The notes under the pieces are model-generated. The model was not told the DNA's origin, searched no databases, and saw nothing but the letters and a program-made list of their open reading frames with translations. DNA of 64,000 nt. Source: Acidobacteria bacterium Mor1 (GTDB lineage: Bacteria > Acidobacteriota > Polarisedimenticolia > Polarisedimenticolales > Polarisedimenticolaceae). Shown one piece after another: positions 1 through 64,000 of the stretch. A program made the translations under genes and the position numbers. The stretch's first letter is position 1. Each line of letters starts with the position of its first letter. The DNA lies in NCBI GenBank assembly GCA_001664505.1, contig CP011806.1, positions 968,400 through 1,032,399 on the forward strand, given 5' to 3'.

Positions 1-576
1 GCCGTCGCTCTCGGAGTCGAGGCGCACCGGGTAGCCACCCTCCTTCAGCTTGCGCACGACCCGCTCGACCGAATCCCGGTCGCGGCCGGCCAACACCTGC
101 ACGAAGAACGGCCCGGATTCGGAAACGGTGCTCGACGGGGCCGGAGACGCCTTGGCTTCCATCGTGCCCTCGGCGGTGCCGGTGTCCGACGACGGCTTGG
201 GCGTGGCGGCGGCGGGCTTGGGAGTCGCTTCCGCCGGTTTGCGTTCGGCGGTCTGTGTCCCCTCGGGTTTCGACGCGGGTTTGGGCTTCTGCACCTGGCG
301 CTGGGGCTCGAGCTGCTTCTCCTCGCCGTCCAGGGTGTCGAAGAAGGTCATGTCGCTGCCGACGTCGCCGCTATCGCTGACCTCGACATTCCCCAGAGGA
401 TCCGCCGCCGCGGCGGCGCCGCCGAACGCGGCCACCTGAGGCGCCTGGCGCCGCTCGTACCAGCGGCCGGCGAAGAACGAGCCGGCGACGACGGCCATCA
501 GCAGGCCTCCCGCCACGACCAGCGTCATGCCCTCGAGTCTGAACTCGCGAACGTCTCGATCCTGCTCATCAGACAT
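1..576 (-). CDS. SPOR-domain membrane protein (3' end cut by window)
   Basis: Envelope protein expected to bind denuded peptidoglycan through a C-terminal SPOR domain. It opens with ATG at 576 and is open to the left edge, so at least 192 codons are present and the stop is outside. Visible parts: a short cytoplasmic N-terminus, one membrane helix at about residues 17-37, an Ala/Pro/Lys-rich linker (about 60-150) carrying a TFFDTL motif that I associate with this class of SPOR protein, then the start of the SPOR domain (FFVQVLAGRD, from about residue 157). The start codon overlaps the stop of the upstream GGDEF gene by 8 bases, so the two are probably translationally coupled. The class is clear; its specific role (division or cell-wall remodelling) is inferred. 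Confidence 0.8.
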   Translation of the reverse strand, partial: MSDEQDRDVREFRLEGMTLVVAGGLLMAVVAGSFFAGRWYERRQAPQVAAFGGAAAAADPLGNVEVSDSGDVGSDMTFFDTLDGEEKQLEPQRQVQKPKPASKPEGTQTAERKPAEATPKPAAATPKPSSDTGTAEGTMEAKASPAPSSTVSESGPFFVQVLAGRDRDSVERVVRKLKEGGYPVRLDSESDG

Positions 577-1627
577 CGGTATCCCCCGCAATCTCCGCCA
601 CCCCGACGGAGTTCTTCTCGGCCCGCTTGATCCGCTGCATCGCACGGTCGGCGAGCTGCACGAGCCCTTCCTTGCTCCGGGCATGCAGCGGATAGGACGC
701 GATGCCCATCGACGCGGTCAGCACGATCCCGGTGCCGCCCACATCGTTGACCAGGAAGGGCTGGCTCGCGATCGCCTCGCGAACGCGCTCGGCCACTTCC
801 AGGGCTCCGTGCCACTCGGTCTCGGGCAGCACGATACAGAATTCGTCTCCGCCGAAGCGGAACAGCTTGTCGAACTTGCGCACCTTGGAACGCACCCGGA
901 CCGACACCTCGTACAGCGAGCGGCTGCCGGCGGCGTGTCCGTGGTCGTTGTTGACCTGCTTGAGGCCGTCCATGTCGAAGAAGATCAGCGACAGGGGGGC
1001 CCGGAAGCGGGAGGCGCGGGCCAGCTCTTCGGGCAGGAACTCCTCGAAGTAGCGGCGGTTGAAGCAGCGGGCGGTGTCGTCCTTGATCACCAGGTCCCGC
1101 ATCGAGCCGACCTGGATCGCATTGGCTACCGCGGGCCGGGTCATCTCGATCAACTGCACCAGGGCGTCGATCTCGGTCTGCCCCGGCTCCTCGCTGAACA
1201 CCAGCCAGAGGAACCCGGCGGCGTCGGCGCCGGCGTCCGGCTCGATCCGCAACACGTAGCTCGAAACCACCTGCTCGTCGGGCCACATCTCGGCCAGGGA
1301 GCTGAACGGGCCGAGGCCGTCATGGCGCTGGGCGGTCGGCGCCGGCCCCGCGGCCAGGCGGTGGGCCCCCAGTCCCTGCAGCGCGCGAAAGCGCGGATCG
1401 GCCTCGGGGACCGAACCGGCGATCGGAATCGTGACCTTGGAATCTTCGCCGGGGCCGAAGGCGAAGCCGACTTCGGCAGGGGTCCAGGCCATGGCCCGCT
1501 CCAGCAGGGCCCGCAACTGTTGGTTCAGGTCGAGATGGCGATAGACCTCGAGAATCGCGCCCAACAGCTCGCTGTCGGACATCGTCGAGGTCTCGGAACT
1601 ACGGGTCCGCATCTCGGCCGGATCCAC
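569..1627 (-). CDS. GGDEF-domain diguanylate cyclase
   Basis: Predicted cytoplasmic enzyme that makes c-di-GMP from two GTP. The C-terminal half (about residues 175-335) is a GGDEF domain with an intact GGDEF motif at 259-263 and the FFDMDGLKQVND-type metal/substrate segment near 216-228. An RxxD inhibitory site (R250-D253) lies five residues upstream, so product feedback inhibition is likely. The N-terminal ~170 residues look like a GAF-type sensory domain, without a motif that identifies a ligand. There is no membrane helix. The start could also be the internal Met at residue 16 (MSDSELL), which begins the conserved-looking part. The gene precedes and overlaps the SPOR gene. Confidence 0.88.
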   Translation of the reverse strand: MDPAEMRTRSSETSTMSDSELLGAILEVYRHLDLNQQLRALLERAMAWTPAEVGFAFGPGEDSKVTIPIAGSVPEADPRFRALQGLGAHRLAAGPAPTAQRHDGLGPFSSLAEMWPDEQVVSSYVLRIEPDAGADAAGFLWLVFSEEPGQTEIDALVQLIEMTRPAVANAIQVGSMRDLVIKDDTARCFNRRYFEEFLPEELARASRFRAPLSLIFFDMDGLKQVNNDHGHAAGSRSLYEVSVRVRSKVRKFDKLFRFGGDEFCIVLPETEWHGALEVAERVREAIASQPFLVNDVGGTGIVLTASMGIASYPLHARSKEGLVQLADRAMQRIKRAEKNSVGVAEIAGDTDV

Positions 1628-1643
1628 CCAGATATCTCCCTGG

Positions 1644-2402
1644 CTACTTCTCGCCCAGCCGGTTGAACGCCTTCAAGAGCTCCACCGGAAGCGGGAACAC
1701 CAAGGTGGAGTTTCGTTCTGAGGCGATTTCCGTCAAGGTCTGGAGGTAACGAAGTTGGAGCGTCATCTCGTTTTGGGCCATCTTTTCGGCCGCCTCGGCG
1801 AGCTGGCTGGAGGCCTGAAGCTCTCCGTCGGCGTGGATGACCTTCGCCCTCTTTTCGCGTTCCGCCTCGGCCTGACGGGCCATGGCTCGCTGCATGGACT
1901 CGGGCAAATCCACGTGTTTAACCTCGACCGAGGAGACCTTGATACCCCAGGGGTCGGTCTGGCGGTCCAGGATCCCCTGGAGCTCGATGTTGATCTTGTC
2001 CCGCTCCGACAACAGCTCGTCCAGCTCGACCTGGCCGAGAACCGAGCGGAGGGTGGTCTGAGACAGCTGGCTGGTGGCGTAGTGGTAGTTCTCGACCTCG
2101 ACCACGGCGTTACGCGGGTTCATCACCCGGAAGTAGACCACCGCGTTGACCTTGATCGAGACGTTGTCCTTGGTGATGACGTCCTGGGGCGGCACGTCAT
2201 GGACCACCGTCCGCATCGAGATGCGCACCATGCGGTCCAGCACCGGGAAGATGAACACCACACCCGGGCCCTTGGGCTCGGGCAGCAGGCGCCCCAGGCG
2301 GAAGACCACGCCACGCTCGTATTCGGGCAGGATCTTGATCGCGTTGATGATCAAGAGCACCAGCACGATGAGCGCGCCGAACAGTCCGTAGTACAGGCCC
2401 AC
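1644..2402 (-). CDS. Slipin / stomatin-like SPFH (band 7) protein
   Basis: Membrane-anchored scaffold of the stomatin/slipin family. Residues 1-24 form a hydrophobic anchor, residues 25-190 the SPFH domain ([10 protein letters not shown], then a [16 protein letters not shown] strand typical of slipins), and the C-terminal third an Ala/Glu-rich coiled coil ([18 protein letters not shown]). Its length of 252 residues is normal for the family. It starts one base after the stop of the NfeD-type gene, the classic slipin/NfeD operon in which the NfeD protease is thought to act on or with the slipin. It has no separate promoter and is probably expressed from the nfeD promoter. Confidence 0.93.
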
Positions 2403-2403
2403 G

Positions 2404-3714
2404 TCAGCTCCTCTCGCCGGCGTCCGCCGGCTCGACCGTCAGTTGCATGCCGTCGACGGCGACCACGCGCACGCGCATGCCCTCGACCAAATCTCCGGCG
2501 TTGCTGTGGGCGTCCCACACCTCGCCGTTGACGAATACCTTACCGCCCCCATCGAGCACCCGGGATACCTCGCCCACCGAACCCGCCAGCCCCTCGACGC
2601 CGGTCGCCACCGGCACGCGCTGGGCCGAGATCGCGAAGCGCAGGGCCACGACCATCAGGCCCCCGACCATCAGGCTCATCGGCACGTAGACGGTCCAGGG
2701 GACGCGGAGTTCGGGGATCGGCCCGTCGATCAGCATCGAGGAGCCGAGGATCAGACAGATCAAGCCTCCCAGGGACAGCAGTCCGTGGGAGACGAACTTC
2801 AGTTCGAGGACGAACAGCACCAGCGCGCCGACGATCAGCAAGATGCCGAAGGCCGAGACCGGCAGGATCTGCGCGGCAAAGGCGAAGGCGATCAGGCAGA
2901 CGACACCCAGCACCGCAGGAAAGATCAGGCCGGGGTTCTGGTACTCGAAGTAGAGCCCGGCGAAACCGAGCAACAACAGGATCTGGGCCAGGGCCGGCGA
3001 CCCCACGACCTCGAGCATCTGCTGACGCCAGTCGAGTTCCACCTCGATGACCTCGGCGCCGGCGGTTTCCAGCACCACGGCGTCGCCGTTGAAGCGGGTC
3101 AGCGCGAAGCCGTCGAGCATCTCCAGCAGCTCGTCCCGGTCGGCCGCGATCAAGTCGATCAGCCGAGCTTCGAGCGCCGCGCTCTCCTCGTAGGACGCGG
3201 CATCGAACACGGTCTTTTCGGCGGCTTCCTTGTCCCGGCCGCGGCGTTCCGCCAACGATCGCAACAAGGCGGCAGTGTCCTGGTTCGCCTTGCGCAGCAG
3301 CACGTTGTCGTCGCTGCCCTCGCCGTTGCCGAACACCGTAGACGCAGCGCCGGTGCGGGTTCCCGGGGCCATCGCCGCCACGTCGGCGGCCATCAGGATG
3401 AAGAATCCGGCGGAAGCTGCGTGGGTCCCCGACGGGCCGACCCAGACCACCACGGGCACTTCCGAGGCAAGCATCCGCTGGACCAGGGTCTCGGTGGCGG
3501 AGAGCAAGCCGCCGGGGGTATCGATGCGCACAAGCACCAGGTCTTCTCCCTGAGCTTCTGCAGTGTCGATGGCCTTGATGATGCGCTGGACGGTGACGGA
3601 GGTGACTTCGGTATCGAACTCGACGTAGCGGACCATAGGCCCGGCGGCCAGGACGGCCGGGGCGAGGGCGATTACCGCAAGCAGCAAGACGACGGTCAGG
3701 GGTCGAAGCCGCAT
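2404..3714 (-). CDS. NfeD-family membrane-bound ClpP-class serine protease
   Basis: Long-form NfeD protein (436 residues). Order: signal peptide (1-24); ClpP/crotonase-like protease domain (about 25-225) with RIDTPGG and the nucleophile region HAASAGFF (Ser about 101); four to five membrane helices (about 235-365); and a small C-terminal OB-fold NfeD domain ([11 protein letters not shown] to the end). In this family a Ser-Lys dyad cleaves hydrophobic stretches of the partner slipin, whose gene follows immediately. A near-consensus promoter sits so close to the ATG that the mRNA would have almost no leader, and there is no ribosome binding site, so translation is probably leaderless. Confidence 0.92.
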
Positions 3715-3720
3715 GGCTCG

Positions 3721-3750
3721 ATTATATCGGGAGCGGACCTAAGCGATCAA
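3721..3750 (-). promoter_or_regulatory. Promoter of the nfeD-slipin operon (leaderless)
   Basis: On the minus strand a TTGATC -35 box (3750-3745) is followed after 18 bases by a perfect TATAAT -10 box (3726-3721). Only six bases (CGAGCC) separate it from the nfeD ATG at 3714, so transcription should start at or next to the A of the start codon. No Shine-Dalgarno sequence is present. Confidence 0.6.
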
Positions 3751-3795
3751 GCTACAGACGTTTACGGAAGGCACCTGCGCCGGAGCGAACCCGGC

Positions 3796-6141
3796 CTAGC
3801 GGCCGCCCCGGAGAGCATCGAGGGCCTGACCCGCCTTGGAGCTTCCGGGATTGCGCTTGAGCGCCTCCTCGAGGGTGGTGATCGCCTCGTCCCGGCGCCC
3901 CTTGCCCTCGAGCCAGCGAGCCAGTTCCACCGATCCGTCGACGAAGGAAGGATCCCGGCGCTCAGCCTGGGCGTACTGGGCCCTGGCCATCTGCTCCTCG
4001 TCCCGCCGCAGGGCGACGTTGCCCAGGAAGAATGGCGGACGGGGGTCGGCGGGACGGATTCGGCCCAGGGCCTGGAATGCCTCGACCGCTCCGTCGAGGT
4101 CGCCGGACTGGATCCGGGCGACTCCGAGTTCGCCGAGCCAGTCGCCGTTGAGTTCCGCCTCCTGGTCGAGGGCCCCCTCGAAGGCCAGCGCAGCGCTGGC
4201 GGGATCTCCGGCCTGCATCAACAGGCGGCCCGCCTGCACCAGGGTGCCGGCCTCCCCTGCCTTGGCCACCGCCAGCCGCTTGGCGTCGGCCAGGGCGGCC
4301 TCGGCGTCGCCGGCGCGCCAGTTCATCAGGAAGCTGCTGGCCCGGGCCTCGCCGTGGCGGGGGTTGTCGGCCAGCACCGAGTCGATCAACTGCCGGGCCT
4401 CGCCGGTCTCCCCCCGGTCGTTGAGGATGCGGGCCAGGTCGACCCGGGCCTCGGTGTTGCGCGGGTCCATCACCAGCAGGTCCCGGAACTGCTTGATCGC
4501 CTTGTCCATCTGGCCCGTTGCCTGATAGACGCCGGCCATCAGCCCCATGGCCTTGGGCACCATCACCCCATGGTTGGGGTCCTTGATCGCGGCATCCAGG
4601 TTTTGCTTCGCGGTCCACTCGGCCTCGTCGTAGCGGCGCAGTTCGATCAGCGCCTTGACCCGCGAGGCCCTGGCCAGGTGGTTCTTGGCGTTGGCGGCGA
4701 GAATCTCGTCGATGACCACCAGGCTCTCGGCGTACTTCTCGTCGGCAATCAGCTGGCGGGCGTCGTCGAGCCGCCGCAACTCGCCGATCATCTCCTTGGG
4801 GTCCGGGAGGTCGCTGATCGCCTTATTTTCGTCAACATCAAAGGTCATCCCGTCGGAACCGCCCAGATATCCGAGCTTCCGTAGGTTCTCCATCTGCTCG
4901 TCGTCGGCGCTCCTGCTGGCGTTCAGACTGCCCCCGGAAACCGACGCCTCTTTCCAGGCCGCCAGCCTTCCGGCCAGCTCCCGGGCGCGGTCCGGGTCGC
5001 TGTCGAACAGGTTGTTCATCTCGTCGGGATCGGACTGCAGGTCGTAGAGCTCGGGCGTCGGCGCCTCGATGTACTTGTAGCGGGAACCACGGGCCGAGTA
5101 GAGCTCGCTCCAGCCGAACTCGATCCGGGGCATCAGCGACTCGCCGTAGACCCAGGCGTCGAGGCCGTCCTCCTCCTGGTTGATCCGGGGCATCAGATCC
5201 TGCCCCTGGACCTCCGCGCCGATGGCCCGGCCGGTCAGGCTCAGCAGGGTCGGCAGGACGTCCACCTGCTCCACCGGACCGCTGACGCGCACCCCCTCGG
5301 ACAAGAGCCCCGGCGCACGCATCATGAAGGGCACGTGCATCGCCCCTTCGTAGACGAACAGCCCGTGGGTCCGTTCGCCGTGCTCTTCGAGACTCTCCCC
5401 GTGGTCGCCGATCACCACCAGGATGGAATCATCGTAGATCCCGTCGGCCTCGAGCCGGGCGATCAGGTCCCCCAGCGCCGCGTCGGTGTAGGAGATCTCC
5501 CGGGCGTACCCCTCGCCGACGATCCCCTCCCGCTCCGGCGGTGCATAGGGATCGTGGGGATCGTAGTAGTGAACCCACATGAAGAACGGCCCGCCCGGAC
5601 GCCGGTCCAGCCACTCGAAGACCGAGGCGTTGACCTCCTCGGCGGTCCGCTCGGCGGCAAAGAGGTTGTCCTCGCCCCCCTGGTAGCGGTCCTGGTCCAC
5701 ATCGCTGTAGTGATCGAAGCCCTGCTCGACCCCGTAGCCCTTGTTCATCACGTAGGCCGCAATGAACCCGGCTGTGCGGAAGCCCTCGGCACCGACGATC
5801 TCGGTCAGGGTCTCGGCCTCGTCGGGCAGGTAGTAGATGCCGTTATGCCGCACCCCGTGGGACGCCGGGTAGCGCCCGGTCAAGATGCTCGAGTGGGAGG
5901 GGAGCGTCAGCGGCACCTGGGACATCGCCTCCTCGAACAGCACCCCCTCGGCGGCGATGCGGTCGAGCACCGGCGTCGGCACCCGGTCGCTGCCGTAGGC
6001 GCCGATGTAGTCCGCCCGGGTGGTATCCAGGGTCACCAGGATGATCGAACGCTTTTCGGGAGGCGGAGCGCCGCAGCCCAGGAGCGAAAACGCCGCCAGC
6101 GCCAGCAGCGGCGCCGCGGCCGCGCGCAAGAGGCTGCGCAT
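3796..6141 (-). CDS. Sulfatase-like alkaline-phosphatase-superfamily lipoprotein with C-terminal TPR repeats
   Basis: 781-residue exported protein. The start is the ATG at 6141, overlapping the coaD stop (TGATG). The N-terminus is a lipoprotein signal (LLALAAFSLLGCG, lipobox Cys about 23). Residues about 30-400 are a sulfatase domain: LVTLDTTRADYIGAYG (metal-binding Asp pair), LPSHSSILTGRYP, DPHDPYAPP and VIGDHGESLEEHG. The catalytic position that is Cys or Ser in true type I sulfatases is Thr here (LTLPSHSS), so a formylglycine cannot form; Thr is used by phosphodiesterase and phosphotransferase relatives. Residues about 480-781 are TPR-type repeats. A paralogue with the same layout lies at 13933-16242. 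The substrate is unknown; a phospho-ester or envelope polymer is as likely as a sulfate ester. Confidence 0.85.
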   Translation of the reverse strand: MRSLLRAAAAPLLALAAFSLLGCGAPPPEKRSIILVTLDTTRADYIGAYGSDRVPTPVLDRIAAEGVLFEEAMSQVPLTLPSHSSILTGRYPASHGVRHNGIYYLPDEAETLTEIVGAEGFRTAGFIAAYVMNKGYGVEQGFDHYSDVDQDRYQGGEDNLFAAERTAEEVNASVFEWLDRRPGGPFFMWVHYYDPHDPYAPPEREGIVGEGYAREISYTDAALGDLIARLEADGIYDDSILVVIGDHGESLEEHGERTHGLFVYEGAMHVPFMMRAPGLLSEGVRVSGPVEQVDVLPTLLSLTGRAIGAEVQGQDLMPRINQEEDGLDAWVYGESLMPRIEFGWSELYSARGSRYKYIEAPTPELYDLQSDPDEMNNLFDSDPDRARELAGRLAAWKEASVSGGSLNASRSADDEQMENLRKLGYLGGSDGMTFDVDENKAISDLPDPKEMIGELRRLDDARQLIADEKYAESLVVIDEILAANAKNHLARASRVKALIELRRYDEAEWTAKQNLDAAIKDPNHGVMVPKAMGLMAGVYQATGQMDKAIKQFRDLLVMDPRNTEARVDLARILNDRGETGEARQLIDSVLADNPRHGEARASSFLMNWRAGDAEAALADAKRLAVAKAGEAGTLVQAGRLLMQAGDPASAALAFEGALDQEAELNGDWLGELGVARIQSGDLDGAVEAFQALGRIRPADPRPPFFLGNVALRRDEEQMARAQYAQAERRDPSFVDGSVELARWLEGKGRRDEAITTLEEALKRNPGSSKAGQALDALRGGR

Positions 6142-6638
6142 CAGGAACTCCGGAAACGCTTCAGCAGAGCCTGCTCCACCGAATCCGGGACCAGGCCCGA
6201 GATGTTTCCGCCGAAGCGGGCCACCTCGCGCACCAGCTTGCTCGAGAGGTAGGAGTAAGACTCGCTGGGAACCATGAACACCGTCTCGATCTCCTCGATC
6301 AGGCGGCGGTTCATCATGGCCATCTGCAGCTCGTACTCGAAGTCGGAGACCGCGCGAATGCCGCGGACGATCACGCTTGCGCCGATCTTCCGGGCGTAGT
6401 CCACCAGCAACCCGCCGAAGCTGTCGACACGCACGTTGGGCCAGGCCTTGACCGCGTCCCGCATGAACGCGACCCGCTCCTCGGTGCTGAAGGTCGGCTG
6501 CTTGTTCTCGTTGAGCAGCACCGCCATCACCACCTCGTCGAAGTGGCGGCTGGCCCGCTCGGTCAGGTCCAGGTGGCCGTTGGTAACCGGGTCGAAGGTG
6601 CCCGGATAGACCGCAATGCGTTTCACGGATTCTCCCAT
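6141..6638 (-). CDS. coaD: Pantetheine-phosphate adenylyltransferase (CoaD)
   Basis: Catalyses the fourth step of coenzyme A synthesis, 4'-phosphopantetheine + ATP to dephospho-CoA. The 165-residue protein shows the nucleotidyltransferase start AVYPGTFDPVTNGHLDL with the TNGH motif, the VRGIRAVSDFEYELQMA segment that contacts pantetheine, and the second ATP motif as LSSKLVREVA. Its length matches the family. It shares one base with the following sulfatase-like gene. Which GTG/ATG is used at the very N-terminus (MGESVKRI or later) is a minor uncertainty. Confidence 0.97.
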   Translation of the reverse strand: MGESVKRIAVYPGTFDPVTNGHLDLTERASRHFDEVVMAVLLNENKQPTFSTEERVAFMRDAVKAWPNVRVDSFGGLLVDYARKIGASVIVRGIRAVSDFEYELQMAMMNRRLIEEIETVFMVPSESYSYLSSKLVREVARFGGNISGLVPDSVEQALLKRFRSS

Positions 6639-6675
6639 GAAGGAAAGGGTACACGAGCCCCGGCGAGGCGCATCC

Positions 6676-8349
6676 TCAACGTGCCGAGGCGGCGGCCCGC
6701 AGGAGTTCGCGGGCGTTCTGACGGGAAGCCCGGGAGATCTCGCGGCCGCCCAGCATCCGGGCCAGCTCGTCGATCCGCTGGTCGTCGCTCAACTCCAGCA
6801 CCTCGGTGACCGTCCGCTCCCCCTGGACCTCCTTGCGCACCTGGAAGTGCCGGTCGCCGTGGGAGGCGACCTGGGGCAAGTGGGTCACGCAGAGCACCTG
6901 GTGCCGGCCGGAAAGCCGAGCCAGCCGGGCGCCGACCGCATCGGCCACGGCCCCGCTGACGCCGGTATCCACCTCGTCGAAGACCATCGACCGGGCCTGT
7001 TCGGCGTCGCCCAGCACCACGTGGAGCGCCAGCATCACCCGGGAGAGTTCGCCCCCCGACGCGACCCGGGCCAGAGGCCGCGGCGGCTCGCCCGGGTTGG
7101 CCTGGAGCCTGAGCTCCGCTCGCTCGGTCCCGCGGGGACCCGGCTCGGCGGCTTCCAACTCGATGCTGAGCCTCGCCTTGGCCAGGGAGAGGTCGGCGAG
7201 TTGCTCCTCGACCGCCGGGCCCAGGGTGCCGGCGGCCTTGCGCCGCTTGCGGGTCAGCTTCGCCGCGGCCTTGTCGAACTTGCCCTTCGCCGCTTCGACC
7301 TCGGCCTGCACCTTCTCCAGTTCGTCGTCGAAGTGTTCCAGCTGGGCCAGCTCCGCCCGTGCCGCCTCGGCGTGGTCGAGCACCGCCTGTTCGTTCTCGC
7401 CGTAGTGCAGCAGCAGCCGCTCGATCTCGGCGTGGCGGGACTCGGCGGACTCCAGCCGGGCCGGGTCGAAGTCGGCGCGGTCCCGGTAGTCGCGGAACGC
7501 GTCGCCGACATCCTGCAGATCCAACCGCGCCTGCTCGACCCGCTCGGCGAGCTCCCCCAGCGACGGATCGATCTCCGCCAGCCGCCCGGCGTCCCGGGCC
7601 GCGGCGGCGGCGAGGGAGGACGCGTTGGACTCCCCCTCGTAAAGCGAGCCCACCAACTTCTCCAGCAGGTCCTGCACCTCGCCGGCGTGGCGCAGCACGC
7701 TGCGCTCCTGGTCGAGTTGTTCCAGTTCGCCGGGCTGCAGCGCCACGGCGTCGATCTCGCTCAGTTGGCGGCGCAGTTCCTCGGCACGGAGCAGGCGGCT
7801 CTTGCCCCGCTCGCGTAGATCGTCGAGCGCCTGCTGCCGCTCGAGCCAGGCGCTCCAGGCGGCAGCCACCCCCTCCCGCTCCTTGCCGTGGTCGCCGAAG
7901 CGATCGAGCAGGGCCAGCTGGCGCTCGGGAGAGAGCAGGCTCTGGGCTTCGTGCTGACCGTGAAGGTCGATCAGTCCTCCGGCGAGATCCCGCAACACGG
8001 TCACCGTCGACGGAGAGCCGTTGATGAACACCCGGCCGCCCCCGGAAGCCGCGACCTCACGGCGGACGATCAGGCCCCCGTCTTCGTCGGGCTCGAGCCC
8101 CCGCTCTTCCAATAGCTCTTGCAGGCGCTCGCGGTCGGCGGGTTCGAACACCGCCTCGACCACCGCCCGCTTGGCGCCCCGGCGCACGGCTGCGGTATCC
8201 GCCCGGGCGCCGGCGACCAGGCCCAGGGCGTCGACGAGGATCGACTTGCCTGCGCCGGTCTCGCCGGTCAGCAAGTTGAGGCCGGGACCGAAGGTCACGG
8301 TCAGTTCCTGGATGAGGACCAGATCCCGAATGCGAAGCGTGGTGAGCAT
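6676..8349 (-). CDS. recN: DNA repair protein RecN
   Basis: SMC-like ATPase in double-strand-break repair. The 557-residue protein begins with the ABC head half (LNLLTGETGAGKS, Walker A, residues about 24-36), runs through a long Ala/Glu/Leu coiled coil (about 150-390), and ends with the second head half: signature VASGGELSRVMLAL, Walker B MVFDEVDTGVSG and the H-loop CVTHLPQVA. All ATPase motifs are intact. It is transcribed away from the tol operon, with a 264-base divergent intergenic region between them. Confidence 0.97.
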   Translation of the reverse strand: MLTTLRIRDLVLIQELTVTFGPGLNLLTGETGAGKSILVDALGLVAGARADTAAVRRGAKRAVVEAVFEPADRERLQELLEERGLEPDEDGGLIVRREVAASGGGRVFINGSPSTVTVLRDLAGGLIDLHGQHEAQSLLSPERQLALLDRFGDHGKEREGVAAAWSAWLERQQALDDLRERGKSRLLRAEELRRQLSEIDAVALQPGELEQLDQERSVLRHAGEVQDLLEKLVGSLYEGESNASSLAAAAARDAGRLAEIDPSLGELAERVEQARLDLQDVGDAFRDYRDRADFDPARLESAESRHAEIERLLLHYGENEQAVLDHAEAARAELAQLEHFDDELEKVQAEVEAAKGKFDKAAAKLTRKRRKAAGTLGPAVEEQLADLSLAKARLSIELEAAEPGPRGTERAELRLQANPGEPPRPLARVASGGELSRVMLALHVVLGDAEQARSMVFDEVDTGVSGAVADAVGARLARLSGRHQVLCVTHLPQVASHGDRHFQVRKEVQGERTVTEVLELSDDQRIDELARMLGGREISRASRQNARELLRAAASAR

Positions 8350-8472
8350 CGGCGTCCGTTGTCGGAGGAGATGCGGACGTTAACACCGGCGAAGTCGGCC
8401 GGTCAACGGCTGTGATTTGCCGCCGCCGACATCACGCCATGAAGGTCGGCGGGGCGAATTCGCGCCTGATTG

Positions 8473-8502
8473 TTTTGACCGGACAACTGGCACTGGTTTA
8501 GC
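8473..8502 (+). promoter_or_regulatory. Probable promoter of the tol-pal operon
   Basis: TTGACC (8473-8478) and TAGCAT (8497-8502) are separated by 18 bases and face tolQ, predicting a transcript start near 8510 and a leader of about 100 bases. It is the best sigma-70-like site seen in the recN-tolQ intergenic region (8350-8613), in which I see no gene. Confidence 0.45.
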
Positions 8503-8613
8503 ATGGAATGACCGGTGCCGAACATCGTCGTGGCGCCGGCCGGACGTTCGTCCGTGGGGCGGAGGCAGAGCCTTGACGCCGAGATCGATCCCGGCACATG
8601 AAAGGAGAATCGG

Positions 8614-9294
8614 TTGATCGCACAGGGCGCTCACAACCTCGATGTCTGGTCGCTGGTAAGCCAGGCGGGGCCGCTGATCAAGGCAATCATGCTGCTGCTG
8701 CTCGGCTTCTCGGTCTTCTCCTGGGGCATCATGGCCGAGCGAATGCGCCGTTTTCGCCGCGCCGAGCGCGAATCGGAAAAGTTCCTCGAGGCGTTTCACG
8801 AGGGTGGCGGCCTGGCCGCGATCCACGACAAGACGAAGAAGCTCGAGTGGAGCCCGATCGCCGACATCTTCCGTGCCGGCTTCCGTGAGATCAGCCTCAA
8901 TCCCCCGCCGGAGGGTCAGGCGCTTCAGGGGATTCACCTGGACGCCATCGACCGCACACTGAGAAAAAATGCCACGGTTCAGGCCAGCGAGATGGAAAGA
9001 AGTCTCGGGTTCCTCGCAACTACCGCCAGCGCCACGCCGTTTATCGGACTGTTCGGAACGGTGTGGGGGATCATGAACGCATTCCGCGGCATCGGCGCTT
9101 CGGGGAGCGCCACCCTGGCGGCCTACGCCCCGGGCATCGCCGAGGCGCTGATCGTCACCGCCATCGGCCTGGCCGCCGCGATCCCCGCGGTGATCGGCTA
9201 CAACCACTTCCTGGGACGGCTGCGTGAGTTCGACGCGCGGGTGGACGAGTTCATCGCCGACTTCATCCACCGGGTCCAGGGGCGGAGAAGCTAG
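8614..9294 (+). CDS. tolQ: TolQ proton-channel subunit (MotA/TolQ/ExbB family)
   Basis: Inner-membrane component of the Tol-Pal energiser. The start is TTG at 8614: a strong AAAGGAGAA lies at 8601-8609, and the nearby ATG at 8598 is out of frame and sits on that site. The 226-residue protein has the family layout: an N-terminal helix (about 20-42), a cytoplasmic domain, then two helices with the signature ATPFIGLFGTVWGIMNAF and a third ending IGLAAAIPAVIGYN. The adjacent tolR, tolA-like, tolB, pal and cpoB genes make TolQ more likely than ExbB or MotA. Confidence 0.95.
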   Translation: MIAQGAHNLDVWSLVSQAGPLIKAIMLLLLGFSVFSWGIMAERMRRFRRAERESEKFLEAFHEGGGLAAIHDKTKKLEWSPIADIFRAGFREISLNPPPEGQALQGIHLDAIDRTLRKNATVQASEMERSLGFLATTASATPFIGLFGTVWGIMNAFRGIGASGSATLAAYAPGIAEALIVTAIGLAAAIPAVIGYNHFLGRLREFDARVDEFIADFIHRVQGRRS

Positions 9295-9720
9295 ATGGGC
9301 GCGGCCCTCGGCGGAGGCACTGGCGGAGGCGCGCGCAGGCAGCGCGCTCTGGCCGAGATCAACGTCACCCCCCTGGTCGACGTGATGCTGGTGCTGCTGA
9401 TCATCTCGATGGTGGCCGCTCCGATGCTGCAGACCGGCATCAACCTGGAGCTGCCCGCCGCCGACCACTCCGACAACCTCAACGAAGAACCGCGGTTGGT
9501 GGTCTCGATCGACCAGGAAGCCAAGATCCGGATCAACGAACGCCCGGTGCACGTCGATCTCCTGGAAGAACGCCTCGAGCGCTTCGGTCCCGACGAGACC
9601 GTGTACCTCCAGGCGCACAAAGGCCTCCCCTACGGCGAGGTGCTGCTGCTGATGGATCGCATTCGCGGCATCGGCATCACCAACATCGCCCTGGTGACAA
9701 CGCCGATGGAGGATCAATGA
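9295..9720 (+). CDS. tolR: TolR (ExbD/TolR family) periplasmic subunit
   Basis: Partner of TolQ in the proton-driven Tol motor. The 141-residue protein has a short Gly/Ala-rich basic N-terminus, then INVTPLVDVMLVLLIISMVA, the single membrane helix with the conserved Asp that carries protons. The periplasmic domain includes LVVSIDQEAKIRINERPV and a late MDRIRGIGITNIALVT segment. The ATG follows the tolQ stop directly, so translation is coupled. Confidence 0.95.
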   Translation: MGAALGGGTGGGARRQRALAEINVTPLVDVMLVLLIISMVAAPMLQTGINLELPAADHSDNLNEEPRLVVSIDQEAKIRINERPVHVDLLEERLERFGPDETVYLQAHKGLPYGEVLLLMDRIRGIGITNIALVTTPMEDQ

Positions 9721-9766
9721 CCCTCCACCGTCAACCCATCCCACGGTGCGTCCTGAAGGAACGCCG

Positions 9767-10564
9767 GTGAGCGTGCGGCTGGTCCTACCGGGGAGCATGT
9801 CTCCCCGGACGACCTTCACGGTCGGATCGGCGCTCTTTCACGTGACGCTGCTGGTCGCGGTGGTGTTGGCGCCGAGCCTCGCGCCGCGCAAGATCACCGA
9901 CATCGACGCCGTCACCGTGCGGTTGACCGCCGGCATCCCCGACCCCGGACCGAAGGCTCAGGCTCCCCCGGTGGAACAGGACGAGCCCCAGGAAGCCGAT
10001 CCGGTCGAGACTCCGCCGGAGCCAAATCGCGAGGAACCGAAGGACACGGCGAGGATTCAGGACGACAAACCCGAGGTCATCAAGAAGCCCGAGAAGGAGG
10101 AGACCACGAAGACTCCTCCTCCGAAGAAGACTACTACTCCGAAATCCGAAGACACCAAGGCACCGGCTGACACGACGCCCACCGAGACCCCGCCGACCCA
10201 GAACCCGTCCCCCGGCGGCGCCGGCGAAGGACCGGTCGGCGAGGGAGGCACCGGTGTTGCCGCCGATATGCCGGGCGACAGCGAGTACGCCTGGTACACC
10301 GACAGAGTAAGCGCAAGACTGAAGTCCAACTGGCGGCAACCGCCCCTGGCCGGCATGCGCGGAACGATGTCGGTAACCGTGACCTTCGAGATCCTTCGCA
10401 ACGGAAGCGTTCGCTTCGTTGAGATCGATTCGCCGAGTGGGATTCCTTCTTTGGACCGCTCGGCGCTTCGCGCGGTGATCGAGTCCGATCCCCTACCCGC
10501 TCTCCCCAACCGCTGGAACCGGCCGACCATGCCTGCCCGGTTCGTCTTTCAATGGACGCCATGA
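9767..10564 (+). CDS. TolA/TonB-like envelope-spanning protein
   Basis: Links the TolQR motor to the outer-membrane side. I chose GTG at 9767 because AAGGA lies six bases upstream; an earlier in-frame GTG at 9746 lacks such a site. One membrane helix (about residues 17-40) is followed by a long Pro/Glu/Lys-rich extension (about 55-160, with repeated PPKKTTTPK-like runs) and a C-terminal TonB/TolA fold (MSVTVTFEILRNGSVRFVEI, then LPALPNRWN). The C-terminal domain resembles TonB_C more than E. coli TolA, but its place between tolR and tolB argues for the TolA role. Confidence 0.85.
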   Translation: MSVRLVLPGSMSPRTTFTVGSALFHVTLLVAVVLAPSLAPRKITDIDAVTVRLTAGIPDPGPKAQAPPVEQDEPQEADPVETPPEPNREEPKDTARIQDDKPEVIKKPEKEETTKTPPPKKTTTPKSEDTKAPADTTPTETPPTQNPSPGGAGEGPVGEGGTGVAADMPGDSEYAWYTDRVSARLKSNWRQPPLAGMRGTMSVTVTFEILRNGSVRFVEIDSPSGIPSLDRSALRAVIESDPLPALPNRWNRPTMPARFVFQWTP

Positions 10565-10584
10565 TCCGCCCCAACGGAGAACCC

Positions 10585-11874
10585 ATGCATCGATCGATCC
10601 GTTCCTTTTTCCTGTTTACGGTTGTTCTCATCGCCGGATACGGAGTCGCAGCCCAGGGGCCGGATGGAATCGGCGACACCATCAACAAGACGGGGCCGGT
10701 CAGGATCAAGATCGCGATCCCCGACGCCACGGCCGTCGACGGTTTCGGCGCCGTCGCGCGCGAGTTGATCGAGACCCTGCGCGCCGACCTGGAGTTCAGC
10801 GGGGTCTACGACGTGATCGACCCGGCGCTCTACTGGAAGGTCCCGCCGGCGGGCGGCCAGATCCCGCACGACGACTGGCTGAGCATCGACGCCGACGAGG
10901 TCACCCAGATCAAGCTGAGCAATCGTTCGGGTCGCATCGACGTGGTCGCTGAGCTGTTCGAGAACAACAGCCGCACCCGCACCTTCGGCAAACGGTACGC
11001 CGGCACCAAAGAACTGATCCGCCGGGTCGCCCACATGCTGGCCGACGAGCTGGTGCTCCACGCCACCGGCCGCCGGGGTTTGGCGACCACCCGCATCGCC
11101 TTCACGTCGAAGCACGGCAAGGGCAAAGAGCTGTTCCTGATGGACTACGACGGCTACCGCATTCGCCGGCTGACCACGACGTCCACGATCAACCTGACGC
11201 CGGTCTGGTCCCCCGACGGCTCCCGGCTCGCTTTCGTCTCCTGGCGGGGCAAGCAGCCGGGGATCTACATCATGGGAGACGACGGCACCCTGCAGAGCGC
11301 CGCGGCCATCGACGGGGAGCTCAACGCCGCTCCGGACTGGTCCCCCGACGGACGGAAGATCGTCTACAGCTCCGACACCGACGGCAACTCCGATCTCTAC
11401 ATCCTGGATCTGGCGTCGGGACGCAACACCCGGCTGACCCGCACCCAGGCGATCGAGACGGCGCCGGCCTACTCCCCCAACGGGCGGGAAATCGCCTTCA
11501 CCTCGGACCGCTCCGGCACGCCCCAGGTCTACCTGATGGGCACCGACGGCCTGAACGTGCGGCGGGTCTCCTCGACGGGCAGCTACAACGAGTCCCCCGC
11601 CTGGTCCCCCGAGGGAGACAAGCTGGCCTACGTCTCGCGAATGGACGGCCAGTTCGAAATCCTGGTGCTGGACATCCCCACCGGCCAGTTGACCAAGCTG
11701 ACCAAGGGCCGGGGCAACAAGGAAAACCCCCGCTGGTCTCCCGACGGACGCCACCTGGTCTTCGCCTGGAACCGGACCGGCACGTACGATATCTACACGA
11801 TGCGCGACGACGGCAGCGACGTGCGGCGCCTGACCCGGGGCGGCGATTGCTTCACCCCCGACTGGTCCCGCTGA
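10585..11874 (+). CDS. tolB: Tol-Pal system protein TolB
   Basis: Periplasmic beta-propeller that binds Pal. I place the start at the ATG at 10585 (GGAGA just upstream, followed by a clean signal peptide RSFFLFTVVLIAGYGVAAQ). Upstream ATGs at 10552 and 10561 would overlap the tolA-like gene. Mature residues about 25-160 form the TolB N-terminal domain (IAIPDATAVDGFG). The rest is a propeller of repeated WSPDG blades (WSPDGSRLAFVSWR, WSPDGRKIVYSSDTDGNSD, YSPNGREIAFTSDRSG, WSPEGDKLAYVSR, WSPDGRHLVFAWNRTG). Length is normal at 429 residues. Confidence 0.97.
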   Translation: MHRSIRSFFLFTVVLIAGYGVAAQGPDGIGDTINKTGPVRIKIAIPDATAVDGFGAVARELIETLRADLEFSGVYDVIDPALYWKVPPAGGQIPHDDWLSIDADEVTQIKLSNRSGRIDVVAELFENNSRTRTFGKRYAGTKELIRRVAHMLADELVLHATGRRGLATTRIAFTSKHGKGKELFLMDYDGYRIRRLTTTSTINLTPVWSPDGSRLAFVSWRGKQPGIYIMGDDGTLQSAAAIDGELNAAPDWSPDGRKIVYSSDTDGNSDLYILDLASGRNTRLTRTQAIETAPAYSPNGREIAFTSDRSGTPQVYLMGTDGLNVRRVSSTGSYNESPAWSPEGDKLAYVSRMDGQFEILVLDIPTGQLTKLTKGRGNKENPRWSPDGRHLVFAWNRTGTYDIYTMRDDGSDVRRLTRGGDCFTPDWSR

Positions 11875-11941
11875 GGCGGCGCTGCACCGCCGATCTGACA
11901 CGATGAGCCGAGAGAAACGAGGCAACGGAGGAAGGGCGAGA

Positions 11942-12544
11942 ATGAAGGGAGCCGATCTGATGCGAGGACGCGGAACGATCCTGATCCTGATCGCGGTGGC
12001 CATGCTGGTGGGAACGGGCTGCCCGCCCAGGACCGTCGATACCCAACCGGCTGCGGATCCCGAAGCGGCGTCGCCGCCGGACGCGCCGTCGATGGGCGGG
12101 GGCATCGGCCGGGTCGAGGACAGTGAGCCCTCGATCGTCACCGAGTCCTTCCCCAGCCAGACCATCGAGTCGGCGCCGCTGGTGAATGACTCCATCGAGG
12201 AGCTCAACGCCCAGGGGGTGCTGAAGACGATCTACTTCGAGTACGACCAGTCGGAGTTGGACGAAGACGACCGCATGACGATCCAGGACAACGTCGCCTG
12301 GCTGGAGAACAACACCGCCTACAACGTGGTGATCGAGGGGCACTGCGACGAGCGGGGCACCATCGAGTACAACCTGGCCCTGGGCGACCGCCGGGCCAAG
12401 GTGGTGCGGGACTACATGCGTTCGCTGGGCATGCCCGACGGCCGCATGCGGGTGGTGACCTGGGGCGAGGAGCGCCCGGAGATCGAGCGCACCGGCGAGG
12501 CCGCCTGGTCCCGCAACCGCCGCGCCGAGTTCATCCTCGAATAA
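11942..12544 (+). CDS. pal: Peptidoglycan-associated lipoprotein Pal
   Basis: Outer-membrane lipoprotein that ties the outer membrane to peptidoglycan. The start at 11942 is supported by GGAGGAAGG six bases upstream; a second possible ATG is at 11960. The signal ends in the lipobox LVGTGC. A Pro/Glu-rich linker with no predicted fold leads into an OmpA-C domain (about residues 95-200) with the Pal signature IEGHCDERGTIEYNLALGDRR and the closing RNRRAEFIL. It lies between tolB and cpoB, the conserved order. Confidence 0.96.
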   Translation: MKGADLMRGRGTILILIAVAMLVGTGCPPRTVDTQPAADPEAASPPDAPSMGGGIGRVEDSEPSIVTESFPSQTIESAPLVNDSIEELNAQGVLKTIYFEYDQSELDEDDRMTIQDNVAWLENNTAYNVVIEGHCDERGTIEYNLALGDRRAKVVRDYMRSLGMPDGRMRVVTWGEERPEIERTGEAAWSRNRRAEFILE

Positions 12545-12590
12545 CGAGCGGTACCCGTCGGGCCGCGTCGGGTGCTATAAGAGGTTCGTG

Positions 12591-13454
12591 ATGCAAAAAA
12601 TCAAGTTCTTGATGATGACCCTGTGTGGCGCCGCGCTGCTCTCGACCGGCTGCGTCATGCCCGACCAGATCGCCCAACTGCGCAAGGACGTCGCCGACGT
12701 CCAAAACCAGCTCCGCCGGGTGGAGCAGCAGCAGGAGGATTCCCGGCGCGCGATGTCCGAGTTGCGCACCCAGCTCTCGGAAGAGACCGGCGGGGTCTCC
12801 CGGGCGGAATTCGCCGACATGAAGCTCGCGGTGGACGAGGCGGCACGTAGCTCGGCGATCGTCGACGAGCGGATCCGGGAAACCAACCAGCGGGTCGACC
12901 GCATGTCCCAGACCATGCAGGAAGTACGGCAGATGGCGCGGCAGCCCGCGACAGGCGGCTCGAGCTACGACTACGCCGGCGGACGGCCTGCCGGCGCCGG
13001 AGTCGGTGGCGGCGAGCCGCTGGGCGGCGGCAACGACCGCCCGGCCGCCTACGGCGCCGGCGATGCCCTGCCGAGCCCCGAGGCGCTCTACAACGCCGCC
13101 TACGCCGACTACTCCAAGGGCAACTACTCCCTGGCCGTCTCGGGCTTCGAGGAGTACGCCAGCCGCTTCTCCGACAGCGACCTGGCCGACAACGCCCTCT
13201 ACTGGGTCGGCGAATGCCACTTCGCCCAGGGGCGCTTCGACCGCTCGGTCCAGGCCTTCGACTCCCTGCTGGAGCGCTACCCCCAGAGCGACCGGGCGGC
13301 AGCCTCCAACCTGAAAAAGGGCCTGGCCTACCTGGAGCAGAACCAGATCGGCAAGGCGATCGTCCAGCTCCGTTTCGTGTTGGACACTTACGAGGGCTCC
13401 GACGAGGCCCAGATCGCCCGGGACAAGCTGGCCAGCCTCGGCGCCAGCGTCTGA
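12591..13454 (+). CDS. cpoB: Cell division coordinator CpoB (YbgF) lipoprotein
   Basis: Periplasmic TPR protein of the Tol-Pal system that coordinates constriction with peptidoglycan synthesis in other bacteria. ATG at 12591 follows AGAGG. Unlike the usual soluble form, the leader ends in a lipobox (LLSTGC), so this copy is probably a lipoprotein. Residues about 25-105 are a trimerising-type coiled coil (QLRKDVADVQNQLRRVEQQQ), then a Gly-rich linker, then three TPR units (EALYNAAYADYSKGNYSLAV, NALYWVGECHFAQGRFDRSV, and a last one near residue 245). It is the last gene of the tol operon. Confidence 0.9.
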   Translation: MQKIKFLMMTLCGAALLSTGCVMPDQIAQLRKDVADVQNQLRRVEQQQEDSRRAMSELRTQLSEETGGVSRAEFADMKLAVDEAARSSAIVDERIRETNQRVDRMSQTMQEVRQMARQPATGGSSYDYAGGRPAGAGVGGGEPLGGGNDRPAAYGAGDALPSPEALYNAAYADYSKGNYSLAVSGFEEYASRFSDSDLADNALYWVGECHFAQGRFDRSVQAFDSLLERYPQSDRAAASNLKKGLAYLEQNQIGKAIVQLRFVLDTYEGSDEAQIARDKLASLGASV

Positions 13455-13588
13455 GGGCATCCGGCACCCCCCGGGCGGGCGCCCTTGCCGAAGGGCCCCC
13501 GGCTGGGCTATAGTCTGCGGCTCCGTCCGGAAGCGACGGGACCAGCACGTTCGAATCAGCACGCTAAAGCACGGGGACGAAAAGGGAT

Positions 13589-13861
13589 ATGGCGAACCAT
13601 AAAGCGGCGATCAAGAAGGCACGTCAGGATGAAAAGCGCCGGCTGCGCAACCGCGGCCACCGCTCGCGGCTGGCCACGGCCGTCAAGAAGTTCCGGCGCG
13701 CCGTCTCCGACGGCGACCTCGATGCCGCCAAGGGCCTGCTGCCCAGCACCCTGTCGCTCTTGGACCGCTCGGCCAAGCTCGGCATCATCCACGACAACGG
13801 TGCCGCCCGCCGCAAGTCCCGCCTGACCAAGGCGCTCAACAGGCTCGCTGCCAGCGCCTAG
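13589..13861 (+). CDS. rpsT: 30S ribosomal protein S20
   Basis: Small-subunit protein that binds 16S rRNA. The 90 residues are Lys/Arg/Ala-rich and begin MANHKAAIKKARQDEKRR, the usual S20 start, with the conserved SRLATAVKKFRRAV and GIIHDNGAARRKSRLTKALN segments. GAAAAGGGAT precedes the ATG. It is 134 bases downstream of cpoB and followed by a strong terminator, so it is probably its own transcription unit or the operon's end. Confidence 0.98.
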   Translation: MANHKAAIKKARQDEKRRLRNRGHRSRLATAVKKFRRAVSDGDLDAAKGLLPSTLSLLDRSAKLGIIHDNGAARRKSRLTKALNRLAASA

Positions 13862-13888
13862 GGCGCGGCTCACAACACGGCTTTCAAA

Positions 13889-13924
13889 GCCCCGGATCGC
13901 CTCGGCGGTCCGGGGTTTTTCTTT
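13889..13924 (+). terminator. Rho-independent terminator after rpsT
   Basis: A GC-rich stem (CCCCGGATCG paired with CGGTCCGGGG, one G-T pair) with a CCTCGG loop is followed by TTTTT and CTTT. It ends the tol-pal/rpsT transcription unit, and the converging sulfatase-like gene stops just beyond it. Confidence 0.92.
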
Positions 13925-13932
13925 GTCGGGGG

Positions 13933-16242
13933 TTAGCTGCCCGAGGCATCCAGCCGGGCCAGCGCCTGGGTCGCCATCGGGTCTCCCGGGCGGATCTCCA
14001 GGGCCTGGCGATAGAGGGTCTCGGCCGCAGCGCGGCTCCCCTGCCGCTCCAGGATGCCGGCGCGGAAGGTGTAGACCTCGACCAGCTCCGGATCGAACTC
14101 GAGAGCCGTCTCAAAGGCCTGCTCCGCCTCGGCGAGCTGCCCGGTGACCGCCAGCACCCGGCCCAGGCCGTAGTGGCCTCGCGGGCTGCGGGGGTGGGTC
14201 TCGGTGGTCTTACGGAAGTGGGCGGTGGCCGCGTCCAGCTGTCCCTGGTCCAGCAACAGTTCGCCGGAGAGCAGCGCGCCTCCCACGTGCTGAGGGACCA
14301 GCGAGGCGGCGCGCTCGGCCTCCCGACGGGCGCCGTCGGGATCGCCCGCGTCTCGCAACACCCAACCGAGTTCCGCGGCCAGGGCGGCGGAGTCGGGAAA
14401 GCGTTCGACCAGGCGGGTGAAGCTCTTGAGTTGAACCGACGGCGCGCCCCGGGTCATGCGGCGGTAGGCCGCAACCACCCGGTCGTTGTCCGGCTCCAGT
14501 TCGACGGCGGCCCGGCAGGCCTCGACCGCCTCGGGGGCCCGGCCGTGTCGCTCCAGCAGCCGCGCCAGTTGATAGCGCGGCTCGGCCAGCCGGGGCGTGA
14601 GCGCGACGGCCCGCTGGTACTGTTCGACCGCACCGTCCAGCTCACCCCGGGCACCCAGGACCTCGGCGTAGAGCATCCGCCCCGCACCGTAGCCCGGCGC
14701 CTGCTCGACCAGGCTCTGCAGCTCGCGCTCCGCCTCCTGGGAGCGCCCCAGACGCAGGAACGCCGTGGCGGTGTGCATCCGGGCCATGTAGTTCTCGGGC
14801 GCCTCCTCGACCAGCCTGCGCAGCAGCTCCAGCCCCTCTTCGGGACGCGGCCCCAGCAGACCCAGGGCCCGGTCGTACTCCCGGATGTAGGTGGCCATCG
14901 CCATCGGGTTGCGGCCCCGCTCGCTGTCCGACTGCACGTCGGCGCCGGCGCTCATGTACCCCAGGGCGAGCAACGCCTCCCGGGCGCTCTCGTCGACCGA
15001 CCCCATGGCCCGGGCCACGGCCTCGCTGTCCTGCCCGTCGATGAACTCCCCGAGATCGAAGGCCATGCGCGCCCCGGCGCTCTGCTCCTGCGCGGCCAGG
15101 TTATCCCTCTCGGCGGGATCCTCGGCCACGTCGTAGAGCTCGGGCTCGGGGGCCTCGATCCACTTGAGGCTCCCCTCTCGCCACATGTGCAGCTCCGAGA
15201 AGCGATAGGCGAAGCGGGGAACGAACGACTCGCCGTAGATCGGACGGGTCGCGGGGGGAGGACCGCCGGCGATCAGCCGGCGCAGGTCGGCACCGTCCAG
15301 TTCCCCCAACCCCTGAGCTCCGGCCAGGCCGGCCAGGGTCGGGGCCAGATCCACCAGCCCCACCGGATCCTCGATGACCGTGTCCTGGGGAACCCGCCCC
15401 GGAGACCAGATCAGGAGCGGCACCTGCATCGTCGTCTGGTAGAGGAACACTCCGTGGGTCAACTCGCCGTGTTCGCCGAGGCCCTCGCCATGGTCGGAGG
15501 TGACCACGACCAGCGCGTCCGGGCTGAGCTGCAGCCGGGCGAGCAAGCGGCCGACCTGCTCGTCGACGAAGGCGACCTCGGCGTCGTAGGCATGCTCGTG
15601 CCGCGACGCGAAGGGCTCCGGCGCGGCATAGGGCGCGTGGGGATCGAAGTAGTGCACCCACAGGAAACGCCGGTTGCCCTCGAGACCGCGCCAGACCTCG
15701 AGGGCCCGCTCGGTCACGGTGAAGGCGTCCCTCTCTGGGAAGAATCCGGCCGCGGTCGAGGCATCGGACCCGGGAAGCTGATCGTCGTAGCGGCCGAACC
15801 CCTGATCCAATCCGTAGCGGCTCTGCAGCGGGTATGAGGCCACGACTGCCGCGGTGTCGTAGCCGGAGTCCGCGAGGACCTCGGCCAGGGTCACCTCTTC
15901 CTCGGGGACGACGAAGGTGCCGTTATCCCGCACACCGGTGGTGCTGGGATAACGTCCGGTGAAGAGGGTCGTGTGGGACGGCAGGGTCACCGGCGTCGGC
16001 GCCGACGCGTCGGCGAAGCGCACGCCCCCGGCCGCCAGGCGATCCAGGTTGTGGGTCAGTCCCCCTCCGTGGCCGTAGCAACCGAGGCGGTCCGCCCGCA
16101 GGGTATCGATGGTGATTACCACGATCTCCGGCGGAGGCTCGGGCCCCTGGGTGCAGCCGCAGGCGATCAGCGCCAGACCGACCGCCAGACCGGTCGCGAG
16201 ACCGGCCGCGAGCCTTCCACCGAACCGGGAGATCGACCTCAC
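13933..16242 (-). CDS. Sulfatase-like alkaline-phosphatase-superfamily lipoprotein with TPR tail (second copy)
   Basis: 769-residue paralogue of the protein at 3796-6141. It starts with GTG at 16242, inside the stop of the upstream rhodanese/MauE gene (GTGA overlap). The leader ends in the lipobox LIACGC. The sulfatase domain (about 35-400) shows VITIDTLRADRLGCYG, LPSHTTLFTGRYP, DPHAPYAAPE and TSDHGEGLGEHGE. The nucleophile position is again Thr (PVTLPSHTT), not Cys or Ser. The C-terminal half carries about nine TPR-like units (PENYMARMHTATAFLRLGR and later repeats). The fold is certain; the substrate is not. Coupling to a rhodanese/MauE protein suggests periplasmic redox or sulfur work, which is inference. 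Confidence 0.85.
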   Translation of the reverse strand: MRSISRFGGRLAAGLATGLAVGLALIACGCTQGPEPPPEIVVITIDTLRADRLGCYGHGGGLTHNLDRLAAGGVRFADASAPTPVTLPSHTTLFTGRYPSTTGVRDNGTFVVPEEEVTLAEVLADSGYDTAAVVASYPLQSRYGLDQGFGRYDDQLPGSDASTAAGFFPERDAFTVTERALEVWRGLEGNRRFLWVHYFDPHAPYAAPEPFASRHEHAYDAEVAFVDEQVGRLLARLQLSPDALVVVTSDHGEGLGEHGELTHGVFLYQTTMQVPLLIWSPGRVPQDTVIEDPVGLVDLAPTLAGLAGAQGLGELDGADLRRLIAGGPPPATRPIYGESFVPRFAYRFSELHMWREGSLKWIEAPEPELYDVAEDPAERDNLAAQEQSAGARMAFDLGEFIDGQDSEAVARAMGSVDESAREALLALGYMSAGADVQSDSERGRNPMAMATYIREYDRALGLLGPRPEEGLELLRRLVEEAPENYMARMHTATAFLRLGRSQEAERELQSLVEQAPGYGAGRMLYAEVLGARGELDGAVEQYQRAVALTPRLAEPRYQLARLLERHGRAPEAVEACRAAVELEPDNDRVVAAYRRMTRGAPSVQLKSFTRLVERFPDSAALAAELGWVLRDAGDPDGARREAERAASLVPQHVGGALLSGELLLDQGQLDAATAHFRKTTETHPRSPRGHYGLGRVLAVTGQLAEAEQAFETALEFDPELVEVYTFRAGILERQGSRAAAETLYRQALEIRPGDPMATQALARLDASGS

Positions 16243-17411
16243 CGGGTCCGGAGCATCGCCGCGACCGCAGTCGCCGTCATCAACAGGTTCTCGAACAGCT
16301 TGACGTAGCCGGTGGTCGACGCACCCGCCTTGCCGAAGCAGCCGCAGGTGATGCTGATGTCCCGGGCGATCGCCTGGCCCACCGCCAGGGTGAACACGAT
16401 CATCATCGCCGCGGTCAGCGCCGCGCCGCCCCGGGCGCGGACGTTGAGGATCAGCGCCAGGCCGGCCAGCACCTCGATCCAGGGCATGGTCATCGCCGCC
16501 AGGTTCTCGAGGGCGATGGGCAGGACCCGGTAGTTGTGGATGTCGGTGGCGAAGGCAGACATGTCCCCGACCTTGGCCAGGCCGGCGAAGACGAACACGC
16601 CGCCGATCACCAGCTGGCTGATGCGCACGGTCATCTTGCTACGCGAGAAAAACGCCGCGCCAGCCGCAGCCAGCAGCACCGCCCACAGGCCGACCTTGGT
16701 CGGCGTGAACGGGCTGTCCGCGTCGGCAACCTCCTCGGCATTCCCTTCGCTCCCGGCGCCTTCACCCCCCTCGGGCAGGGTCACGGCGTAGCCGGCTTCT
16801 TCCCAGATCGGGTAGCCGCCCATGAAGACCGTCACCCTGCGGTGACCGACATCCATCATGGCGTGGGCCAGGTTGAGGGAGAGCTCGCAGGCACCGCCGC
16901 CGCAGTAGGTCACGATCGGCCGCCCGCCGGAGTCGATGGTCTCCAGCAGCGCCGGGTCGGTGATCGCCTGCTCACCGGGGATGTTGATCGCGCCGGCGAT
17001 GTGCCCATCGGCATACTCGAAGTCTTCCCGGGCGTCGATGAACAGCGCCGCGTCGGCGTCGTGCAGGCGCTTGCAGGCCTCGAGCTGGATCTGGATAGGG
17101 CGGCCCAGATCGGGAATCTCGTCGCCGGGGTTGGAGGCCGGCGGCGGAGCACCCATGCTCAGCGGGTCGACGGCGTAGTCGTTGCTGACGGTGGAGGCGC
17201 CGTTGGTGTCCGGGGCCGCCTCGGCGGCCTCGAGGTCCAGGGTCTCCATCGCGGCCAGCTTGTCCTCGCCGATCCAGGGCACGCCCCAGTCGGACTGCAG
17301 GCCGGCGTAGTTGTAGAACAGGCCCAGCAGGGTCCCGGCAATCAGGATGACCAGGGCGCCCTTGAGGAAGCCCTCATCCCCGGAGGTAGCGATTCCGCGT
17401 TCAACTGCCAT
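16239..17411 (-). CDS. Membrane rhodanese-MauE/DoxX fusion protein
   Basis: 390-residue two-part membrane protein. The start is ATG at 17411 with GGAGG upstream; a longer reading frame extends further but has no ribosome site. One helix (about 18-36) is followed by an exported rhodanese domain (about 105-210) with DAREDFEYADGHIAGAINIP and the active-site loop TYCGGGACEL (Cys170). Then come four to five helices of the MauE/DoxX type ending in the ITCGCFGKAG motif, whose vicinal cysteines suggest thiol-disulfide chemistry. MauE proteins help form disulfides in exported enzymes. The fusion suggests sulfur transfer or disulfide supply across the membrane; the actual reaction is unknown. On the minus strand a possible -10 box (TACAAT, 17461-17456) lies upstream. 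Confidence 0.82.
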   Translation of the reverse strand: MAVERGIATSGDEGFLKGALVILIAGTLLGLFYNYAGLQSDWGVPWIGEDKLAAMETLDLEAAEAAPDTNGASTVSNDYAVDPLSMGAPPPASNPGDEIPDLGRPIQIQLEACKRLHDADAALFIDAREDFEYADGHIAGAINIPGEQAITDPALLETIDSGGRPIVTYCGGGACELSLNLAHAMMDVGHRRVTVFMGGYPIWEEAGYAVTLPEGGEGAGSEGNAEEVADADSPFTPTKVGLWAVLLAAAGAAFFSRSKMTVRISQLVIGGVFVFAGLAKVGDMSAFATDIHNYRVLPIALENLAAMTMPWIEVLAGLALILNVRARGGAALTAAMMIVFTLAVGQAIARDISITCGCFGKAGASTTGYVKLFENLLMTATAVAAMLRTR

Positions 17412-17694
17412 GTCCAGAAACCTCCAGAGGGCCCGCCGGGGCCCGCCAACCCCACATTGTAGTGATGTTTGCGACGGTTTCACCACCAGGCCCGCAAGAG
17501 CTCGTGGAAGCGCCGTCGCAAGTGTATTACGGCAGGGACCCGGGCCCCGCCAGACGCAAGGCAGGCGTTTTACCGGCGATTTACCGCTGGGAGGAGAGCG
17601 CCCCGCGGGCACTCACGACTGAGGGCCGGCACGCCCCGGCGGCCAGGCAACGGGGCAGCGGTTCCGGCGGCATGCCGGCCCCGGGGAGTGGAGG

Positions 17695-18168
17695 CTAGGC
17701 GGAGGCGGCCACCGCGGGCAGCACCCGCAACAGGTCCAGGGCCGAGATCACCCCGACCGGCTGCTGGCCGTCCCGCACGATCACCCGGTGGATGTGCTCG
17801 CGGGTCATCATCAAGGCGATGCGATCCACCGGGGTGTCCTCGGCCACCGCGTAGATCACCGGGGTCATCACGTCTTCGACGGTGCCGGTGTTGGTGTCCT
17901 CGATCTGGAAGCCCGTGGGTATGTGGGAGCCTTCCATCCGGGCCGACGCATAGAAGTCGGTGCGGATGGTCAGCTCGTCATCCCGGGAAAGGCTGTAGTA
18001 GATCAGGTCGGTCTGGGAGACCACACCGACCAGGTCACCCCGGTCATCGGTTACCGGAGCGCCGCTGATGCCCTTCTCGAGCAGGAGCTTGGCGAGGTCG
18101 CGCACATCCATGCTCTGCGGAACGGTGATCACGTTACGGGTCATGATGTCTCGGGCCAGCTTGGTCAT
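17695..18168 (-). CDS. Tandem CBS-domain protein
   Basis: 157-residue cytoplasmic protein made of two CBS motifs: DIMTRNVITVPQSMDVRDLA (first, with GISGAPVTDDRGDLVGVVS) and DVMTPVIYAVAEDTPVDRIA (second, with HRVIVRDGQQPVGVISALD). Such stand-alone pairs bind adenine nucleotides and act as energy or signal sensors on partner proteins. The start is the ATG at 18168 with a perfect AAGGAGAG six bases upstream; longer readings have no support. The partner is not evident from the neighbours. The 283 bases between it and the next gene hold no gene that I can see. Confidence 0.93.
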   Translation of the reverse strand: MTKLARDIMTRNVITVPQSMDVRDLAKLLLEKGISGAPVTDDRGDLVGVVSQTDLIYYSLSRDDELTIRTDFYASARMEGSHIPTGFQIEDTNTGTVEDVMTPVIYAVAEDTPVDRIALMMTREHIHRVIVRDGQQPVGVISALDLLRVLPAVAASA

Positions 18169-18316
18169 GACGGGCTCTCCTTGATTTCCGTAGAAGAAAT
18201 TGTTCCACGGAAGCGACGGAGAGGCCGGGTGCATAACCGACCGGCTCGGTGCGTTGGATACAAAGCTTTGACTTGCATCGGCGGCGGGCTGTTTTCGCCT
18301 CGCCCCGGGGCGGGAA

Positions 18317-20641
18317 TCAGCGGCGGCGCCGGGCCGGCCGGCCGCGCCGGTAGTTGGACTTCTTGCGGGGCCGGGCCTCACCCGAGGGGCGGGAAGATGA
18401 CCGGCCGCTACGGCGTTCGCTGGGCGGCGGCGCCTCGGGGAGCGAGAAATCTACCCGGCGCAGGCGCTCGTCGACCCGGTCGAGCCGCACCTCGAGCTTC
18501 TGTCCCAGGCGGAACACCCGTCCCCGGCGCTGACCGCGCAACTCCAGCCGGCGCTCGTTGAACTCGTAGTGATCGTCGTCCAGACCGTCGAAGCGCAGCA
18601 GCCCCTCGACCAGGCTCTCCTGAAGCTGAACGAAGAGACCGAAGTTGGTCACGGCGCTGACCACGCCGGGCATGATGTCCCCCACCCGGTCGCGAACGAA
18701 GGCGATCTTCTTCCAGGCCAAAAGCTCCCGCTCGGCGGCTTCCGCTTCACGCTCCAGCTTGGAGCAGTCGACGGACATCCGTTCCAGGCGTTTCTCGTCG
18801 GGCATCGCCTCGAAGGCGCCCCGCACCCGGGACGCCCGAAGCAGCCGGTGCACGATCAGATCGGGATAGCGGCGGATCGGCGAGGTGAAGTGACAGTAGG
18901 TCGGCGCCGCGAGACCGAAGTGCCCCAGGTTCTCGATGTGGTAGCGCGCCTGCTTCATCGAGCGCAGCGCGACCTGGGCCACCAGCGGCTGCTCCGGTCG
19001 ACCGTCGGCGGCGTCGAGCAGCGCCTGGATATCCCGCGGGCGCACGCCGTCATCCTGGCCGCCCCGTTTGAGCGCCAGGCCGAAGCCCTCGGCGAAGGCG
19101 GCGAGCGCCTCGACCTTGAGCGGATCCGGTTCCTCGTGAACCCGGTACATGCAGCGCAGCTTGCGCCGGCGGAACTGACGGGCCACCGCCTCGTTGGCGG
19201 CCAGCATGAATTCCTCGATCAGCCGGTGCGCTTCGTTTCGGGGTTCGACGACGATGCCGGTCATCACCCCCTCGACATCCAGCAGGATCTGCGGCTCGGG
19301 AAGATCGAAGTCGACACTCCCCCGCCGGCGGCGCTTGGCCTCGAGCACCTGCCGCAGTTCATTGGCCAGGGCCAGCATGCCGGCGATATCCGGATCGATG
19401 CCGGGGATCGTCACCGGCTTGCTCCGGCGCCCGCTCCCCTTCGATCCCTTGCCGCTTGCCTTCTTGCCCTTCTTCCCGGCGGCACCCTGAGCGTCGAACA
19501 GTTCGGCGACCTGGGTGTAGGTCAGCCGCGCGCGGGAGCGGATCACCCCGTCGGTGAAGCGGGCCTTGACCAGATTGCCCCGGTCGTCGATCTCCAGGAT
19601 CGCGCTCTGCACCAGCCGGTCCTCGTGGGGCCGCAGCGAGCACAGGTGGTTGGAGATCTTCTCGGGCAACATCGGCAGCACCCGGCCGGGGAAGTAGACG
19701 CTGGTGCCCCGGGCCAGGGCGTCGTCGTCGAGGGCGGTGCCGGGCAGGACGAAGTGGGCGACGTCGGCGATGTGGACGTAGAGCCGGAAGTTGCCGCCGG
19801 GCAGCTTTTCCACGGCGATGGCGTCATCGAAATCCTTGGCGGTCTCGCCGTCGATGGTCACCGTCGGCGGGTCATCGAACCGGGTGCGCCGCCGGGCCTC
19901 GTCGGCGGGAACCGCCTCGGGGAGCTTCTTCGCTTCGGCCAGCGCCGCCGGAGAAAACTCCACCGCCAGGCCGTGCTTGCGGATCACGATCTCGGTGTCG
20001 ACGCCCGGTGCCTTGGGGTTGCCCAGGACCTCGAGGATCTCCCCTTCGGGATAGCGGTCGCTGGAGTCGGGCAACACCTCCACGGTAACCGCGTCGCCGT
20101 CCCCTGCGTCGAGCTGGAGCTCCGCCGGGACCCGCACCCGGGGACGGGCCGGGTCGAAGGGATGCACCACCCCCTCGCCCTCCCGCAGCCGGAAGATCCC
20201 GACCACCGAGGCGTCCCGGCGCCGCAGCACCTCCAGGACGGTCCCGTTGCGACGATCGGCCCGGCCCCGGCCCTGGACCCGGACCAGCACCGTGTCCCCG
20301 TCCCGGGCCCCGCCCAGCCCCCGGCGGGGAATCAGGATCGGCGGTCCGCCGTCGTCTGCGGTGACGAAGCCCGCTCCCTGCCCCCGGCGGCGGAACTCAC
20401 CCCGGATACCCCCTCCGGACTTGGAGCCCAGGGTCAGCTTGCCTCCGGTCACCCGGGCGACCCGGCCGGACTTGATCAGCTTCTGGATCAGCCTGGGCAG
20501 GCCCTTGCGATCTTCCTTGGACAGCTTGATCTGGCGGGAGAGCTCCCGCTGGGACACCGGCCGGCCCTCCCGCCGGCCCAGGAGGTCCAGGATCGCCTTC
20601 GCGGCCTTGTTGGGCCCCGCGGCGTTGTCTTCGCCCGCCAT
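18317..20641 (-). CDS. rnr: Ribonuclease R
   Basis: 3'-5' exoribonuclease that degrades structured RNA. The 774-residue protein has the RNase R order: helix-turn-helix N-terminus, two cold-shock OB domains (about 75-235), the RNB catalytic domain (TIDGETAKDFDDAIAVEKL, ADVAHFV with the metal-binding Asp cluster, later YCHFTSPIRRYPDLIVHR), an S1 domain (GVVSAVTNFGLFVQLQE) and a basic tail (SNYRRGRPARRRR). An unusual Lys/Gly/Ser-rich stretch of about 25 residues (AGKKGKKASGKGSKGSG) interrupts the RNB domain around residue 390. It is convergent with the CBS gene and divergent from tRNA-Leu. Confidence 0.96.
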   Translation of the reverse strand: MAGEDNAAGPNKAAKAILDLLGRREGRPVSQRELSRQIKLSKEDRKGLPRLIQKLIKSGRVARVTGGKLTLGSKSGGGIRGEFRRRGQGAGFVTADDGGPPILIPRRGLGGARDGDTVLVRVQGRGRADRRNGTVLEVLRRRDASVVGIFRLREGEGVVHPFDPARPRVRVPAELQLDAGDGDAVTVEVLPDSSDRYPEGEILEVLGNPKAPGVDTEIVIRKHGLAVEFSPAALAEAKKLPEAVPADEARRRTRFDDPPTVTIDGETAKDFDDAIAVEKLPGGNFRLYVHIADVAHFVLPGTALDDDALARGTSVYFPGRVLPMLPEKISNHLCSLRPHEDRLVQSAILEIDDRGNLVKARFTDGVIRSRARLTYTQVAELFDAQGAAGKKGKKASGKGSKGSGRRSKPVTIPGIDPDIAGMLALANELRQVLEAKRRRRGSVDFDLPEPQILLDVEGVMTGIVVEPRNEAHRLIEEFMLAANEAVARQFRRRKLRCMYRVHEEPDPLKVEALAAFAEGFGLALKRGGQDDGVRPRDIQALLDAADGRPEQPLVAQVALRSMKQARYHIENLGHFGLAAPTYCHFTSPIRRYPDLIVHRLLRASRVRGAFEAMPDEKRLERMSVDCSKLEREAEAAERELLAWKKIAFVRDRVGDIMPGVVSAVTNFGLFVQLQESLVEGLLRFDGLDDDHYEFNERRLELRGQRRGRVFRLGQKLEVRLDRVDERLRRVDFSLPEAPPPSERRSGRSSSRPSGEARPRKKSNYRRGRPARRRR

Positions 20642-20733
20642 CTGGTCTCGTGGCCTTTCCGCCGCCTGCCGCGGCTCGTGGGGTTCTTGACACGCCCCGG
20701 TCGCGGCGCTAGTTTATCGCGTTCCTTCCCACT

Positions 20734-20820
20734 GCCGAAGTGGCGGAATTGGTAGACGCGCTAGATTCAGGATCTAGTCCTCGCAAGGGGGTGGGAGTTC
20801 GAGTCTCCCCTTCGGCACCA
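20734..20820 (+). tRNA. tRNA-Leu(CAG)
   Basis: 87-base type II tRNA with the 3' CCA encoded. The acceptor stem GCCGAAG pairs with CTTCGGC, the anticodon stem CTAGA pairs with TCTAG around a TTCAGGA loop (anticodon CAG at 20768-20770), there is a long variable arm, and the T arm is GGGAGTTCGAGTCTCCC. It reads CUG, the codon expected to dominate for Leu at this GC content. A small hairpin without a T run follows at 20849-20867. Accessory genes lie directly downstream, as often seen at integration sites, but I find no repeated 3' end of the tRNA. Confidence 0.97.
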
Positions 20821-20918
20821 AGACAACAAGTTACCTGCGCCCGACACTCCTGACCCACTGAGTCAGGGTTCGCCGACCCGACTCCTCGCCTCCATGCCTA
20901 CGCAGGATATCGGCTGCC

Positions 20919-21347
20919 TTATGCGTGGCCGGAGTCGATCGCGACCCCGAGCGCGGTCTTCCCATCGCGATTCACGGCACTTACGGACGCACCGCGTTCG
21001 AGTAGCAGTTCGAGGATGTCCTCGCGCCCGACCGCGGCGGCGTAGATCAACGGCGTCCACTCCGTCGGCCCCCGCGCGTTGACGTTGGCTCCTTCGTCCA
21101 GAAGAAGCCGAATGAGGTCGATGCTCTCCCGCTCGACCGCCATGTGGAGCAACGGCTGCCCCAGGCCCGTTTCCTTAGTGCTGAACCTGGCGTTCGGAGA
21201 GAATCCCTCACGGAGCAGCCTCCGTAGATCAGCTTCATCGCCACGAGCAATCGCCGAGTAGGCAGCATCTTCAACGGCGACATCAGGGCCGCAGGACAGA
21301 GCGGACAGTGAGCAGAACAGCAGCAGCAAAAGCGAGCCCGAACGCAT
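20919..21347 (-). CDS. Ankyrin-repeat lipoprotein
   Basis: 142-residue exported protein. The start is ATG at 21347 with AAGGAG eight bases upstream; that site is made of the last sense codons of the FRG gene, so the two are coupled. A lipoprotein signal (LLLLLFCSLSALSCG) is followed by about three ankyrin repeats: IARGDEADLRRLLREGFSPN, PLLHMAVERESIDLIRLLLD and TPLIYAAAVGREDILELLLE, plus the start of a fourth. Ankyrin repeats bind proteins, so it probably holds a partner in the periplasm. Being encoded right after an FRG protein and next to a tRNA suggests an accessory pair; a neutraliser role is speculation. Confidence 0.88.
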   Translation of the reverse strand: MRSGSLLLLLFCSLSALSCGPDVAVEDAAYSAIARGDEADLRRLLREGFSPNARFSTKETGLGQPLLHMAVERESIDLIRLLLDEGANVNARGPTEWTPLIYAAAVGREDILELLLERGASVSAVNRDGKTALGVAIDSGHA

Positions 21348-21352
21348 ACCGA

Positions 21353-22150
21353 TCACTCCTTCGATGAGTACTGCCGGGCCAGCCAACTGCTCAACCCGTC
21401 CAGCCCGGGGAACAGGATCCGTTCGGTCAGGTTGGCCTGATCCAGCTTGTCCCGCACCTCCCACAGGCACTCCCGCTCCAGCACCACCTTGCGCACACCG
21501 ACCGGCTTGCCCTCGACCCAGCTCTCGAAATTCATCGACGGGTCGGACATCATCGAGAACAGGCCGTACTGGTTGACGATGCGGTCGGCGATCGACGGCG
21601 GCTCGAAGAACAGCGCCACCACGTCGTCGAAGGCGGAGTCGAACTTGCGCAGGTCGTCCAACGGAAACTCGTCGCGAATCATGCGCACCGAGAAGACGAA
21701 GGCGTAGTTGCTGTCCAACACCTCGTTGAGCCGGGCCGGGAGCTGCTTGGCCACGTCATCGGCGTTGACGCACCAGATGGCGCTGGCCCGGTCGTACTTG
21801 TCCAGCTCCGAGGTGGCGAAATGGGCGGCGACCAGCGGGGACCAGGTCCAGTCCAGCAGCCGGGTGGGCAGTCCGTGGTGCTGGGCGGTGGAGAGCCAGT
21901 CCCAGATCGAACCGGTCGCCTCGGCCAGGCGGGCCCCGTAGCGGCGGAAGCTGCGCATCAGCGGCGCTTCCAGCTCCTTGTGATGCCGGATCTTGCGCGC
22001 CAGTGTGGTCGAGAGGTCGTAGGCCTCATCCCCCAGCCCCCGGAAAACGTAGGGGGAGCGAAAACGCTCGATCCGCGGGTTCCAGGAGTCGACGTAGAGC
22101 TGCTCCAAGAGCTCGGCCCAGGATCGGACCCGGATTTCTTCGATGGGCAT
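21353..22150 (-). CDS. FRG-domain protein
   Basis: 265-residue cytoplasmic protein (no signal or helix) with an FRG domain: SPYVFRGLGDEAYDL carries the Phe-Arg-Gly motif and STAQHHGLPTRLLDWTWSPL the second conserved block, followed by AAHFATSE. FRG proteins are common in variable regions of bacterial genomes and are often suspected of acting in defence or as toxins, but no reaction can be assigned from this sequence. It is the first gene of a two-gene unit with the ankyrin lipoprotein, its stop lying five bases before that start. The gene ends the accessory-looking patch downstream of tRNA-Leu. Confidence 0.88.
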   Translation of the reverse strand: MPIEEIRVRSWAELLEQLYVDSWNPRIERFRSPYVFRGLGDEAYDLSTTLARKIRHHKELEAPLMRSFRRYGARLAEATGSIWDWLSTAQHHGLPTRLLDWTWSPLVAAHFATSELDKYDRASAIWCVNADDVAKQLPARLNEVLDSNYAFVFSVRMIRDEFPLDDLRKFDSAFDDVVALFFEPPSIADRIVNQYGLFSMMSDPSMNFESWVEGKPVGVRKVVLERECLWEVRDKLDQANLTERILFPGLDGLSSWLARQYSSKE

Positions 22151-22237
22151 GGCGGTCCTTCGGCGGAAACCGGGCGGCGCGCCCGGGGTGTGGAGGCGAG
22201 CCTACCTCCGACCCTTGCCGGACACAAGCATCACACC

Positions 22238-22402
22238 TCTAAGCCTCTACCGGGCAACGACTTGAAGCCGACACGTTCCGCCACGAACACGTCACCGCAC
22301 CGTGACACCAGGGATGCTGGGAGCCTGCTACAACGCTCCACGAACCCCACGTCATCTCCATGCCCCGGAGATCTGGCCCCGGAGAAATCCGGGGCCTTTT
22401 TT
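22238..22402 (+). ncRNA. Candidate small RNA (no coding gene before its terminator)
   Basis: The 360 bases between the FRG gene and the secreted-protein gene hold no reading frame that I trust, yet contain a textbook plus-strand terminator at 22375-22402. Upstream a weak promoter (TTGCCG 22215-22220, 17 bases, TCTAAG 22238-22243) points the same way. The segment between shows possible pairing: AGCATC (about 22228) with GATGCT (about 22313), and a GTCAC/GTGAC hairpin near 22290-22304. It could be an independent small RNA or an attenuating leader of the gene at 22511. I do not recognise a known family (not SRP, 6S or tmRNA by their hallmarks). Confidence 0.3.
22375..22402 (+). terminator. Strong rho-independent terminator
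   Basis: Perfect nine-pair stem (GGCCCCGGA with TCCGGGGCC) closed by a GAAA tetraloop and followed by six T. It works for plus-strand transcription, yet no plus-strand gene lies upstream before cpoB-rpsT and the tRNA. It therefore terminates either an unrecognised RNA or a leader. Confidence 0.88.
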
Positions 22403-22510
22403 GTCTGCATCGGCACCGCATACCCGGAATTTGCCTCTTGCCAAGGCGGGGTCGACCGGCGTAGAAAGGGAGATGCAAGGGGATCCCTGGCAGATGGAGG
22501 TACGTCCGTC

Positions 22511-22891
22511 GTGAAGAAATCGACGCTACTTGTTTGCATGATCGCAGTCGCGGCGCTGGCCGCCGGCAGCTTCGCCGCTGCCGCCGACATTCCGCTGTAC
22601 AAGGTGAGTTTGCCGCCTGCCGAGGTGGGAACGATCTACGACAGCAGCAAGCTGACCGAGCCCGATTTCGGGCCGATCATCGCGGTCCCTGCTCCGCAGC
22701 GGAACTCGAAGCCGGCCAACGCGCCGGTCAGCCCCCTGTCCGGCAACGGTCTCGGCTCGATCACGTCCGATCGCGGCCTGGCCGGCGGCAACCTGTTCTC
22801 GGGTGGCCGCAGTGCCGACGTGGGACTCAAGACGGTGGATGCCGCCGAGCGCTCGCTCAAGCAGCTGATCACCGCCCTGGAAGCCGAGTAA
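22511..22891 (+). CDS. Small secreted protein of unknown function
   Basis: 126 residues starting with GTG at 22511; GGAGG lies ten bases upstream and a Lys-Lys plus hydrophobic core makes a clear signal peptide (TLLVCMIAVAALAAGSFAAAA, cleavage about residue 26). The mature part is about 100 residues, rich in Gly, Ser and Pro in the middle (NAPVSPLSGNGLGSITSDRG), with a short helical C-terminus (AAERSLKQLITALEAE). There are no mature cysteines and no known domain that I recognise. It stands alone between two terminators. Periplasmic or secreted location is inferred from the signal. Confidence 0.72.
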   Translation: MKKSTLLVCMIAVAALAAGSFAAAADIPLYKVSLPPAEVGTIYDSSKLTEPDFGPIIAVPAPQRNSKPANAPVSPLSGNGLGSITSDRGLAGGNLFSGGRSADVGLKTVDAAERSLKQLITALEAE

Positions 22892-22921
22892 GGCTCCCGG
22901 ACCAACCAAACGTGTTGGAAG

Positions 22922-22960
22922 ACGGCCCGTTCGCCTCGGCGGACGGGCCGTTTCTTTTTC
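22922..22960 (+). terminator. Rho-independent terminator after the secreted-protein gene
   Basis: A 13-pair stem (ACGGCCCGTTCGC with GCGGACGGGCCGT, one G-T pair) and a CTCG loop are followed by TTCTTTTTC. It closes the plus-strand gene before the convergent TonB-type gene. Confidence 0.9.
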
Positions 22961-23018
22961 GGAGACTCGCCTTGTTCGGGACCGCCCTCCCGGGACCGAC
23001 TGACTGCCCGTGGTCGGA

Positions 23019-24179
23019 CTAGGGGCGGAACTCGACAGTGACGTTGATGTCCTGAGCCACTCGCCTGCCGTTGACCGTTGCGGGCAGGTAGCGCCACTTC
23101 ATCACCGCGTCCCGCGCGGCCTCGATGAACCCGTGCTCGTCATCGCCGGATTCCAGCGAGACCACATCGGAGACCCGGCCCTTGCGCGTGATCGTCACCC
23201 GCAGGCGCACCTTGCCGCTGACGCCGGCGGTCAACGCGTCGGGGGGATAGCGTGGCGCGATCCGGCGCCCCGGAATGATCTCCGGGGGCGTCGAACCGAC
23301 CATCAACGGTTCGGCGGTGTCGTCATCCCCCTCGGCGGGCAGATTCTCGCCGGCCTCTTGCTGCGGGTCTCCGGCCTCGTTCTCGGCGGCCGACTCGGCA
23401 CCCGGCTCCGGCGGCAGCATCGAGGCGCGCATGGTCGGCTCGGTGCCGTTCTCCAGCGGCGCACCCGGCACGGCGGCCGCATCGCCGCCAGCGACCGCCG
23501 CACCGTTCTCGGAGGTCGCTCCGTTGGCCGACGGCGCGCCGTTGGCGCTCGGGTCCGCAGCGTCGTCACCGCCGCTCGGCGGCACGTTTTCGGCGATCTC
23601 CTGAATCACCGGACGCTCGGGAACTACCGGGTTCTGCGGATCGCCTCCCGGCAGCTTTAGCCAGGCCATCAACGGCGCCTTGCAGGAGGGCTCCAGTTGA
23701 TCGACGACCCGGCGCAACCCGGTCAGGTCGAAGCGTGTCTGCTTGCGACCGTATAGAAATGCCTCGAAGTTGAGAGAAAGTTTCCCATGGCTCAACGCCT
23801 CGTAGACGAAGGCGTCGGGATCTCCAAAGCGAAGCAGCCCACCGGGACGCGCCTCGGTCAGGGATTCCTCGATCTCACGCTCGTCGTCGAAGCGCAGACG
23901 CACCGATTGCTGCACGAGCTCCTGCCCTTTGGGCTTGTCGAATCCGGTGATGAAGTAGGCCTGGAGGCTCGTGTTGTCCTTGCAGGCCAACACCAGACGA
24001 GGCAGGTAGGCGAAGAGGGACGTGCGGACGCGGTTTTCTGCGGGAAGCTCGAAGGCCGCCGGCATGTTGTCGCGGGCGACCCATTTTCCGGATGGCGTAT
24101 CCGCATTTTCGGCCACCGCGACCATGCAACAGGCAAGGGCACCCACCACGAAGGCCGCGATCAAACGCCGGAACAACAT
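23019..24179 (-). CDS. TagO/VasI-like domain fused to a TonB C-terminal domain
   Basis: 386-residue exported protein. After a signal peptide (about 1-23), residues about 45-170 resemble the VasI/TagO family known from type VI secretion loci: LVLACKDNTSLQAYF, VRLRFDDE, then FDLTGLRRVVDQLEPSC with the two conserved cysteines. A Gly/Ala/Asn/Pro-rich linker (about 185-295) leads to a TonB_C domain (about 300-386: RIAPRYPPDALTAGVSGKVRLRV and AVMKWRYLPATVNGR). It has no N-terminal membrane anchor of the TonB type, only a signal. No type VI genes are near. Minus-strand TATACT at 24207-24202 could be its -10 box. The N-terminal assignment is by pattern only; the TonB_C assignment is firm. Confidence 0.75.
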   Translation of the reverse strand: MLFRRLIAAFVVGALACCMVAVAENADTPSGKWVARDNMPAAFELPAENRVRTSLFAYLPRLVLACKDNTSLQAYFITGFDKPKGQELVQQSVRLRFDDEREIEESLTEARPGGLLRFGDPDAFVYEALSHGKLSLNFEAFLYGRKQTRFDLTGLRRVVDQLEPSCKAPLMAWLKLPGGDPQNPVVPERPVIQEIAENVPPSGGDDAADPSANGAPSANGATSENGAAVAGGDAAAVPGAPLENGTEPTMRASMLPPEPGAESAAENEAGDPQQEAGENLPAEGDDDTAEPLMVGSTPPEIIPGRRIAPRYPPDALTAGVSGKVRLRVTITRKGRVSDVVSLESGDDEHGFIEAARDAVMKWRYLPATVNGRRVAQDINVTVEFRP

Positions 24180-24267
24180 CTTTCCCCCGGATTAAGCGGT
24201 GAGTATATACCGCGTTCCCTTGCGGAGCGTCCAGCAGCAAACCCTGATTCGTGTTCGTCGCGGGATT

Positions 24268-26700
24268 CTAGTTTTGACCTTCGTGGCCTTCTTCCAGCGC
24301 CCGAATCTCACCGATCAGCCGCAGGGCTTCACCCCGGCGTTCCTCACGGAACAGTTTCTTGACCAACCGGAAACGCGCCTCGACGTTGCTGCTGTCCAGC
24401 TGAATGGCGTGGCGCAGCTTGCGCTCCCCCTCCACCGGCTCACCGACCAGCAGGTCCAGCCGGCCGAGGTTGGTCCAGGCGTGACTGTGCCGCGGATCGT
24501 CGGCAACGACCTGCTCCAACACCTGGCGTGATTCATCCAACCTTCCGGCAATGCGCAGCGCACGACCGAGCAGATAGCGCAGGTGGATATCCCCGGGCTT
24601 GATCTCGAGCCCCGAACGGAAGGCATCGAGGGCGTCGTCGTGATCTCCCAGGCGCAGGCGGAGGTTGCCCAGTTGACTGTAGGCAAAGTCGGTGGGCGAC
24701 AGGGACAGCGACCGCCGGTATTCCCGATCCGCCGCGACCACATCCAACGCCGCCTCGAGCAGCGCACCCCGGTAGCCCACCGCACGAGCCGCGAGCTCGG
24801 GATGACGCTCGGCGATCTTCTCCATCACCACCGCGCCCTTCTCCGGCTGGCCGGTGGTGGTGAACGCACGGTAGAGGTAGTCGAGGGAACCGGCGCAGAT
24901 CTGCGGATCGGCGCAGGCCGCGGTGAACGATTCGATGGCGAGCTTCGGCGCCTGCCGCGACGCCCGCAGGCCTTGTTCGAACGCAGCCCGCGCCTGGCTC
25001 GGGTCATCCCCGAGCTCCGGAGGGCCGATGCATCCGCTGGCTCCGATCACCAGCGCCGCGGTTGCGGCTGCAGCCGCAGCGCGCCGACCGGGAACCCAAC
25101 TCCAGACATAGAGCAGCACCGTCACCAACGCGCAGAGTTTGGCGAAGGCATCGTGACTGCGGGTGTAGAAGGTCGGGCCACCCTCACGGAGCGGCACGCG
25201 ATCGACGTGGGCTCCCTGATCGAAGGCCATCCGCCCGTTGCGGCCGCGCAGGGTGCTCTGCATCCGGCCCCGGGGGTCGATGAAGCCGGAGATGCCGGTG
25301 TTGCCCACCCGCACGTAGGCGATGCGGTTCTCCACGGCGCGGGCGATGGATAGGCGCAGGAGCTGTTCCTGCATCGGGCCGCCGATGCGCCCCTCGCTGG
25401 TCAGGTTGACGAAGAAACGCGCCCCTTGCCGCGCCCCCGAAGCGGGGATCGGCGGGTAGGTGTTCTCGTAACAGATCAGCGCCGCGAAGGGTAGCTCGCT
25501 CCCCTGCCAGGGGAAGCTCATCGTGCTCATCCCGCTGCCCTGTACGCCGGCGGGCAGGTGCCCCCAGCCCTTGCGGATCAGGGTCCGGTACATGTGCTGG
25601 AGCGAGGGATAGGTCCGGGCCAGGAAACCGTCCCAGGGTACGTACTCCGACCAGGGGAACAGCAGCTGCTTGTCGTAGGAGCCGCGGATCTTGCCGGTCT
25701 CGTCGACCAGGTATGCGGTGTTGCTGGTCCGGCCGGGAGTCTCTTCCGGACGCCCCATCGAGCCGACCAGGAACCAGGCCTGCTTGCGGGTCGCGAGCCA
25801 GGCGAGATCGTCCAGGTACGCCCCGGCGCGCTCCATGTGGTCGAGGATCGCGTTCTCCGGCCAGGCGATCAGGTCGGCGCTCCCCGGCGGAATCAACTCG
25901 TCGGTCATCGCCACCTGCTCGAGGTGCACGCCGACGGCGTTGGCCTGGGTGTGGCCGATGTTGGGCTGGATGATCGCCAGGGACGGCCCCGGAGTGAAGG
26001 TCACGCTCTGTACCCGCACCGTTCCGTAGGTCAGCGCCACGGCGAACAGCAGCACCACGACGCCGGCGGGCACGGCGATCCGCTTCTGCAGCAGGGCCCC
26101 GGTCAAGGAACCCTGGCGATCGCGAACGGCGAAGAACAGGTCGGCGGTCAAGCCGTTGACCGCCGCCATCAGGAACGACACCCCGTACACCCCGGTGACG
26201 TCGGCGATCTGCATCAGGTTGGTGAAGGTCTGGCTGTAGCCCAGGCGATAGAGATCGAGATGGGCCAGGCTGAAGGTCGCCCGGGTCAACTCCAGCGCGA
26301 CCCAGATGAACGGGACCGTCAACGTCCGTGGGAGATGCAGCTTGGCATGGATCCGGCGCATCACCGGCGGGAACGGCAGCCAGGGAAGCATGAAGACCGT
26401 GCTGGCGACCAGGGTGAAGGGCACGCCGAAGCGATGGGTCACCGGATAGAGCGCCATCCACGACAGCCACGCCACCGGCACGAAATAGCCCAGGGAGACC
26501 TTCGGGTAGCGGTTATCGGTGTAGAGCAGCAGCCACGGCACCAGCACCCAGTACCAGCTGAGGTCGACGGCACGCTCCAGCGCCGGCGGAACCGGCCGGG
26601 CCGAGTACAGATAGAACAGCAGCAGCGGCAGGAGCGCCAGCGCCCACCGGTAGAGGATTTGCCCTAGCCGAGCGACACCACGCTTCGGCTCAGGATTCAT
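24268..26700 (-). CDS. Apolipoprotein N-acyltransferase-like enzyme fused to a TPR domain
   Basis: 810 residues. Residues about 15-235 form the polytopic membrane part of Lnt, and about 238-505 the periplasmic nitrilase-like domain. The catalytic triad is in the expected places: Glu282 (LIAWPENAI), Lys344 (YDKQLLFPWSEYVP) and Cys410 (ALICYENTYP). Lnt N-acylates the lipid-modified Cys of lipoproteins, of which this window encodes several. A membrane helix near 530-560 is followed by an unusual tail of TPR repeats (about 570-800; FAYSQLGNLRLRLGDHDDAL and others) with a Cys in an ASGCIG segment at its start. Ordinary Lnt is about 510 residues, so the TPR tail is an addition that may recruit partners. 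Confidence 0.82.
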   Translation of the reverse strand: MNPEPKRGVARLGQILYRWALALLPLLLFYLYSARPVPPALERAVDLSWYWVLVPWLLLYTDNRYPKVSLGYFVPVAWLSWMALYPVTHRFGVPFTLVASTVFMLPWLPFPPVMRRIHAKLHLPRTLTVPFIWVALELTRATFSLAHLDLYRLGYSQTFTNLMQIADVTGVYGVSFLMAAVNGLTADLFFAVRDRQGSLTGALLQKRIAVPAGVVVLLFAVALTYGTVRVQSVTFTPGPSLAIIQPNIGHTQANAVGVHLEQVAMTDELIPPGSADLIAWPENAILDHMERAGAYLDDLAWLATRKQAWFLVGSMGRPEETPGRTSNTAYLVDETGKIRGSYDKQLLFPWSEYVPWDGFLARTYPSLQHMYRTLIRKGWGHLPAGVQGSGMSTMSFPWQGSELPFAALICYENTYPPIPASGARQGARFFVNLTSEGRIGGPMQEQLLRLSIARAVENRIAYVRVGNTGISGFIDPRGRMQSTLRGRNGRMAFDQGAHVDRVPLREGGPTFYTRSHDAFAKLCALVTVLLYVWSWVPGRRAAAAAATAALVIGASGCIGPPELGDDPSQARAAFEQGLRASRQAPKLAIESFTAACADPQICAGSLDYLYRAFTTTGQPEKGAVVMEKIAERHPELAARAVGYRGALLEAALDVVAADREYRRSLSLSPTDFAYSQLGNLRLRLGDHDDALDAFRSGLEIKPGDIHLRYLLGRALRIAGRLDESRQVLEQVVADDPRHSHAWTNLGRLDLLVGEPVEGERKLRHAIQLDSSNVEARFRLVKKLFREERRGEALRLIGEIRALEEGHEGQN

Positions 26701-26902
26701 CGTCTTCTAGCAGCTCGAACCCATGCTCCCGGCGGAACGCACCTTCCGCGATGGCCGAGACCTGGCCGTCCTGCCAACGGATCAGGAAGTTGAAAACCGG
26801 CTTGGCCTGGGGGTGAGCGAACTGCTTGGCCGTGTCCATCACCACGCCGGTACGGCCGGTGTTGTGATCCAGGACCTTGGCTCCGACTTGCACGTCTTCC
26901 AC
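26690..26902 (-). CDS. Small conserved-looking protein, unknown function
   Basis: 70 residues starting at GTG 26902, with GAGGG about nine bases upstream. It overlaps the start of the Lnt-like gene by 11 bases, so it is probably the first gene of that unit. It looks like a small beta-barrel: VGAKVLDHNTGRTGVVMDTA, then FNFLIRWQDGQVSAIAEGAF and an acidic end. That pattern recalls short domains that read as Tudor- or KOW-like, but I cannot name a family. There is no signal or membrane segment. Confidence 0.6.
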   Translation of the reverse strand: MEDVQVGAKVLDHNTGRTGVVMDTAKQFAHPQAKPVFNFLIRWQDGQVSAIAEGAFRREHGFELLEDDES

Positions 26903-27169
26903 GTGGGCATCCCTCGATGCTGGGCCGGAAGGTCAGGGCACTCCCGGCGATCTACGTCCAACCGATCCTTCCATGGTAGCAGCCACCGACGTTTTTGAAA
27001 GCGCGGCAGTTTCTCGACCCGCCACGTCAGAACACTTACAGAAATCCGCCAAAGTATTGATTTTATGGGGCTTCCCGGGGTTGCACCTCGGTTGACACCC
27101 CTCAGATTGCCCGTACCTGTTAGGCATCGGGCGCTTCGGACCGGGCGACCGAGAGAAAGGGAAAGCATC

Positions 27170-27643
27170 ATGGAACTGAACCCTGACCTCAAGAGCATCG
27201 AATCCCAGATCGACTGCCTGGCCCGGCTCACCGGCGCCCCCGGCAGCTTCGTCGAGCAGGTTCGGCAACTGTTCGTCCGCAAGGGAATCTCGCTCCAGGA
27301 GGATGCGACCCCTTATCTCCCGGCTCTGGAGCAAGCCTTCAAGCGGGAGGAGACGATCCGCAACAGCGCCAAGAAAACCCAGAAGAACCTGGACGAGGTG
27401 CAGCAGCACTTCAAGCAGATCGGCCAGTCGTACCGCAAGCAGATCGACCAGCTGAAGAAGATCCGGGAGTCGTTGCAGCGCACCGCCCGCAACCTGCCCG
27501 ACAAGGGAGTGGCCACGGCGAACGCTCCGGCGCCCAAGGGCAAGAAGCGGGTCCTGATCGCGACCAAGCGGCCCACGGTAGTCACCCGGCCCCAGCGCGA
27601 TCGCTCCTATCCGATGGTGCCCGGCCCCAAGGAAATGCAGTAG
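27170..27643 (+). CDS. Coiled-coil protein of unknown function
   Basis: 157 residues; ATG at 27170 is preceded by AAAGGGAAAG. The N-terminal ~60 residues look globular (SIESQIDCLARLTGAPGSFVEQVRQLF). A long amphipathic helix follows (about 60-115, KTQKNLDEVQQHFKQIGQSY, KKIRESLQRTARNL) and then a basic Pro-rich tail. A consensus -35 box TTGACA is at 27092-27097; the -10 region (TACCTGT near 27114) is poor. The 267 bases between this gene and the minus-strand gene at 26902 hold no other gene. Neighbours do not explain it. A GC hairpin after the stop (27652-27671) lacks a T run. Confidence 0.65.
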   Translation: MELNPDLKSIESQIDCLARLTGAPGSFVEQVRQLFVRKGISLQEDATPYLPALEQAFKREETIRNSAKKTQKNLDEVQQHFKQIGQSYRKQIDQLKKIRESLQRTARNLPDKGVATANAPAPKGKKRVLIATKRPTVVTRPQRDRSYPMVPGPKEMQ

Positions 27644-27683
27644 CTCGGCTTGGGCGCCCCGGTTCGGGGCGCTCCCCCCTTGA

Positions 27684-28874
27684 TCAACTAAGGCCGGCGA
27701 TGGCGCCGGCCATGCGCCGCACGCCCTCTTCGACTCGTTCGGTCGCCAGGGCGTAGGAGAGCCGGACATGGCGCGGCGCGCCGAAGCCCTCGCCGGGGAC
27801 CACCGCCATCGAGGCCTCCTCCAGCAGGAACTCCGCTACGTCTGAACCGCTCTCGAGGGTCCCCTTGGCCCAACGCCGGCCGAAGAGTCCCGAGATGTCG
27901 GGGAACAGATAGAACGCCCCTCCGGCCTTGTTGCACTCGACGCCGTCCATCCCCCGCAAACCGGCCAGCAGCAGATCCCGGCGCTTCTGGAACTGCTCCC
28001 GCATGTGCAGCAGTTCGGCGTCGTCGGGCTGCAGCGCCTCGACGCTGGCGGCCTGGGACACCGACGCGGCGTTACTCGTCGCGTGGCTCTGGAGCCGCCC
28101 CATCCCCGCCAGCACCTCCTTGGGCCCGGCGGCATAGCCGATCCGCCAACCGGTCATCGCGTAGGCCTTGCTGACACCGTTGATCACCACGGTGCGGTCG
28201 CGAATCCCGGCGCCGAAGGAGGCGATGCTGCGGAACTGCTGCCCGTCGAACAACAGCTTCTCGTAGATCTCGTCGGCGACCACCCAGAGATCGTGTTCGA
28301 CACAACAGGCCGCCAGCGCCTCGAGCTCGGCCGGGTCGTAGGCCGCGCCGGTGGGGTTGTTGGGGTAGTTGAGGATCACCAGCTTGCAGCCTGCGGCGCC
28401 GGCGGCGACCAACTGCTGCGGGGTGACCTTGAAGCCGTCGGCCAGCGAGGTCTCCACGTAGACCGCCTCGGCGCCGCAAAGGCCGATCTGCTCGGGATAG
28501 GAGACCCAGTAGGGCGTGGGTACCAGCACCTTGTCGCCGGGGTCCAACAGCGCCATCAGCGCGAAGTAGAGGCTGGCCTTGGCTCCCGGAGAGACCACGA
28601 CCTGATCGAGCCCGTACTCGAGGCCGTTATCCCGGGCCAACTTGTCGACGATGGCCTGGCGCAACTCGACGGTTCCCGGGTTGGGTGTGTAGCGGGTCTG
28701 GTTGTTGTCGATAGCCGCCACCCCGGCCTGCTTGATCCGCTCGGGGGTGTTGAAGTCCGGCTGCCCGGCGGCGAAGTCCAGAACGTCGACTCCCTCCGAC
28801 CGCCGCTGCTGGGCCAGCGCGCTGATCCGCAAGGTGGGGGAAAAACCGATCTGCTGCACGCGCCGCGAAAGCAC
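27684..28874 (-). CDS. aspC: Class I PLP aminotransferase, aspartate aminotransferase type
   Basis: Transfers amino groups between aspartate and 2-oxoglutarate in the cytoplasm. The 396-residue protein shows DFAAGQPDFNTP near the N-terminus, NYPNNPTGAAYD (substrate/cofactor Asn), VVADEIYEKLLFD (cofactor Asp/Tyr) and the PLP lysine in NGVSKAYAMTGWRIGY. The C-terminal Arg motif is HVRLSYALA. Sequence style is that of subgroup I-beta enzymes, which in some bacteria also accept prephenate or aromatic substrates, so specificity is not certain. It is convergent with the coiled-coil gene. Confidence 0.92.
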   Translation of the reverse strand: MLSRRVQQIGFSPTLRISALAQQRRSEGVDVLDFAAGQPDFNTPERIKQAGVAAIDNNQTRYTPNPGTVELRQAIVDKLARDNGLEYGLDQVVVSPGAKASLYFALMALLDPGDKVLVPTPYWVSYPEQIGLCGAEAVYVETSLADGFKVTPQQLVAAGAAGCKLVILNYPNNPTGAAYDPAELEALAACCVEHDLWVVADEIYEKLLFDGQQFRSIASFGAGIRDRTVVINGVSKAYAMTGWRIGYAAGPKEVLAGMGRLQSHATSNAASVSQAASVEALQPDDAELLHMREQFQKRRDLLLAGLRGMDGVECNKAGGAFYLFPDISGLFGRRWAKGTLESGSDVAEFLLEEASMAVVPGEGFGAPRHVRLSYALATERVEEGVRRMAGAIAGLS

Positions 28875-28945
28875 CGGGGAGTCCTCCTGGCCGGGTTGAG
28901 GGTCGAAGCTACCCTACCCTCCGCCTCCGCGGCAAGAGCGACTCG

Positions 28946-29590
28946 TTACTTGCGCACCGCGAGGAACTCGCGGATCTGGTTGCGCTGCAGGTGAATGCCC
29001 TTGATGCTGAAGGCGCCCAGGGCCCGCTCGACGGCCCGGGTCGGGTGGTTCCAACGCCGCCGCATGCGGCTGCCGCTGGGCTGACGCTGAATCCGGTCGT
29101 CCCCGACGATGCGGTACTGGGGGCAGACCTCCTGCTCCTCGCCGCCGCTGGCCCGGGCGAAGACCAGCAGCTGGCCGCCGGGCGCGAGGATTCGCGCCAG
29201 CTCGGCGCCGAACTCGTCGAGGCATTCGGGCGGGACGAAATCCAGCTGTTCCCAGGCCAGAACCAGATGGAAATTGCCGTCAGACTGGTCGATCCGCAGC
29301 GGCGGCCGCGGCGGAGCCTCTTCCCCCTGCTTGGGCTTCACCGGCGCCGGCGGCGGGGTGAAGCTCTCGACGCTGACCCGGCCGCCCTTGCCGGCCAGAT
29401 AGACCACCGTGTCGCCGCAGAGCGGCCCGAGATCGAGGATCTCGGGCTTCTCCTGCTCGGCGATGCTCTTGAGGACCCGGGCCAGGGAGGGGCTGGATTG
29501 CTCTTCCGGCTCGGGAGCCGGGGCAGACCCCGCCCCGGTCGCCCCAGGCACGGCCTGATCGTCCGTTCCGCGCTTGCGCCGGAACAGCAC
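28946..29590 (-). CDS. Methyltransferase-like protein
   Basis: 214 residues starting at GTG 29590. The core looks like a class I SAM-dependent methyltransferase: EILDLGPLCGDTVVYLA in the place of motif I, FHLVLAWEQLDFVPPECLDEF for the central strand, and LARILAPGGQLLVFARA for the following helix/strand. Motif I lacks the usual GxGxG, so SAM binding could be weak or lost. A basic C-terminus (RMRRRWNHPTRAVERALGAF) follows. It sits 26 bases after the bactofilin stop in the HEAT-bactofilin string, so a cell-surface role is possible but not shown. Confidence 0.68.
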   Translation of the reverse strand: MLFRRKRGTDDQAVPGATGAGSAPAPEPEEQSSPSLARVLKSIAEQEKPEILDLGPLCGDTVVYLAGKGGRVSVESFTPPPAPVKPKQGEEAPPRPPLRIDQSDGNFHLVLAWEQLDFVPPECLDEFGAELARILAPGGQLLVFARASGGEEQEVCPQYRIVGDDRIQRQPSGSRMRRRWNHPTRAVERALGAFSIKGIHLQRNQIREFLAVRK

Positions 29591-29616
29591 GTCACCACCC
29601 CCGGCCGGTCACGTGG

Positions 29617-30153
29617 CTAGCCCTTGCCGCTGGCGCTGCGGGGCATGTTGGCGGAACCGCCCCCACCCGAGGCGGCCGCCGAACCGGTGCCGCTCGGCGT
29701 CGAAGCGGGCTTCTTGGCCCCGCTGCGATCCATGTCCACGGCGCCCTTGAAACGGGCCCCGTCGGCGAGTACCACCCGGGGAGCCTTGATGTCCCCTTCC
29801 ATCGAACCGGTGGCCGCGATCTCGATCCGGTCGTCGGCGGTCACGTTACCCACGACCTGGCCCACGATGGAGACGCTCTTGGCGTGGATCTCGGCGGTGA
29901 TGTGGCCGTTGGCCCCGATGGTCAGATGGTGGTCCTTGAGCATGATCTTGCCGTCGACCCGTCCTTCGATGGTCAGGTCTTCGTTGCCGGTCAGCTCACC
30001 CTTGATCTGAATCGATTTGCCGATGTTCACGAGTTTCTCCATGGGCTTCCTTTCGGTGGAAACCGAAGGTGCGGGCGCCGCGGGGGTTTGCGCCGCGGGC
30101 CGAACGGGTTCCCGGGCCGGTTCCGGCTCGGGACGTTGTCTCCTCCAGGCCAT
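29617..30153 (-). CDS. Bactofilin (polymer-forming cytoskeletal protein)
   Basis: 178 residues. A Pro/Ala/Arg-rich N-terminal tail (1-37) precedes the bactofilin domain (about 38-140), a right-handed beta-helix of hydrophobic/Gly repeats: GKSIQIKGELTGNEDLTIEG, KIMLKDHHLTIGANGHITAE, KSVSIVGQVVGNVTADDRIE, SMEGDIKAPRVVLADGARFKG. A Ser/Gly/Ala-rich tail follows. Bactofilins polymerise without nucleotide and localise cell-wall or polar machinery. It starts four bases after the stop of the HEAT-repeat lipoprotein gene. Confidence 0.93.
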   Translation of the reverse strand: MAWRRQRPEPEPAREPVRPAAQTPAAPAPSVSTERKPMEKLVNIGKSIQIKGELTGNEDLTIEGRVDGKIMLKDHHLTIGANGHITAEIHAKSVSIVGQVVGNVTADDRIEIAATGSMEGDIKAPRVVLADGARFKGAVDMDRSGAKKPASTPSGTGSAAASGGGGSANMPRSASGKG

Positions 30154-30157
30154 ACGA

Positions 30158-31177
30158 TCAGGCCTCCTTTAGCTTCTTCAGCGCCTTGCTGGCTTCGACT
30201 TTGACGAGACCAGCCTTGTCGTTGAGCGCCCGCTCGAGCAGGCGGATATCGGTGTCCTCGCCGACTTCGCCGAGGGCCCGGGCCGCTTCGGCGCGCGCGT
30301 AATCGTCGAGGGCTTTGGACAGGGAGCTGCGAATCACGTCGATGCTGGAACGATCGCCACCCCGGGCCAGGCTCCAGGCGATGTCGACCTTCGTCAACTC
30401 GTTGTCTTCTTCCTCGAGGCGCGCCTTCATCGCGGCCATCGCCTCCTCGTCTCCCGGTGCGAGATCGGCCAGGGAATGGGCGGAGAGGCTGCGAACCTTG
30501 TAGTAGGGATCGGACAGCGCCTCGACCAGGACCGGCACCGACGAGTTGTCTCCGAGCTGGCCCAACACCCGCGCCGCGTGGGCCCGAACGTCGTTGGACT
30601 CGGAGATCAGCGCATCTTCGACCCGCGGGATCTGTTCCTTGGCGTCCATGTTGCCGATGATGTCGACCACGTGGCCGCGGATCAGTTCGTTCTCGTCGAT
30701 CAGCGCCAGATCGACCAGCACCTTGAGCGACTCGGGAGTCGCGATCTGGCCGAGGGACCGGGCCGCGGAGATGCGCACGGTGTCGTCGGGGTCGTAGAGC
30801 AACGCCTGCAGCGCGGGGATCGACTCCGGATCGCCCAGCTTGCCCAGGGTCATCGCGACCTGCAGCCGCACCGTGTGCTTGGCGTCTTTGTGGCTCGCGG
30901 CGATGGGTGCCGTGGCCGACGGATCTCCGATTTCCTCGAGGGACCCGATCGCCGTGACCCGCACCTCTTCGTCAGGATCTTGCTGGAGCAGCTGAATCAA
31001 TGCGGGCACCGCCTCGACCGCCCGGGAGTCCCCCAGACGGCGAGCCGCGTCGGAGCGGACGATCGGATCGTCGTCCTGCAGCTCCGGGAAGTTCTTGAAC
31101 ACCCCGTCGCCGCCCCCCCCGCACCCGGCGAGCAATCCGGCGGCAACCAGCGCCAGTATTCGCGCGTGAACTTTCAT
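30158..31177 (-). CDS. HEAT-repeat lipoprotein
   Basis: 339 residues from ATG 31177 (GAGAAAGG upstream); a longer in-frame reading has no support. The signal peptide ends in the lipobox LLAGCG. The mature protein is almost entirely HEAT/PBS-lyase-type repeats of about 31 residues: RSDAARRLGDSRAVEAVPAL, VRVTAIGSLEEIGDPSATAP, VRISAARSLGQIATPESLKV, VRAHAARVLGQLGDNSSVPV, VRSLSAHSLADLAPGDEEAM and others. It is a scaffold that should bind other proteins in the periplasm. It leads the bactofilin and methyltransferase-like genes and is divergent from the GWxTD/barrel pair across 147 bases. Confidence 0.9.
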   Translation of the reverse strand: MKVHARILALVAAGLLAGCGGGGDGVFKNFPELQDDDPIVRSDAARRLGDSRAVEAVPALIQLLQQDPDEEVRVTAIGSLEEIGDPSATAPIAASHKDAKHTVRLQVAMTLGKLGDPESIPALQALLYDPDDTVRISAARSLGQIATPESLKVLVDLALIDENELIRGHVVDIIGNMDAKEQIPRVEDALISESNDVRAHAARVLGQLGDNSSVPVLVEALSDPYYKVRSLSAHSLADLAPGDEEAMAAMKARLEEEDNELTKVDIAWSLARGGDRSSIDVIRSSLSKALDDYARAEAARALGEVGEDTDIRLLERALNDKAGLVKVEASKALKKLKEA

Positions 31178-31324
31178 CCTGGCCTTTCTCGTGTTGAAAT
31201 CAATGAGCAACTTCCGTGCCTCGAAGGCCGAGCCCGGCTTCGGCGCAAGTCGCGGAGCGCCATTATACTCGTTTTCTTTGCCGGTCGGCCCGTCCCGACC
31301 CGGACCAGGGAGTGTAGCGAGACC

Positions 31325-32878
31325 GTGAGCAGACGTCCCCCCGAACCTTGCCGCCCCTCCCGCCCCGGCCGGCGCTCCGTCGCCGCCCTGCTGGCCCTGG
31401 CCTTCCTGGCCGGCGGCCTGCTGTCGCCGGAAGCTGTTGCAAAGAAGAAAGATCGGAACAAGAAACGTCAGAAGGCCCTGAGCGAATGGGTCGACGGACC
31501 GATCCGCTACATCGCCCGCCCCGAGGAGCTCGAGCAGTTCAAGGTGCTGCGCAAGGACGACGAGCGCGCCCTGTTCATCGAGCGATTCTGGAACCGCCGG
31601 GACCCTTCCCAGGACACCCTGGTCAACGAATATCGGCAGCTCTTCTGGGAGCGGGTCCAGGAAGCGAACCGGGCATTTCATTCCACCCGGCCGGGCTGGA
31701 TGACCGACCGGGGAAGAATCTACATCCTCTACGGGGCCCCCACGAACACCCAGGAAGACCTGTTCTACGACCATGACCGGCCCAGCGGCGGGCAGGGCGT
31801 GCTGCGCTGGGTCTACGAGGGCCGTCCCGGGGAACGGATGGATCTGGACCCGGTCACCGTGGTCGCCTTCGAGCGGGACAACTCCGGCGAGTACCGCCTG
31901 AGCTACGACCCCAAGCTCAACACCATCTACTGGAACCCGGGAGCCTACGAGGGGGCGCCGCTCCAGGACTACTTCGAAGATCTGCTGGCCTCCTCCAAGT
32001 CGGAGATCGGCATCATGCTCGACCTGGGCAAGCTCCAGGAAGTCCCGCCCCAGGAGCAGGTCCTGCTGGAGCGGATCGACACGATCCAGAGCTACGAGAC
32101 CCACCCCCTCGAGGTCAAGCTGCAGCGCTTCGAACCCCCCGAGGACGACGGCTCCCTCGTGGTCGTGACCGTCGGCGTCGGGCAGGTCAAGAACGCCTCG
32201 ACGGTGCTGGCGCGGTTCACCCCCTCCGACGCCAGCAAGAAACCGATCTTGATCGGCGAGGGCACCTTCCGTATCGAGGAGGCCGAGGGGGGCAACCTAG
32301 CCCAGGGCCGGGTCGTGTTGCCGCCGGATCGCTACAACGTGACGATCCTGCTGGCCGACGCGGCGCTGGGCAGCACCGGCATGTACCGCGGGCCGCTGTT
32401 GGTACCCCCCGCCGCCGGGGACCTGCGGCTCAGCGACGTGGTGCTCGCCCGCAAGATCGATCCGGTCGACTACGTGGCGCTGGCCTCCTACAAGGAACCC
32501 TTCCACCTCGGCCCGATGAAGGTGCTGCCCGCCCTCAACTCCAAGGTCGCCCGGGGCGAGGTCATCGACATGCTGTTCGAGATCTACGCCGGCGCGGCTC
32601 CCTACGCGGTCAACATTCAACTCGAAGGCCAGGAGGACGACGGCAGCTGGACCTCCCTCGGTGCGCCGCAGCAACTGGCCCAGGAAGAGCGCACCGTGGC
32701 CTGGGGCCTGCCCACCAGCCCTCGCTGGCCTCTCGGTGAGTACCGTATCCGGGTCGACGTCGCCGACCGGGACGGACTGGGTCAGCGCGCGTTGCTGCCC
32801 TTCGAGCTGGTCGAGACCCGCGAGCCGACCGGCACCGTGCCCAGCCTCCAGTTCGTCAGCGAGGGCGACAGCCGATGA
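31325..32878 (+). CDS. GWxTD-domain exported protein
   Basis: 517 residues starting at GTG 31325 (first plausible start; the ribosome site is weak). An Arg-rich start and hydrophobic stretch (SVAALLALAFLAGGLLSPEA) form a signal peptide. The GWxTD domain (about 45-190) contains YIARPEELEQFKVL, RFWNRRDPSQDTLVNEYRQL and the eponymous PGWMTDRGRIYILYGAPTN. The remaining 320 residues look like beta-sandwich repeats. The family is frequent in Acidobacteriota and related phyla, and its function is unknown to me. The ATG of the next, barrel-type gene overlaps its stop (ATGA), so they likely act together at the envelope. Confidence 0.9.
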   Translation: MSRRPPEPCRPSRPGRRSVAALLALAFLAGGLLSPEAVAKKKDRNKKRQKALSEWVDGPIRYIARPEELEQFKVLRKDDERALFIERFWNRRDPSQDTLVNEYRQLFWERVQEANRAFHSTRPGWMTDRGRIYILYGAPTNTQEDLFYDHDRPSGGQGVLRWVYEGRPGERMDLDPVTVVAFERDNSGEYRLSYDPKLNTIYWNPGAYEGAPLQDYFEDLLASSKSEIGIMLDLGKLQEVPPQEQVLLERIDTIQSYETHPLEVKLQRFEPPEDDGSLVVVTVGVGQVKNASTVLARFTPSDASKKPILIGEGTFRIEEAEGGNLAQGRVVLPPDRYNVTILLADAALGSTGMYRGPLLVPPAAGDLRLSDVVLARKIDPVDYVALASYKEPFHLGPMKVLPALNSKVARGEVIDMLFEIYAGAAPYAVNIQLEGQEDDGSWTSLGAPQQLAQEERTVAWGLPTSPRWPLGEYRIRVDVADRDGLGQRALLPFELVETREPTGTVPSLQFVSEGDSR

Positions 32879-34296
32879 ACCTCGCACATCGCCGGATCGC
32901 GCCGCTGGGGTTCGCGGTGCTCGCCCTACTGCTGTGCACGGCGAGCTTCGGCGAGGAGAAACCGATCGGCCGGGGCACCGTGCTCTGGTCCTTCGACGAC
33001 GAGCTCGACGCCATCGGCGTGATGGCGGTGGATGCGCCGCTCCGCATCGGTCCGCGCCACAGTTTCTATTTCGGGCTCTCGACCCGGACGTCGATCCTGC
33101 AGGCCAACTCCGAGAGCTTCCTGGTCCAGGACCTGGACTACACCGCCGAGGTCGGCGTGCGGCAGTGGCGAACCGGCTCCGCCGGCCTGCGGGTGGCGGC
33201 ATTCGCCGGCCAGCAAGGGACCCAGCAGATCGACCGGGACGGCCAACCCTGGGTGCGCTACGCCGGCGCCTCGGCGGAGTCCGACGGATTTCGCCGCCAG
33301 GAGCCGGGCTTTCAGTGGCGAGGCCGTGGAGCGGTGGTCGTCGACGAGCGGGAGGTCGAGGCGGACGGGCTGCTCCAGGGCAGCCTGCGCTACCGCTTCG
33401 GCAATGGACGCAACCGCCGGGTGGTCTTCGGCCTCGAGGCCGAAGTGGACGCGCTGATCGACGGCAGCGAGGATCTGGCCGATTGGAGCATCGGCCCCTC
33501 GGTCGGGTTGAAGCTGCGGGGCAACCGCTTCATCCGGTTGTTCGCCCACTATCAAGAAAGCAAGAACCCCCTGGGCCTCGGAGTCGACGGGGCCATCGTC
33601 GGCATCGACTTCAGCGAAGGAGACCCCGGCGGGGGTCGCAGACTGTCTCCCCCCGACCTGCGCGGCCACGTCAGCGGCGGCGCAGGCGACGACGGCCGGC
33701 TGGCCGGACGCTTCGTCCTGGAGTTGCTGACGCCGAGCTTCGGCGAGTCCGGTGACTACCGGGGCGTATTCCTGGTCGACAGCCACGTATTGACCGCCGA
33801 GGACACCGGCGAGGCCTACTGGTTCTACCATCTGGGCGTCGAACGAGCCCGGGACGACCATGTGATCGGCGCCTACCTGTACCACCGCTCGAACCACGCG
33901 CTGGCCGAACCCAACGACCGCATCACCAGCATCAACGTCCTCGAGGTCGGCATCGAAACCGATCGCTGGGACCGTCCCGGCACCCGCTGGAGCGACGCCC
34001 CCTACGGCGTGTTCGACGCCCGGGCCCGGGTGGGCTGGGTGATCAACTCGAGCTTCGGTGAGGACCGGCGCTATCACGTCCGCGGCGGCGTACGCTGGAC
34101 GGCGCCGGTGGGGCCCGGGCGCACCAAACCGTTCCTGCTGGTGGAGCTCGAGGATGGAGACGTCAAGCGGCGGCGCTACGCGGCGGGCCTGGCCACCGGG
34201 AGCCACAGCGAGGTGCTGCTGGAGTTCCGCAACGACGAGCAGTACTTCGCCGCCGACCAGACCGCGGTGGTGCTGCTCGGTAGTTTCGAGTACTGA
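32875..34296 (+). CDS. Predicted outer-membrane beta-barrel protein
   Basis: 473 residues with a signal peptide (FAVLALLLCTASFGEE). The rest alternates polar and hydrophobic residues in many short strands (SFYFGLSTRTSIL, DYTAEVGVRQWRTG, SLRYRFGNGRNRRVVFGLEA, RGVFLVDSHVLTAED, YWFYHLGVERARDD). It ends in an aromatic residue (VVLLGSFEY), as outer-membrane barrels do. No named family is recognised. The overlap with the GWxTD gene predicts coupled translation and a shared role. It converges on the DUF4340 gene with a seven-base gap. Confidence 0.75.
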   Translation: MNLAHRRIAPLGFAVLALLLCTASFGEEKPIGRGTVLWSFDDELDAIGVMAVDAPLRIGPRHSFYFGLSTRTSILQANSESFLVQDLDYTAEVGVRQWRTGSAGLRVAAFAGQQGTQQIDRDGQPWVRYAGASAESDGFRRQEPGFQWRGRGAVVVDEREVEADGLLQGSLRYRFGNGRNRRVVFGLEAEVDALIDGSEDLADWSIGPSVGLKLRGNRFIRLFAHYQESKNPLGLGVDGAIVGIDFSEGDPGGGRRLSPPDLRGHVSGGAGDDGRLAGRFVLELLTPSFGESGDYRGVFLVDSHVLTAEDTGEAYWFYHLGVERARDDHVIGAYLYHRSNHALAEPNDRITSINVLEVGIETDRWDRPGTRWSDAPYGVFDARARVGWVINSSFGEDRRYHVRGGVRWTAPVGPGRTKPFLLVELEDGDVKRRRYAAGLATGSHSEVLLEFRNDEQYFAADQTAVVLLGSFEY

Positions 34297-34303
34297 GCGG
34301 GAG

Positions 34304-35557
34304 CTACTCGATCTCGGGGAACGAGGCGGGGGCGGCCCGCATCTGGTAGGTCAGGTGCGGAAGCGAGGCCACCCGGGCACGGTCGCCGCCGTAGAAATCG
34401 ACGCGGTCCTTGCCGTCGGCGGTCTCGAACTCGAAGGAGGCGATCGCCGCACCGGGTGCCTGGTTCGAGAGCTTCCAACCCTTGACCGGCGCCTCGAGCA
34501 GCTTGACCAAGAAGCCGGCCGCATCCTCGGCCGCCCAGCTCCGGCCGTCGCCGGTGACCCAGGCGTCGCCGTTGTTCTCGGCCGAGAAGTTGGCTCCCCC
34601 CTTGTCGTAGCTGAAGCGGGTCACCTGATAGCGGTTGACGTTGGTCAGGCGGTTGTTGCCGAGTTTGTCGAGGGAGGTAGCCACCGAAGCTAGGGGGGCC
34701 GCCTCGGTCAGCATGACCGACGGACGGTCCGCACGGTGAACGTAACGATCCACGCCCTCCACCGCGCCGATGCGCAGCTCACGCTCGAGGCCCTTGCCCT
34801 GTACGCTCAGGGCCAGGCCGTCATCGAAGCCGAAGGAAGCGTCATCGGCTGCCATGCCGTCGCGATAGCCGCTCACCGCCAGGGAGTCCAGGGTCGCGAG
34901 CAGCCGCTCGATCCGGGCGGACGACGCGGGCATGCGGAAGGGCTCCACCACCCACCAGACATCCCCCTCTCGGGCCATGGTGAAGGAATCCCCTCCCTCG
35001 GTCAGGGTGAAGCGCTCGACCTCGGAACGGTTGATGTCGAGCACCCGGGTGTCCCGCAGCTGATCCAGCTTGGGCTCCAGCAGCGGGAAGGCCTGGAGCC
35101 CCAGCGTCAGAACCCCATCGCGCCCCTCGACGACCGCGTAGCCGCCGGCTGCGGTGGGCAAGGGATTGCCGATGCGGAGCTCGGGAACCTCGGGACCGGC
35201 CACCTGATAGATCGCTTTGGCCGGATCGAGCCCGTAGCTGGACAGCTCGGCGGGGTCTTCGATCACGTCGGTGACCCGTGAACGCTGCATCGCGGCCAGC
35301 ATGTCGCTCAGGTTCGTACCGTCGGCAAGGTCCTGGACCGGCTCGACCACTCGCCAGACATCCTCCTCGCGAACGAAGCGCCAGTCGGCGCCATCGATCT
35401 GCACATCGAGGCCGACGACATCCCGGTCGGAGAAGCTCAAAAGCCGGGCCTCGGCCCGCTCCTCGCGCTCGATGTTCTCGTCTTTTCGCTGGAAGTACCA
35501 GGCGGCGCCGACCACGGCGATCAGGACCACGGCCGCCATCACCATTCGCTTCATCAC
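34304..35557 (-). CDS. DUF4340-domain membrane-anchored protein
   Basis: 417 residues: a single N-terminal helix (about 3-22) and a large exported part built of repeated DUF4340 units. The hallmarks are a WRFVREEDVWRVVEP-like strand at about 58-72 and its copy SFTMAREGDVWWVVEPFRMP at about 195-215, each followed by a helical segment ending in L.S.R-type turns. It is the last gene of a four-gene unit with an ABC ATPase, permease and GldG-like subunit. In other bacteria these occur together as an ABC-2-type complex of unknown cargo. The ATG overlaps the GldG-like stop (ATGA). Confidence 0.85.
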   Translation of the reverse strand: MMKRMVMAAVVLIAVVGAAWYFQRKDENIEREERAEARLLSFSDRDVVGLDVQIDGADWRFVREEDVWRVVEPVQDLADGTNLSDMLAAMQRSRVTDVIEDPAELSSYGLDPAKAIYQVAGPEVPELRIGNPLPTAAGGYAVVEGRDGVLTLGLQAFPLLEPKLDQLRDTRVLDINRSEVERFTLTEGGDSFTMAREGDVWWVVEPFRMPASSARIERLLATLDSLAVSGYRDGMAADDASFGFDDGLALSVQGKGLERELRIGAVEGVDRYVHRADRPSVMLTEAAPLASVATSLDKLGNNRLTNVNRYQVTRFSYDKGGANFSAENNGDAWVTGDGRSWAAEDAAGFLVKLLEAPVKGWKLSNQAPGAAIASFEFETADGKDRVDFYGGDRARVASLPHLTYQMRAAPASFPEIE

Positions 35558-36963
35558 TTACCTCGCCGGCGCATGTAGACCACGAAACCTGCCAGCAGCA
35601 CCAGCAGAGGGGTGGCGAAGACCACGGCGTAGAGCGTTCTCTTGCGCGACGAGTCGAACTCGATCCGCTGGCCGGCCATCGGCTGGCGGCGGATCGAGAT
35701 CAGATCCGACTGACGGGTCAGCCAGGCGACGCTGTTGAGGAACAGGTCGCGATTCGTCCGCTCGCGCAGGAAGCCGGTGCTGGCGAAATCGGCGTCGCCG
35801 AACAACACCACCCGGGTCAGCAAATCCTCGCCGGCCACCTCTTCCTTCTTCCAGGAAGCCGCGGCGATCACGTAGCGGCCGCTCTGGACCATCTGGTCCT
35901 CGGTGAAGACCTGCCCGCGCTCGGTGGTTACCGCAATGCCCGTATGGAACAACAGCTGTTCGCCGGTCTCGAAGTGGCTCACAACCACCGCACCGGGGAA
36001 CGCGGTCGGAAGGTCGCTGCTGAAGCCGCGCACGGTGTCGTGGACCCGCAGCGATTCAGGCTCTTTGTAGTTTTCGATCCGCAGGTAGTTGCTCAGGGTG
36101 CCGTAGTGAGACGACGGATCGGAGACCTCCTGATCCGAAGCCCGCATGCCCCAGACCTCCAGCACCTCGTTGAGGGTCCGGTCACCGTCCTTGTCGAGCA
36201 TCGCGATCAGACGGCCGCCGTCGGCCAGCCACTGGCCCAGCCGGTCGAGGTCCGCCTTGGGCATCGGCTGCCTGGGATCGGCGATCCAGAGCACCGAGAC
36301 ATCTTCGGGAATCGGCTGTGCGAGAGAGACGTCGGCGACGTCGTAGTACTCGGCCCGTAGCGCTTCGATGGCGCCCTGCATGCTGTTGGCCGCCCGGGAC
36401 TGGGGGTCCCGCACGCCGTAGCCGCGCACGTAGCCGACCACCGGCCGCCCGGCGCGGCCCGCCTCGAGGATCGCGTTGGTGATGCTCTCCTCGTCTTCAC
36501 CGCGGAAGACGATCCGGCGATCGCCGCGCACGGCGACGGTCAGCCCGTTGAGCACGCCGTGCTCCCGGCGGTCCAGCTCCAACTCGTCGATGATGCCCGG
36601 GGTGCGGGTCACGTCGAAGAACTCGTAGGAAATCTTGTCGCTGGCGTCGAGGTACAGGTCGAGCATGCGCAGGTAGATCTTGCGCACCTCGAGGGCCTGG
36701 CCGTCGGAGGCATAGAGCGCGTAGAGCTTGACCGGCTCCTGGAGCCCGGCGAGCATGCTCAGACTCTGGGGCGAGAGCTGGTTGGTTCCCTGCTTGGAGA
36801 GATCGATGCGGCCGCCCAGACGCATGCTGATCGCCAGGGCCAGCAGCGTGGCCACCACGATCATCAGCGTGTAGATCAGCGAACTCGCCTGACGCTTGGC
36901 CAGGCGCCCGACGTCTCGGGCTTCGGTGGCGTCGATCTGGTCGCGAGTGCGGAAGGTGGCCAT
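35554..36963 (-). CDS. GldG-like ABC transporter auxiliary subunit
   Basis: 469 residues. There is an N-terminal helix (about 32-50), a large periplasmic domain (about 60-430) resembling the GldG/ABC_transp_aux family (NQLSPQSLSMLAGLQEPVKL, ISYEFFDVTRTPGI, VSVLWIADPRQPMPKADLD, LGQWLADGGRLIAMLD) and a C-terminal helix followed by MRRRGK. The same fold is found in IFT52/GldG proteins. The gene is next to permease and ATPase genes. In Bacteroidetes GldAFG supports gliding; here the cargo is unknown, since no other gliding genes are in view. Confidence 0.85.
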   Translation of the reverse strand: MATFRTRDQIDATEARDVGRLAKRQASSLIYTLMIVVATLLALAISMRLGGRIDLSKQGTNQLSPQSLSMLAGLQEPVKLYALYASDGQALEVRKIYLRMLDLYLDASDKISYEFFDVTRTPGIIDELELDRREHGVLNGLTVAVRGDRRIVFRGEDEESITNAILEAGRAGRPVVGYVRGYGVRDPQSRAANSMQGAIEALRAEYYDVADVSLAQPIPEDVSVLWIADPRQPMPKADLDRLGQWLADGGRLIAMLDKDGDRTLNEVLEVWGMRASDQEVSDPSSHYGTLSNYLRIENYKEPESLRVHDTVRGFSSDLPTAFPGAVVVSHFETGEQLLFHTGIAVTTERGQVFTEDQMVQSGRYVIAAASWKKEEVAGEDLLTRVVLFGDADFASTGFLRERTNRDLFLNSVAWLTRQSDLISIRRQPMAGQRIEFDSSRKRTLYAVVFATPLLVLLAGFVVYMRRRGK

Positions 36964-36967
36964 CCGG

Positions 36968-37719
36968 CTATCTCCAGCGGGCCGAGTCGATGACCTGTAC
37001 GCAGAGGAACAGGAACAGGAACATCAGTCCGCAGGCCAGGACGATGGCGTGGGATTCGATCACGCCGAGGGACATGGTCAGCGAGGCGTTGCGCAGCGAG
37101 AGCGCGCCGACGACCTGGTTGGCCCAGCCGCTGAAGCGGCCGAGAAGCAGCTCGCTGAGCCACAGCGGCAGCAGCATCGGGTAGGTCATCAGCAGCGCGA
37201 CGATCTGGTTCTCGGTCAGGGACGAGGCGAACAGCCCGATGGCCAGGATCACCGCGCCGAACAGGAAGTAGCCCAGATAGGCCGCGCCCAGCGCCGGCCA
37301 CTCGGGGTCGGCCCAGAAGTCGATGGTGATCAGCAGCGGCAGCGTGAGCAGCAGCATCAGCGCCAGGATGGCCAGGGTGCCGAGAAACTTGCCCAGCACC
37401 AGCTGGGTCGTGGTAATCGGCGAGGTCATCAGCAGCTCGGCGGTGCCGTTCTTCCGTTCCTCGCTGAGCACCCGCATCGACAGCGCCGGCAGCGCCAGCA
37501 TCAGCGCGAGGTTGACCCAGAAGCTCATGAACTGGATCACGTAGGTGCGGATGTTCTGGTTCCCCTCGGCGATCGCGGTGTCGTTCAGGCTCGAGTAGAG
37601 GAACACGCTGAAGAAGAAACCCAGGCCGACGATCAACAGGAACATGATGATCACGGTGTAGGCGATCGGCGAGACGAAGTAGCTGTAGATCTCCCGCCGG
37701 GTCAGGTTCAGGATCGAGC

Positions 37720-37723
<4 letters not shown>
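36968..37723 (-). CDS. ABC-2-type (GldF-like) permease
   Basis: 251 residues with six predicted membrane helices (for example IAYTVIIMFLLIVGLGFFF, NLALMLALPALSMRVLSEER, LAILALMLLLTLPLLITIDF and IVLACGLMFLFLFLCVQV). The cytoplasmic turn RVLSEERKNGTAELLMTSPI is the recurring ABC-2 coupling motif. The start overlaps the ATPase stop (ATGA at 37720-37723) and its end lies four bases before the GldG-like gene, so one transport complex is encoded. Confidence 0.9.
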
Positions 37724-38649
<926 letters not shown>

Positions 38650-38684
38650 GTGATTTCCACCGGGAAAGACCGCTAAGGATACGG

Positions 38685-39197
38685 CTAGGCATCGGTGCCG
38701 TCAATGCCGCGACGACCTCGCGCAAGGTACGCATCCGCCAGGGCTTCCAGCCTTTCGCCTACCGGAAGCGAGGCTTTCCGGGCCGGCGCCTCCCGGGGCT
38801 CGACCGAAGAGGCGGAAAGGGCGGAAAGCTCGGCCGGAAGCGGGGCCGGTAGCTTTCTCGAAGGGGGTGTTTCCCGCTCTCCCTCGCGCATCAGCCGCAC
38901 CCGGCGGATCCCCAGGTCCGGATGCTGTTCGGCGAGGCGCGCCGCCAGTTGGGGAACGCACTCCTCGAGAACGGTATCCCAGCTCCCCTCGGCGCCGCGT
39001 CCGGGCTCGAGGAAGACCTCCAGGGTGCCCCGCCGGATCCCGAGCACACGGGCCCGGCGCGCCACCGCCTCGCCCGCCACCCGGCGCCAGCGATCGACCA
39101 GTTGGAGTTCGATCTCGAGTCGCCGCGGCAACTGCTCCCCGCGCACCGAGGTGCGCCCCAGCCGCTCGAACCCTGCCTTGCGCCGCCGCCCGCTCAT
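38685..39197 (-). CDS. DUF721 (DciA-like) protein
   Basis: 170 residues. The first ~100 form a DUF721 domain: IELQLVDRWRRVAGEAVARR, ARVLGIRRGTLEVFLEPG and SWDTVLEECVPQLAARLAEQ, matching the W..vaG..va pattern. In many bacteria this domain is DciA, which recruits the replicative helicase DnaB. The C-terminal part is Pro/Ser/Glu-rich and apparently disordered. Function by family only; this member is divergent and there is no replication gene next to it. Confidence 0.7.
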   Translation of the reverse strand: MSGRRRKAGFERLGRTSVRGEQLPRRLEIELQLVDRWRRVAGEAVARRARVLGIRRGTLEVFLEPGRGAEGSWDTVLEECVPQLAARLAEQHPDLGIRRVRLMREGERETPPSRKLPAPLPAELSALSASSVEPREAPARKASLPVGERLEALADAYLARGRRGIDGTDA

Positions 39198-39574
39198 GGC
39201 CGGGGATTGTAGTCCGTCCCCATCGGGAGATCGGCAGGAAAAGCGCCGGACCGGCGCAGACGGCGGGTCCTATCAGGGAGGGGAAAGGGCTCGGGCATCT
39301 TCCCGGGAGGGTCTGGGAAGCTGACCGTGTCCGCCCGCTCCGGTCCGGCATGCGGGTCCGGTGGGGACGGCCCCGCCCAGGCGCCCGGGCGCTTGGCCGC
39401 ACGGCCGCCTGGCCCTCGAGTTTGCAAAGGGGTGGCCAAGAGCCGGAGTCCCCTGTTCACGGGGTAATCGGCGCCTGCCGGGACCGGGGATCCGGCGGAA
39501 AACGTAGCCGGGATGACCGCGCCGTTACCGAGGAGCGGTCCGGGAACCGCGGGCGACTGTTGCGGGATGGGGCG
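39198..39574 (-). other. 377-base intergenic region without a recognised gene
   Basis: Upstream of the DciA-like gene and downstream of mltG. Short reading frames exist on both strands, but none has a ribosome site or protein-like composition. There are several GC-rich inverted repeats, including GCGCCCGGGCGC near 39376 and GGCCGCACGGCC just after it. No SRP, tmRNA or familiar riboswitch hallmark is seen. The promoter of the DciA-like gene should lie here, but no convincing boxes stand out. Confidence 0.4.
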
Positions 39575-40603
39575 CTAGCGAGAGGCGCGCAGATGGCGGT
39601 ACCAGACGTTGACCGCGCGCTGGTGCTCGGCGAGGCTCTCCGAGAAGGTGTGCCCGCCGCCGGGGGCCGCCACGAAGTAGAGTTCCCGGGTGTCCAGCGG
39701 CCGGATCGCCGCGTCGAGACTCTCTCGACCGGGATTGCAGATCGGGCTCACCGGCAAGCGGCCGATCACGTAGGTGTTCCAGGGTGAGTCGTGGTCGAGA
39801 TGTTTGCGCAGCAGCCGCTTGACCGGCGTGCCGGCTCGCAGCATCCCGTACATCACGGTGGGATCGCACTGCATCTTCATGCCCCGGCGCAACCGGTTGT
39901 GGAAGACGCCGGAGATGCGCCAGCGCTCATCGGGCACCCCGGTCTCTTTTTCGATCATCGACGCCAGCGCCACCGCGTCGGTCACGCTGAGCGAGGCCTC
40001 CGCCGCACGGGCGATGTAGTCCTTGTCGACGATCTCCCGCAGGCCGGCGACCATCGCCGCCACGATGCGGCGAGGATCCTCCCCCCGGGGGAAGTGGTAG
40101 GTATCGGGAAAGAGATAGCCGTCGAGATGCTCTGCCTCGGGCACCAGGTCGTGAATCGGCGCAGGGTCCTGCATCGCGGCCAGCAGCGGCTCGTACTCGG
40201 CCACACCGGCATCGGCGAACCGTTGGGCGATCTCCTCCATCACCAGCCCTTCCGGGATCGTGACCGGATGCAGCAGCACGTCGCCGCGCTGAAGCCGCTC
40301 GAGGACCTGAACCGCCGAGGCGGCCTGGTGGAAGCGGTACTCCCCTGCCCGCAGGGAACCGGCGCTGCCCTTGAGACGCAGCCAGACCCGGCCGGGGAGC
40401 GCCCGGGTCAGGACACCCGCTTCGCTCAGGCGCTCGAGCATCGTGGCCGCGGCCATGCCCCGGGGCAGCTCCACGACCACCTCGTCCCCCTGCCAGGCGG
40501 CGTAGGGACGGTGGAGCTCGCGATAGCCCTGGAACAGGACGAAGGCTGCAACGCCGGCAGCCAGCAGCGCCAGTGCAGCCGCGATTCTCAACGCGATCTT
40601 CAT
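39575..40603 (-). CDS. mltG: Endolytic murein transglycosylase MltG
   Basis: Inner-membrane enzyme that cuts nascent glycan strands. The 342-residue protein has one helix (about 7-27), a LysM-like segment (DEVVVELPRGMAAATMLERL) and the YceG catalytic domain: LDGYLFPDTYHFPRG, then ALASMIEKETG, whose Glu218 is the catalytic acid. Toward the C-terminus are HDSPWNTYVIGRLPVSPICN and YFVAAPGGGHTFSESLAEH. The start overlaps the ruvX stop (ATGA). mltG next to ruvX is a common arrangement. Confidence 0.97.
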   Translation of the reverse strand: MKIALRIAAALALLAAGVAAFVLFQGYRELHRPYAAWQGDEVVVELPRGMAAATMLERLSEAGVLTRALPGRVWLRLKGSAGSLRAGEYRFHQAASAVQVLERLQRGDVLLHPVTIPEGLVMEEIAQRFADAGVAEYEPLLAAMQDPAPIHDLVPEAEHLDGYLFPDTYHFPRGEDPRRIVAAMVAGLREIVDKDYIARAAEASLSVTDAVALASMIEKETGVPDERWRISGVFHNRLRRGMKMQCDPTVMYGMLRAGTPVKRLLRKHLDHDSPWNTYVIGRLPVSPICNPGRESLDAAIRPLDTRELYFVAAPGGGHTFSESLAEHQRAVNVWYRHLRASR

Positions 40604-41058
40604 GAAAAAGGCAGCGGGCCGTCGAGATCGACGGCCTGGGAGTCGAGGTAGCTCTGCAGGATCAGCGTCGCCGCCAGAGCATCGATCACCTTGCGGCGTT
40701 TGCCCCGGCGTACACCGCCGCCGATCATCGCGCGCTCGGCCTCGACGGTGGTCAGCCGCTCATCCCACAACTCGACGGGAATCTCCGGGAAGCGGTCGCG
40801 CAGTTGCGCGGCGAAGGCCTCGGCCTGTTCGGTCGCGGTTCCCGCGTCTCCCGACAGCAGCAACGGGTTACCGATCACGATTCGGCGGACCTCGTGCTCC
40901 TCGATCAGGTCGCGGATCGCCGCCAGGTTGCGGCGCTTGCCCTCGCGCTCGATGTTGCCTACCGGCTGCGCCGTGACTCCGAGCAGGTCGGAGAGCGCGA
41001 TGCCGATACGGACTTCGCCGAGATCGAGGGCCAGCACCCTACCCGAGGGTTCGCTCAA
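40600..41058 (-). CDS. ruvX: RuvX/YqgF Holliday-junction resolvase-like RNase H-fold protein
   Basis: 152 residues; also implicated in 16S rRNA 5' processing. The start is TTG at 41058, inside the stop of the upstream selenoprotein-type gene (TTGA). RNase H-fold motifs: VLALDLGEVRIGIALSD (first catalytic Asp), IVIGNPLLLSGDAG, LWDERLTTVEAERAM (Glu) and KVIDALAATLILQSYL (last Asp). Translation is probably coupled to the gene before it and to mltG after it. Confidence 0.95.
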   Translation of the reverse strand: MSEPSGRVLALDLGEVRIGIALSDLLGVTAQPVGNIEREGKRRNLAAIRDLIEEHEVRRIVIGNPLLLSGDAGTATEQAEAFAAQLRDRFPEIPVELWDERLTTVEAERAMIGGGVRRGKRRKVIDALAATLILQSYLDSQAVDLDGPLPFS

Positions 41059-42068
41059 CGGCCCCCCGCCGCAGCAGCCGCGCCGGCCGTCCCGCTCTTG
41101 GGCAGCTTGGCGACCACACCGTTGACCCAGTCGAGCATGCTCTGCTCGGCAGGATAGATCGCGCCCAGCAGGTGGATGTAGGTGTCCACCGAGGCGATCT
41201 TGCCCCCGCCGCCGAAGTACAGGCGGCTCTCGCCGCAGCGCTTGCCCTGGTTGCCCGAATAGAGCAGCCAGCTGTCGTTGTGACGGTCTTCACGGGTGGT
41301 GTACAGGCCCCCGTAGGAGCCGACCACGATGTCGATCCCGGGGACGGTACGCACGATGCGCTTGGCCTCTTCCTTGTGCAGCGCAGCCAACATGACCACC
41401 ACGTCGACCTTGTCCCGCACCTCCTCGATGTAGGGCCGCACCACGTCATCGGGCTTCTTGATCACCAGGTTGGCGCCGTCGGGACCCGCCTTGGAAAACA
41501 GCGGGTTGTAGCGCGCAGCGCCGACGATGCCGACCTTGAGCTTCTTGCCCCCCTTGGGAGCCTCGGCCTCGACGATCACGTAGGGCTTGAACACCGGCTC
41601 GCCGGTGTCCTGGCGCACGATGTTGGCCGAGACGAAGGGGAACGCGGCCCCCTTGGTGTTGGCCAGGAACGCGTCGTAGCCCAGGGACAGGTCCTTGGTG
41701 CCGACGTTCGCCGCGGCGTAGCCGAGCTTGCCCATGCCCTCGATCAGGGCCTTGGTCTTGGCTTCCCCTTCAGCATCGGGGTTGCCGGTCCAGTTGCCGC
41801 TGTCGACCAACAGACGCGGCGCCGTTCCGAAGTTTTGTTCCAGCTTGTCGATTAGCCAGGCCCGCCGGGCCAGGCCCCCTGAGGGGTTCTTTTTTCAGCC
41901 ACAGGGTTCGAGATAGCCGATCACGTCCCCGGTGTAGATCAGGTGCAGGCCCGGATCCTTGCCCGGCTTCACCAGACCACCGGCCTGGGTCTGGGCCCAG
42001 GCGGCGCCGGTCGCGAGCAGGGCCACCGTCAGGACGGCCACGGCCGTTCGCATGATTCTCGTGCTCAA
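41055..42068 (-). CDS. UshA/5'-nucleotidase-like exported protein with in-frame TGA: predicted selenoprotein
   Basis: One gene read through a TGA at 41897-41895. TTG at 42068 is the best start (GGAGG seven bases upstream; ATG at 42053 is the alternative). A signal peptide (AVAVLTVALLATGAAWAQ) precedes LIYTGDVIGYLEPCG, then TGA (codon 58), then KKNPSGGLARRAWLIDKL in the same frame with no other stop for 279 more residues. As I recall the family, this spot reads Cys-Gly-Cys followed by GGLARR, so TGA replaces the second Cys, as expected for selenocysteine. Metallophosphatase-like motifs follow but are degenerate (VDSGNWTG, NVGTKDLSLG, MLAALHKEE, VGSYGG), so a redox role is possible. A SECIS-like hairpin lies right after the TGA. 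A nonsense pseudogene is the main alternative. The stop overlaps the ruvX start. Confidence 0.8.
41854..41897 (-). promoter_or_regulatory. SECIS-like hairpin downstream of the in-frame TGA
   Basis: Numbering from the T of TGA, a stem pairs bases 27-31 (GGCCC) with 35-39 (GGGCC) around a GGC loop at 32-34. After a T-T mismatch, 23-25 (GCC) pairs with 41-43 (GGC), and a G-T pair closes the bottom. The loop starts with G and lies about 28 bases beyond the TGA, within the distance usual for bacterial SECIS elements. The coding region here is GC-rich, so chance pairing cannot be excluded. A smaller CCCC/GGGG hairpin lies between it and the TGA. Confidence 0.5.
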
Positions 42069-42377
42069 GGTGCTGCCTCCAGCCGGCCGGCCGCCATCGG
42101 TTCGGCGCCGACCCGCGATGCATTCGTAACCTACCAAACCCCGCGACCGGTGTCCGGAAAACGGGGCAGGAACCCGGCTCGGACAGAACCGCCGGGCACA
42201 TGGAGAGGCTGTCGCCTATCCGGGGTTTCCGCAAGTAAAAGACACGTACAAGCGGCCGGGCCGCCGGTTGCCGGGCCCGTAGCCCCGACCAGCGGATAAG
42301 TCAATTATAAGAAACCGGCGGCAACTGCAACAAACCGGTCTCCCTCCGGCCCGCCCCCTGTGTAGAATTCCGTTTCC
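42069..42377 (-). promoter_or_regulatory. Divergent intergenic region with a likely promoter for the selenoprotein-ruvX-mltG unit
   Basis: 309 bases between divergent genes with no protein gene. On the minus strand a perfect TATAAT lies at 42309-42304, with TTGCAG upstream at a short 15-base spacing, predicting a leader of about 230 bases before the TTG at 42068. The leader can form a GC-rich hairpin (CGGGCC with GGCCCG near 42255-42280). Boxes for maf on the plus strand are less clear; TATAAG at 42306 overlaps the other -10. Confidence 0.4.
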
Positions 42378-42998
42378 ATGCACCAGACGACCACCCTCCG
42401 CATCATCCTCGCCTCCGCCTCCCCCAGGCGGCTCGAGTTGCTGCGTCGACTGGGGCTCGCTCCCGAGACCCGGGCATCGGGGCTCGATGAGGAGACCCGG
42501 GAGGGAGAGACCCCGGCGGAGACCGTTCGGCGGCTGGCCTTCGAGAAGGCCAAGGCGGTGGTCCAGGAACTCAACGCTCCCGGAGCACTGGTGCTCGGTG
42601 CGGACACCGAGGTGGTCTGCGACGGCAAGATGCTCGGCAAGCCCGCCGACGCCGACGAAGCCGGTGAAATGCTGCGCATGCTGCGGGGCCGGACCCACGA
42701 GGTGCTGACCGGCGTCTGCATCCAGGGAAGCGACGGCGGGCGGATCGCTACCGCCGTCGGCCGCACCCTGGTGCGCTTCCGCCGCTTCGACGACGCCACC
42801 GTCGATTGGTACGTCGCCACCGGGGAACCGCTGGACAAGGCCGGCGGGTACGGCATCCAGGGACTTGGCGCGGTACTGGTCGAGGCGATCCAGGGCTCGT
42901 GGACCAACGTGGTCGGATTGCCGGTCGAGATCCTGCCCGACCTGTTCGAGGAGCTCGGCCAGAACCTGTTCGACCTGATCCACCGCGGCGACGACTGA
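42378..42998 (+). CDS. maf: Maf-family nucleoside triphosphate pyrophosphatase
   Basis: House-cleaning enzyme that hydrolyses non-canonical or modified NTPs. The 206-residue protein shows the family start IILASASPRRLELLRRLGL, the FEKAKAV helix, the catalytic LVLGADTEVVCDGKMLGKP and the RGRTHEVLTGVCI segment, then the C-terminal GEPLDKAGGYGIQGLGAVLV. All expected residues are present. Base preference (TTP/UTP or m7GTP type) cannot be read with certainty. It stands alone, convergent with gcvP. Confidence 0.95.
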   Translation: MHQTTTLRIILASASPRRLELLRRLGLAPETRASGLDEETREGETPAETVRRLAFEKAKAVVQELNAPGALVLGADTEVVCDGKMLGKPADADEAGEMLRMLRGRTHEVLTGVCIQGSDGGRIATAVGRTLVRFRRFDDATVDWYVATGEPLDKAGGYGIQGLGAVLVEAIQGSWTNVVGLPVEILPDLFEELGQNLFDLIHRGDD

Positions 42999-43019
42999 GT
43001 CGACACCGCGTTCCCCCGG

Positions 43020-45908
43020 CTACTCGGCGTAGGCCTCCATCGGCGGACAGCTGCACATCAGGTGACGGTCGCCGTGGGCGTTGTCGATCCGGGCCGACGC
43101 CGGCCAGAACTTCGCGTCACGCACCCAGGAGAGCGGATACACCGCCTTTTCCCTGGAGTAGGGACGGTCCCAGGTATCCGCCGTCGCTGCCGCCGCCGTG
43201 TGGGGCGCGTGCCGCAGCACGTTGTTCTCGCGATCGGCGGCACCCGCCTCGATCTCACGAATCTCCTCGCGAATCGAGATCATCGCGTCGCAGAAGCGGT
43301 CGAGCTCGGCCTTGGCCTCGCTCTCGGTCGGTTCGATCATCAGCGTACCCGCCACCGGGAAGGACATGGTCGGCGCATGGAAGCCGTAGTCCATCAGACG
43401 CTTGGCGATGTCCTCGGCGCTGATGCCGGCGCTGTCCTTGAAGGGGCGCGGATCGACGATGCACTCATGGGCGACGAAGCCCTCGCGGTTGGTGTAGAGC
43501 AGGTTGTAGTGGCCCTGCAGCCGGCGAGCGACGTAGTTGGCGTTGAGGATCGCGATCTGGCTGGCCCGGGTCAGTCCGTCCGCTCCCATCATCGCGATGT
43601 AGGCATAGGAGATCGGCAGGATGCTCGGACTGCCCCAGGGCGCCGCCGAGACCGGACCGATCGCCTGTTCGCCGCCGACCTTGACCAGCGGGTGGCTCGG
43701 CAGGAAGGGCGCGAGGTGGGCGCCCACCGCGATCGGCCCCATGCCCGGACCGCCGCCGCCGTGCGGAATGCAGAAGGTCTTGTGCAGGTTCAGGTGCAAC
43801 ACGTCGGCACCGAACTCACCCGGACGGCAGAGGCCGACCATGGCGTTCATGTTGGCGCCGTCCATGTAGACCTGGCCGCCGCACTCGTGGACGACGGAGC
43901 AGATCTCGCCGATGGCCTCCTCGAACACGCCGTGGGTCGAGGGGTAGGTCACCATCAGCGCGGCCAGGTTCTCCCGGTGCTGCTCGGCCTTGGCCCGCAG
44001 GTCGCCGACATCGATGTTGCCCTGGTCGTCGCAGGCGACCACCACCACCTTCATCGACGCGAGGGAAGCGCTGGCCGGGTTGGTGCCGTGGGCCGACTGG
44101 GGAATCAGGCAGACGTTGCGGTGCTCGTCACCCCTGGCCCGGTGATAGGCGCGGATCACGAGCAGGCCGGCGTACTCCCCCTGAGCCCCGGAGTTGGGCT
44201 GCAGGGAGACCGCCGTCATGCCGGTAATGTCCGCCAGCCAGTCTTCCAGCCGGTCGAACATCTCCCGGTAGCCCTCGGCCTGTTCGACCGGAGCGAAGGG
44301 GTGCAGGCCGGCGAAACCGGGATCGCTGATCGGATACATCTCGGTGGCCGCGTTGAGCTTCATGGTGCAGGAGCCCAGCGGGATCATCGAGGTGTTGAGC
44401 GCCAGATCACGCATCTCCAGTCGATGGGTGTAGCGCAGGAATTCGGTTTCGGAGTGGTAGCTGTTGAACACCGGGTGGCCGAGGAAACCGCTCTGGCGGC
44501 GCATCGCGGCCGGAGGCTCCCCGTCGGCGGCGGCAATCGCCGCCGAGACCGCGTCGTCGTCCGGCGACAGGCCGAAGGCCAGGGCCAGGTCCTGCAGATC
44601 CTCGGGCCGGGTGGTCTCGTCCAGGCTGATCCCCAGCTGCCCGTCATCGTGACGGCGCAGGTTGATTCCCTTGGCGGCGGCGGCCTCGAAGGCGCTGTCG
44701 GCCCGCTGGCCGGCATCGACCTTCAGGGTGTCGAACCCACCACGGACGGTGAATCCCCCGCCGGCCAGCAGCCCTTCCAGGGCCGCGGCGTAGCGGCGCA
44801 CCCGGGTGGCGATCCCCTTCAGCCCCTCGGGCCCGTGGTAGACCGCGTACATCGACGCGATGACCGCCAGCAGCACCTGGGCGGTGCAAATGTTGCTCGT
44901 GGCCTTGTCCCGGCGGATGTGCTGCTCCCGGGTCTGGAGCGCCATGCGGAACGCCGAGCGCCCCTCGGCGTCCCGGGAGACACCGATCAACCGGCCGGGA
45001 AGCTGGCGAGTGAGCTTGGAGTGGCTGGCCAGGAAGGCCGCGTGAGGCCCGCCGTATCCGAGGGGTACGCCGAACCGCTGGGAGTTGCCGATGGCCACGT
45101 CGGCGCCGAACTCGCCTGGAGCCTTGAGCAGGGTCAGCGCCAGCAGGTCGGTGGCCACGACGACCATGGCGTCCGCCTCGTGGGCCCGGTCACAGAGCGC
45201 GGCGAAGTCGTCGACCGAGCCATCGGTATCCGGGTACTGCACCAGCGCCCCGAAGACCCCTTCCCTGAAGTCGAACTCCGAGTGGGGCCCGACCTCGACG
45301 GCGATGCCGATCGCCTCGGCCCGGGTCTGCACCACGGCGATGGTCTGGGGATGGCAGCGATCGGAGACCAGGAACACCTCGCCTCCCTTGCTACGGCGAG
45401 CGCGGCGGCAAAGGGTCATCGCCTCGGCGGCGGCGGTCGCCTCGTCGAGCAGCGACGCGTTGGCCACTTCGAACCCGGTCAGCTCGGCGACCATCGTCTG
45501 GAAGTTGAGCAGCGCTTCGAGCCGGCCCTGGGAGATCTCCGCCTGGTACGGCGTGTAGGCGGTGTACCAGCCGGGGTTTTCCAGAATGGTCCGGCGAATC
45601 ACCGAGGGGGTGACGCAATCGGCGTAGCCCATGCCGATCATCGAGCGCAGCCGGCGGTTGCGGCCGGCCAGGTCGCCGAGATCCTCCAGGGCCTCCCGCT
45701 CGTCGACGGCAGGAGGAAGGGACAGCGGTTCCCGCAGGCGGATCGAATCGGGAATCGCCCGGTCGATCAGACTGTCCAGGGAATCGACGCCGACCTTCTC
45801 GAGCATCTGCTCGAGCTCGTCTTCTCCGGGGCCGATGTGTCTGCGGACGAACGGGCTCAGGCTTTCCGTGCCACGTCCGGTCGGAGCGATCTTCATCTCG
45901 CCGGCCAT
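43020..45908 (-). CDS. gcvP: Glycine dehydrogenase (decarboxylating), full-length P protein
   Basis: PLP enzyme of the glycine cleavage system that decarboxylates glycine and loads the aminomethyl group on GcvH. ATG at 45908 follows GGGAGG. The protein is about 962 residues, the fused alpha-beta form rather than split GcvPA/GcvPB. It has [17 protein letters not shown] at the N-terminus, [20 protein letters not shown], the C-terminal half starting near [13 protein letters not shown], and the PLP lysine in [18 protein letters not shown]. It is the last gene of gcvT-gcvH-gcvP. Confidence 0.97.
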
Positions 45909-46040
45909 ACGCACCTCCCGGGAGACGGACGCAGCGGCCAGACCCGCGCGGTCCGCTCCGAACAGAGCATCATATACGGATTGTCCAGACCCCGCGCGGG
46001 CCGGGGCGGGCCGGCCGCCGGGCGCGAACCGGATCCCGGC

Positions 46041-46418
46041 CTAGCCGGCGATGAACTTCTCGTAGGCCTCGGCATCCATCAGGTCGTCGAGTTCCGCCGG
46101 ATTGCTCAGGGTGATCTTGCAGTACCAGCCGTCGCCGTGCGGGTCGCTGTTGACCGTCTCCGGGGAATCGTTCAACGCTTCGTTGACCTCGGTCACCGTG
46201 CCGCTGACGGGCAGGAAGATCTCCGAGACCGACTTGACCGATTCGATGCTGCCGAGGGCCCCGTCCTTGTCGACGGACTGGTCGGTTTCCGGAAGCTCGA
46301 CGAAGACGATGTCGCCGAGTTCCTTCTGAGCGAAGTCGGTGATGCCGACGGTGCCGGTTTCGCCGTCGACGAGAATCCACTCATGGTCCTTGCTGTACTT
46401 GCGATCGTCAGGATGCAT
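46041..46418 (-). CDS. gcvH: Glycine cleavage system H protein
   Basis: 125-residue lipoyl carrier that shuttles the aminomethyl group between P, T and L proteins. The start is the ATG at 46418 with GGAGGG eight bases upstream. It shows KDHEWILVDGETGTVGITDFA and the lipoylation site SIESVKSVSE (Lys62), then FLPVSGTVTEVNEALNDSPE and DGWYCKITLSNPAELDDLMD. It lies between gcvT and gcvP. Confidence 0.98.
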   Translation of the reverse strand: MHPDDRKYSKDHEWILVDGETGTVGITDFAQKELGDIVFVELPETDQSVDKDGALGSIESVKSVSEIFLPVSGTVTEVNEALNDSPETVNSDPHGDGWYCKITLSNPAELDDLMDAEAYEKFIAG

Positions 46419-46447
46419 CGCGTCAGTTCCCTCCGCTAGGCCCGGGG

Positions 46448-47545
46448 TCAGGCATCTCTCTTGTAGAACGGGGTCGGAACCACCGTGGCCGGCTCGGCGC
46501 GGCCGCGACAGTCCACTTCGAAACGGGTTCCCGGCTCGGTCAATTCGACCGGGAGGTAACACAGGCCGATGCTCTTCTCGAGAGTCGGCGCGAAGGTGCC
46601 GCTGGTCACCCGGCCCACGACCTTGCCGTCGTGCACCGCCGGATAGTCGTGGCGGGCAATGCGCCGGCCGCCGAGTTCGAATCCGGCCAATCGCTTCTGA
46701 ACGCCTTCTTCGGCCTGGCGCGCCAGCACGTCGCGGCCGATGAAGTCTCCCTTGGCCAACTTGACGATCCAGCCCAGGTCCGCCTCGAGCACCGTAGTGC
46801 TCTCGTCGATGTCGTTGCCGTAGAGCGCCATCTTGGCCTCGAGGCGCAAGGTGTCGCGAGCGCCCAGACCCACCGGCTGCAGCCCGTCGGCCGCACCCGC
46901 CTCCATCACGGCGTTCCACAATCCGACGGCGGCGTCGGCGGGCCCGTAGACCTCGAATCCGTCCTCGCCGGTGTAGCCGGTGCGGGAAACGATGCACGAG
47001 GCACCGGCGACGTCCCCCCGGCGGAAGGAGTAGTAGCGCAGCTTGGCCAGCTCGACGTCGGTGCAGCGTTCGAGGATCGAGACCGCCTTCGGCCCCTGGA
47101 GCGCAAGCTGGCACCAATCCGCCGACTCGTCGGTCACCTCGACGTCGAACCGTCCCGCCTGCTCCTGGAGCCAGGCCAGATCCTTGGGCGTGTTGCCGGC
47201 GTTGATCACCAGCAGCAGATCGTCGGCGGCGATCTTGTAGATCAGCAGATCGTCGACGAAGCCCCCTTCGGGGGTGGTCAACGCGTTGTACTGGGCGCGG
47301 CCCGGCTTGGGCTTCGAGATGTCGTTGCAGGTGATCCACTGCAGGTAGTCGATCGCCTGGGGACCGCGCACCCGGGCCTCGCCCATGTGGCTGACGTCGA
47401 ACAGGCCGGCGGCCTGACGCACGGCGCGGTGTTCCTCCAGGGTGCCGCGGTACTGGATCGGCATGCGCCAGCCCGCGAAATCGACCATCCGTCCACCCGC
47501 CGATTCGTGCACGTCGTGCAGCGGTGTGCGCTTGACCCCGTCCAA
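46448..47545 (-). CDS. gcvT: Aminomethyltransferase (glycine cleavage T protein)
   Basis: Tetrahydrofolate-dependent enzyme that releases ammonia and makes methylene-THF. The start is TTG 47545 with GGGAGGAG upstream. The 365-residue protein has LHDVHESAGGRMVDFAGW, LFDVSHMGEARVRGP, the folate-site region DDLLIYKIAADDLLLVINAG, SRTGYTGEDGFEVYG and the C-terminal domain with GRVTSGTFAPTLEKSIGL. It is the first gene of the gcv unit. Only about 80 bases separate it from hemD, and no glycine riboswitch is visible there. Confidence 0.97.
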   Translation of the reverse strand: MDGVKRTPLHDVHESAGGRMVDFAGWRMPIQYRGTLEEHRAVRQAAGLFDVSHMGEARVRGPQAIDYLQWITCNDISKPKPGRAQYNALTTPEGGFVDDLLIYKIAADDLLLVINAGNTPKDLAWLQEQAGRFDVEVTDESADWCQLALQGPKAVSILERCTDVELAKLRYYSFRRGDVAGASCIVSRTGYTGEDGFEVYGPADAAVGLWNAVMEAGAADGLQPVGLGARDTLRLEAKMALYGNDIDESTTVLEADLGWIVKLAKGDFIGRDVLARQAEEGVQKRLAGFELGGRRIARHDYPAVHDGKVVGRVTSGTFAPTLEKSIGLCYLPVELTEPGTRFEVDCRGRAEPATVVPTPFYKRDA

Positions 47546-47626
47546 CCCGGCTCCTCCCTCAGGAAAGAGCGCATCGTAACACGGGAACCCCGGGGATGCG
47601 GCGGTCCGAACCGCCGCCGGCAGCGG

Positions 47627-49339
47627 TCAGGCGAGCGCCTTGCGGAAGGCCTCGGCAACCGCCCCGGCGGTGGGGGCCGTCGCGGTCTCGCGAGCGGGAA
47701 AACCCGCCTCGAGCATCGCCGCGGCGGTGACCGGTCCGATCGCCACCCGCGCGGCGGTCTCGAGAGCCTCCCGCAGCTCCTCGGCCTGTTCGGGACCTTC
47801 GGTGGCACCCAGCAGGCCGTAAAGGGAGGAGGGGGAGGCGAACAGCACGCCGTGCACTCCGCCGGCCATCAACTCCCCGGCGGCGGCCGCCGCCTGGGGC
47901 GCCGCGACGGTGCGATAGCAGACGACCGAATCGACCTGTCCGGCGACCCCGCAAAGCCCACCCTCGAGCACGTCGCCTCCCACTTCGGGGCGCACGATCA
48001 GCACCCGGTCGCTGGGCTCGATCCGCGCCTGCAGGTCCGCCAACAGCCCCTCGGCCCGGGCGTCGTCGGCGATCAAGGAGACGTGGGCGCCGGCGGCGAC
48101 GATCTGCCGGGCGGTACCGGGCCCCACCGCCGCCAGGCGGACCGGACGGGGAATCTGACGGTTCTCGGCATGCAGGCGCTCGAAGAAAAAATGCACCCCG
48201 CCCGGACTGGTGAACACGACCCAGGCGTAGCTTCCGATGTCCCGGACCGCGGCCCGCAGCGGGGAGATGTCCTCGGGTGGCGCAAGAGCGATCGTCGGGA
48301 TCGACAGGACCTCGGCGCCGAGTTCTTCGAGCCGGGCCCGGGTGTCCCCTCCCCGGCCGACCGGGCGGGTCAGCAACAACTTCTTTCCGACGAGTTCGCG
48401 GCCCGCCTCGGAACCGCCGCTCCGCCGCGCGCTTTGCAGCAACTCGCCGGCGCCGCGGGCGAGCATGGCGTCGGCCAGTCGTACTCCGAGAGCCTCCGCC
48501 TCTTCAGGCGCCCCCCGCATGGTCTCGCGCAGCAACTTGCCGCCGTCGGCATCGCCGACGACCCCGGTGAGCTGCAGCTCACCGCCGAGCATCACCCCGT
48601 GGGCCGCCGCAGGCGCCAGACAGCCACCTTCGAGCCGCCGCAGGTAGGCCCGTTCGGCGGTGACCCGCCAGGTGCTGTCGGCGTGGCCCAACGCGGCGAC
48701 ACGCTCGGCGGTCTCCCGGTCGTCGTCGCGAATCTCGATGCCCAGGGCTCCCTGTCCGACCGCGGGCACGAATCGCTCGACATCCAGCGGCACACCCCCC
48801 TCGAACTGCAGCTCCAACCGCTCGATGCCCGCAAGCGCAAGCATCAGCGCGTCGAACTGCCCCTCCCACAGCTTGCGCAGGCGGGTGTCCACGTTGCCCC
48901 GCACCGGGACCACGTCGAGATCGGGCCGGATGTGCAGGAGCTGGCAACGCCGCCGCAGGCTACCGGTGGCGACCCGCGCCCCTTCCGCCAGCCCCTCGAG
49001 ATGGGCGCCCCCCGGACTGATCAGCAGATCGCGGGCGTCGTGCCGTTCGGGAATCGCTCCGAGACGGAGTCCGTCGGGCTGGGTGGTCGGGAGATCCTTG
49101 AGGCTGTGCACGGCGAGATCGATGCGCCCCTCCAGGAGCGCCTGCTCGATCTCCCGAACGAAGACTCCCCGGCCGCCGACATCTTCGATCGAATTGCGTT
49201 GGTCGACATCACCGGTGGTCTTGATGATCCGGATCTCGACCTCGAGGCCGGGATGGGCCTCGCGCAGCGAAGCCGCGACATGCTCTGCCTGCCAACGGGC
49301 CAGGGCGCTGCCACGGGTGCCGAGGATCAAGGGCTTCAT
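47627..49339 (-). CDS. hemC: HemC-HemD fusion: porphobilinogen deaminase / uroporphyrinogen-III synthase
   Basis: 570-residue bifunctional heme/siroheme enzyme. The ATG at 49339 overlaps the hemA stop (ATGA). Residues 1 to about 305 are HemC: LILGTRGSALARWQAEHVA, IRIIKTTGDV, IDLAVHSLKDLPT, VRGNVDTRLRKL and EGGCLAPAAAHG, whose Cys holds the dipyrromethane cofactor. Residues about 320-570 are HemD: KKLLLTRPVGRGGDTRARLE, VVFTSPGGVHFFFERL, AAVGPGTARQIVAAG and VRVAIGPVTAAAML-type ends. No stop or start separates the two, so preuroporphyrinogen can pass directly between domains. HemD is covered by the same gene. Confidence 0.94.
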   Translation of the reverse strand: MKPLILGTRGSALARWQAEHVAASLREAHPGLEVEIRIIKTTGDVDQRNSIEDVGGRGVFVREIEQALLEGRIDLAVHSLKDLPTTQPDGLRLGAIPERHDARDLLISPGGAHLEGLAEGARVATGSLRRRCQLLHIRPDLDVVPVRGNVDTRLRKLWEGQFDALMLALAGIERLELQFEGGVPLDVERFVPAVGQGALGIEIRDDDRETAERVAALGHADSTWRVTAERAYLRRLEGGCLAPAAAHGVMLGGELQLTGVVGDADGGKLLRETMRGAPEEAEALGVRLADAMLARGAGELLQSARRSGGSEAGRELVGKKLLLTRPVGRGGDTRARLEELGAEVLSIPTIALAPPEDISPLRAAVRDIGSYAWVVFTSPGGVHFFFERLHAENRQIPRPVRLAAVGPGTARQIVAAGAHVSLIADDARAEGLLADLQARIEPSDRVLIVRPEVGGDVLEGGLCGVAGQVDSVVCYRTVAAPQAAAAAGELMAGGVHGVLFASPSSLYGLLGATEGPEQAEELREALETAARVAIGPVTAAAMLEAGFPARETATAPTAGAVAEAFRKALA

Positions 49340-50706
49340 CCGTCGTTGCGTCCGCCGCGGACGATGCCCTGGGGCCCCATCGGTTTGGCGTCGTCCCCCG
49401 CCCCGTCGCCGGAGGGAGCGTCGGGCCCGTCGGCGGGCTCGCTTTCGGGGTCGATCCCGAAGATCTCCCTGTAGAGCGCCGCCGAGATCGTGGCGTCTCC
49501 CCGATCGACCGACCCCTTGAGATGCCGGATCGGACGGTGCAGCAGCTTCTGCACCAGGGAGCGGGCGAGCTGCTCCAGCAACGCGGCGTCCTGTTCGTCC
49601 GATGCACCGAGCTTGCGTTTGAAGCGTTCCGCCTCCTGCTGCCCCAACTCCAGGAACGCGTTGCGCAGGGAGGTGATCGTCGGCGCGACCGACAGGCCAC
49701 CGAGCCAACGTTCGAAGCCGGCGCACTCACGCTCGAGCAGCACCCGCGCCTCCTCGGCAGCCTGGTTGCGTTTGTCCAGGTTCTTGTCGACGACACCGTT
49801 CAGATCGTCGATATCGTAGAGGTAGGCGTACTCCAGCCGGTTGACCGCAGGATCGATGTCCCGGGGCACCGCGATATCGATCAGGAACAGCGGCCGGCCG
49901 CGGCGGCGGCGCAGCGCCTGGGAAACGTCTCGCTTCGACAATACGGTCCCCGGCGCGCCGGTACCGCTGATCACGATGTCCACGTCGCGCAGGTTGCTCA
50001 AGGCCGCGTCCCAGTGAACGGCGCGGCCGCCGATCTGCTCGGCGAGGTTTTCGGCGCGGTTGTAGGTGCGGCTGGCCACGACGACGTCGTGCACCCCCTG
50101 CGCCGAAAGGTGCGTCGCCACCAGGCCGCTCATTTCCCCGGCACCGAGCAGCAAAGCCTTGCGGCTTTCGAGCTCGCCGAAGATCTGCCGCGCCAACTCC
50201 ACGGCGGTGGTGGCCACGGACACGGTGTGCCGTGAAATACCGGTCTCGGTGCGCACCCGTTTGGCGCCGGACAGCGCCTGCTGCAGCAGACGATCGAGGA
50301 CCGAACCGATAGTGCCGGCCTCCCGCGCCGCGAGATACGCCTGCTTGACCTGCCCGGCGATCTGCGGTTCGCCCAGGATCATCGAGTCCAGCCCGCAGGT
50401 GACCCGGAACAGGTGGCGCACCGCCTCGATGCCGTCGTGGTGGTAGGTGAACTTCTCGAGCTCCGCCGGCTCGACGCCCCGCTCCTCGCAGAGAAACTCG
50501 CGCAGGGCGGAAAGCCCGCTCTCGGCCGAGTCTCCGTGCACCAGCACCTCGACCCGGTTGCAGGTCGAGAGCAGGTAGGCCTCGCGCACGCCGGAGCGTC
50601 CGGTCAGCCGCCCGAGGGCCTCGGCCACTCCGCCGCTGTCGAACGCCAGCCGCTCCCGGATCTCCACCGGTGCGCTGCGATGATTGAGGCCGAGCAGGAC
50701 GATCAT
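49336..50706 (-). CDS. hemA: Glutamyl-tRNA reductase
   Basis: First committed enzyme of C5 tetrapyrrole synthesis; reduces Glu-tRNA to glutamate semialdehyde. The 456-residue protein shows VLLGLNHRSAPVEIRERLAF, the catalytic LSTCNRVEVL (Cys49), SMILGEPQIAGQVKQAYL, the NADPH-binding KALLLGAGEMSGLVATHLSA and the C-terminal dimerisation helices. A basic, Gly/Asp-rich tail is somewhat longer than usual. It follows the CcsA-like gene without a gap, as hemX/ccsA-hemA often do. Confidence 0.97.
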   Translation of the reverse strand: MIVLLGLNHRSAPVEIRERLAFDSGGVAEALGRLTGRSGVREAYLLSTCNRVEVLVHGDSAESGLSALREFLCEERGVEPAELEKFTYHHDGIEAVRHLFRVTCGLDSMILGEPQIAGQVKQAYLAAREAGTIGSVLDRLLQQALSGAKRVRTETGISRHTVSVATTAVELARQIFGELESRKALLLGAGEMSGLVATHLSAQGVHDVVVASRTYNRAENLAEQIGGRAVHWDAALSNLRDVDIVISGTGAPGTVLSKRDVSQALRRRRGRPLFLIDIAVPRDIDPAVNRLEYAYLYDIDDLNGVVDKNLDKRNQAAEEARVLLERECAGFERWLGGLSVAPTITSLRNAFLELGQQEAERFKRKLGASDEQDAALLEQLARSLVQKLLHRPIRHLKGSVDRGDATISAALYREIFGIDPESEPADGPDAPSGDGAGDDAKPMGPQGIVRGGRNDG

Positions 50707-51504
50707 CTAGATGTTGATCCCCGCGACCGCCAGCAGCCCGACGGCTACACCGGCGATGGTCATGTAGGCGGATTTGCGCCCCCGGATGCCGAAGGCCAAC
50801 CGGGACACCAGGATCACCGCGAAGATGCTCCAGGCCAGAAGCGGCATGACCTGTTTGAGATCGAGTGCGACCAGGCGATGGTTCAGGTCGGCGTTGACCA
50901 GTACCCCGGTGCCGATCCCCAGGGACAGAGCGACGAACCCGAGCCAGAGGGAGGCGTAGCCGATCCGGTCGCATGCCTGGAGGGACGGAAGACGGTCCAG
51001 CAGCCCGCCGGCACGCTTGCCCTTGAGGGCCCGATCCTGAACCAGGTAGATCACGCTCATGGCCAGCGCCAGGATCAAAACGCCGAGACCGACGGTGGAG
51101 ATCCCGATATGAAACTGGAACAGGCCCGGATGAGCTTCGGCTCCACCGGCCGCATCGCTCCGCGCCGAATCCAGCAACTCCATGGCGGCCACGGCGCAAA
51201 CCGAAGCGGCCGGCGGCAGGGCCAAGCCGGCCGCGTGGACCTGAAAGCGCAACCAGACGATCAGGTAAATGGTCAGGATGACCCAACCGAAAACCAGCAG
51301 GAACTCGGCGAGGTTTGCCAGGGGCACTCGCCCGGCGGCCATGCCGTACTGGACCAGCGCCGTGCCGTGGAGTAGCCACGCGGCGCCGAAGGCTGCGACC
51401 GCTCCGTTGCGCGCGGCATCGGCCCGGTAGAGCAGACCTGCAGCGGCCAGGAAGATGCCGATCACGTAGAAGATCAGCGATCCGGGGAGAAGCAGGTCAT
51501 ACAT
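50707..51504 (-). CDS. CcsA/HemX-type cytochrome c assembly membrane protein
   Basis: 265 residues with about eight membrane helices. The family pattern is visible in AAWLLHGTALVQYGMAAGRV and PLANLAEFLLVFGWVILTIY, and in the helices carrying His residues likely to bind heme (FQFHIGISTVGLGVLIL, NADLNHRLVALDLKQ). Family members either present heme for cytochrome c assembly (CcsA) or modulate HemA (HemX). The position immediately before hemA supports the HemX-type role, but the sequence does not decide. Confidence 0.83.
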   Translation of the reverse strand: MYDLLLPGSLIFYVIGIFLAAAGLLYRADAARNGAVAAFGAAWLLHGTALVQYGMAAGRVPLANLAEFLLVFGWVILTIYLIVWLRFQVHAAGLALPPAASVCAVAAMELLDSARSDAAGGAEAHPGLFQFHIGISTVGLGVLILALAMSVIYLVQDRALKGKRAGGLLDRLPSLQACDRIGYASLWLGFVALSLGIGTGVLVNADLNHRLVALDLKQVMPLLAWSIFAVILVSRLAFGIRGRKSAYMTIAGVAVGLLAVAGINI

Positions 51505-51579
51505 GGTCCAGAAAACGTAACACCCGGCCTCCCCCGATACAACAAGCGCGATGAGGCGGATCGGGTCCGCTATTCCCGT

Positions 51580-51978
51580 TCATTCGGCGGTTTGTCCCAG
51601 GAGCAGCTCGATTTCCCGGGCGGCGGAATCGTGCCGGGAACACAGGGTCCGGTAGCCCCGGACATCCAGAACGCCCAGCCGGCGCGCCAGGTAGAGGTAG
51701 TAGCGGCTCTCGGCCAGGTAGGCCCGAGCGGCGTCGAGCCGCTTGCGCTCTTGCCCCGGGCCCTCGTCGCCGGCGCTGGCCGCCACAAGCGCTCCCCCGC
51801 CCCGGGCCACGGTGCGCCGGATCTCCCGGGAGAGGTCCCGCCAGTCCTCCCCCCGCAGGCGGCGGGCGGCGCGGAACGCCTCGATGGCGAAGGCATCCAC
51901 CGCGCGGAACGCCTTGAGCCTGCGGTGGGTCTTGAGTCCTGCACCCGGTGGCTGGGCCGCTCCCGTCACGGCATCCAT
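51580..51978 (-). CDS. Four-helix bundle protein (23S rRNA intervening-sequence family)
   Basis: 132 residues, all helical. The layout of the IVP/four-helix bundle family is seen: LKAFRAVDAFAIEAFRAARR, DLSREIRRTVARGGGALVAA, ARAYLAESRYYLYLARRLGV and a final helix CSRHDSAAREIELLLGQT. Members form pentamers and are found both inside 23S rRNA intervening sequences and as free genes. Its start lies inside the end of the GspH-like gene (13-base overlap). Function unknown. Confidence 0.82.
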   Translation of the reverse strand: MDAVTGAAQPPGAGLKTHRRLKAFRAVDAFAIEAFRAARRLRGEDWRDLSREIRRTVARGGGALVAASAGDEGPGQERKRLDAARAYLAESRYYLYLARRLGVLDVRGYRTLCSRHDSAAREIELLLGQTAE

Positions 51979-52562
51979 CGCCCGCTCCCTTCGGCGTAGC
52001 GCCGAACCCGCTGGCGGGCGGTACGCCCATGGAGCACCAGCGCGTAGAGTGCGCCTCTTTCCGAGGTCACGTAGAGGCTTCCGCTCGTACCGCTGCCCCG
52101 GGGTGAGAAGGAAACCAGGTCGCTCCCCCCGAAACGAACCGGGTCGTCGGGATTGCCCAGGCTGCCCCTGGAGGGAGGAACCCGCGGGTAGGGCCCGGGA
52201 CCGGGAAACCCGAGACGGGCTCCGGGAACCTCTCGGGACAACCGCCGGACGCCTCCCAGCCGCCGGTCTACTCCGCTACGGATCTCGGCGCGGCGGATGC
52301 CGTTGCCGTTGCCGTCCACAACGCGCTGCCAGCCCCAGCCGCCTTCGCTCCTCTCGAACAACAGCCCGTGAGACCTTCCACCGGCCAGAGCCATCCAGCG
52401 CACCGCCTCGAGCTCCGCACCCAGGTGACGCACCCCTGCCGCGGCCCGGCCCTGGTGGGCCAGGGACTCGATCGAGGGCAACGCCATGGTGCAGAGCAGC
52501 CCGATCAGGCCCAGGCCGAAAACGAGCTCGGGCAACGAGACACCCGCCGCGCCGGCGCTCAA
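51966..52562 (-). CDS. GspH/FimT-type pseudopilin
   Basis: 198 residues from TTG 52562, overlapping the comEA stop (TTGA). It has a very short leader (about nine residues), then the type IV prepilin motif GVSLPELVFGLGLIGLLCTM, cleaved after Gly with conserved Glu at +5, followed by the hydrophobic helix. The globular part shows HLGAELEAVRWMALAGGRSH and DPVRFGGSDLVSFSPRGSGT-like strands found in GspH/FimT minor pseudopilins. Next to comEA it may belong to a DNA-uptake or type II pilus, but the major machinery is not in view. Confidence 0.82.
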   Translation of the reverse strand: MSAGAAGVSLPELVFGLGLIGLLCTMALPSIESLAHQGRAAAGVRHLGAELEAVRWMALAGGRSHGLLFERSEGGWGWQRVVDGNGNGIRRAEIRSGVDRRLGGVRRLSREVPGARLGFPGPGPYPRVPPSRGSLGNPDDPVRFGGSDLVSFSPRGSGTSGSLYVTSERGALYALVLHGRTARQRVRRYAEGSGRWMP

Positions 52563-52864
52563 CGGATCGCCCCGACGCGGACCCGGCCCTTGATCTTCTG
52601 GAAGGATTTCTCCCCGACGCCGCGGACCTTCAACAGATCCTCGACCCGTTTGAACGGGCCGTTCTCTTCGCGGAAGGCGACGATCCGTTTGGCGATCGCC
52701 GGGCCGACTCCGGGTAGGGTGACCAGCTGTTCCGCGCTGGCCTTGTTCAGGTCGATCCGTTCCGCCTTGCCTTCGGCAGCAGTTGCCGGCGCCATGCCGG
52801 CCAGCAGGGTGCAGGCGATCAAGAGCAGGACCCAACTGCTCGCTCTCGACGATCGATGATTCAT
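52559..52864 (-). CDS. comEA: ComEA-like helix-hairpin-helix protein
   Basis: 101 residues from ATG 52864 (GGAG six bases upstream). A signal peptide or anchor (WVLLLIACTLLAGMAPATA) is followed by a helix-hairpin-helix pair: IDLNKASAEQLVTLPGVGPA, IAKRIVAFREENGPFKRVED and LLKVRGVGEKSFQKIKG. ComEA binds double-stranded DNA outside the membrane during natural transformation. The coupled pseudopilin gene fits this. The symbol is given by family. Confidence 0.88.
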   Translation of the reverse strand: MNHRSSRASSWVLLLIACTLLAGMAPATAAEGKAERIDLNKASAEQLVTLPGVGPAIAKRIVAFREENGPFKRVEDLLKVRGVGEKSFQKIKGRVRVGAIR

Positions 52865-53012
52865 CCTCGGCTCCTCGTGCGGTTGCCCGCTTCGATGGGG
52901 CACGGTCGGGTGGACGCCTACCGCCCGCCGCAACCGCCCCGAACGGGAACGAGGACAGCAACGCCGGTGCCAGCCGTGGCCGGGCGAGGCTCGAGGGATT
53001 TCGTTCGGGGGG

Positions 53013-53050
53013 CGGCCGATCGGCCGTCCGGCGGCGGACGCCGGCGTCCG
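53013..53050. repeat. Two neighbouring perfect palindromes
   Basis: CGGCCGATCGGCCG (53013-53026) and CGGACGCCGGCGTCCG (53035-53050) lie eight bases apart in the 208-base gap between rseP and comEA, which otherwise holds nothing recognisable. They could act as a terminator region for rseP (no T run on either strand) or as protein-binding sites. Confidence 0.5.
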
Positions 53051-53072
53051 TGGGAGGACGGAGGGAACCGGA

Positions 53073-54419
53073 CTAGAAGCCGAGCCCCGCCTTGGTGGCG
53101 TCGAGGTAGAGCACCACGACGAAGAAGACGAGCAAGAACAGCAGCCCGACCTGCATGACCCGCTCCTTGATCGCGATCGAGAGCTCGCGGCGCATCACCC
53201 CCTCGACGGCGAGGATCAGGATGTGCCCCCCGTCGAGAACCGGGATCGGCAGCAGGTTGAGGATGCCGAGCTGCAGGCTGATGAAGGCCATGAACCACAG
53301 CGCGGTCTGCATGCCGCTCTGCACCGCGCGGCGGGACACCTGGGCGATCTCGATCGGGCCGGACAGCGCCTTGACCCCGATCTGACCACCGACCAACGCC
53401 TTGAGCGTGCGGAACAACGTCTGGGACAGGTCGATGTTGACGGTGACCGCCTGGCTGAATGCCTCACCGGCGGAAAAGGAGCGGTGCACCAGATTCGACG
53501 GCTGGAGCGACACGCCGATGAACCCTTGTCCATCCTGTTCCTCGGGCACCACCGCGAGAGACAACTCGGAGCCGTCACGCTCCAGGTGCAGCATCACCTC
53601 CCGGCCGGGACTCGAGGCCAGGAGCTGGCGCAGTTCCAGTTCGGTGAGGGGCCGCATGTCGTCGGCGCCGACGATCAGGTCCCCCTCCTGTACGCCGGCC
53701 CTGCGGGCCGCTCCGTCGAGCACCTCGACCACCCGGCCATGAGAGGGCTCGGTGGAGACCAGGCGCACCAACCAACCGGCCACGCCGAGGCTGGACCGTT
53801 CATCGGCCCCGACCTGGAGGGGCAGGGTCAGCTGCTCTCCGTCGCGCTCGACGACCACCGAGACCATCTGCTCGGGCCGCAGCATGATCTGGTTGAGCAG
53901 CACCTGGTCCGGGTCACCACGGAGATCGCTGCCGCCGACGGAGATCACCGAATCGCCGACCTGAACCCCAGCGACCTCGGCAGGGCCGCCCCGCTCCAGG
54001 TTCTGGACCACCGGGTAGGTATCCGCCGACGGGATCTCGTTGACGCCGTAGATCCAGAAGACGAGCCAGGTGAGAAACAGCGCCAGCGCGATGTTGAACG
54101 CGGCTCCGGCGACGAATACGAGGAAGCGCTGCCAACGCGGACGCATCAGGAACTCGTCCGGCGCGCCGCTGCGATGTTCGTCAGCCTCGTCCCCCTTGAG
54201 CCGGACGTAGCCGCCCAGGGGAATCGCCGAGATGCGGTAGTCGGTCCCTCCGCGCCGGAACCCGAACAGCCGCGGCCCCAGCCCGACCGAGAAGACCGGA
54301 ACGCCGATACGAAGCCCCTTGGCCACGATGAAGTGGCCGAACTCATGGATCACGATCAGCGGTCCCAGCATCACCAGGAACGCGCCGACGATCTGCAGGA
54401 TGTTGATCAGACGATCCAT
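53073..54419 (-). CDS. rseP: RIP metalloprotease RseP
   Basis: Site-2 protease of the inner membrane that cleaves anti-sigma factors and signal-peptide remnants. The 448-residue protein has the zinc motif VIHEFGHFIVAKG in the first helix (His25, Glu26, His29), the GLGPRLFGFRRGGTDYRISA beta segment, two PDZ domains (about 150-225 and 230-310) and the late NLLPIPVLDGGHILI motif with the third zinc ligand. ATG 54419 overlaps the cdsA stop (TGATG). dxr, often found between cdsA and rseP, is absent. Confidence 0.97.
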   Translation of the reverse strand: MDRLINILQIVGAFLVMLGPLIVIHEFGHFIVAKGLRIGVPVFSVGLGPRLFGFRRGGTDYRISAIPLGGYVRLKGDEADEHRSGAPDEFLMRPRWQRFLVFVAGAAFNIALALFLTWLVFWIYGVNEIPSADTYPVVQNLERGGPAEVAGVQVGDSVISVGGSDLRGDPDQVLLNQIMLRPEQMVSVVVERDGEQLTLPLQVGADERSSLGVAGWLVRLVSTEPSHGRVVEVLDGAARRAGVQEGDLIVGADDMRPLTELELRQLLASSPGREVMLHLERDGSELSLAVVPEEQDGQGFIGVSLQPSNLVHRSFSAGEAFSQAVTVNIDLSQTLFRTLKALVGGQIGVKALSGPIEIAQVSRRAVQSGMQTALWFMAFISLQLGILNLLPIPVLDGGHILILAVEGVMRRELSIAIKERVMQVGLLFLLVFFVVVLYLDATKAGLGF

Positions 54420-55237
54420 CAGGTCGTAACTCCGGGGCCGAGCACGTAGAGATAGTAGTAGTAGAGGAACGGCCCGGCGAACAGCAGGCTATCCACCCGG
54501 TCCAGAACCCCTCCGTGCCCCGGCAGAATCGACGACGAATCCTTGGCGCCCACCGCCCGCTTCAACATGCTCTCGGCCAGATCGCCCAGGATTCCGAGCA
54601 ATCCGAGGGTCACCCCGAGGATCAGCGCGTGGACCAGCGCCAGCTCCTGGAAGAACCAGAAATGGGCCGCCAACCCGCCCAGCAGGCTCCCGGTCAGGCC
54701 GCCGACCGCCCCCTCCCAGCTCTTCTTGGGCGAGATCGAAGGCGCCATCCGGTGCTTGCCGACGGCCGAGCCGACGAAAAAGGCAGCGGTGTCGGCGAGG
54801 GCCACGCAGACGAACAGGAGATACAGCAGGTCTCTACCCCACTCCCCGCCGACCTCGCCCAGCCGAACCAGATAGCTCAGGCCGAAGGCGACGAACACCA
54901 CGGGGAACAGAGTGTGCAGTGCGTTGACGAGCATCTTCGAGGGCTCGTTCTCCTGCCACATCACGAGGATCAGGGTCAGCGCGATGCCGACCCACAGCAC
55001 CGCCAGGGAATCGAGGCGAGGCTCGGACCCGGTGGCCGACCAGGCCAGGGCCAACGCCGTGAGCATGGCGAGCCCCTTGAGCGGCCTCCCGCCCGCGCGT
55101 TCGCAAAGCCGCAGGCACTCCCAGGTGCCGGCAAGTACGACGATTGCGGCGAAGACGACCGAGAACCCGGAGCCGAGCCACTCGATCGCCGTTACCAGCA
55201 GGGCGATCAGGACCGCCGCGGTCAGGACACGCCGCAT
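54419..55237 (-). CDS. cdsA: Phosphatidate cytidylyltransferase
   Basis: Makes CDP-diacylglycerol from CTP and phosphatidic acid for phospholipid synthesis. The 272 residues form seven to eight membrane helices. The CDS signature is near the C-terminus: SMLKRAVGAKDSSSILPGHG then GVLDRVDSLLFAGP, and SPKKSWEGAVGGLTGSLLGG precedes it. It lies between uppS (11 bases) and rseP. Confidence 0.96.
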   Translation of the reverse strand: MRRVLTAAVLIALLVTAIEWLGSGFSVVFAAIVVLAGTWECLRLCERAGGRPLKGLAMLTALALAWSATGSEPRLDSLAVLWVGIALTLILVMWQENEPSKMLVNALHTLFPVVFVAFGLSYLVRLGEVGGEWGRDLLYLLFVCVALADTAAFFVGSAVGKHRMAPSISPKKSWEGAVGGLTGSLLGGLAAHFWFFQELALVHALILGVTLGLLGILGDLAESMLKRAVGAKDSSSILPGHGGVLDRVDSLLFAGPFLYYYYLYVLGPGVTT

Positions 55238-55248
55238 CTCGGGTAGGG

Positions 55249-56046
55249 TCAGCCCCTGGCGGCCGCGGCGGACTGTTCCGAACGCGACGACGACGTCCCG
55301 CCGAAGCGGCGCTCACGGCCCTGGTAGGCGGTGATCGCTTCGAGCAGGTGCCGCAGCTTGAAGTCGGGCCAGAGGGTGTCGGTGATCCAGATCTCGGAGT
55401 AGGCGATCTGCCAGAGCAGGAAGTTGGAGATCCGCATCTCTCCGCTGGTGCGAATCAACAGGTCGGGATCCGGGCAGCCGGCGGTGTACAGGTAGCGATC
55501 GACGGTGTCCTCGTCGACGGAAGCCGGATCGATTCCCTCGGCCAGCATGCGGCGGCAGGCATCGACGAGCTCGGCACGCCCGCCGTAGGAGAGCGCGATG
55601 TTGAGCTGCATCCCGTCGTTCTCGGAGAGGTACTCCACCGCTTCGGTCACCTCGGCACGGACAGAAGCGGGCAGGTCGTCGAGCCGGCCGATGACCTTGA
55701 GCCGGATGTTGTTGTCTCGCAGCGCCTGACGCTCCCGGCGGAGGTATTCGCGCAACAGCCCCATCAGGGTGTCGACTTCGGCTCGGGGCCGCTTCCAGTT
55801 TTCCTTGGAGAAGGCGTAGAGGGTCAGGACCTCGATGCCCAGCCGCGCGCTGCCTTCGATGGTCTCGCGGACCGACTGCACGCCGGCCCGGTGACCGGCG
55901 ACCCGGGGCAGGAAGCGCCCCTTGGCCCAGCGACCGTTGCCGTCCATGATCACGGCAACGTGGCGGGGCAGGCGGGCGGGGTCGAGCCCTGCGGCGAGGC
56001 GCTCCTCCTCGCTCCCTCGCGCCACCATCTCCGGCGGAAGATTCAT
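55249..56046 (-). CDS. uppS: Isoprenyl transferase / undecaprenyl diphosphate synthase
   Basis: Makes the C55 lipid carrier used for peptidoglycan and polysaccharides. The 265-residue protein shows HVAVIMDGNGRWAKGRFLPR (catalytic Asp in MDGNGRWA), GHRAGVQSVRE, LTLYAFSKENWKRP, ALSYGGRAEL and LIRTSGEMRISNFLLWQIAY, all hallmarks of the cis-prenyltransferase family. The first ATG is at 56046. It is the first gene of the uppS-cdsA-rseP string. Confidence 0.97.
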   Translation of the reverse strand: MNLPPEMVARGSEEERLAAGLDPARLPRHVAVIMDGNGRWAKGRFLPRVAGHRAGVQSVRETIEGSARLGIEVLTLYAFSKENWKRPRAEVDTLMGLLREYLRRERQALRDNNIRLKVIGRLDDLPASVRAEVTEAVEYLSENDGMQLNIALSYGGRAELVDACRRMLAEGIDPASVDEDTVDRYLYTAGCPDPDLLIRTSGEMRISNFLLWQIAYSEIWITDTLWPDFKLRHLLEAITAYQGRERRFGGTSSSRSEQSAAAARG

Positions 56047-56154
56047 CTCGAGATCTGCCCCACCCTTATCGGCATCAGGAAATAGGCCGAAACGGCCTGA
56101 TTCGCCGGGCGAATAGTAATGCCGATCGGGGGGCGGTTCAACCGGCTCCGGGGG

Positions 56155-57153
56155 TCAGCTCTCGTAGCCCCGGGGGTGGCTTTCGTGCCACTTCCAGGCG
56201 GTCTGGACGATCTCCCCCAGGGTCGGCAGCCTGGGCTGCCAGCCCAGACGCTCCCGGGCCCGGGCCGCCGAGGCCACGAGAATCGGCGGATCTCCCGCCC
56301 GACGGGGGGCATCCTCGGTCTTCGGGCGGCGGCCGGTGACCTTGCCGACCATGTCGACCACCTCGCGGACCGAGAAACCCTCGCCGTTCCCCAGATTGAA
56401 CGACTCCCCTTCCATCCCGCCCTGTTCCAGTGCCCGCAAGGCATGGACATGGGCCTCGGCAAGGTCGACCACGTGGACGTAGTCCCGCACGCAGGTGCCG
56501 TCGGTGGTCGGATAGTCGGTGCCGAAGATCGGGACGACGGTCTCCTCACCGGCGAGAATCCCGCGCAGCAGACGGGGAATCAGATGGGTTTCGCGGCGGC
56601 GGAACTCGCCGATATCCCCGTCCGGGTGCGCCCCTGCCGCATTGAAGTAGCGCAGGGCGACATAGCGCAGGCCGTAGGCGTTCCGGTACCAGGAGAGAGC
56701 CCGCTCGAAAGCCAGCTTGGTCTCACCGTAGGGGTTGGTCGGGCGGGTCGGATGCTCCTCGTCGATCGGCAGGCTGACCGGGTTGCCGTAGGTCGCCGCG
56801 GTGCTGGAGAAGACGATGCCCTCGACTTGATGCTCTCGAGCGGCCTCGAGCAGCGCCAGACTGCCCACCACGTTCTGACGGTAGTAGGTCGCCGGGTCGG
56901 AGACCGAGTCGCCGACCAGCGCCAGCGCGGCCATGTGAATCACGTGGCGGATCTCGCGCTTGCCGAACAGCTCGTCGAGCCGCGCGCGATCGGCAAAGTC
57001 GGAGCGGACCAGCTCGACCTCACCGGGAAGCGCCTTCTCGGAGCCCTCGGACAGGTTGTCGATCACGACCACCGTGCGGCCGGTCTCGACCAGCCGCCGC
57101 ACGATGTGGCTGCCGATGTACCCGGCGCCGCCGGTGACCAGAACTTCTCCCAC
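56155..57153 (-). CDS. galE: UDP-glucose 4-epimerase
   Basis: Interconverts UDP-glucose and UDP-galactose for surface glycans. I place the start at GTG 57153, with AGGAG five bases before it lying in the end of truA. The 332-residue protein has LVTGGAGYIGSHIVRRLVET (NAD fold), the catalytic SSTAATYG and PYGETKLAFER (Tyr-x3-Lys), the YFNAAGAHPDG sugar site and YVHVVDLAEAHVHAL. It belongs to the extended SDR family. An epimerase acting on N-acetylated sugars is a possible alternative. Confidence 0.94.
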   Translation of the reverse strand: MGEVLVTGGAGYIGSHIVRRLVETGRTVVVIDNLSEGSEKALPGEVELVRSDFADRARLDELFGKREIRHVIHMAALALVGDSVSDPATYYRQNVVGSLALLEAAREHQVEGIVFSSTAATYGNPVSLPIDEEHPTRPTNPYGETKLAFERALSWYRNAYGLRYVALRYFNAAGAHPDGDIGEFRRRETHLIPRLLRGILAGEETVVPIFGTDYPTTDGTCVRDYVHVVDLAEAHVHALRALEQGGMEGESFNLGNGEGFSVREVVDMVGKVTGRRPKTEDAPRRAGDPPILVASAARARERLGWQPRLPTLGEIVQTAWKWHESHPRGYES

Positions 57154-57161
57154 GACCTCTC

Positions 57162-57956
57162 CTATGCGCCGTCGGTGGACGGCTCGTTGGCTCCCGGATC
57201 GTAACAAGCCGGATAGGCCACCTGCTCGAGACAGAGCCCTTTCGCCTCGGCGGTCGGCGGGCCCAGCGAACGGTCGCCGGTCTCCAACATAAGATCGACG
57301 ATCTCGGGCGTCATCCGCCCCCGGGCGATCTCGACCAGGGTACCGACGAGGTTGCGAACCATGTAGGTCAGAAACCCGTCGGCCCGAAAGCGGAACAGCC
57401 CCTCGCCCCGGTCCGACTCCACGTAGGACGCCTCGGTAAGGGTGCGCACCCGGTCCTCGACGGTGCAGGCGGCGGCGGTAAAGCCGGACCAGTCCCGCCG
57501 GCCCGGGAGCCGCGCCAGCGCCGCGTCCAGGCGCGCCTCGTCGAGGGCGCCGGGCAGGTGGCTCGCGAATCGCAAACGGAAGGGATCGCCGCGACGGGAT
57601 CGATCCAGGCGGTAGATGTAGCTCTTGGAGCGGGCGTGCTTCCGCGCGTGGAAGTCCTCGGCAACGGTGCGCACCCGGGTCGCGCGCACATCGCCGGGCA
57701 GCAGCCTGGCGAGAGCGTGCTCCAGGCGATCGTCGGTCTCGTCGGTATCCAGCAGCACGTCCGCTACCTGACCGAGGGCGTGGACCCCCGAATCGGTGCG
57801 GCCGGCACCGCGCACTCTCGCCGGCCGGTCCCCCTGCAGCCGGGTCAGCGCCTGCTCGAGCACTCCCTGAACCGTTCGGTCCCGGGGCTGGAACTGCCAG
57901 CCGCAGTACTCGGTGCCGTCGTAGGCGAGATCGATCCGCAGCCGCCGGGCGCTCAT
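57162..57956 (-). CDS. truA: tRNA pseudouridine synthase A
   Basis: Modifies U38-40 in tRNA anticodon arms. The 264-residue protein begins RLRIDLAYDGTEYCGWQFQP and carries the catalytic Asp55 in GAGRTDSGVHALGQVAD. Later come ARKHARSKSYIYRL and FLTYMVRNLVGTLVEIARGR. Length is normal. Its start overlaps the carboxypeptidase stop (ATGA). Confidence 0.97.
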   Translation of the reverse strand: MSARRLRIDLAYDGTEYCGWQFQPRDRTVQGVLEQALTRLQGDRPARVRGAGRTDSGVHALGQVADVLLDTDETDDRLEHALARLLPGDVRATRVRTVAEDFHARKHARSKSYIYRLDRSRRGDPFRLRFASHLPGALDEARLDAALARLPGRRDWSGFTAAACTVEDRVRTLTEASYVESDRGEGLFRFRADGFLTYMVRNLVGTLVEIARGRMTPEIVDLMLETGDRSLGPPTAEAKGLCLEQVAYPACYDPGANEPSTDGA

Positions 57957-58867
57957 GGCGCGGCAGGATCGAATCGAAGCCGGCGCGCCGGTGCGTCGAT
58001 GGTCACCCGGCCGCCCAGGGGCATCGCCCGCTTGCCGCGGACGTGGCCCGCTCGGACTCCCGCAACCACCGGAATGCCGAGGGGTTCGAACGCCTCGAGC
58101 AACACCTGCCGCAGATCGCGATCAGGTGGGAACGGCTTGGTCCGCTGGTGGCCGACGAAGGCGCCGAGCACCACACCGCGCAGCCCGCGCAAACCGCCGG
58201 ACTGCCGCCACTGGGTCAGCATCCGATCGATGCGGTAGGTCTCCTCGCCGATCTCCTCGAGGAACAGGATCCCGTCCCGGGTGTCCTCGGCGAAGCGGGT
58301 GCCGAGCAGATGATTGAGCACGACCAGATTGCCGCCGACCAGGGTGCCGGCCGCTTTGCCCGGGACCCAGATGTCCCGCTTGCGCAGGCGCAGCTCGGTT
58401 CGATCCCCGCGCAACATGCTGTCGAGCCAACGCCGGTTGGCCGCTCCGGCGTCGGCGAGTTCTTCGACCACCGGACCGTAGAGGCAACGCACGCCGGAAC
58501 GCTTCCGCGCCGGCGCAAAGAGAGCGGTCAGGTCGCTGTAGCCGATCAGGAGTTTCGGATGGCGGCGCAGCGCGCGCCAATCGACCCGCTCCAATAGACG
58601 CGCGGTGCCGTAGCCGCCCCGGGCAAACCAGACCGCCGCGAGATCGGGGTCGCGAAACATGCGGTTGAGGTCGGCGATACGACGGTCGTCGTCGCCTGCA
58701 AGGTAGCCCTCTGCGGCCTCGACGTGATCACCGGTCACGACGCGGTAGCGACGGCGCAGCCAACGGAGCCCCGCGGCGTAGGCCTCGTGGCGAACCGGGA
58801 ACCCGGTCGCGACCACTCCGACACCGTCTCCGCGAGCCAGGAGCGGTCTGCGCTTTCGGACGCTCAC
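57953..58867 (-). CDS. LD-carboxypeptidase (peptidase family S66)
   Basis: Cytoplasmic muropeptide-recycling enzyme that trims the terminal D-Ala of tetrapeptides. I prefer GTG 58867 (GAGAGGGA upstream); GTG 58888 is also possible. The 304 residues show VVATGFPVRHEAYAAGLRWL, VWFARGGYGTARLLERVDW, the nucleophile LLIGYSDLTAL (Ser), LFLEEIGEETYRIDRML (Glu) and VRAGHVRGKRAMPLGGRV (His). All triad residues are present. An alternative within the family is an MccF-type self-immunity peptidase, less likely given the housekeeping neighbours. Confidence 0.92.
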   Translation of the reverse strand: MSVRKRRPLLARGDGVGVVATGFPVRHEAYAAGLRWLRRRYRVVTGDHVEAAEGYLAGDDDRRIADLNRMFRDPDLAAVWFARGGYGTARLLERVDWRALRRHPKLLIGYSDLTALFAPARKRSGVRCLYGPVVEELADAGAANRRWLDSMLRGDRTELRLRKRDIWVPGKAAGTLVGGNLVVLNHLLGTRFAEDTRDGILFLEEIGEETYRIDRMLTQWRQSGGLRGLRGVVLGAFVGHQRTKPFPPDRDLRQVLLEAFEPLGIPVVAGVRAGHVRGKRAMPLGGRVTIDAPARRLRFDPAAP

Positions 58868-58932
58868 TCCGAGACTTCCCTCTCCCACCGGGGCCTGCCA
58901 CCCGGCGCACCGATAGGATCGGTGCCGCTATC

Positions 58933-59355
<423 letters not shown>

Positions 59356-59417
59356 TCAAGCAACATGTAAATGTTACAGGAAAGACCCTATAGCTGCAGC
59401 ATCGAGGTTGTCGGCGT

Positions 59418-60059
59418 TCAAATATCGTCGAGATAGCGGCGCAACGCCGAGAGCGGAACGGCGCCCTCCCTCAGCAGCCGGGGATGCTCGCGGGTCAGGT
59501 CGAGCACCGTCGACGGGGCACCCCCGGGGGTCGGCCCCCCATCCAGGATCAGATCGATCCCCTCGGGGAGGGCCTGGGCCACCTCGGCGGCGGTACGGGA
59601 GGCCGGCTGGCCGCTGCGGTTGGCGCTGATGCCGGTGATCGGCCGCTCGAGGGCTCCCGCCAGCCGGCGGGGCAGCCCCAGGCCGGGCACCCGCAGTCCG
59701 ACGGTGCCGGTGCCTCCACCGATCCGCTCGGGCAACCGGGGGCCGGCGGGCAGGACCAGGGTCAACGGTCCCGGCCAGAACATCGCGGCGAGTTTTTCGA
59801 ACCTGGGAGGCACCTCACCGGCGGCCGCCCGGGCCTGCTCGACATCGGCGACCAGCAGCAGGATCGGCGAACGATCGTCCTTGCCCTTGAGGTTGTTCAG
59901 CCGGGCCACCGCCTCGGCGTTTTCCGCGTCGGCAGCGAGCCCGTAGAACGTCTCGGTGGGGATCGCGAGCACTCCCCCCTTGCGCAGTTCGGCGACCGAT
60001 TCCTGCACCCGTTCTTCTCGGGGATTGGCCGGGTTGACCGGGATGACGCGGGACAACAC
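59418..60059 (-). CDS. tsaC: L-threonylcarbamoyladenylate synthase (TsaC/Sua5/YrdC family)
   Basis: Makes threonylcarbamoyl-AMP for the t6A37 modification of tRNA. The start is GTG 60059 with GGAG five bases upstream; an ATG at 60098 lacks a ribosome site. The 213-residue protein shows LRKGGVLAIPTETFYGLAAD, LNNLKGKDDRSPILLLVAD, FWPGPLTLVLPAG, VGLRVPGLGLPRRLAGAL and PITGISANRSGQPA. A C-terminal end of REGAVPLSALRRYLDD is family-typical. It lies between rnpB and a divergent rRNA methyltransferase gene. Confidence 0.94.
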   Translation of the reverse strand: MLSRVIPVNPANPREERVQESVAELRKGGVLAIPTETFYGLAADAENAEAVARLNNLKGKDDRSPILLLVADVEQARAAAGEVPPRFEKLAAMFWPGPLTLVLPAGPRLPERIGGGTGTVGLRVPGLGLPRRLAGALERPITGISANRSGQPASRTAAEVAQALPEGIDLILDGGPTPGGAPSTVLDLTREHPRLLREGAVPLSALRRYLDDI

Positions 60060-60172
60060 GAGGTCTCCATGTCGCACGACGAGTGCGGCCCGAACCATCG
60101 GGCGATGGCGGAGTCTATCATGGTCCAGCGACCTGGAAACGCGTAGAGCAACCTCTCGAGGAGCAGACCACG

Positions 60173-60988
60173 TTGAGCGACCGATCCCCCGCCGGAAAGC
60201 GCAACCCGGCACTACGTCACCTTCGCGAGCTGCGTCGCGACCGCCGCTTGCGGGATGCCGAACGGGCGATGGTTGCCGAGGGTCTGCACCTGGTCGGCGA
60301 AGCGCTGACCGCCGACGCGCCGATCCGCAGCGTGGTCTGGTCGGCGCGACTGCTCGGGTCACCAGGCGGACTGGAACTACTCGATGGGTTGCGTGCTCGG
60401 GACGTGCCGCTGCTGGAAGCCGACGACGAGGCACTGGTGGCGGCCCAGGACGCCCGGTCCGCCCAGCCGATCGTCGCGATCGTCGAACGGCCGGAGACAC
60501 CTCCGGAACCGCGGGAGGGTGCGCCGCTGTGGGTGGTCGCCGAGGGCGTACAGGACCCGGGGAACCTGGGCGCGATGATCCGCTCCGCCGATGCCGCGGG
60601 TGCGACCATGTTCTACGCCACGGGCAACGGCGCCGATCTCTACCATCCGCGCACGATCCGGGGAACCATGGGCTCGATCTTCCGCCTTCCCGTGCGATTC
60701 GGAGATGCGGGACGGGTCGCGGCAGCCCTCAGCGAGGACGGGATCCTGCGCCTGGGCACCGTTCGACGAGGGGGCATCCCCTACGACCGGTTCGACCTGG
60801 GGCAACCCCTGGCCCTGTTCTTCGGTTCCGAGGGATCGGGACTGTCGGAGTCGCTGCGCCAGGGGCTCGACGCCCAGCTCTGTATCCCGATGAGTCCCGG
60901 CGTGGAGAGCCTGTCGGTCAGCGCAGCCTCGGCGGCGCTGCTGTTCGAGGCCGCGCGTCAGCGCAGGGTTGCCGCTCAGGATTCTTGA
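60173..60988 (+). CDS. TrmH-family (SpoU) RNA 2'-O-methyltransferase
   Basis: 271 residues from TTG 60173 (GAGGAG nine bases upstream); a longer in-frame reading to 60083 would run into the tsaC promoter area. An N-terminal substrate-binding domain (AERAMVAEGLHLVGEALTAD) is followed by the SPOUT domain with its three motifs: VQDPGNLGAMIRSADAAGA, LALFFGSEGSGLSESL and IPMSPGVESLSVSAASAALL. It probably methylates a ribose in rRNA or tRNA; the site cannot be read from sequence. Its end overlaps the convergent kinase gene by 13 bases. Confidence 0.93.
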   Translation: MSDRSPAGKRNPALRHLRELRRDRRLRDAERAMVAEGLHLVGEALTADAPIRSVVWSARLLGSPGGLELLDGLRARDVPLLEADDEALVAAQDARSAQPIVAIVERPETPPEPREGAPLWVVAEGVQDPGNLGAMIRSADAAGATMFYATGNGADLYHPRTIRGTMGSIFRLPVRFGDAGRVAAALSEDGILRLGTVRRGGIPYDRFDLGQPLALFFGSEGSGLSESLRQGLDAQLCIPMSPGVESLSVSAASAALLFEAARQRRVAAQDS

Positions 60989-63477
60989 TGGGGCCGGATG
61001 ATCCGCAAGCGGCGGCGTTCGCTCTTCTCAGGGGCGCCGGCTCGTGGAGTAACGACAGTCGCCGATCCTTCCGACGGCGCCTCGGGGGCGGGAGCCGGAG
61101 GCTCCACGACGATCTCCGGTGACTCCACGCCGGCAGGCGACGGCGTCTGAACCGGAGCTTCGTCGCCGGGATCCTCGGTCACGGTCTTGCTGCCGATTCC
61201 GGGCAGCGTGAAGGTGAACGTGGCGCCCGAGCCCTCCTTGCCCTCGGCGCGGATCGAGCAGCCGTGCATCCGCAGAATGTCCCGTACGATCGAGAGTCCG
61301 AGGCCGTGGCCGTCTTCGTCCCGTCCGCCCTCGGAGCGATAGCTGCGCTCGAAGATACGTTCGCTGTCCGCCGCGGGGAATCCGCGTCCGCTGTCCCGGA
61401 CGCGCACGCCGACCTGCCCGCCCCGGGCAGTCCGCACGTGGATCTCGACGGTTCCACCTTCCTGATTGAACTTGATCGCGTTGGACAGCAGGTTGACGAA
61501 CACCTGCATGATCAGGTCCCGGTCGCCGCGCACCTGAATACCGCGGTCCTCGTAGCTCTGAGTCAACTCGACCCCGCGCTGTTCCAGCTTCGGCGCCATC
61601 AAGGCGACCGCCTCGTCCAGGGCCGGTCCCAGCGGGAAGTCGGACGGGCGTAGCCGGCCGACCTGGCGGGTGCTGCGGCTGAACTCGAGCAGGTTGTCGA
61701 TCATCGAGATCAACCGGTCGATGTTGGCCAGCGACACGTCGAGGCCCTTGCGCTGCTCGGTGGTGATCGCGCCCAACCGGCCCTTGAGGATCATCTCGGT
61801 GTAGCCGCGAATCGAGACCAGCGGGGTCTGGAGTTCGTGAGAGACGTTCCCCAGCAGGTTGGTCTTCATCTCGTCGAGGACCCGCAGTTCCTTGTTGAGC
61901 CGGTCCAGTTCGTCGCTGCGGCGAGAGGCCTGTTCGTTCTCGCGGGCGAGATCGGAGTAGGCGTGCTCGAGCTCCTGCTTGCGTTCCGACAACTCCCGGG
62001 CCTGCCGCCGGAGTTCCTCCTCGGAGCGGCGGTGCTCGGTGCGGTCGCGGCAGATCACCATGCGGCCGACGATCCGTCCGGTGCGATCGCGCAACGGGCC
62101 CACCAGCAGCTCGGCGTCCCGCCCGTCGGGGAAGCTGACCGGAACCTCGCTGGAACAGGCGATCGGTTGCTCAAGCGCTTCGGCCAGCAGCTCGCCGGAT
62201 TCGCCGCGCCCGCGCAGCCAGCTACGCAGGCGGCGGCCGTCGAGCCCGAGCAGCTCGACCTCCCGGCAGCCGTAGCGCGCGGCGAAGGCCCGGTTGGTCA
62301 ACTGCACGATGCCTTCGCCGGCATCGTTGAGGACCAGCACGCCGTCGTCGTTGGACTCGAGGATCGCATCGAGCCGCAGCTCGTTGCGCCGCAGATCGGC
62401 GGCAATGCGCCGGCGCTGGGTCTCGTCGCGGATCATCCCCAGCACCGCCGGCCCGCCGTGGTAGTCGATGCGGGTGGCTCGGACGGTCACGTCGGTGTGT
62501 CCGTCGGCGAGCCCCACCGGAATCTCGATCTCCTGCTCTTCGCCGGACTCCAGGCGGCGCAAGCCGTCGCGAACCACGAGCAGGTCCCGGGCGCGAACCA
62601 GGTCTTCGAGGCCTCGCTCGAGCAGTCCGTCGGCGGAGATCCCACAGAGCCCCGACAGCACCGGGTTGCTGTAGACGAAGCGGCCGGCCTTGGAGACGAA
62701 GACCCCCTCTTCCAGCCGGTCGACCAGGGTGCGGTAGCGCTTGTCGGCGTCGGCGACCTCCTGCTCGAGACCGAGCCGCGCCGTGACGTCCCGTACGATC
62801 ATCAGGAAGCCTGCGAAGTGGCCGCCGGAATCATGGGTCATCCGCACGGCCAGCTGGGCTTCGAAGCGATCCCCGTCGCCGCGGCGCATCCGGGCCCGGG
62901 CGTCGAGCCCCCCTTCCCGCTGTTTGCGACGCATCAGCAGGGGCAGCAGGTCCTTCCAGGCCTGCTCCTCGAACAGGGTCGCCGCCGACTTGCCGAACAG
63001 CGCATCCTCGTCCCAGCCGAAGAGTTCGCGCCCCGAGGGGCTGATGCGCACCACGTCCCCGTCGGCATCGGTCCAGACCACCGCCGCGTCCCGGGTCGCC
63101 TCGAGCAGCGCCCGCAACTCGTTGTCGGTGCCCTCGGTCTCGTGAGAGCGGACCTCCAGATCCTCGCCGAGCCGGGAAACGGCGTCGGCCAGGGCGGCGA
63201 CCGGTGAACGATCGTCGACCTGGGGCCGGTGGTCGAGTTGTCCGGCGCGGAGATCTTCCACCGCCTGGACGATCTGGCGAATGTCCCGCCCCTGCTGGCG
63301 CCGGTGGAGCAGCAGCATGGCGAACAACAGCGCGACCAGCAGCACCATCCCGACCGCCATGACCACGATCAACGCCTCGGGGTTGTCGTCCCAGAAGGCG
63401 GACAGCGGCGGCGGCCCGGCCGCGACCACGGCGGGCATCGCCCGCAACCGGGCGTTCCGTTGGCGCATGGGCCGCAT
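60976..63477 (-). CDS. Membrane-bound multi-PAS sensor histidine kinase
   Basis: About 833 residues from ATG 63477. One membrane helix (ALIVVMAVGMVLLVALLFAM, near 35-55) is followed by a HAMP-like segment, three PAS domains (starting near LLEATRDAAVVWTDADGD, LVDRLEEGVFVSKAGRFVY and ILESNDDGVLVLNDAGEG) and a coiled coil. The HisKA box is LLGNVSHELQTPLVSIRGYT (phospho-acceptor His), and the ATPase domain has NLLSNAIKFNQEGG, RDSGRGFPAADSERIFERSY and GHGLGLSIVRDILRMHG. A Pro/Glu-rich tail of about 80 residues follows. There is no cognate response regulator next to it; the upstream EAL gene ends two bases before its start. Confidence 0.93.
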   Translation of the reverse strand: MRPMRQRNARLRAMPAVVAAGPPPLSAFWDDNPEALIVVMAVGMVLLVALLFAMLLLHRRQQGRDIRQIVQAVEDLRAGQLDHRPQVDDRSPVAALADAVSRLGEDLEVRSHETEGTDNELRALLEATRDAAVVWTDADGDVVRISPSGRELFGWDEDALFGKSAATLFEEQAWKDLLPLLMRRKQREGGLDARARMRRGDGDRFEAQLAVRMTHDSGGHFAGFLMIVRDVTARLGLEQEVADADKRYRTLVDRLEEGVFVSKAGRFVYSNPVLSGLCGISADGLLERGLEDLVRARDLLVVRDGLRRLESGEEQEIEIPVGLADGHTDVTVRATRIDYHGGPAVLGMIRDETQRRRIAADLRRNELRLDAILESNDDGVLVLNDAGEGIVQLTNRAFAARYGCREVELLGLDGRRLRSWLRGRGESGELLAEALEQPIACSSEVPVSFPDGRDAELLVGPLRDRTGRIVGRMVICRDRTEHRRSEEELRRQARELSERKQELEHAYSDLARENEQASRRSDELDRLNKELRVLDEMKTNLLGNVSHELQTPLVSIRGYTEMILKGRLGAITTEQRKGLDVSLANIDRLISMIDNLLEFSRSTRQVGRLRPSDFPLGPALDEAVALMAPKLEQRGVELTQSYEDRGIQVRGDRDLIMQVFVNLLSNAIKFNQEGGTVEIHVRTARGGQVGVRVRDSGRGFPAADSERIFERSYRSEGGRDEDGHGLGLSIVRDILRMHGCSIRAEGKEGSGATFTFTLPGIGSKTVTEDPGDEAPVQTPSPAGVESPEIVVEPPAPAPEAPSEGSATVVTPRAGAPEKSERRRLRIIRPHQES

Positions 63478-63478
63478 G

Positions 63479-64000
63479 TCAGTGATCCCGGCTCTTCTTG
63501 CCGCCGAAGGAGGCCATCGGCCCCGGTCCGGCGAAGTGATAACCCTGAGCCAGCCCCGCCCCCATGGCACGCAGCGCGTCGGCCTCGGCGGCGGATTCGA
63601 CCCCCTCGGCGACCACCTGGGCATCGAGGCGCTCGGCCACCTGGATCAGCGAGGCGAAGATCTCCTGCTTGATGGCGTTGGACTCGATGCCCCGAACCAG
63701 GCTGGCGTCCGCCTTGAGATAGTCGGGGCGCACCTTCTCGGCGGCGGCCAGGCCGGCGTAGCCGGTGCCGATGTCGTCGAGGGCCAGGGCGAAGCCGAGC
63801 TCCTTGAGCCGCTCCATCCGCTCGACCAGTCGCGCCGGATCCTCGGTCCCGCGATCGGATACCTCGAGCACCAGACGAGAGCGATCGATCCCGTTGCGGG
63901 AGATCAGGCCGTCGTCGAGGGCCCATTCCGGATCGTCGAGGCTCTCGGGAAGCACGTTGAGGAACAGCTTGCCGTCGTAGGAGGCCACGGCGGGCTCGCC
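63479..64000 (-). CDS. EAL-domain protein, C-terminal part (5' end outside window)
   Basis: Open from the right edge, so only the last ~173 residues are seen. They form most of an EAL (c-di-GMP phosphodiesterase) domain: LFLNVLPESL, LVLEVSDRG (the ExTE-type site reads Glu-x-x-Asp), ALALDDIGTGYAGLAAAEKV, PDYLKADASLVRGI and QVVAEGVESAAEADALRAMG, then GLAQGYHFAGPG. The EAL signature itself lies upstream, outside the window. Most metal ligands are kept, so activity is plausible. An N-terminal sensory or GGDEF part may exist beyond the edge. Confidence 0.87.
   Translation of the reverse strand, partial: GEPAVASYDGKLFLNVLPESLDDPEWALDDGLISRNGIDRSRLVLEVSDRGTEDPARLVERMERLKELGFALALDDIGTGYAGLAAAEKVRPDYLKADASLVRGIESNAIKQEIFASLIQVAERLDAQVVAEGVESAAEADALRAMGAGLAQGYHFAGPGPMASFGGKKSRDH

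Follow-up and report, generated by a model that had tools for sequence, protein, structure and literature searches.

The window, the whole stretch of 64,000 nucleotides that was analysed, carries on its minus strand a gene of 338 codons (41055–42068) that is interrupted by one internal TGA at codon 58 (41897–41895). Retranslation reproduced exactly the coordinates and residues given in the preliminary description, which had reported one frame broken by a lone TGA at this position. The gene starts with TTG, and a Shine-Dalgarno sequence GGAGG (42076–42080, minus strand) was recognized in the sequence 7 nt ahead of this start; translation could also start at an ATG at 42053. The open frame continues for 279 codons past the internal TGA and the gene ends in a terminal TGA (41057–41055). 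With the internal TGA read as selenocysteine (Sec), a reading based on the TGA/Cys comparison and the invariance of the motif described below, the product has 337 residues and the motif Cys56-Gly57-Sec58. By eye, the translation begins with an N-terminal signal peptide (41994–42068, minus strand; ...MRTAVAVLTVALLATGAAWA) that is likely cleaved before Q26. A hairpin similar to bacterial SECIS elements, GCCUGGCCC-GGC-GGGCCUGGC (41855–41875, minus strand), follows the internal TGA, and its apical loop GGC begins 28 nt past the UGA.

The next gene downstream is ruvX (40600–41058, minus strand; Pfam RuvX, E 3e-43), whose TTG start (41058) overlaps the TGA stop codon of the selenoprotein gene. Further neighbours are mltG, also downstream, and maf, which is upstream and divergent. 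These neighbours were kept in many relatives, and ruvX was found near downstream of the selenoprotein gene in most of them, in agreement with the coupling to ruvX that had been noted before. Conservation of the maf/ruvX/mltG neighbourhood suggests vertical descent of the selenoprotein gene. As neighbours, however, ruvX, mltG and maf are uninformative on the function of the protein, and ruvX is a conserved neighbour that lies outside the function of the selenoprotein gene.

Conservation and probable decoding of the in-frame TGA

A protein search returned matches in 49 of 60 relatives, of which the closer ones mostly contained exactly one TGA and the rest none. The codon at the motif was read in the best 30 loci, window included. 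It was TGA at the identical codon of the motif in 23 loci and a Cys codon (TGC/TGT) in the other 7, so that the Cys expected at the TGA column in the preliminary description is indeed present in seven homologues. The 22 other genomes of the class that retain TGA at the position of codon 58 encode proteins with identities of 35–65%, and in all of them the frame past the TGA was under protein-level constraint. Occurrence of the same single-TGA frame in many relatives, at the same motif codon, rules out a chance occurrence. In an alignment of 29 members, Cys56, Gly57, position 58 (C/U), Gly64, Gly65 and Arg69 were invariant. At least three switches between Sec and Cys were required by a tree from which the motif columns had been left out. 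A wider contig search found just distant hydrolases, mostly rhizobial, with identities of 28–35%. Plasmid records gave 27 matches; among the matches listed, all were below 30% identity and the annotated ones were ordinary UshA-type hydrolases.

The genome that holds the window is a single contig of 5.985 Mb. The preliminary description had proposed looking for selA, selB, selC and selD, and all four were found in this genome. The tRNA-Sec scored 72.7 bits, above the Rfam cut-off, and ARAGORN confirmed its anticodon tca. The scores for SelA, SelB and SelD were 516, 330 and 358 bits, compared with cut-offs of 268, 242 and 125, respectively. In addition, selD (L074, G000:C1:2910488-2911429) contains one in-frame TGA of its own, in the context ASCAG-U-ASKMGP, which we take to be the known place of Sec or Cys in SelD, and a SECIS-like hairpin of its own, whose GUG loop lies 33 nt past that TGA. 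Judged from these sequence features, the SelD of this genome is very probably a selenoprotein as well, and its TGA and hairpin make it very probable that UGA decoding is used elsewhere in this genome. A tRNA-Sec above the cut-off was found in 38 of the 41 class genomes. Thus, the Cys versions are not simply confined to genomes lacking Sec. Several class genomes had two to three tRNA-Sec matches above the Rfam cut-off, one at ~70–78 bits and the others at ~50 bits; the low-scoring matches may represent different tRNAs with a long arm.

RNAalifold predicted, directly after the UGA, a hairpin that recurred at one location in the UGA genes; none of the Cys genes tested had it. The bacterial SECIS model, as given in a 2026 review, has a loop of 3–9 nt with a G in the first two positions, an upper stem of 4–16 bp, a distance of 16–37 nt from the UGA and a minimum free energy of ≤ −7.5 (PMC13188914). 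The hairpin of the window (stem of 5+3 bp, −14.2 kcal/mol) lies within these published constraints. Its folding energy is by itself unexceptional (z −1.7). Given that the stem overlaps the codons for GLARRA, shuffling of synonymous codons, with the own codons of each gene, was used as the test. In the 23 UGA genes, 193 of 207 stem pairs were formed, compared with 154 ± 4.7 in the shuffled genes (none of 300 shuffles gave more than 167). Six Cys genes formed 29 of 54 pairs, compared with 30.6 under shuffling. For covariation, the UGA genes were combined with four relatives found elsewhere in the phylum, outside the class, which have different stems (AUUAGCCC/GGGCUAAU, CAC/GUG, CGC/GCG). Once these relatives were added, both sides had changed in 4 of the 9 stem pairs. 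The covariation score was 0.368 compared with 0.152 ± 0.019, was above that of every slid register and was matched by 0 of 500 shuffles, although shuffle counts of this kind, here and above, are not probabilities, as kinship alone can lift sequences above shuffles without any structure. The paired changes were spread over several positions of the stem and over different genome families. The search for a bacterial SECIS element downstream of the TGA, which the preliminary description had proposed, thus yielded a hairpin with covariation. Two loci from outside the class, L083 and L084, have a different hairpin, CUGGGA-GGUCU-UCCCAG, 18 nt past the same UGA; from these sequences, the position of the SECIS element seems to have shifted within the UshA-like family.

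A single stop within a frame usually indicates a sequencing error or a gene that is decaying through a nonsense mutation. Such an origin of this TGA has a negligible probability, however, because the codon is shared with 22 other class genomes whose proteins have diverged to the extent given above, the downstream frame is constrained at the protein level and the hairpin is conserved. Comparison with these genomes excludes the isolated error for which resequencing had been suggested as a test, and refutes a pseudogene as well. A genome-wide reassignment of TGA to an ordinary amino acid would likewise keep the frame open. This reading is refuted by the terminal TGA of the gene and of most relatives, by the presence of tRNA-Sec with anticodon tca together with selA, selB and selD, by Cys at the codon in relatives and by a SECIS element that stands behind the TGA versions only, and we regard it as having practically no chance of being correct. 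Given the Sec machinery, the conserved TGA with its exchange for Cys and the covarying SECIS element, the gene very probably encodes an exported UshA-like (NF041198, 'PCGU') selenoprotein, as judged from sequence comparison. The same three lines of evidence sustain the earlier preference for Sec over a dead gene, and the UGA-interrupted gene can be regarded as settled as a very probable selenoprotein gene. SelB and Sec-tRNA-Sec would insert Sec at the UGA at 41897–41895, and the hairpin at 41875–41855, whose role as an RNA signal emerges from the comparison of genes, would direct this decoding.

Relation to known families and loss of the metal site

The protein matched the NCBIfam model NF041198 "UshA-like (seleno)protein" with E 2e-47 and 161.7 bits over model positions 20–263 of 519, below the curated cut-off of 275 bits. 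All 29 aligned members matched this model. The long relatives of the class scored 246–277, and one alone of those scanned was above the cut-off. Because the short form falls under this curated threshold, automated pipelines will probably annotate the gene as split or truncated. No Pfam model matched the window protein, a SepF match being under its cut-off, and the Rfam families matched in the region were chance matches only.

A UshA-like CxU selenoprotein was reported in 2008 in PLoS Genet from Global Ocean Sampling data (PMC2398784) and also appears in reviews of 2022 and 2026, the latter of which names NF041198 (PMC9312934, PMC13188914). These three were the only papers found that list the family with Sec. 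The family has therefore been catalogued since 2008, which answers the question, left undecided in the preliminary description, of whether it already counts among selenoproteins, and the gene in the window is a new short member and not a new family. No function test of the UshA-like selenoprotein family was seen in the parts of the literature available to us.

Similar to the members of NF041198 (UshA_like_PCGU; COG0737), the window protein has Pro-Cys-Gly-Sec at the same place, with the PCG[U/C] motif inside an N-terminal phosphatase-like domain, and Sec and Cys are exchanged among its relatives. Different from them, it is without the C-terminal cytochrome-c554-like four-haem half and scores below the cut-off. 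UshA-like selenoprotein family 2 (NF049981) belongs to the same superfamily and also consists of selenoproteins. The match to it was weak, however, at 39.9 bits, far under the cut-off of 140, and the motif listed for it is CxxU instead of CxU (PMC13188914).

The alignment profile matched the structures of 5'-nucleotidase and SoxB, so that the protein shares a fold family, by sequence profile, with UshA and the SoxB thiosulfohydrolase (TIGR04486). Different from these enzymes, it has lost the metal site, has Cys-Gly-Sec instead and is without a nucleotide-binding C-terminal domain. The ligand motifs sought for the dinuclear metal site were D-x-H, GD, GNHE, H and GH-x-[HQ]. Asp48 is the sole survivor of the UshA ligand set, the other six of the seven ligands being lost, which upholds the earlier claim that the phosphatase metal sites are degenerate. 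At what we take to be UshA His43, Asp84, Asn116, His252 and Gln254, the window protein has Ile, Asn, Thr, Tyr and Gly, respectively; the catalytic His117 is Lys, and there is no conserved His at His217. Cys-Gly-Sec stands directly behind the first former ligand motif. The predicted structure, with a pLDDT of 43, was too low in confidence for locating the motif within the fold and was left unused. As far as its sequence tells, the protein is exported, is related to 5'-nucleotidase and SoxB and has a single metallophosphatase-type domain. Loss of the ligand and catalytic positions makes a phosphatase unlikely.

Short and haem-fused forms

In most relatives of the class, four CxxCH motifs and a Pfam Cytochrome_C554 domain follow the phosphatase-like domain, and the C-terminal part of the NF041198 profile covers this cytochrome-c554-like four-haem domain. 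The window protein has no CxxCH motif, and the C-terminal half of NF041198 was unmatched. The domain is likewise missing from L036, L038 and L040–L043, and from most relatives of the order. It is kept in L037 and L039, which are from the same family of genomes as the window, as well as in L044, L045, L055 and others. On the tree, the architecture must have changed at least twice; grouping of the short forms in one clade was weakly rejected (p-AU 0.04). In the draft genomes with L048 and L060, the cytochrome domain looks frameshifted, and these two loci were excluded from the loss count. No separate four-haem or cytochrome gene was seen adjoining the selenoprotein gene. Two weak Cytochrome_C554 matches were found elsewhere in the genome.

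Three features, namely the strict conservation of Cys-Gly-Sec, the loss of the metal site and the fusion to a haem domain in relatives, suggest that the protein is probably a periplasmic thiol/selenol redox protein. The fusion strengthens the oxidoreductase role that had been proposed in the preliminary description. The Cys and Sec of the protein would alternate between a reduced state and a selenylsulfide. In the long relatives, the fused four-haem c-type domain may donate or accept the electrons, and in the short form a separate carrier would replace that domain. As a tentative explanation, which we hold with slightly less than even confidence, a metal-less metallophosphatase fold may have been turned into a selenol oxidoreductase of the periplasm that is connected to a four-haem cytochrome, and this lineage may have dropped the haem half at least twice, leaving a stand-alone selenoenzyme in need of another electron carrier.

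Two other functions were considered. Within the former active site, the motif of the selenoprotein could coordinate a metal or some other soft ligand rather than form a redox pair, given that it stands directly behind the first former metal-ligand position of a fold built for holding metal ions there. With six of the seven UshA ligands gone and a four-haem fusion in relatives that points to electron transfer, this function is unlikely. It is very improbable that the protein is still a hydrolase, either a nucleotidase or a SoxB-like thiosulfohydrolase: the sequence relation to both enzymes speaks for it, but the positions of the UshA ligand and catalytic residues are replaced in the window protein. 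The UshA-like selenoprotein family comprises both a four-haem cytochrome fusion and repeated haem-less forms, which together point to electron transfer and provide a concrete handle on the function of the family.

Short haem-less forms were also observed outside the class of the window, in other parts of the phylum, at loci L081–L085, with Sec in L081–L084 and Cys in L085.
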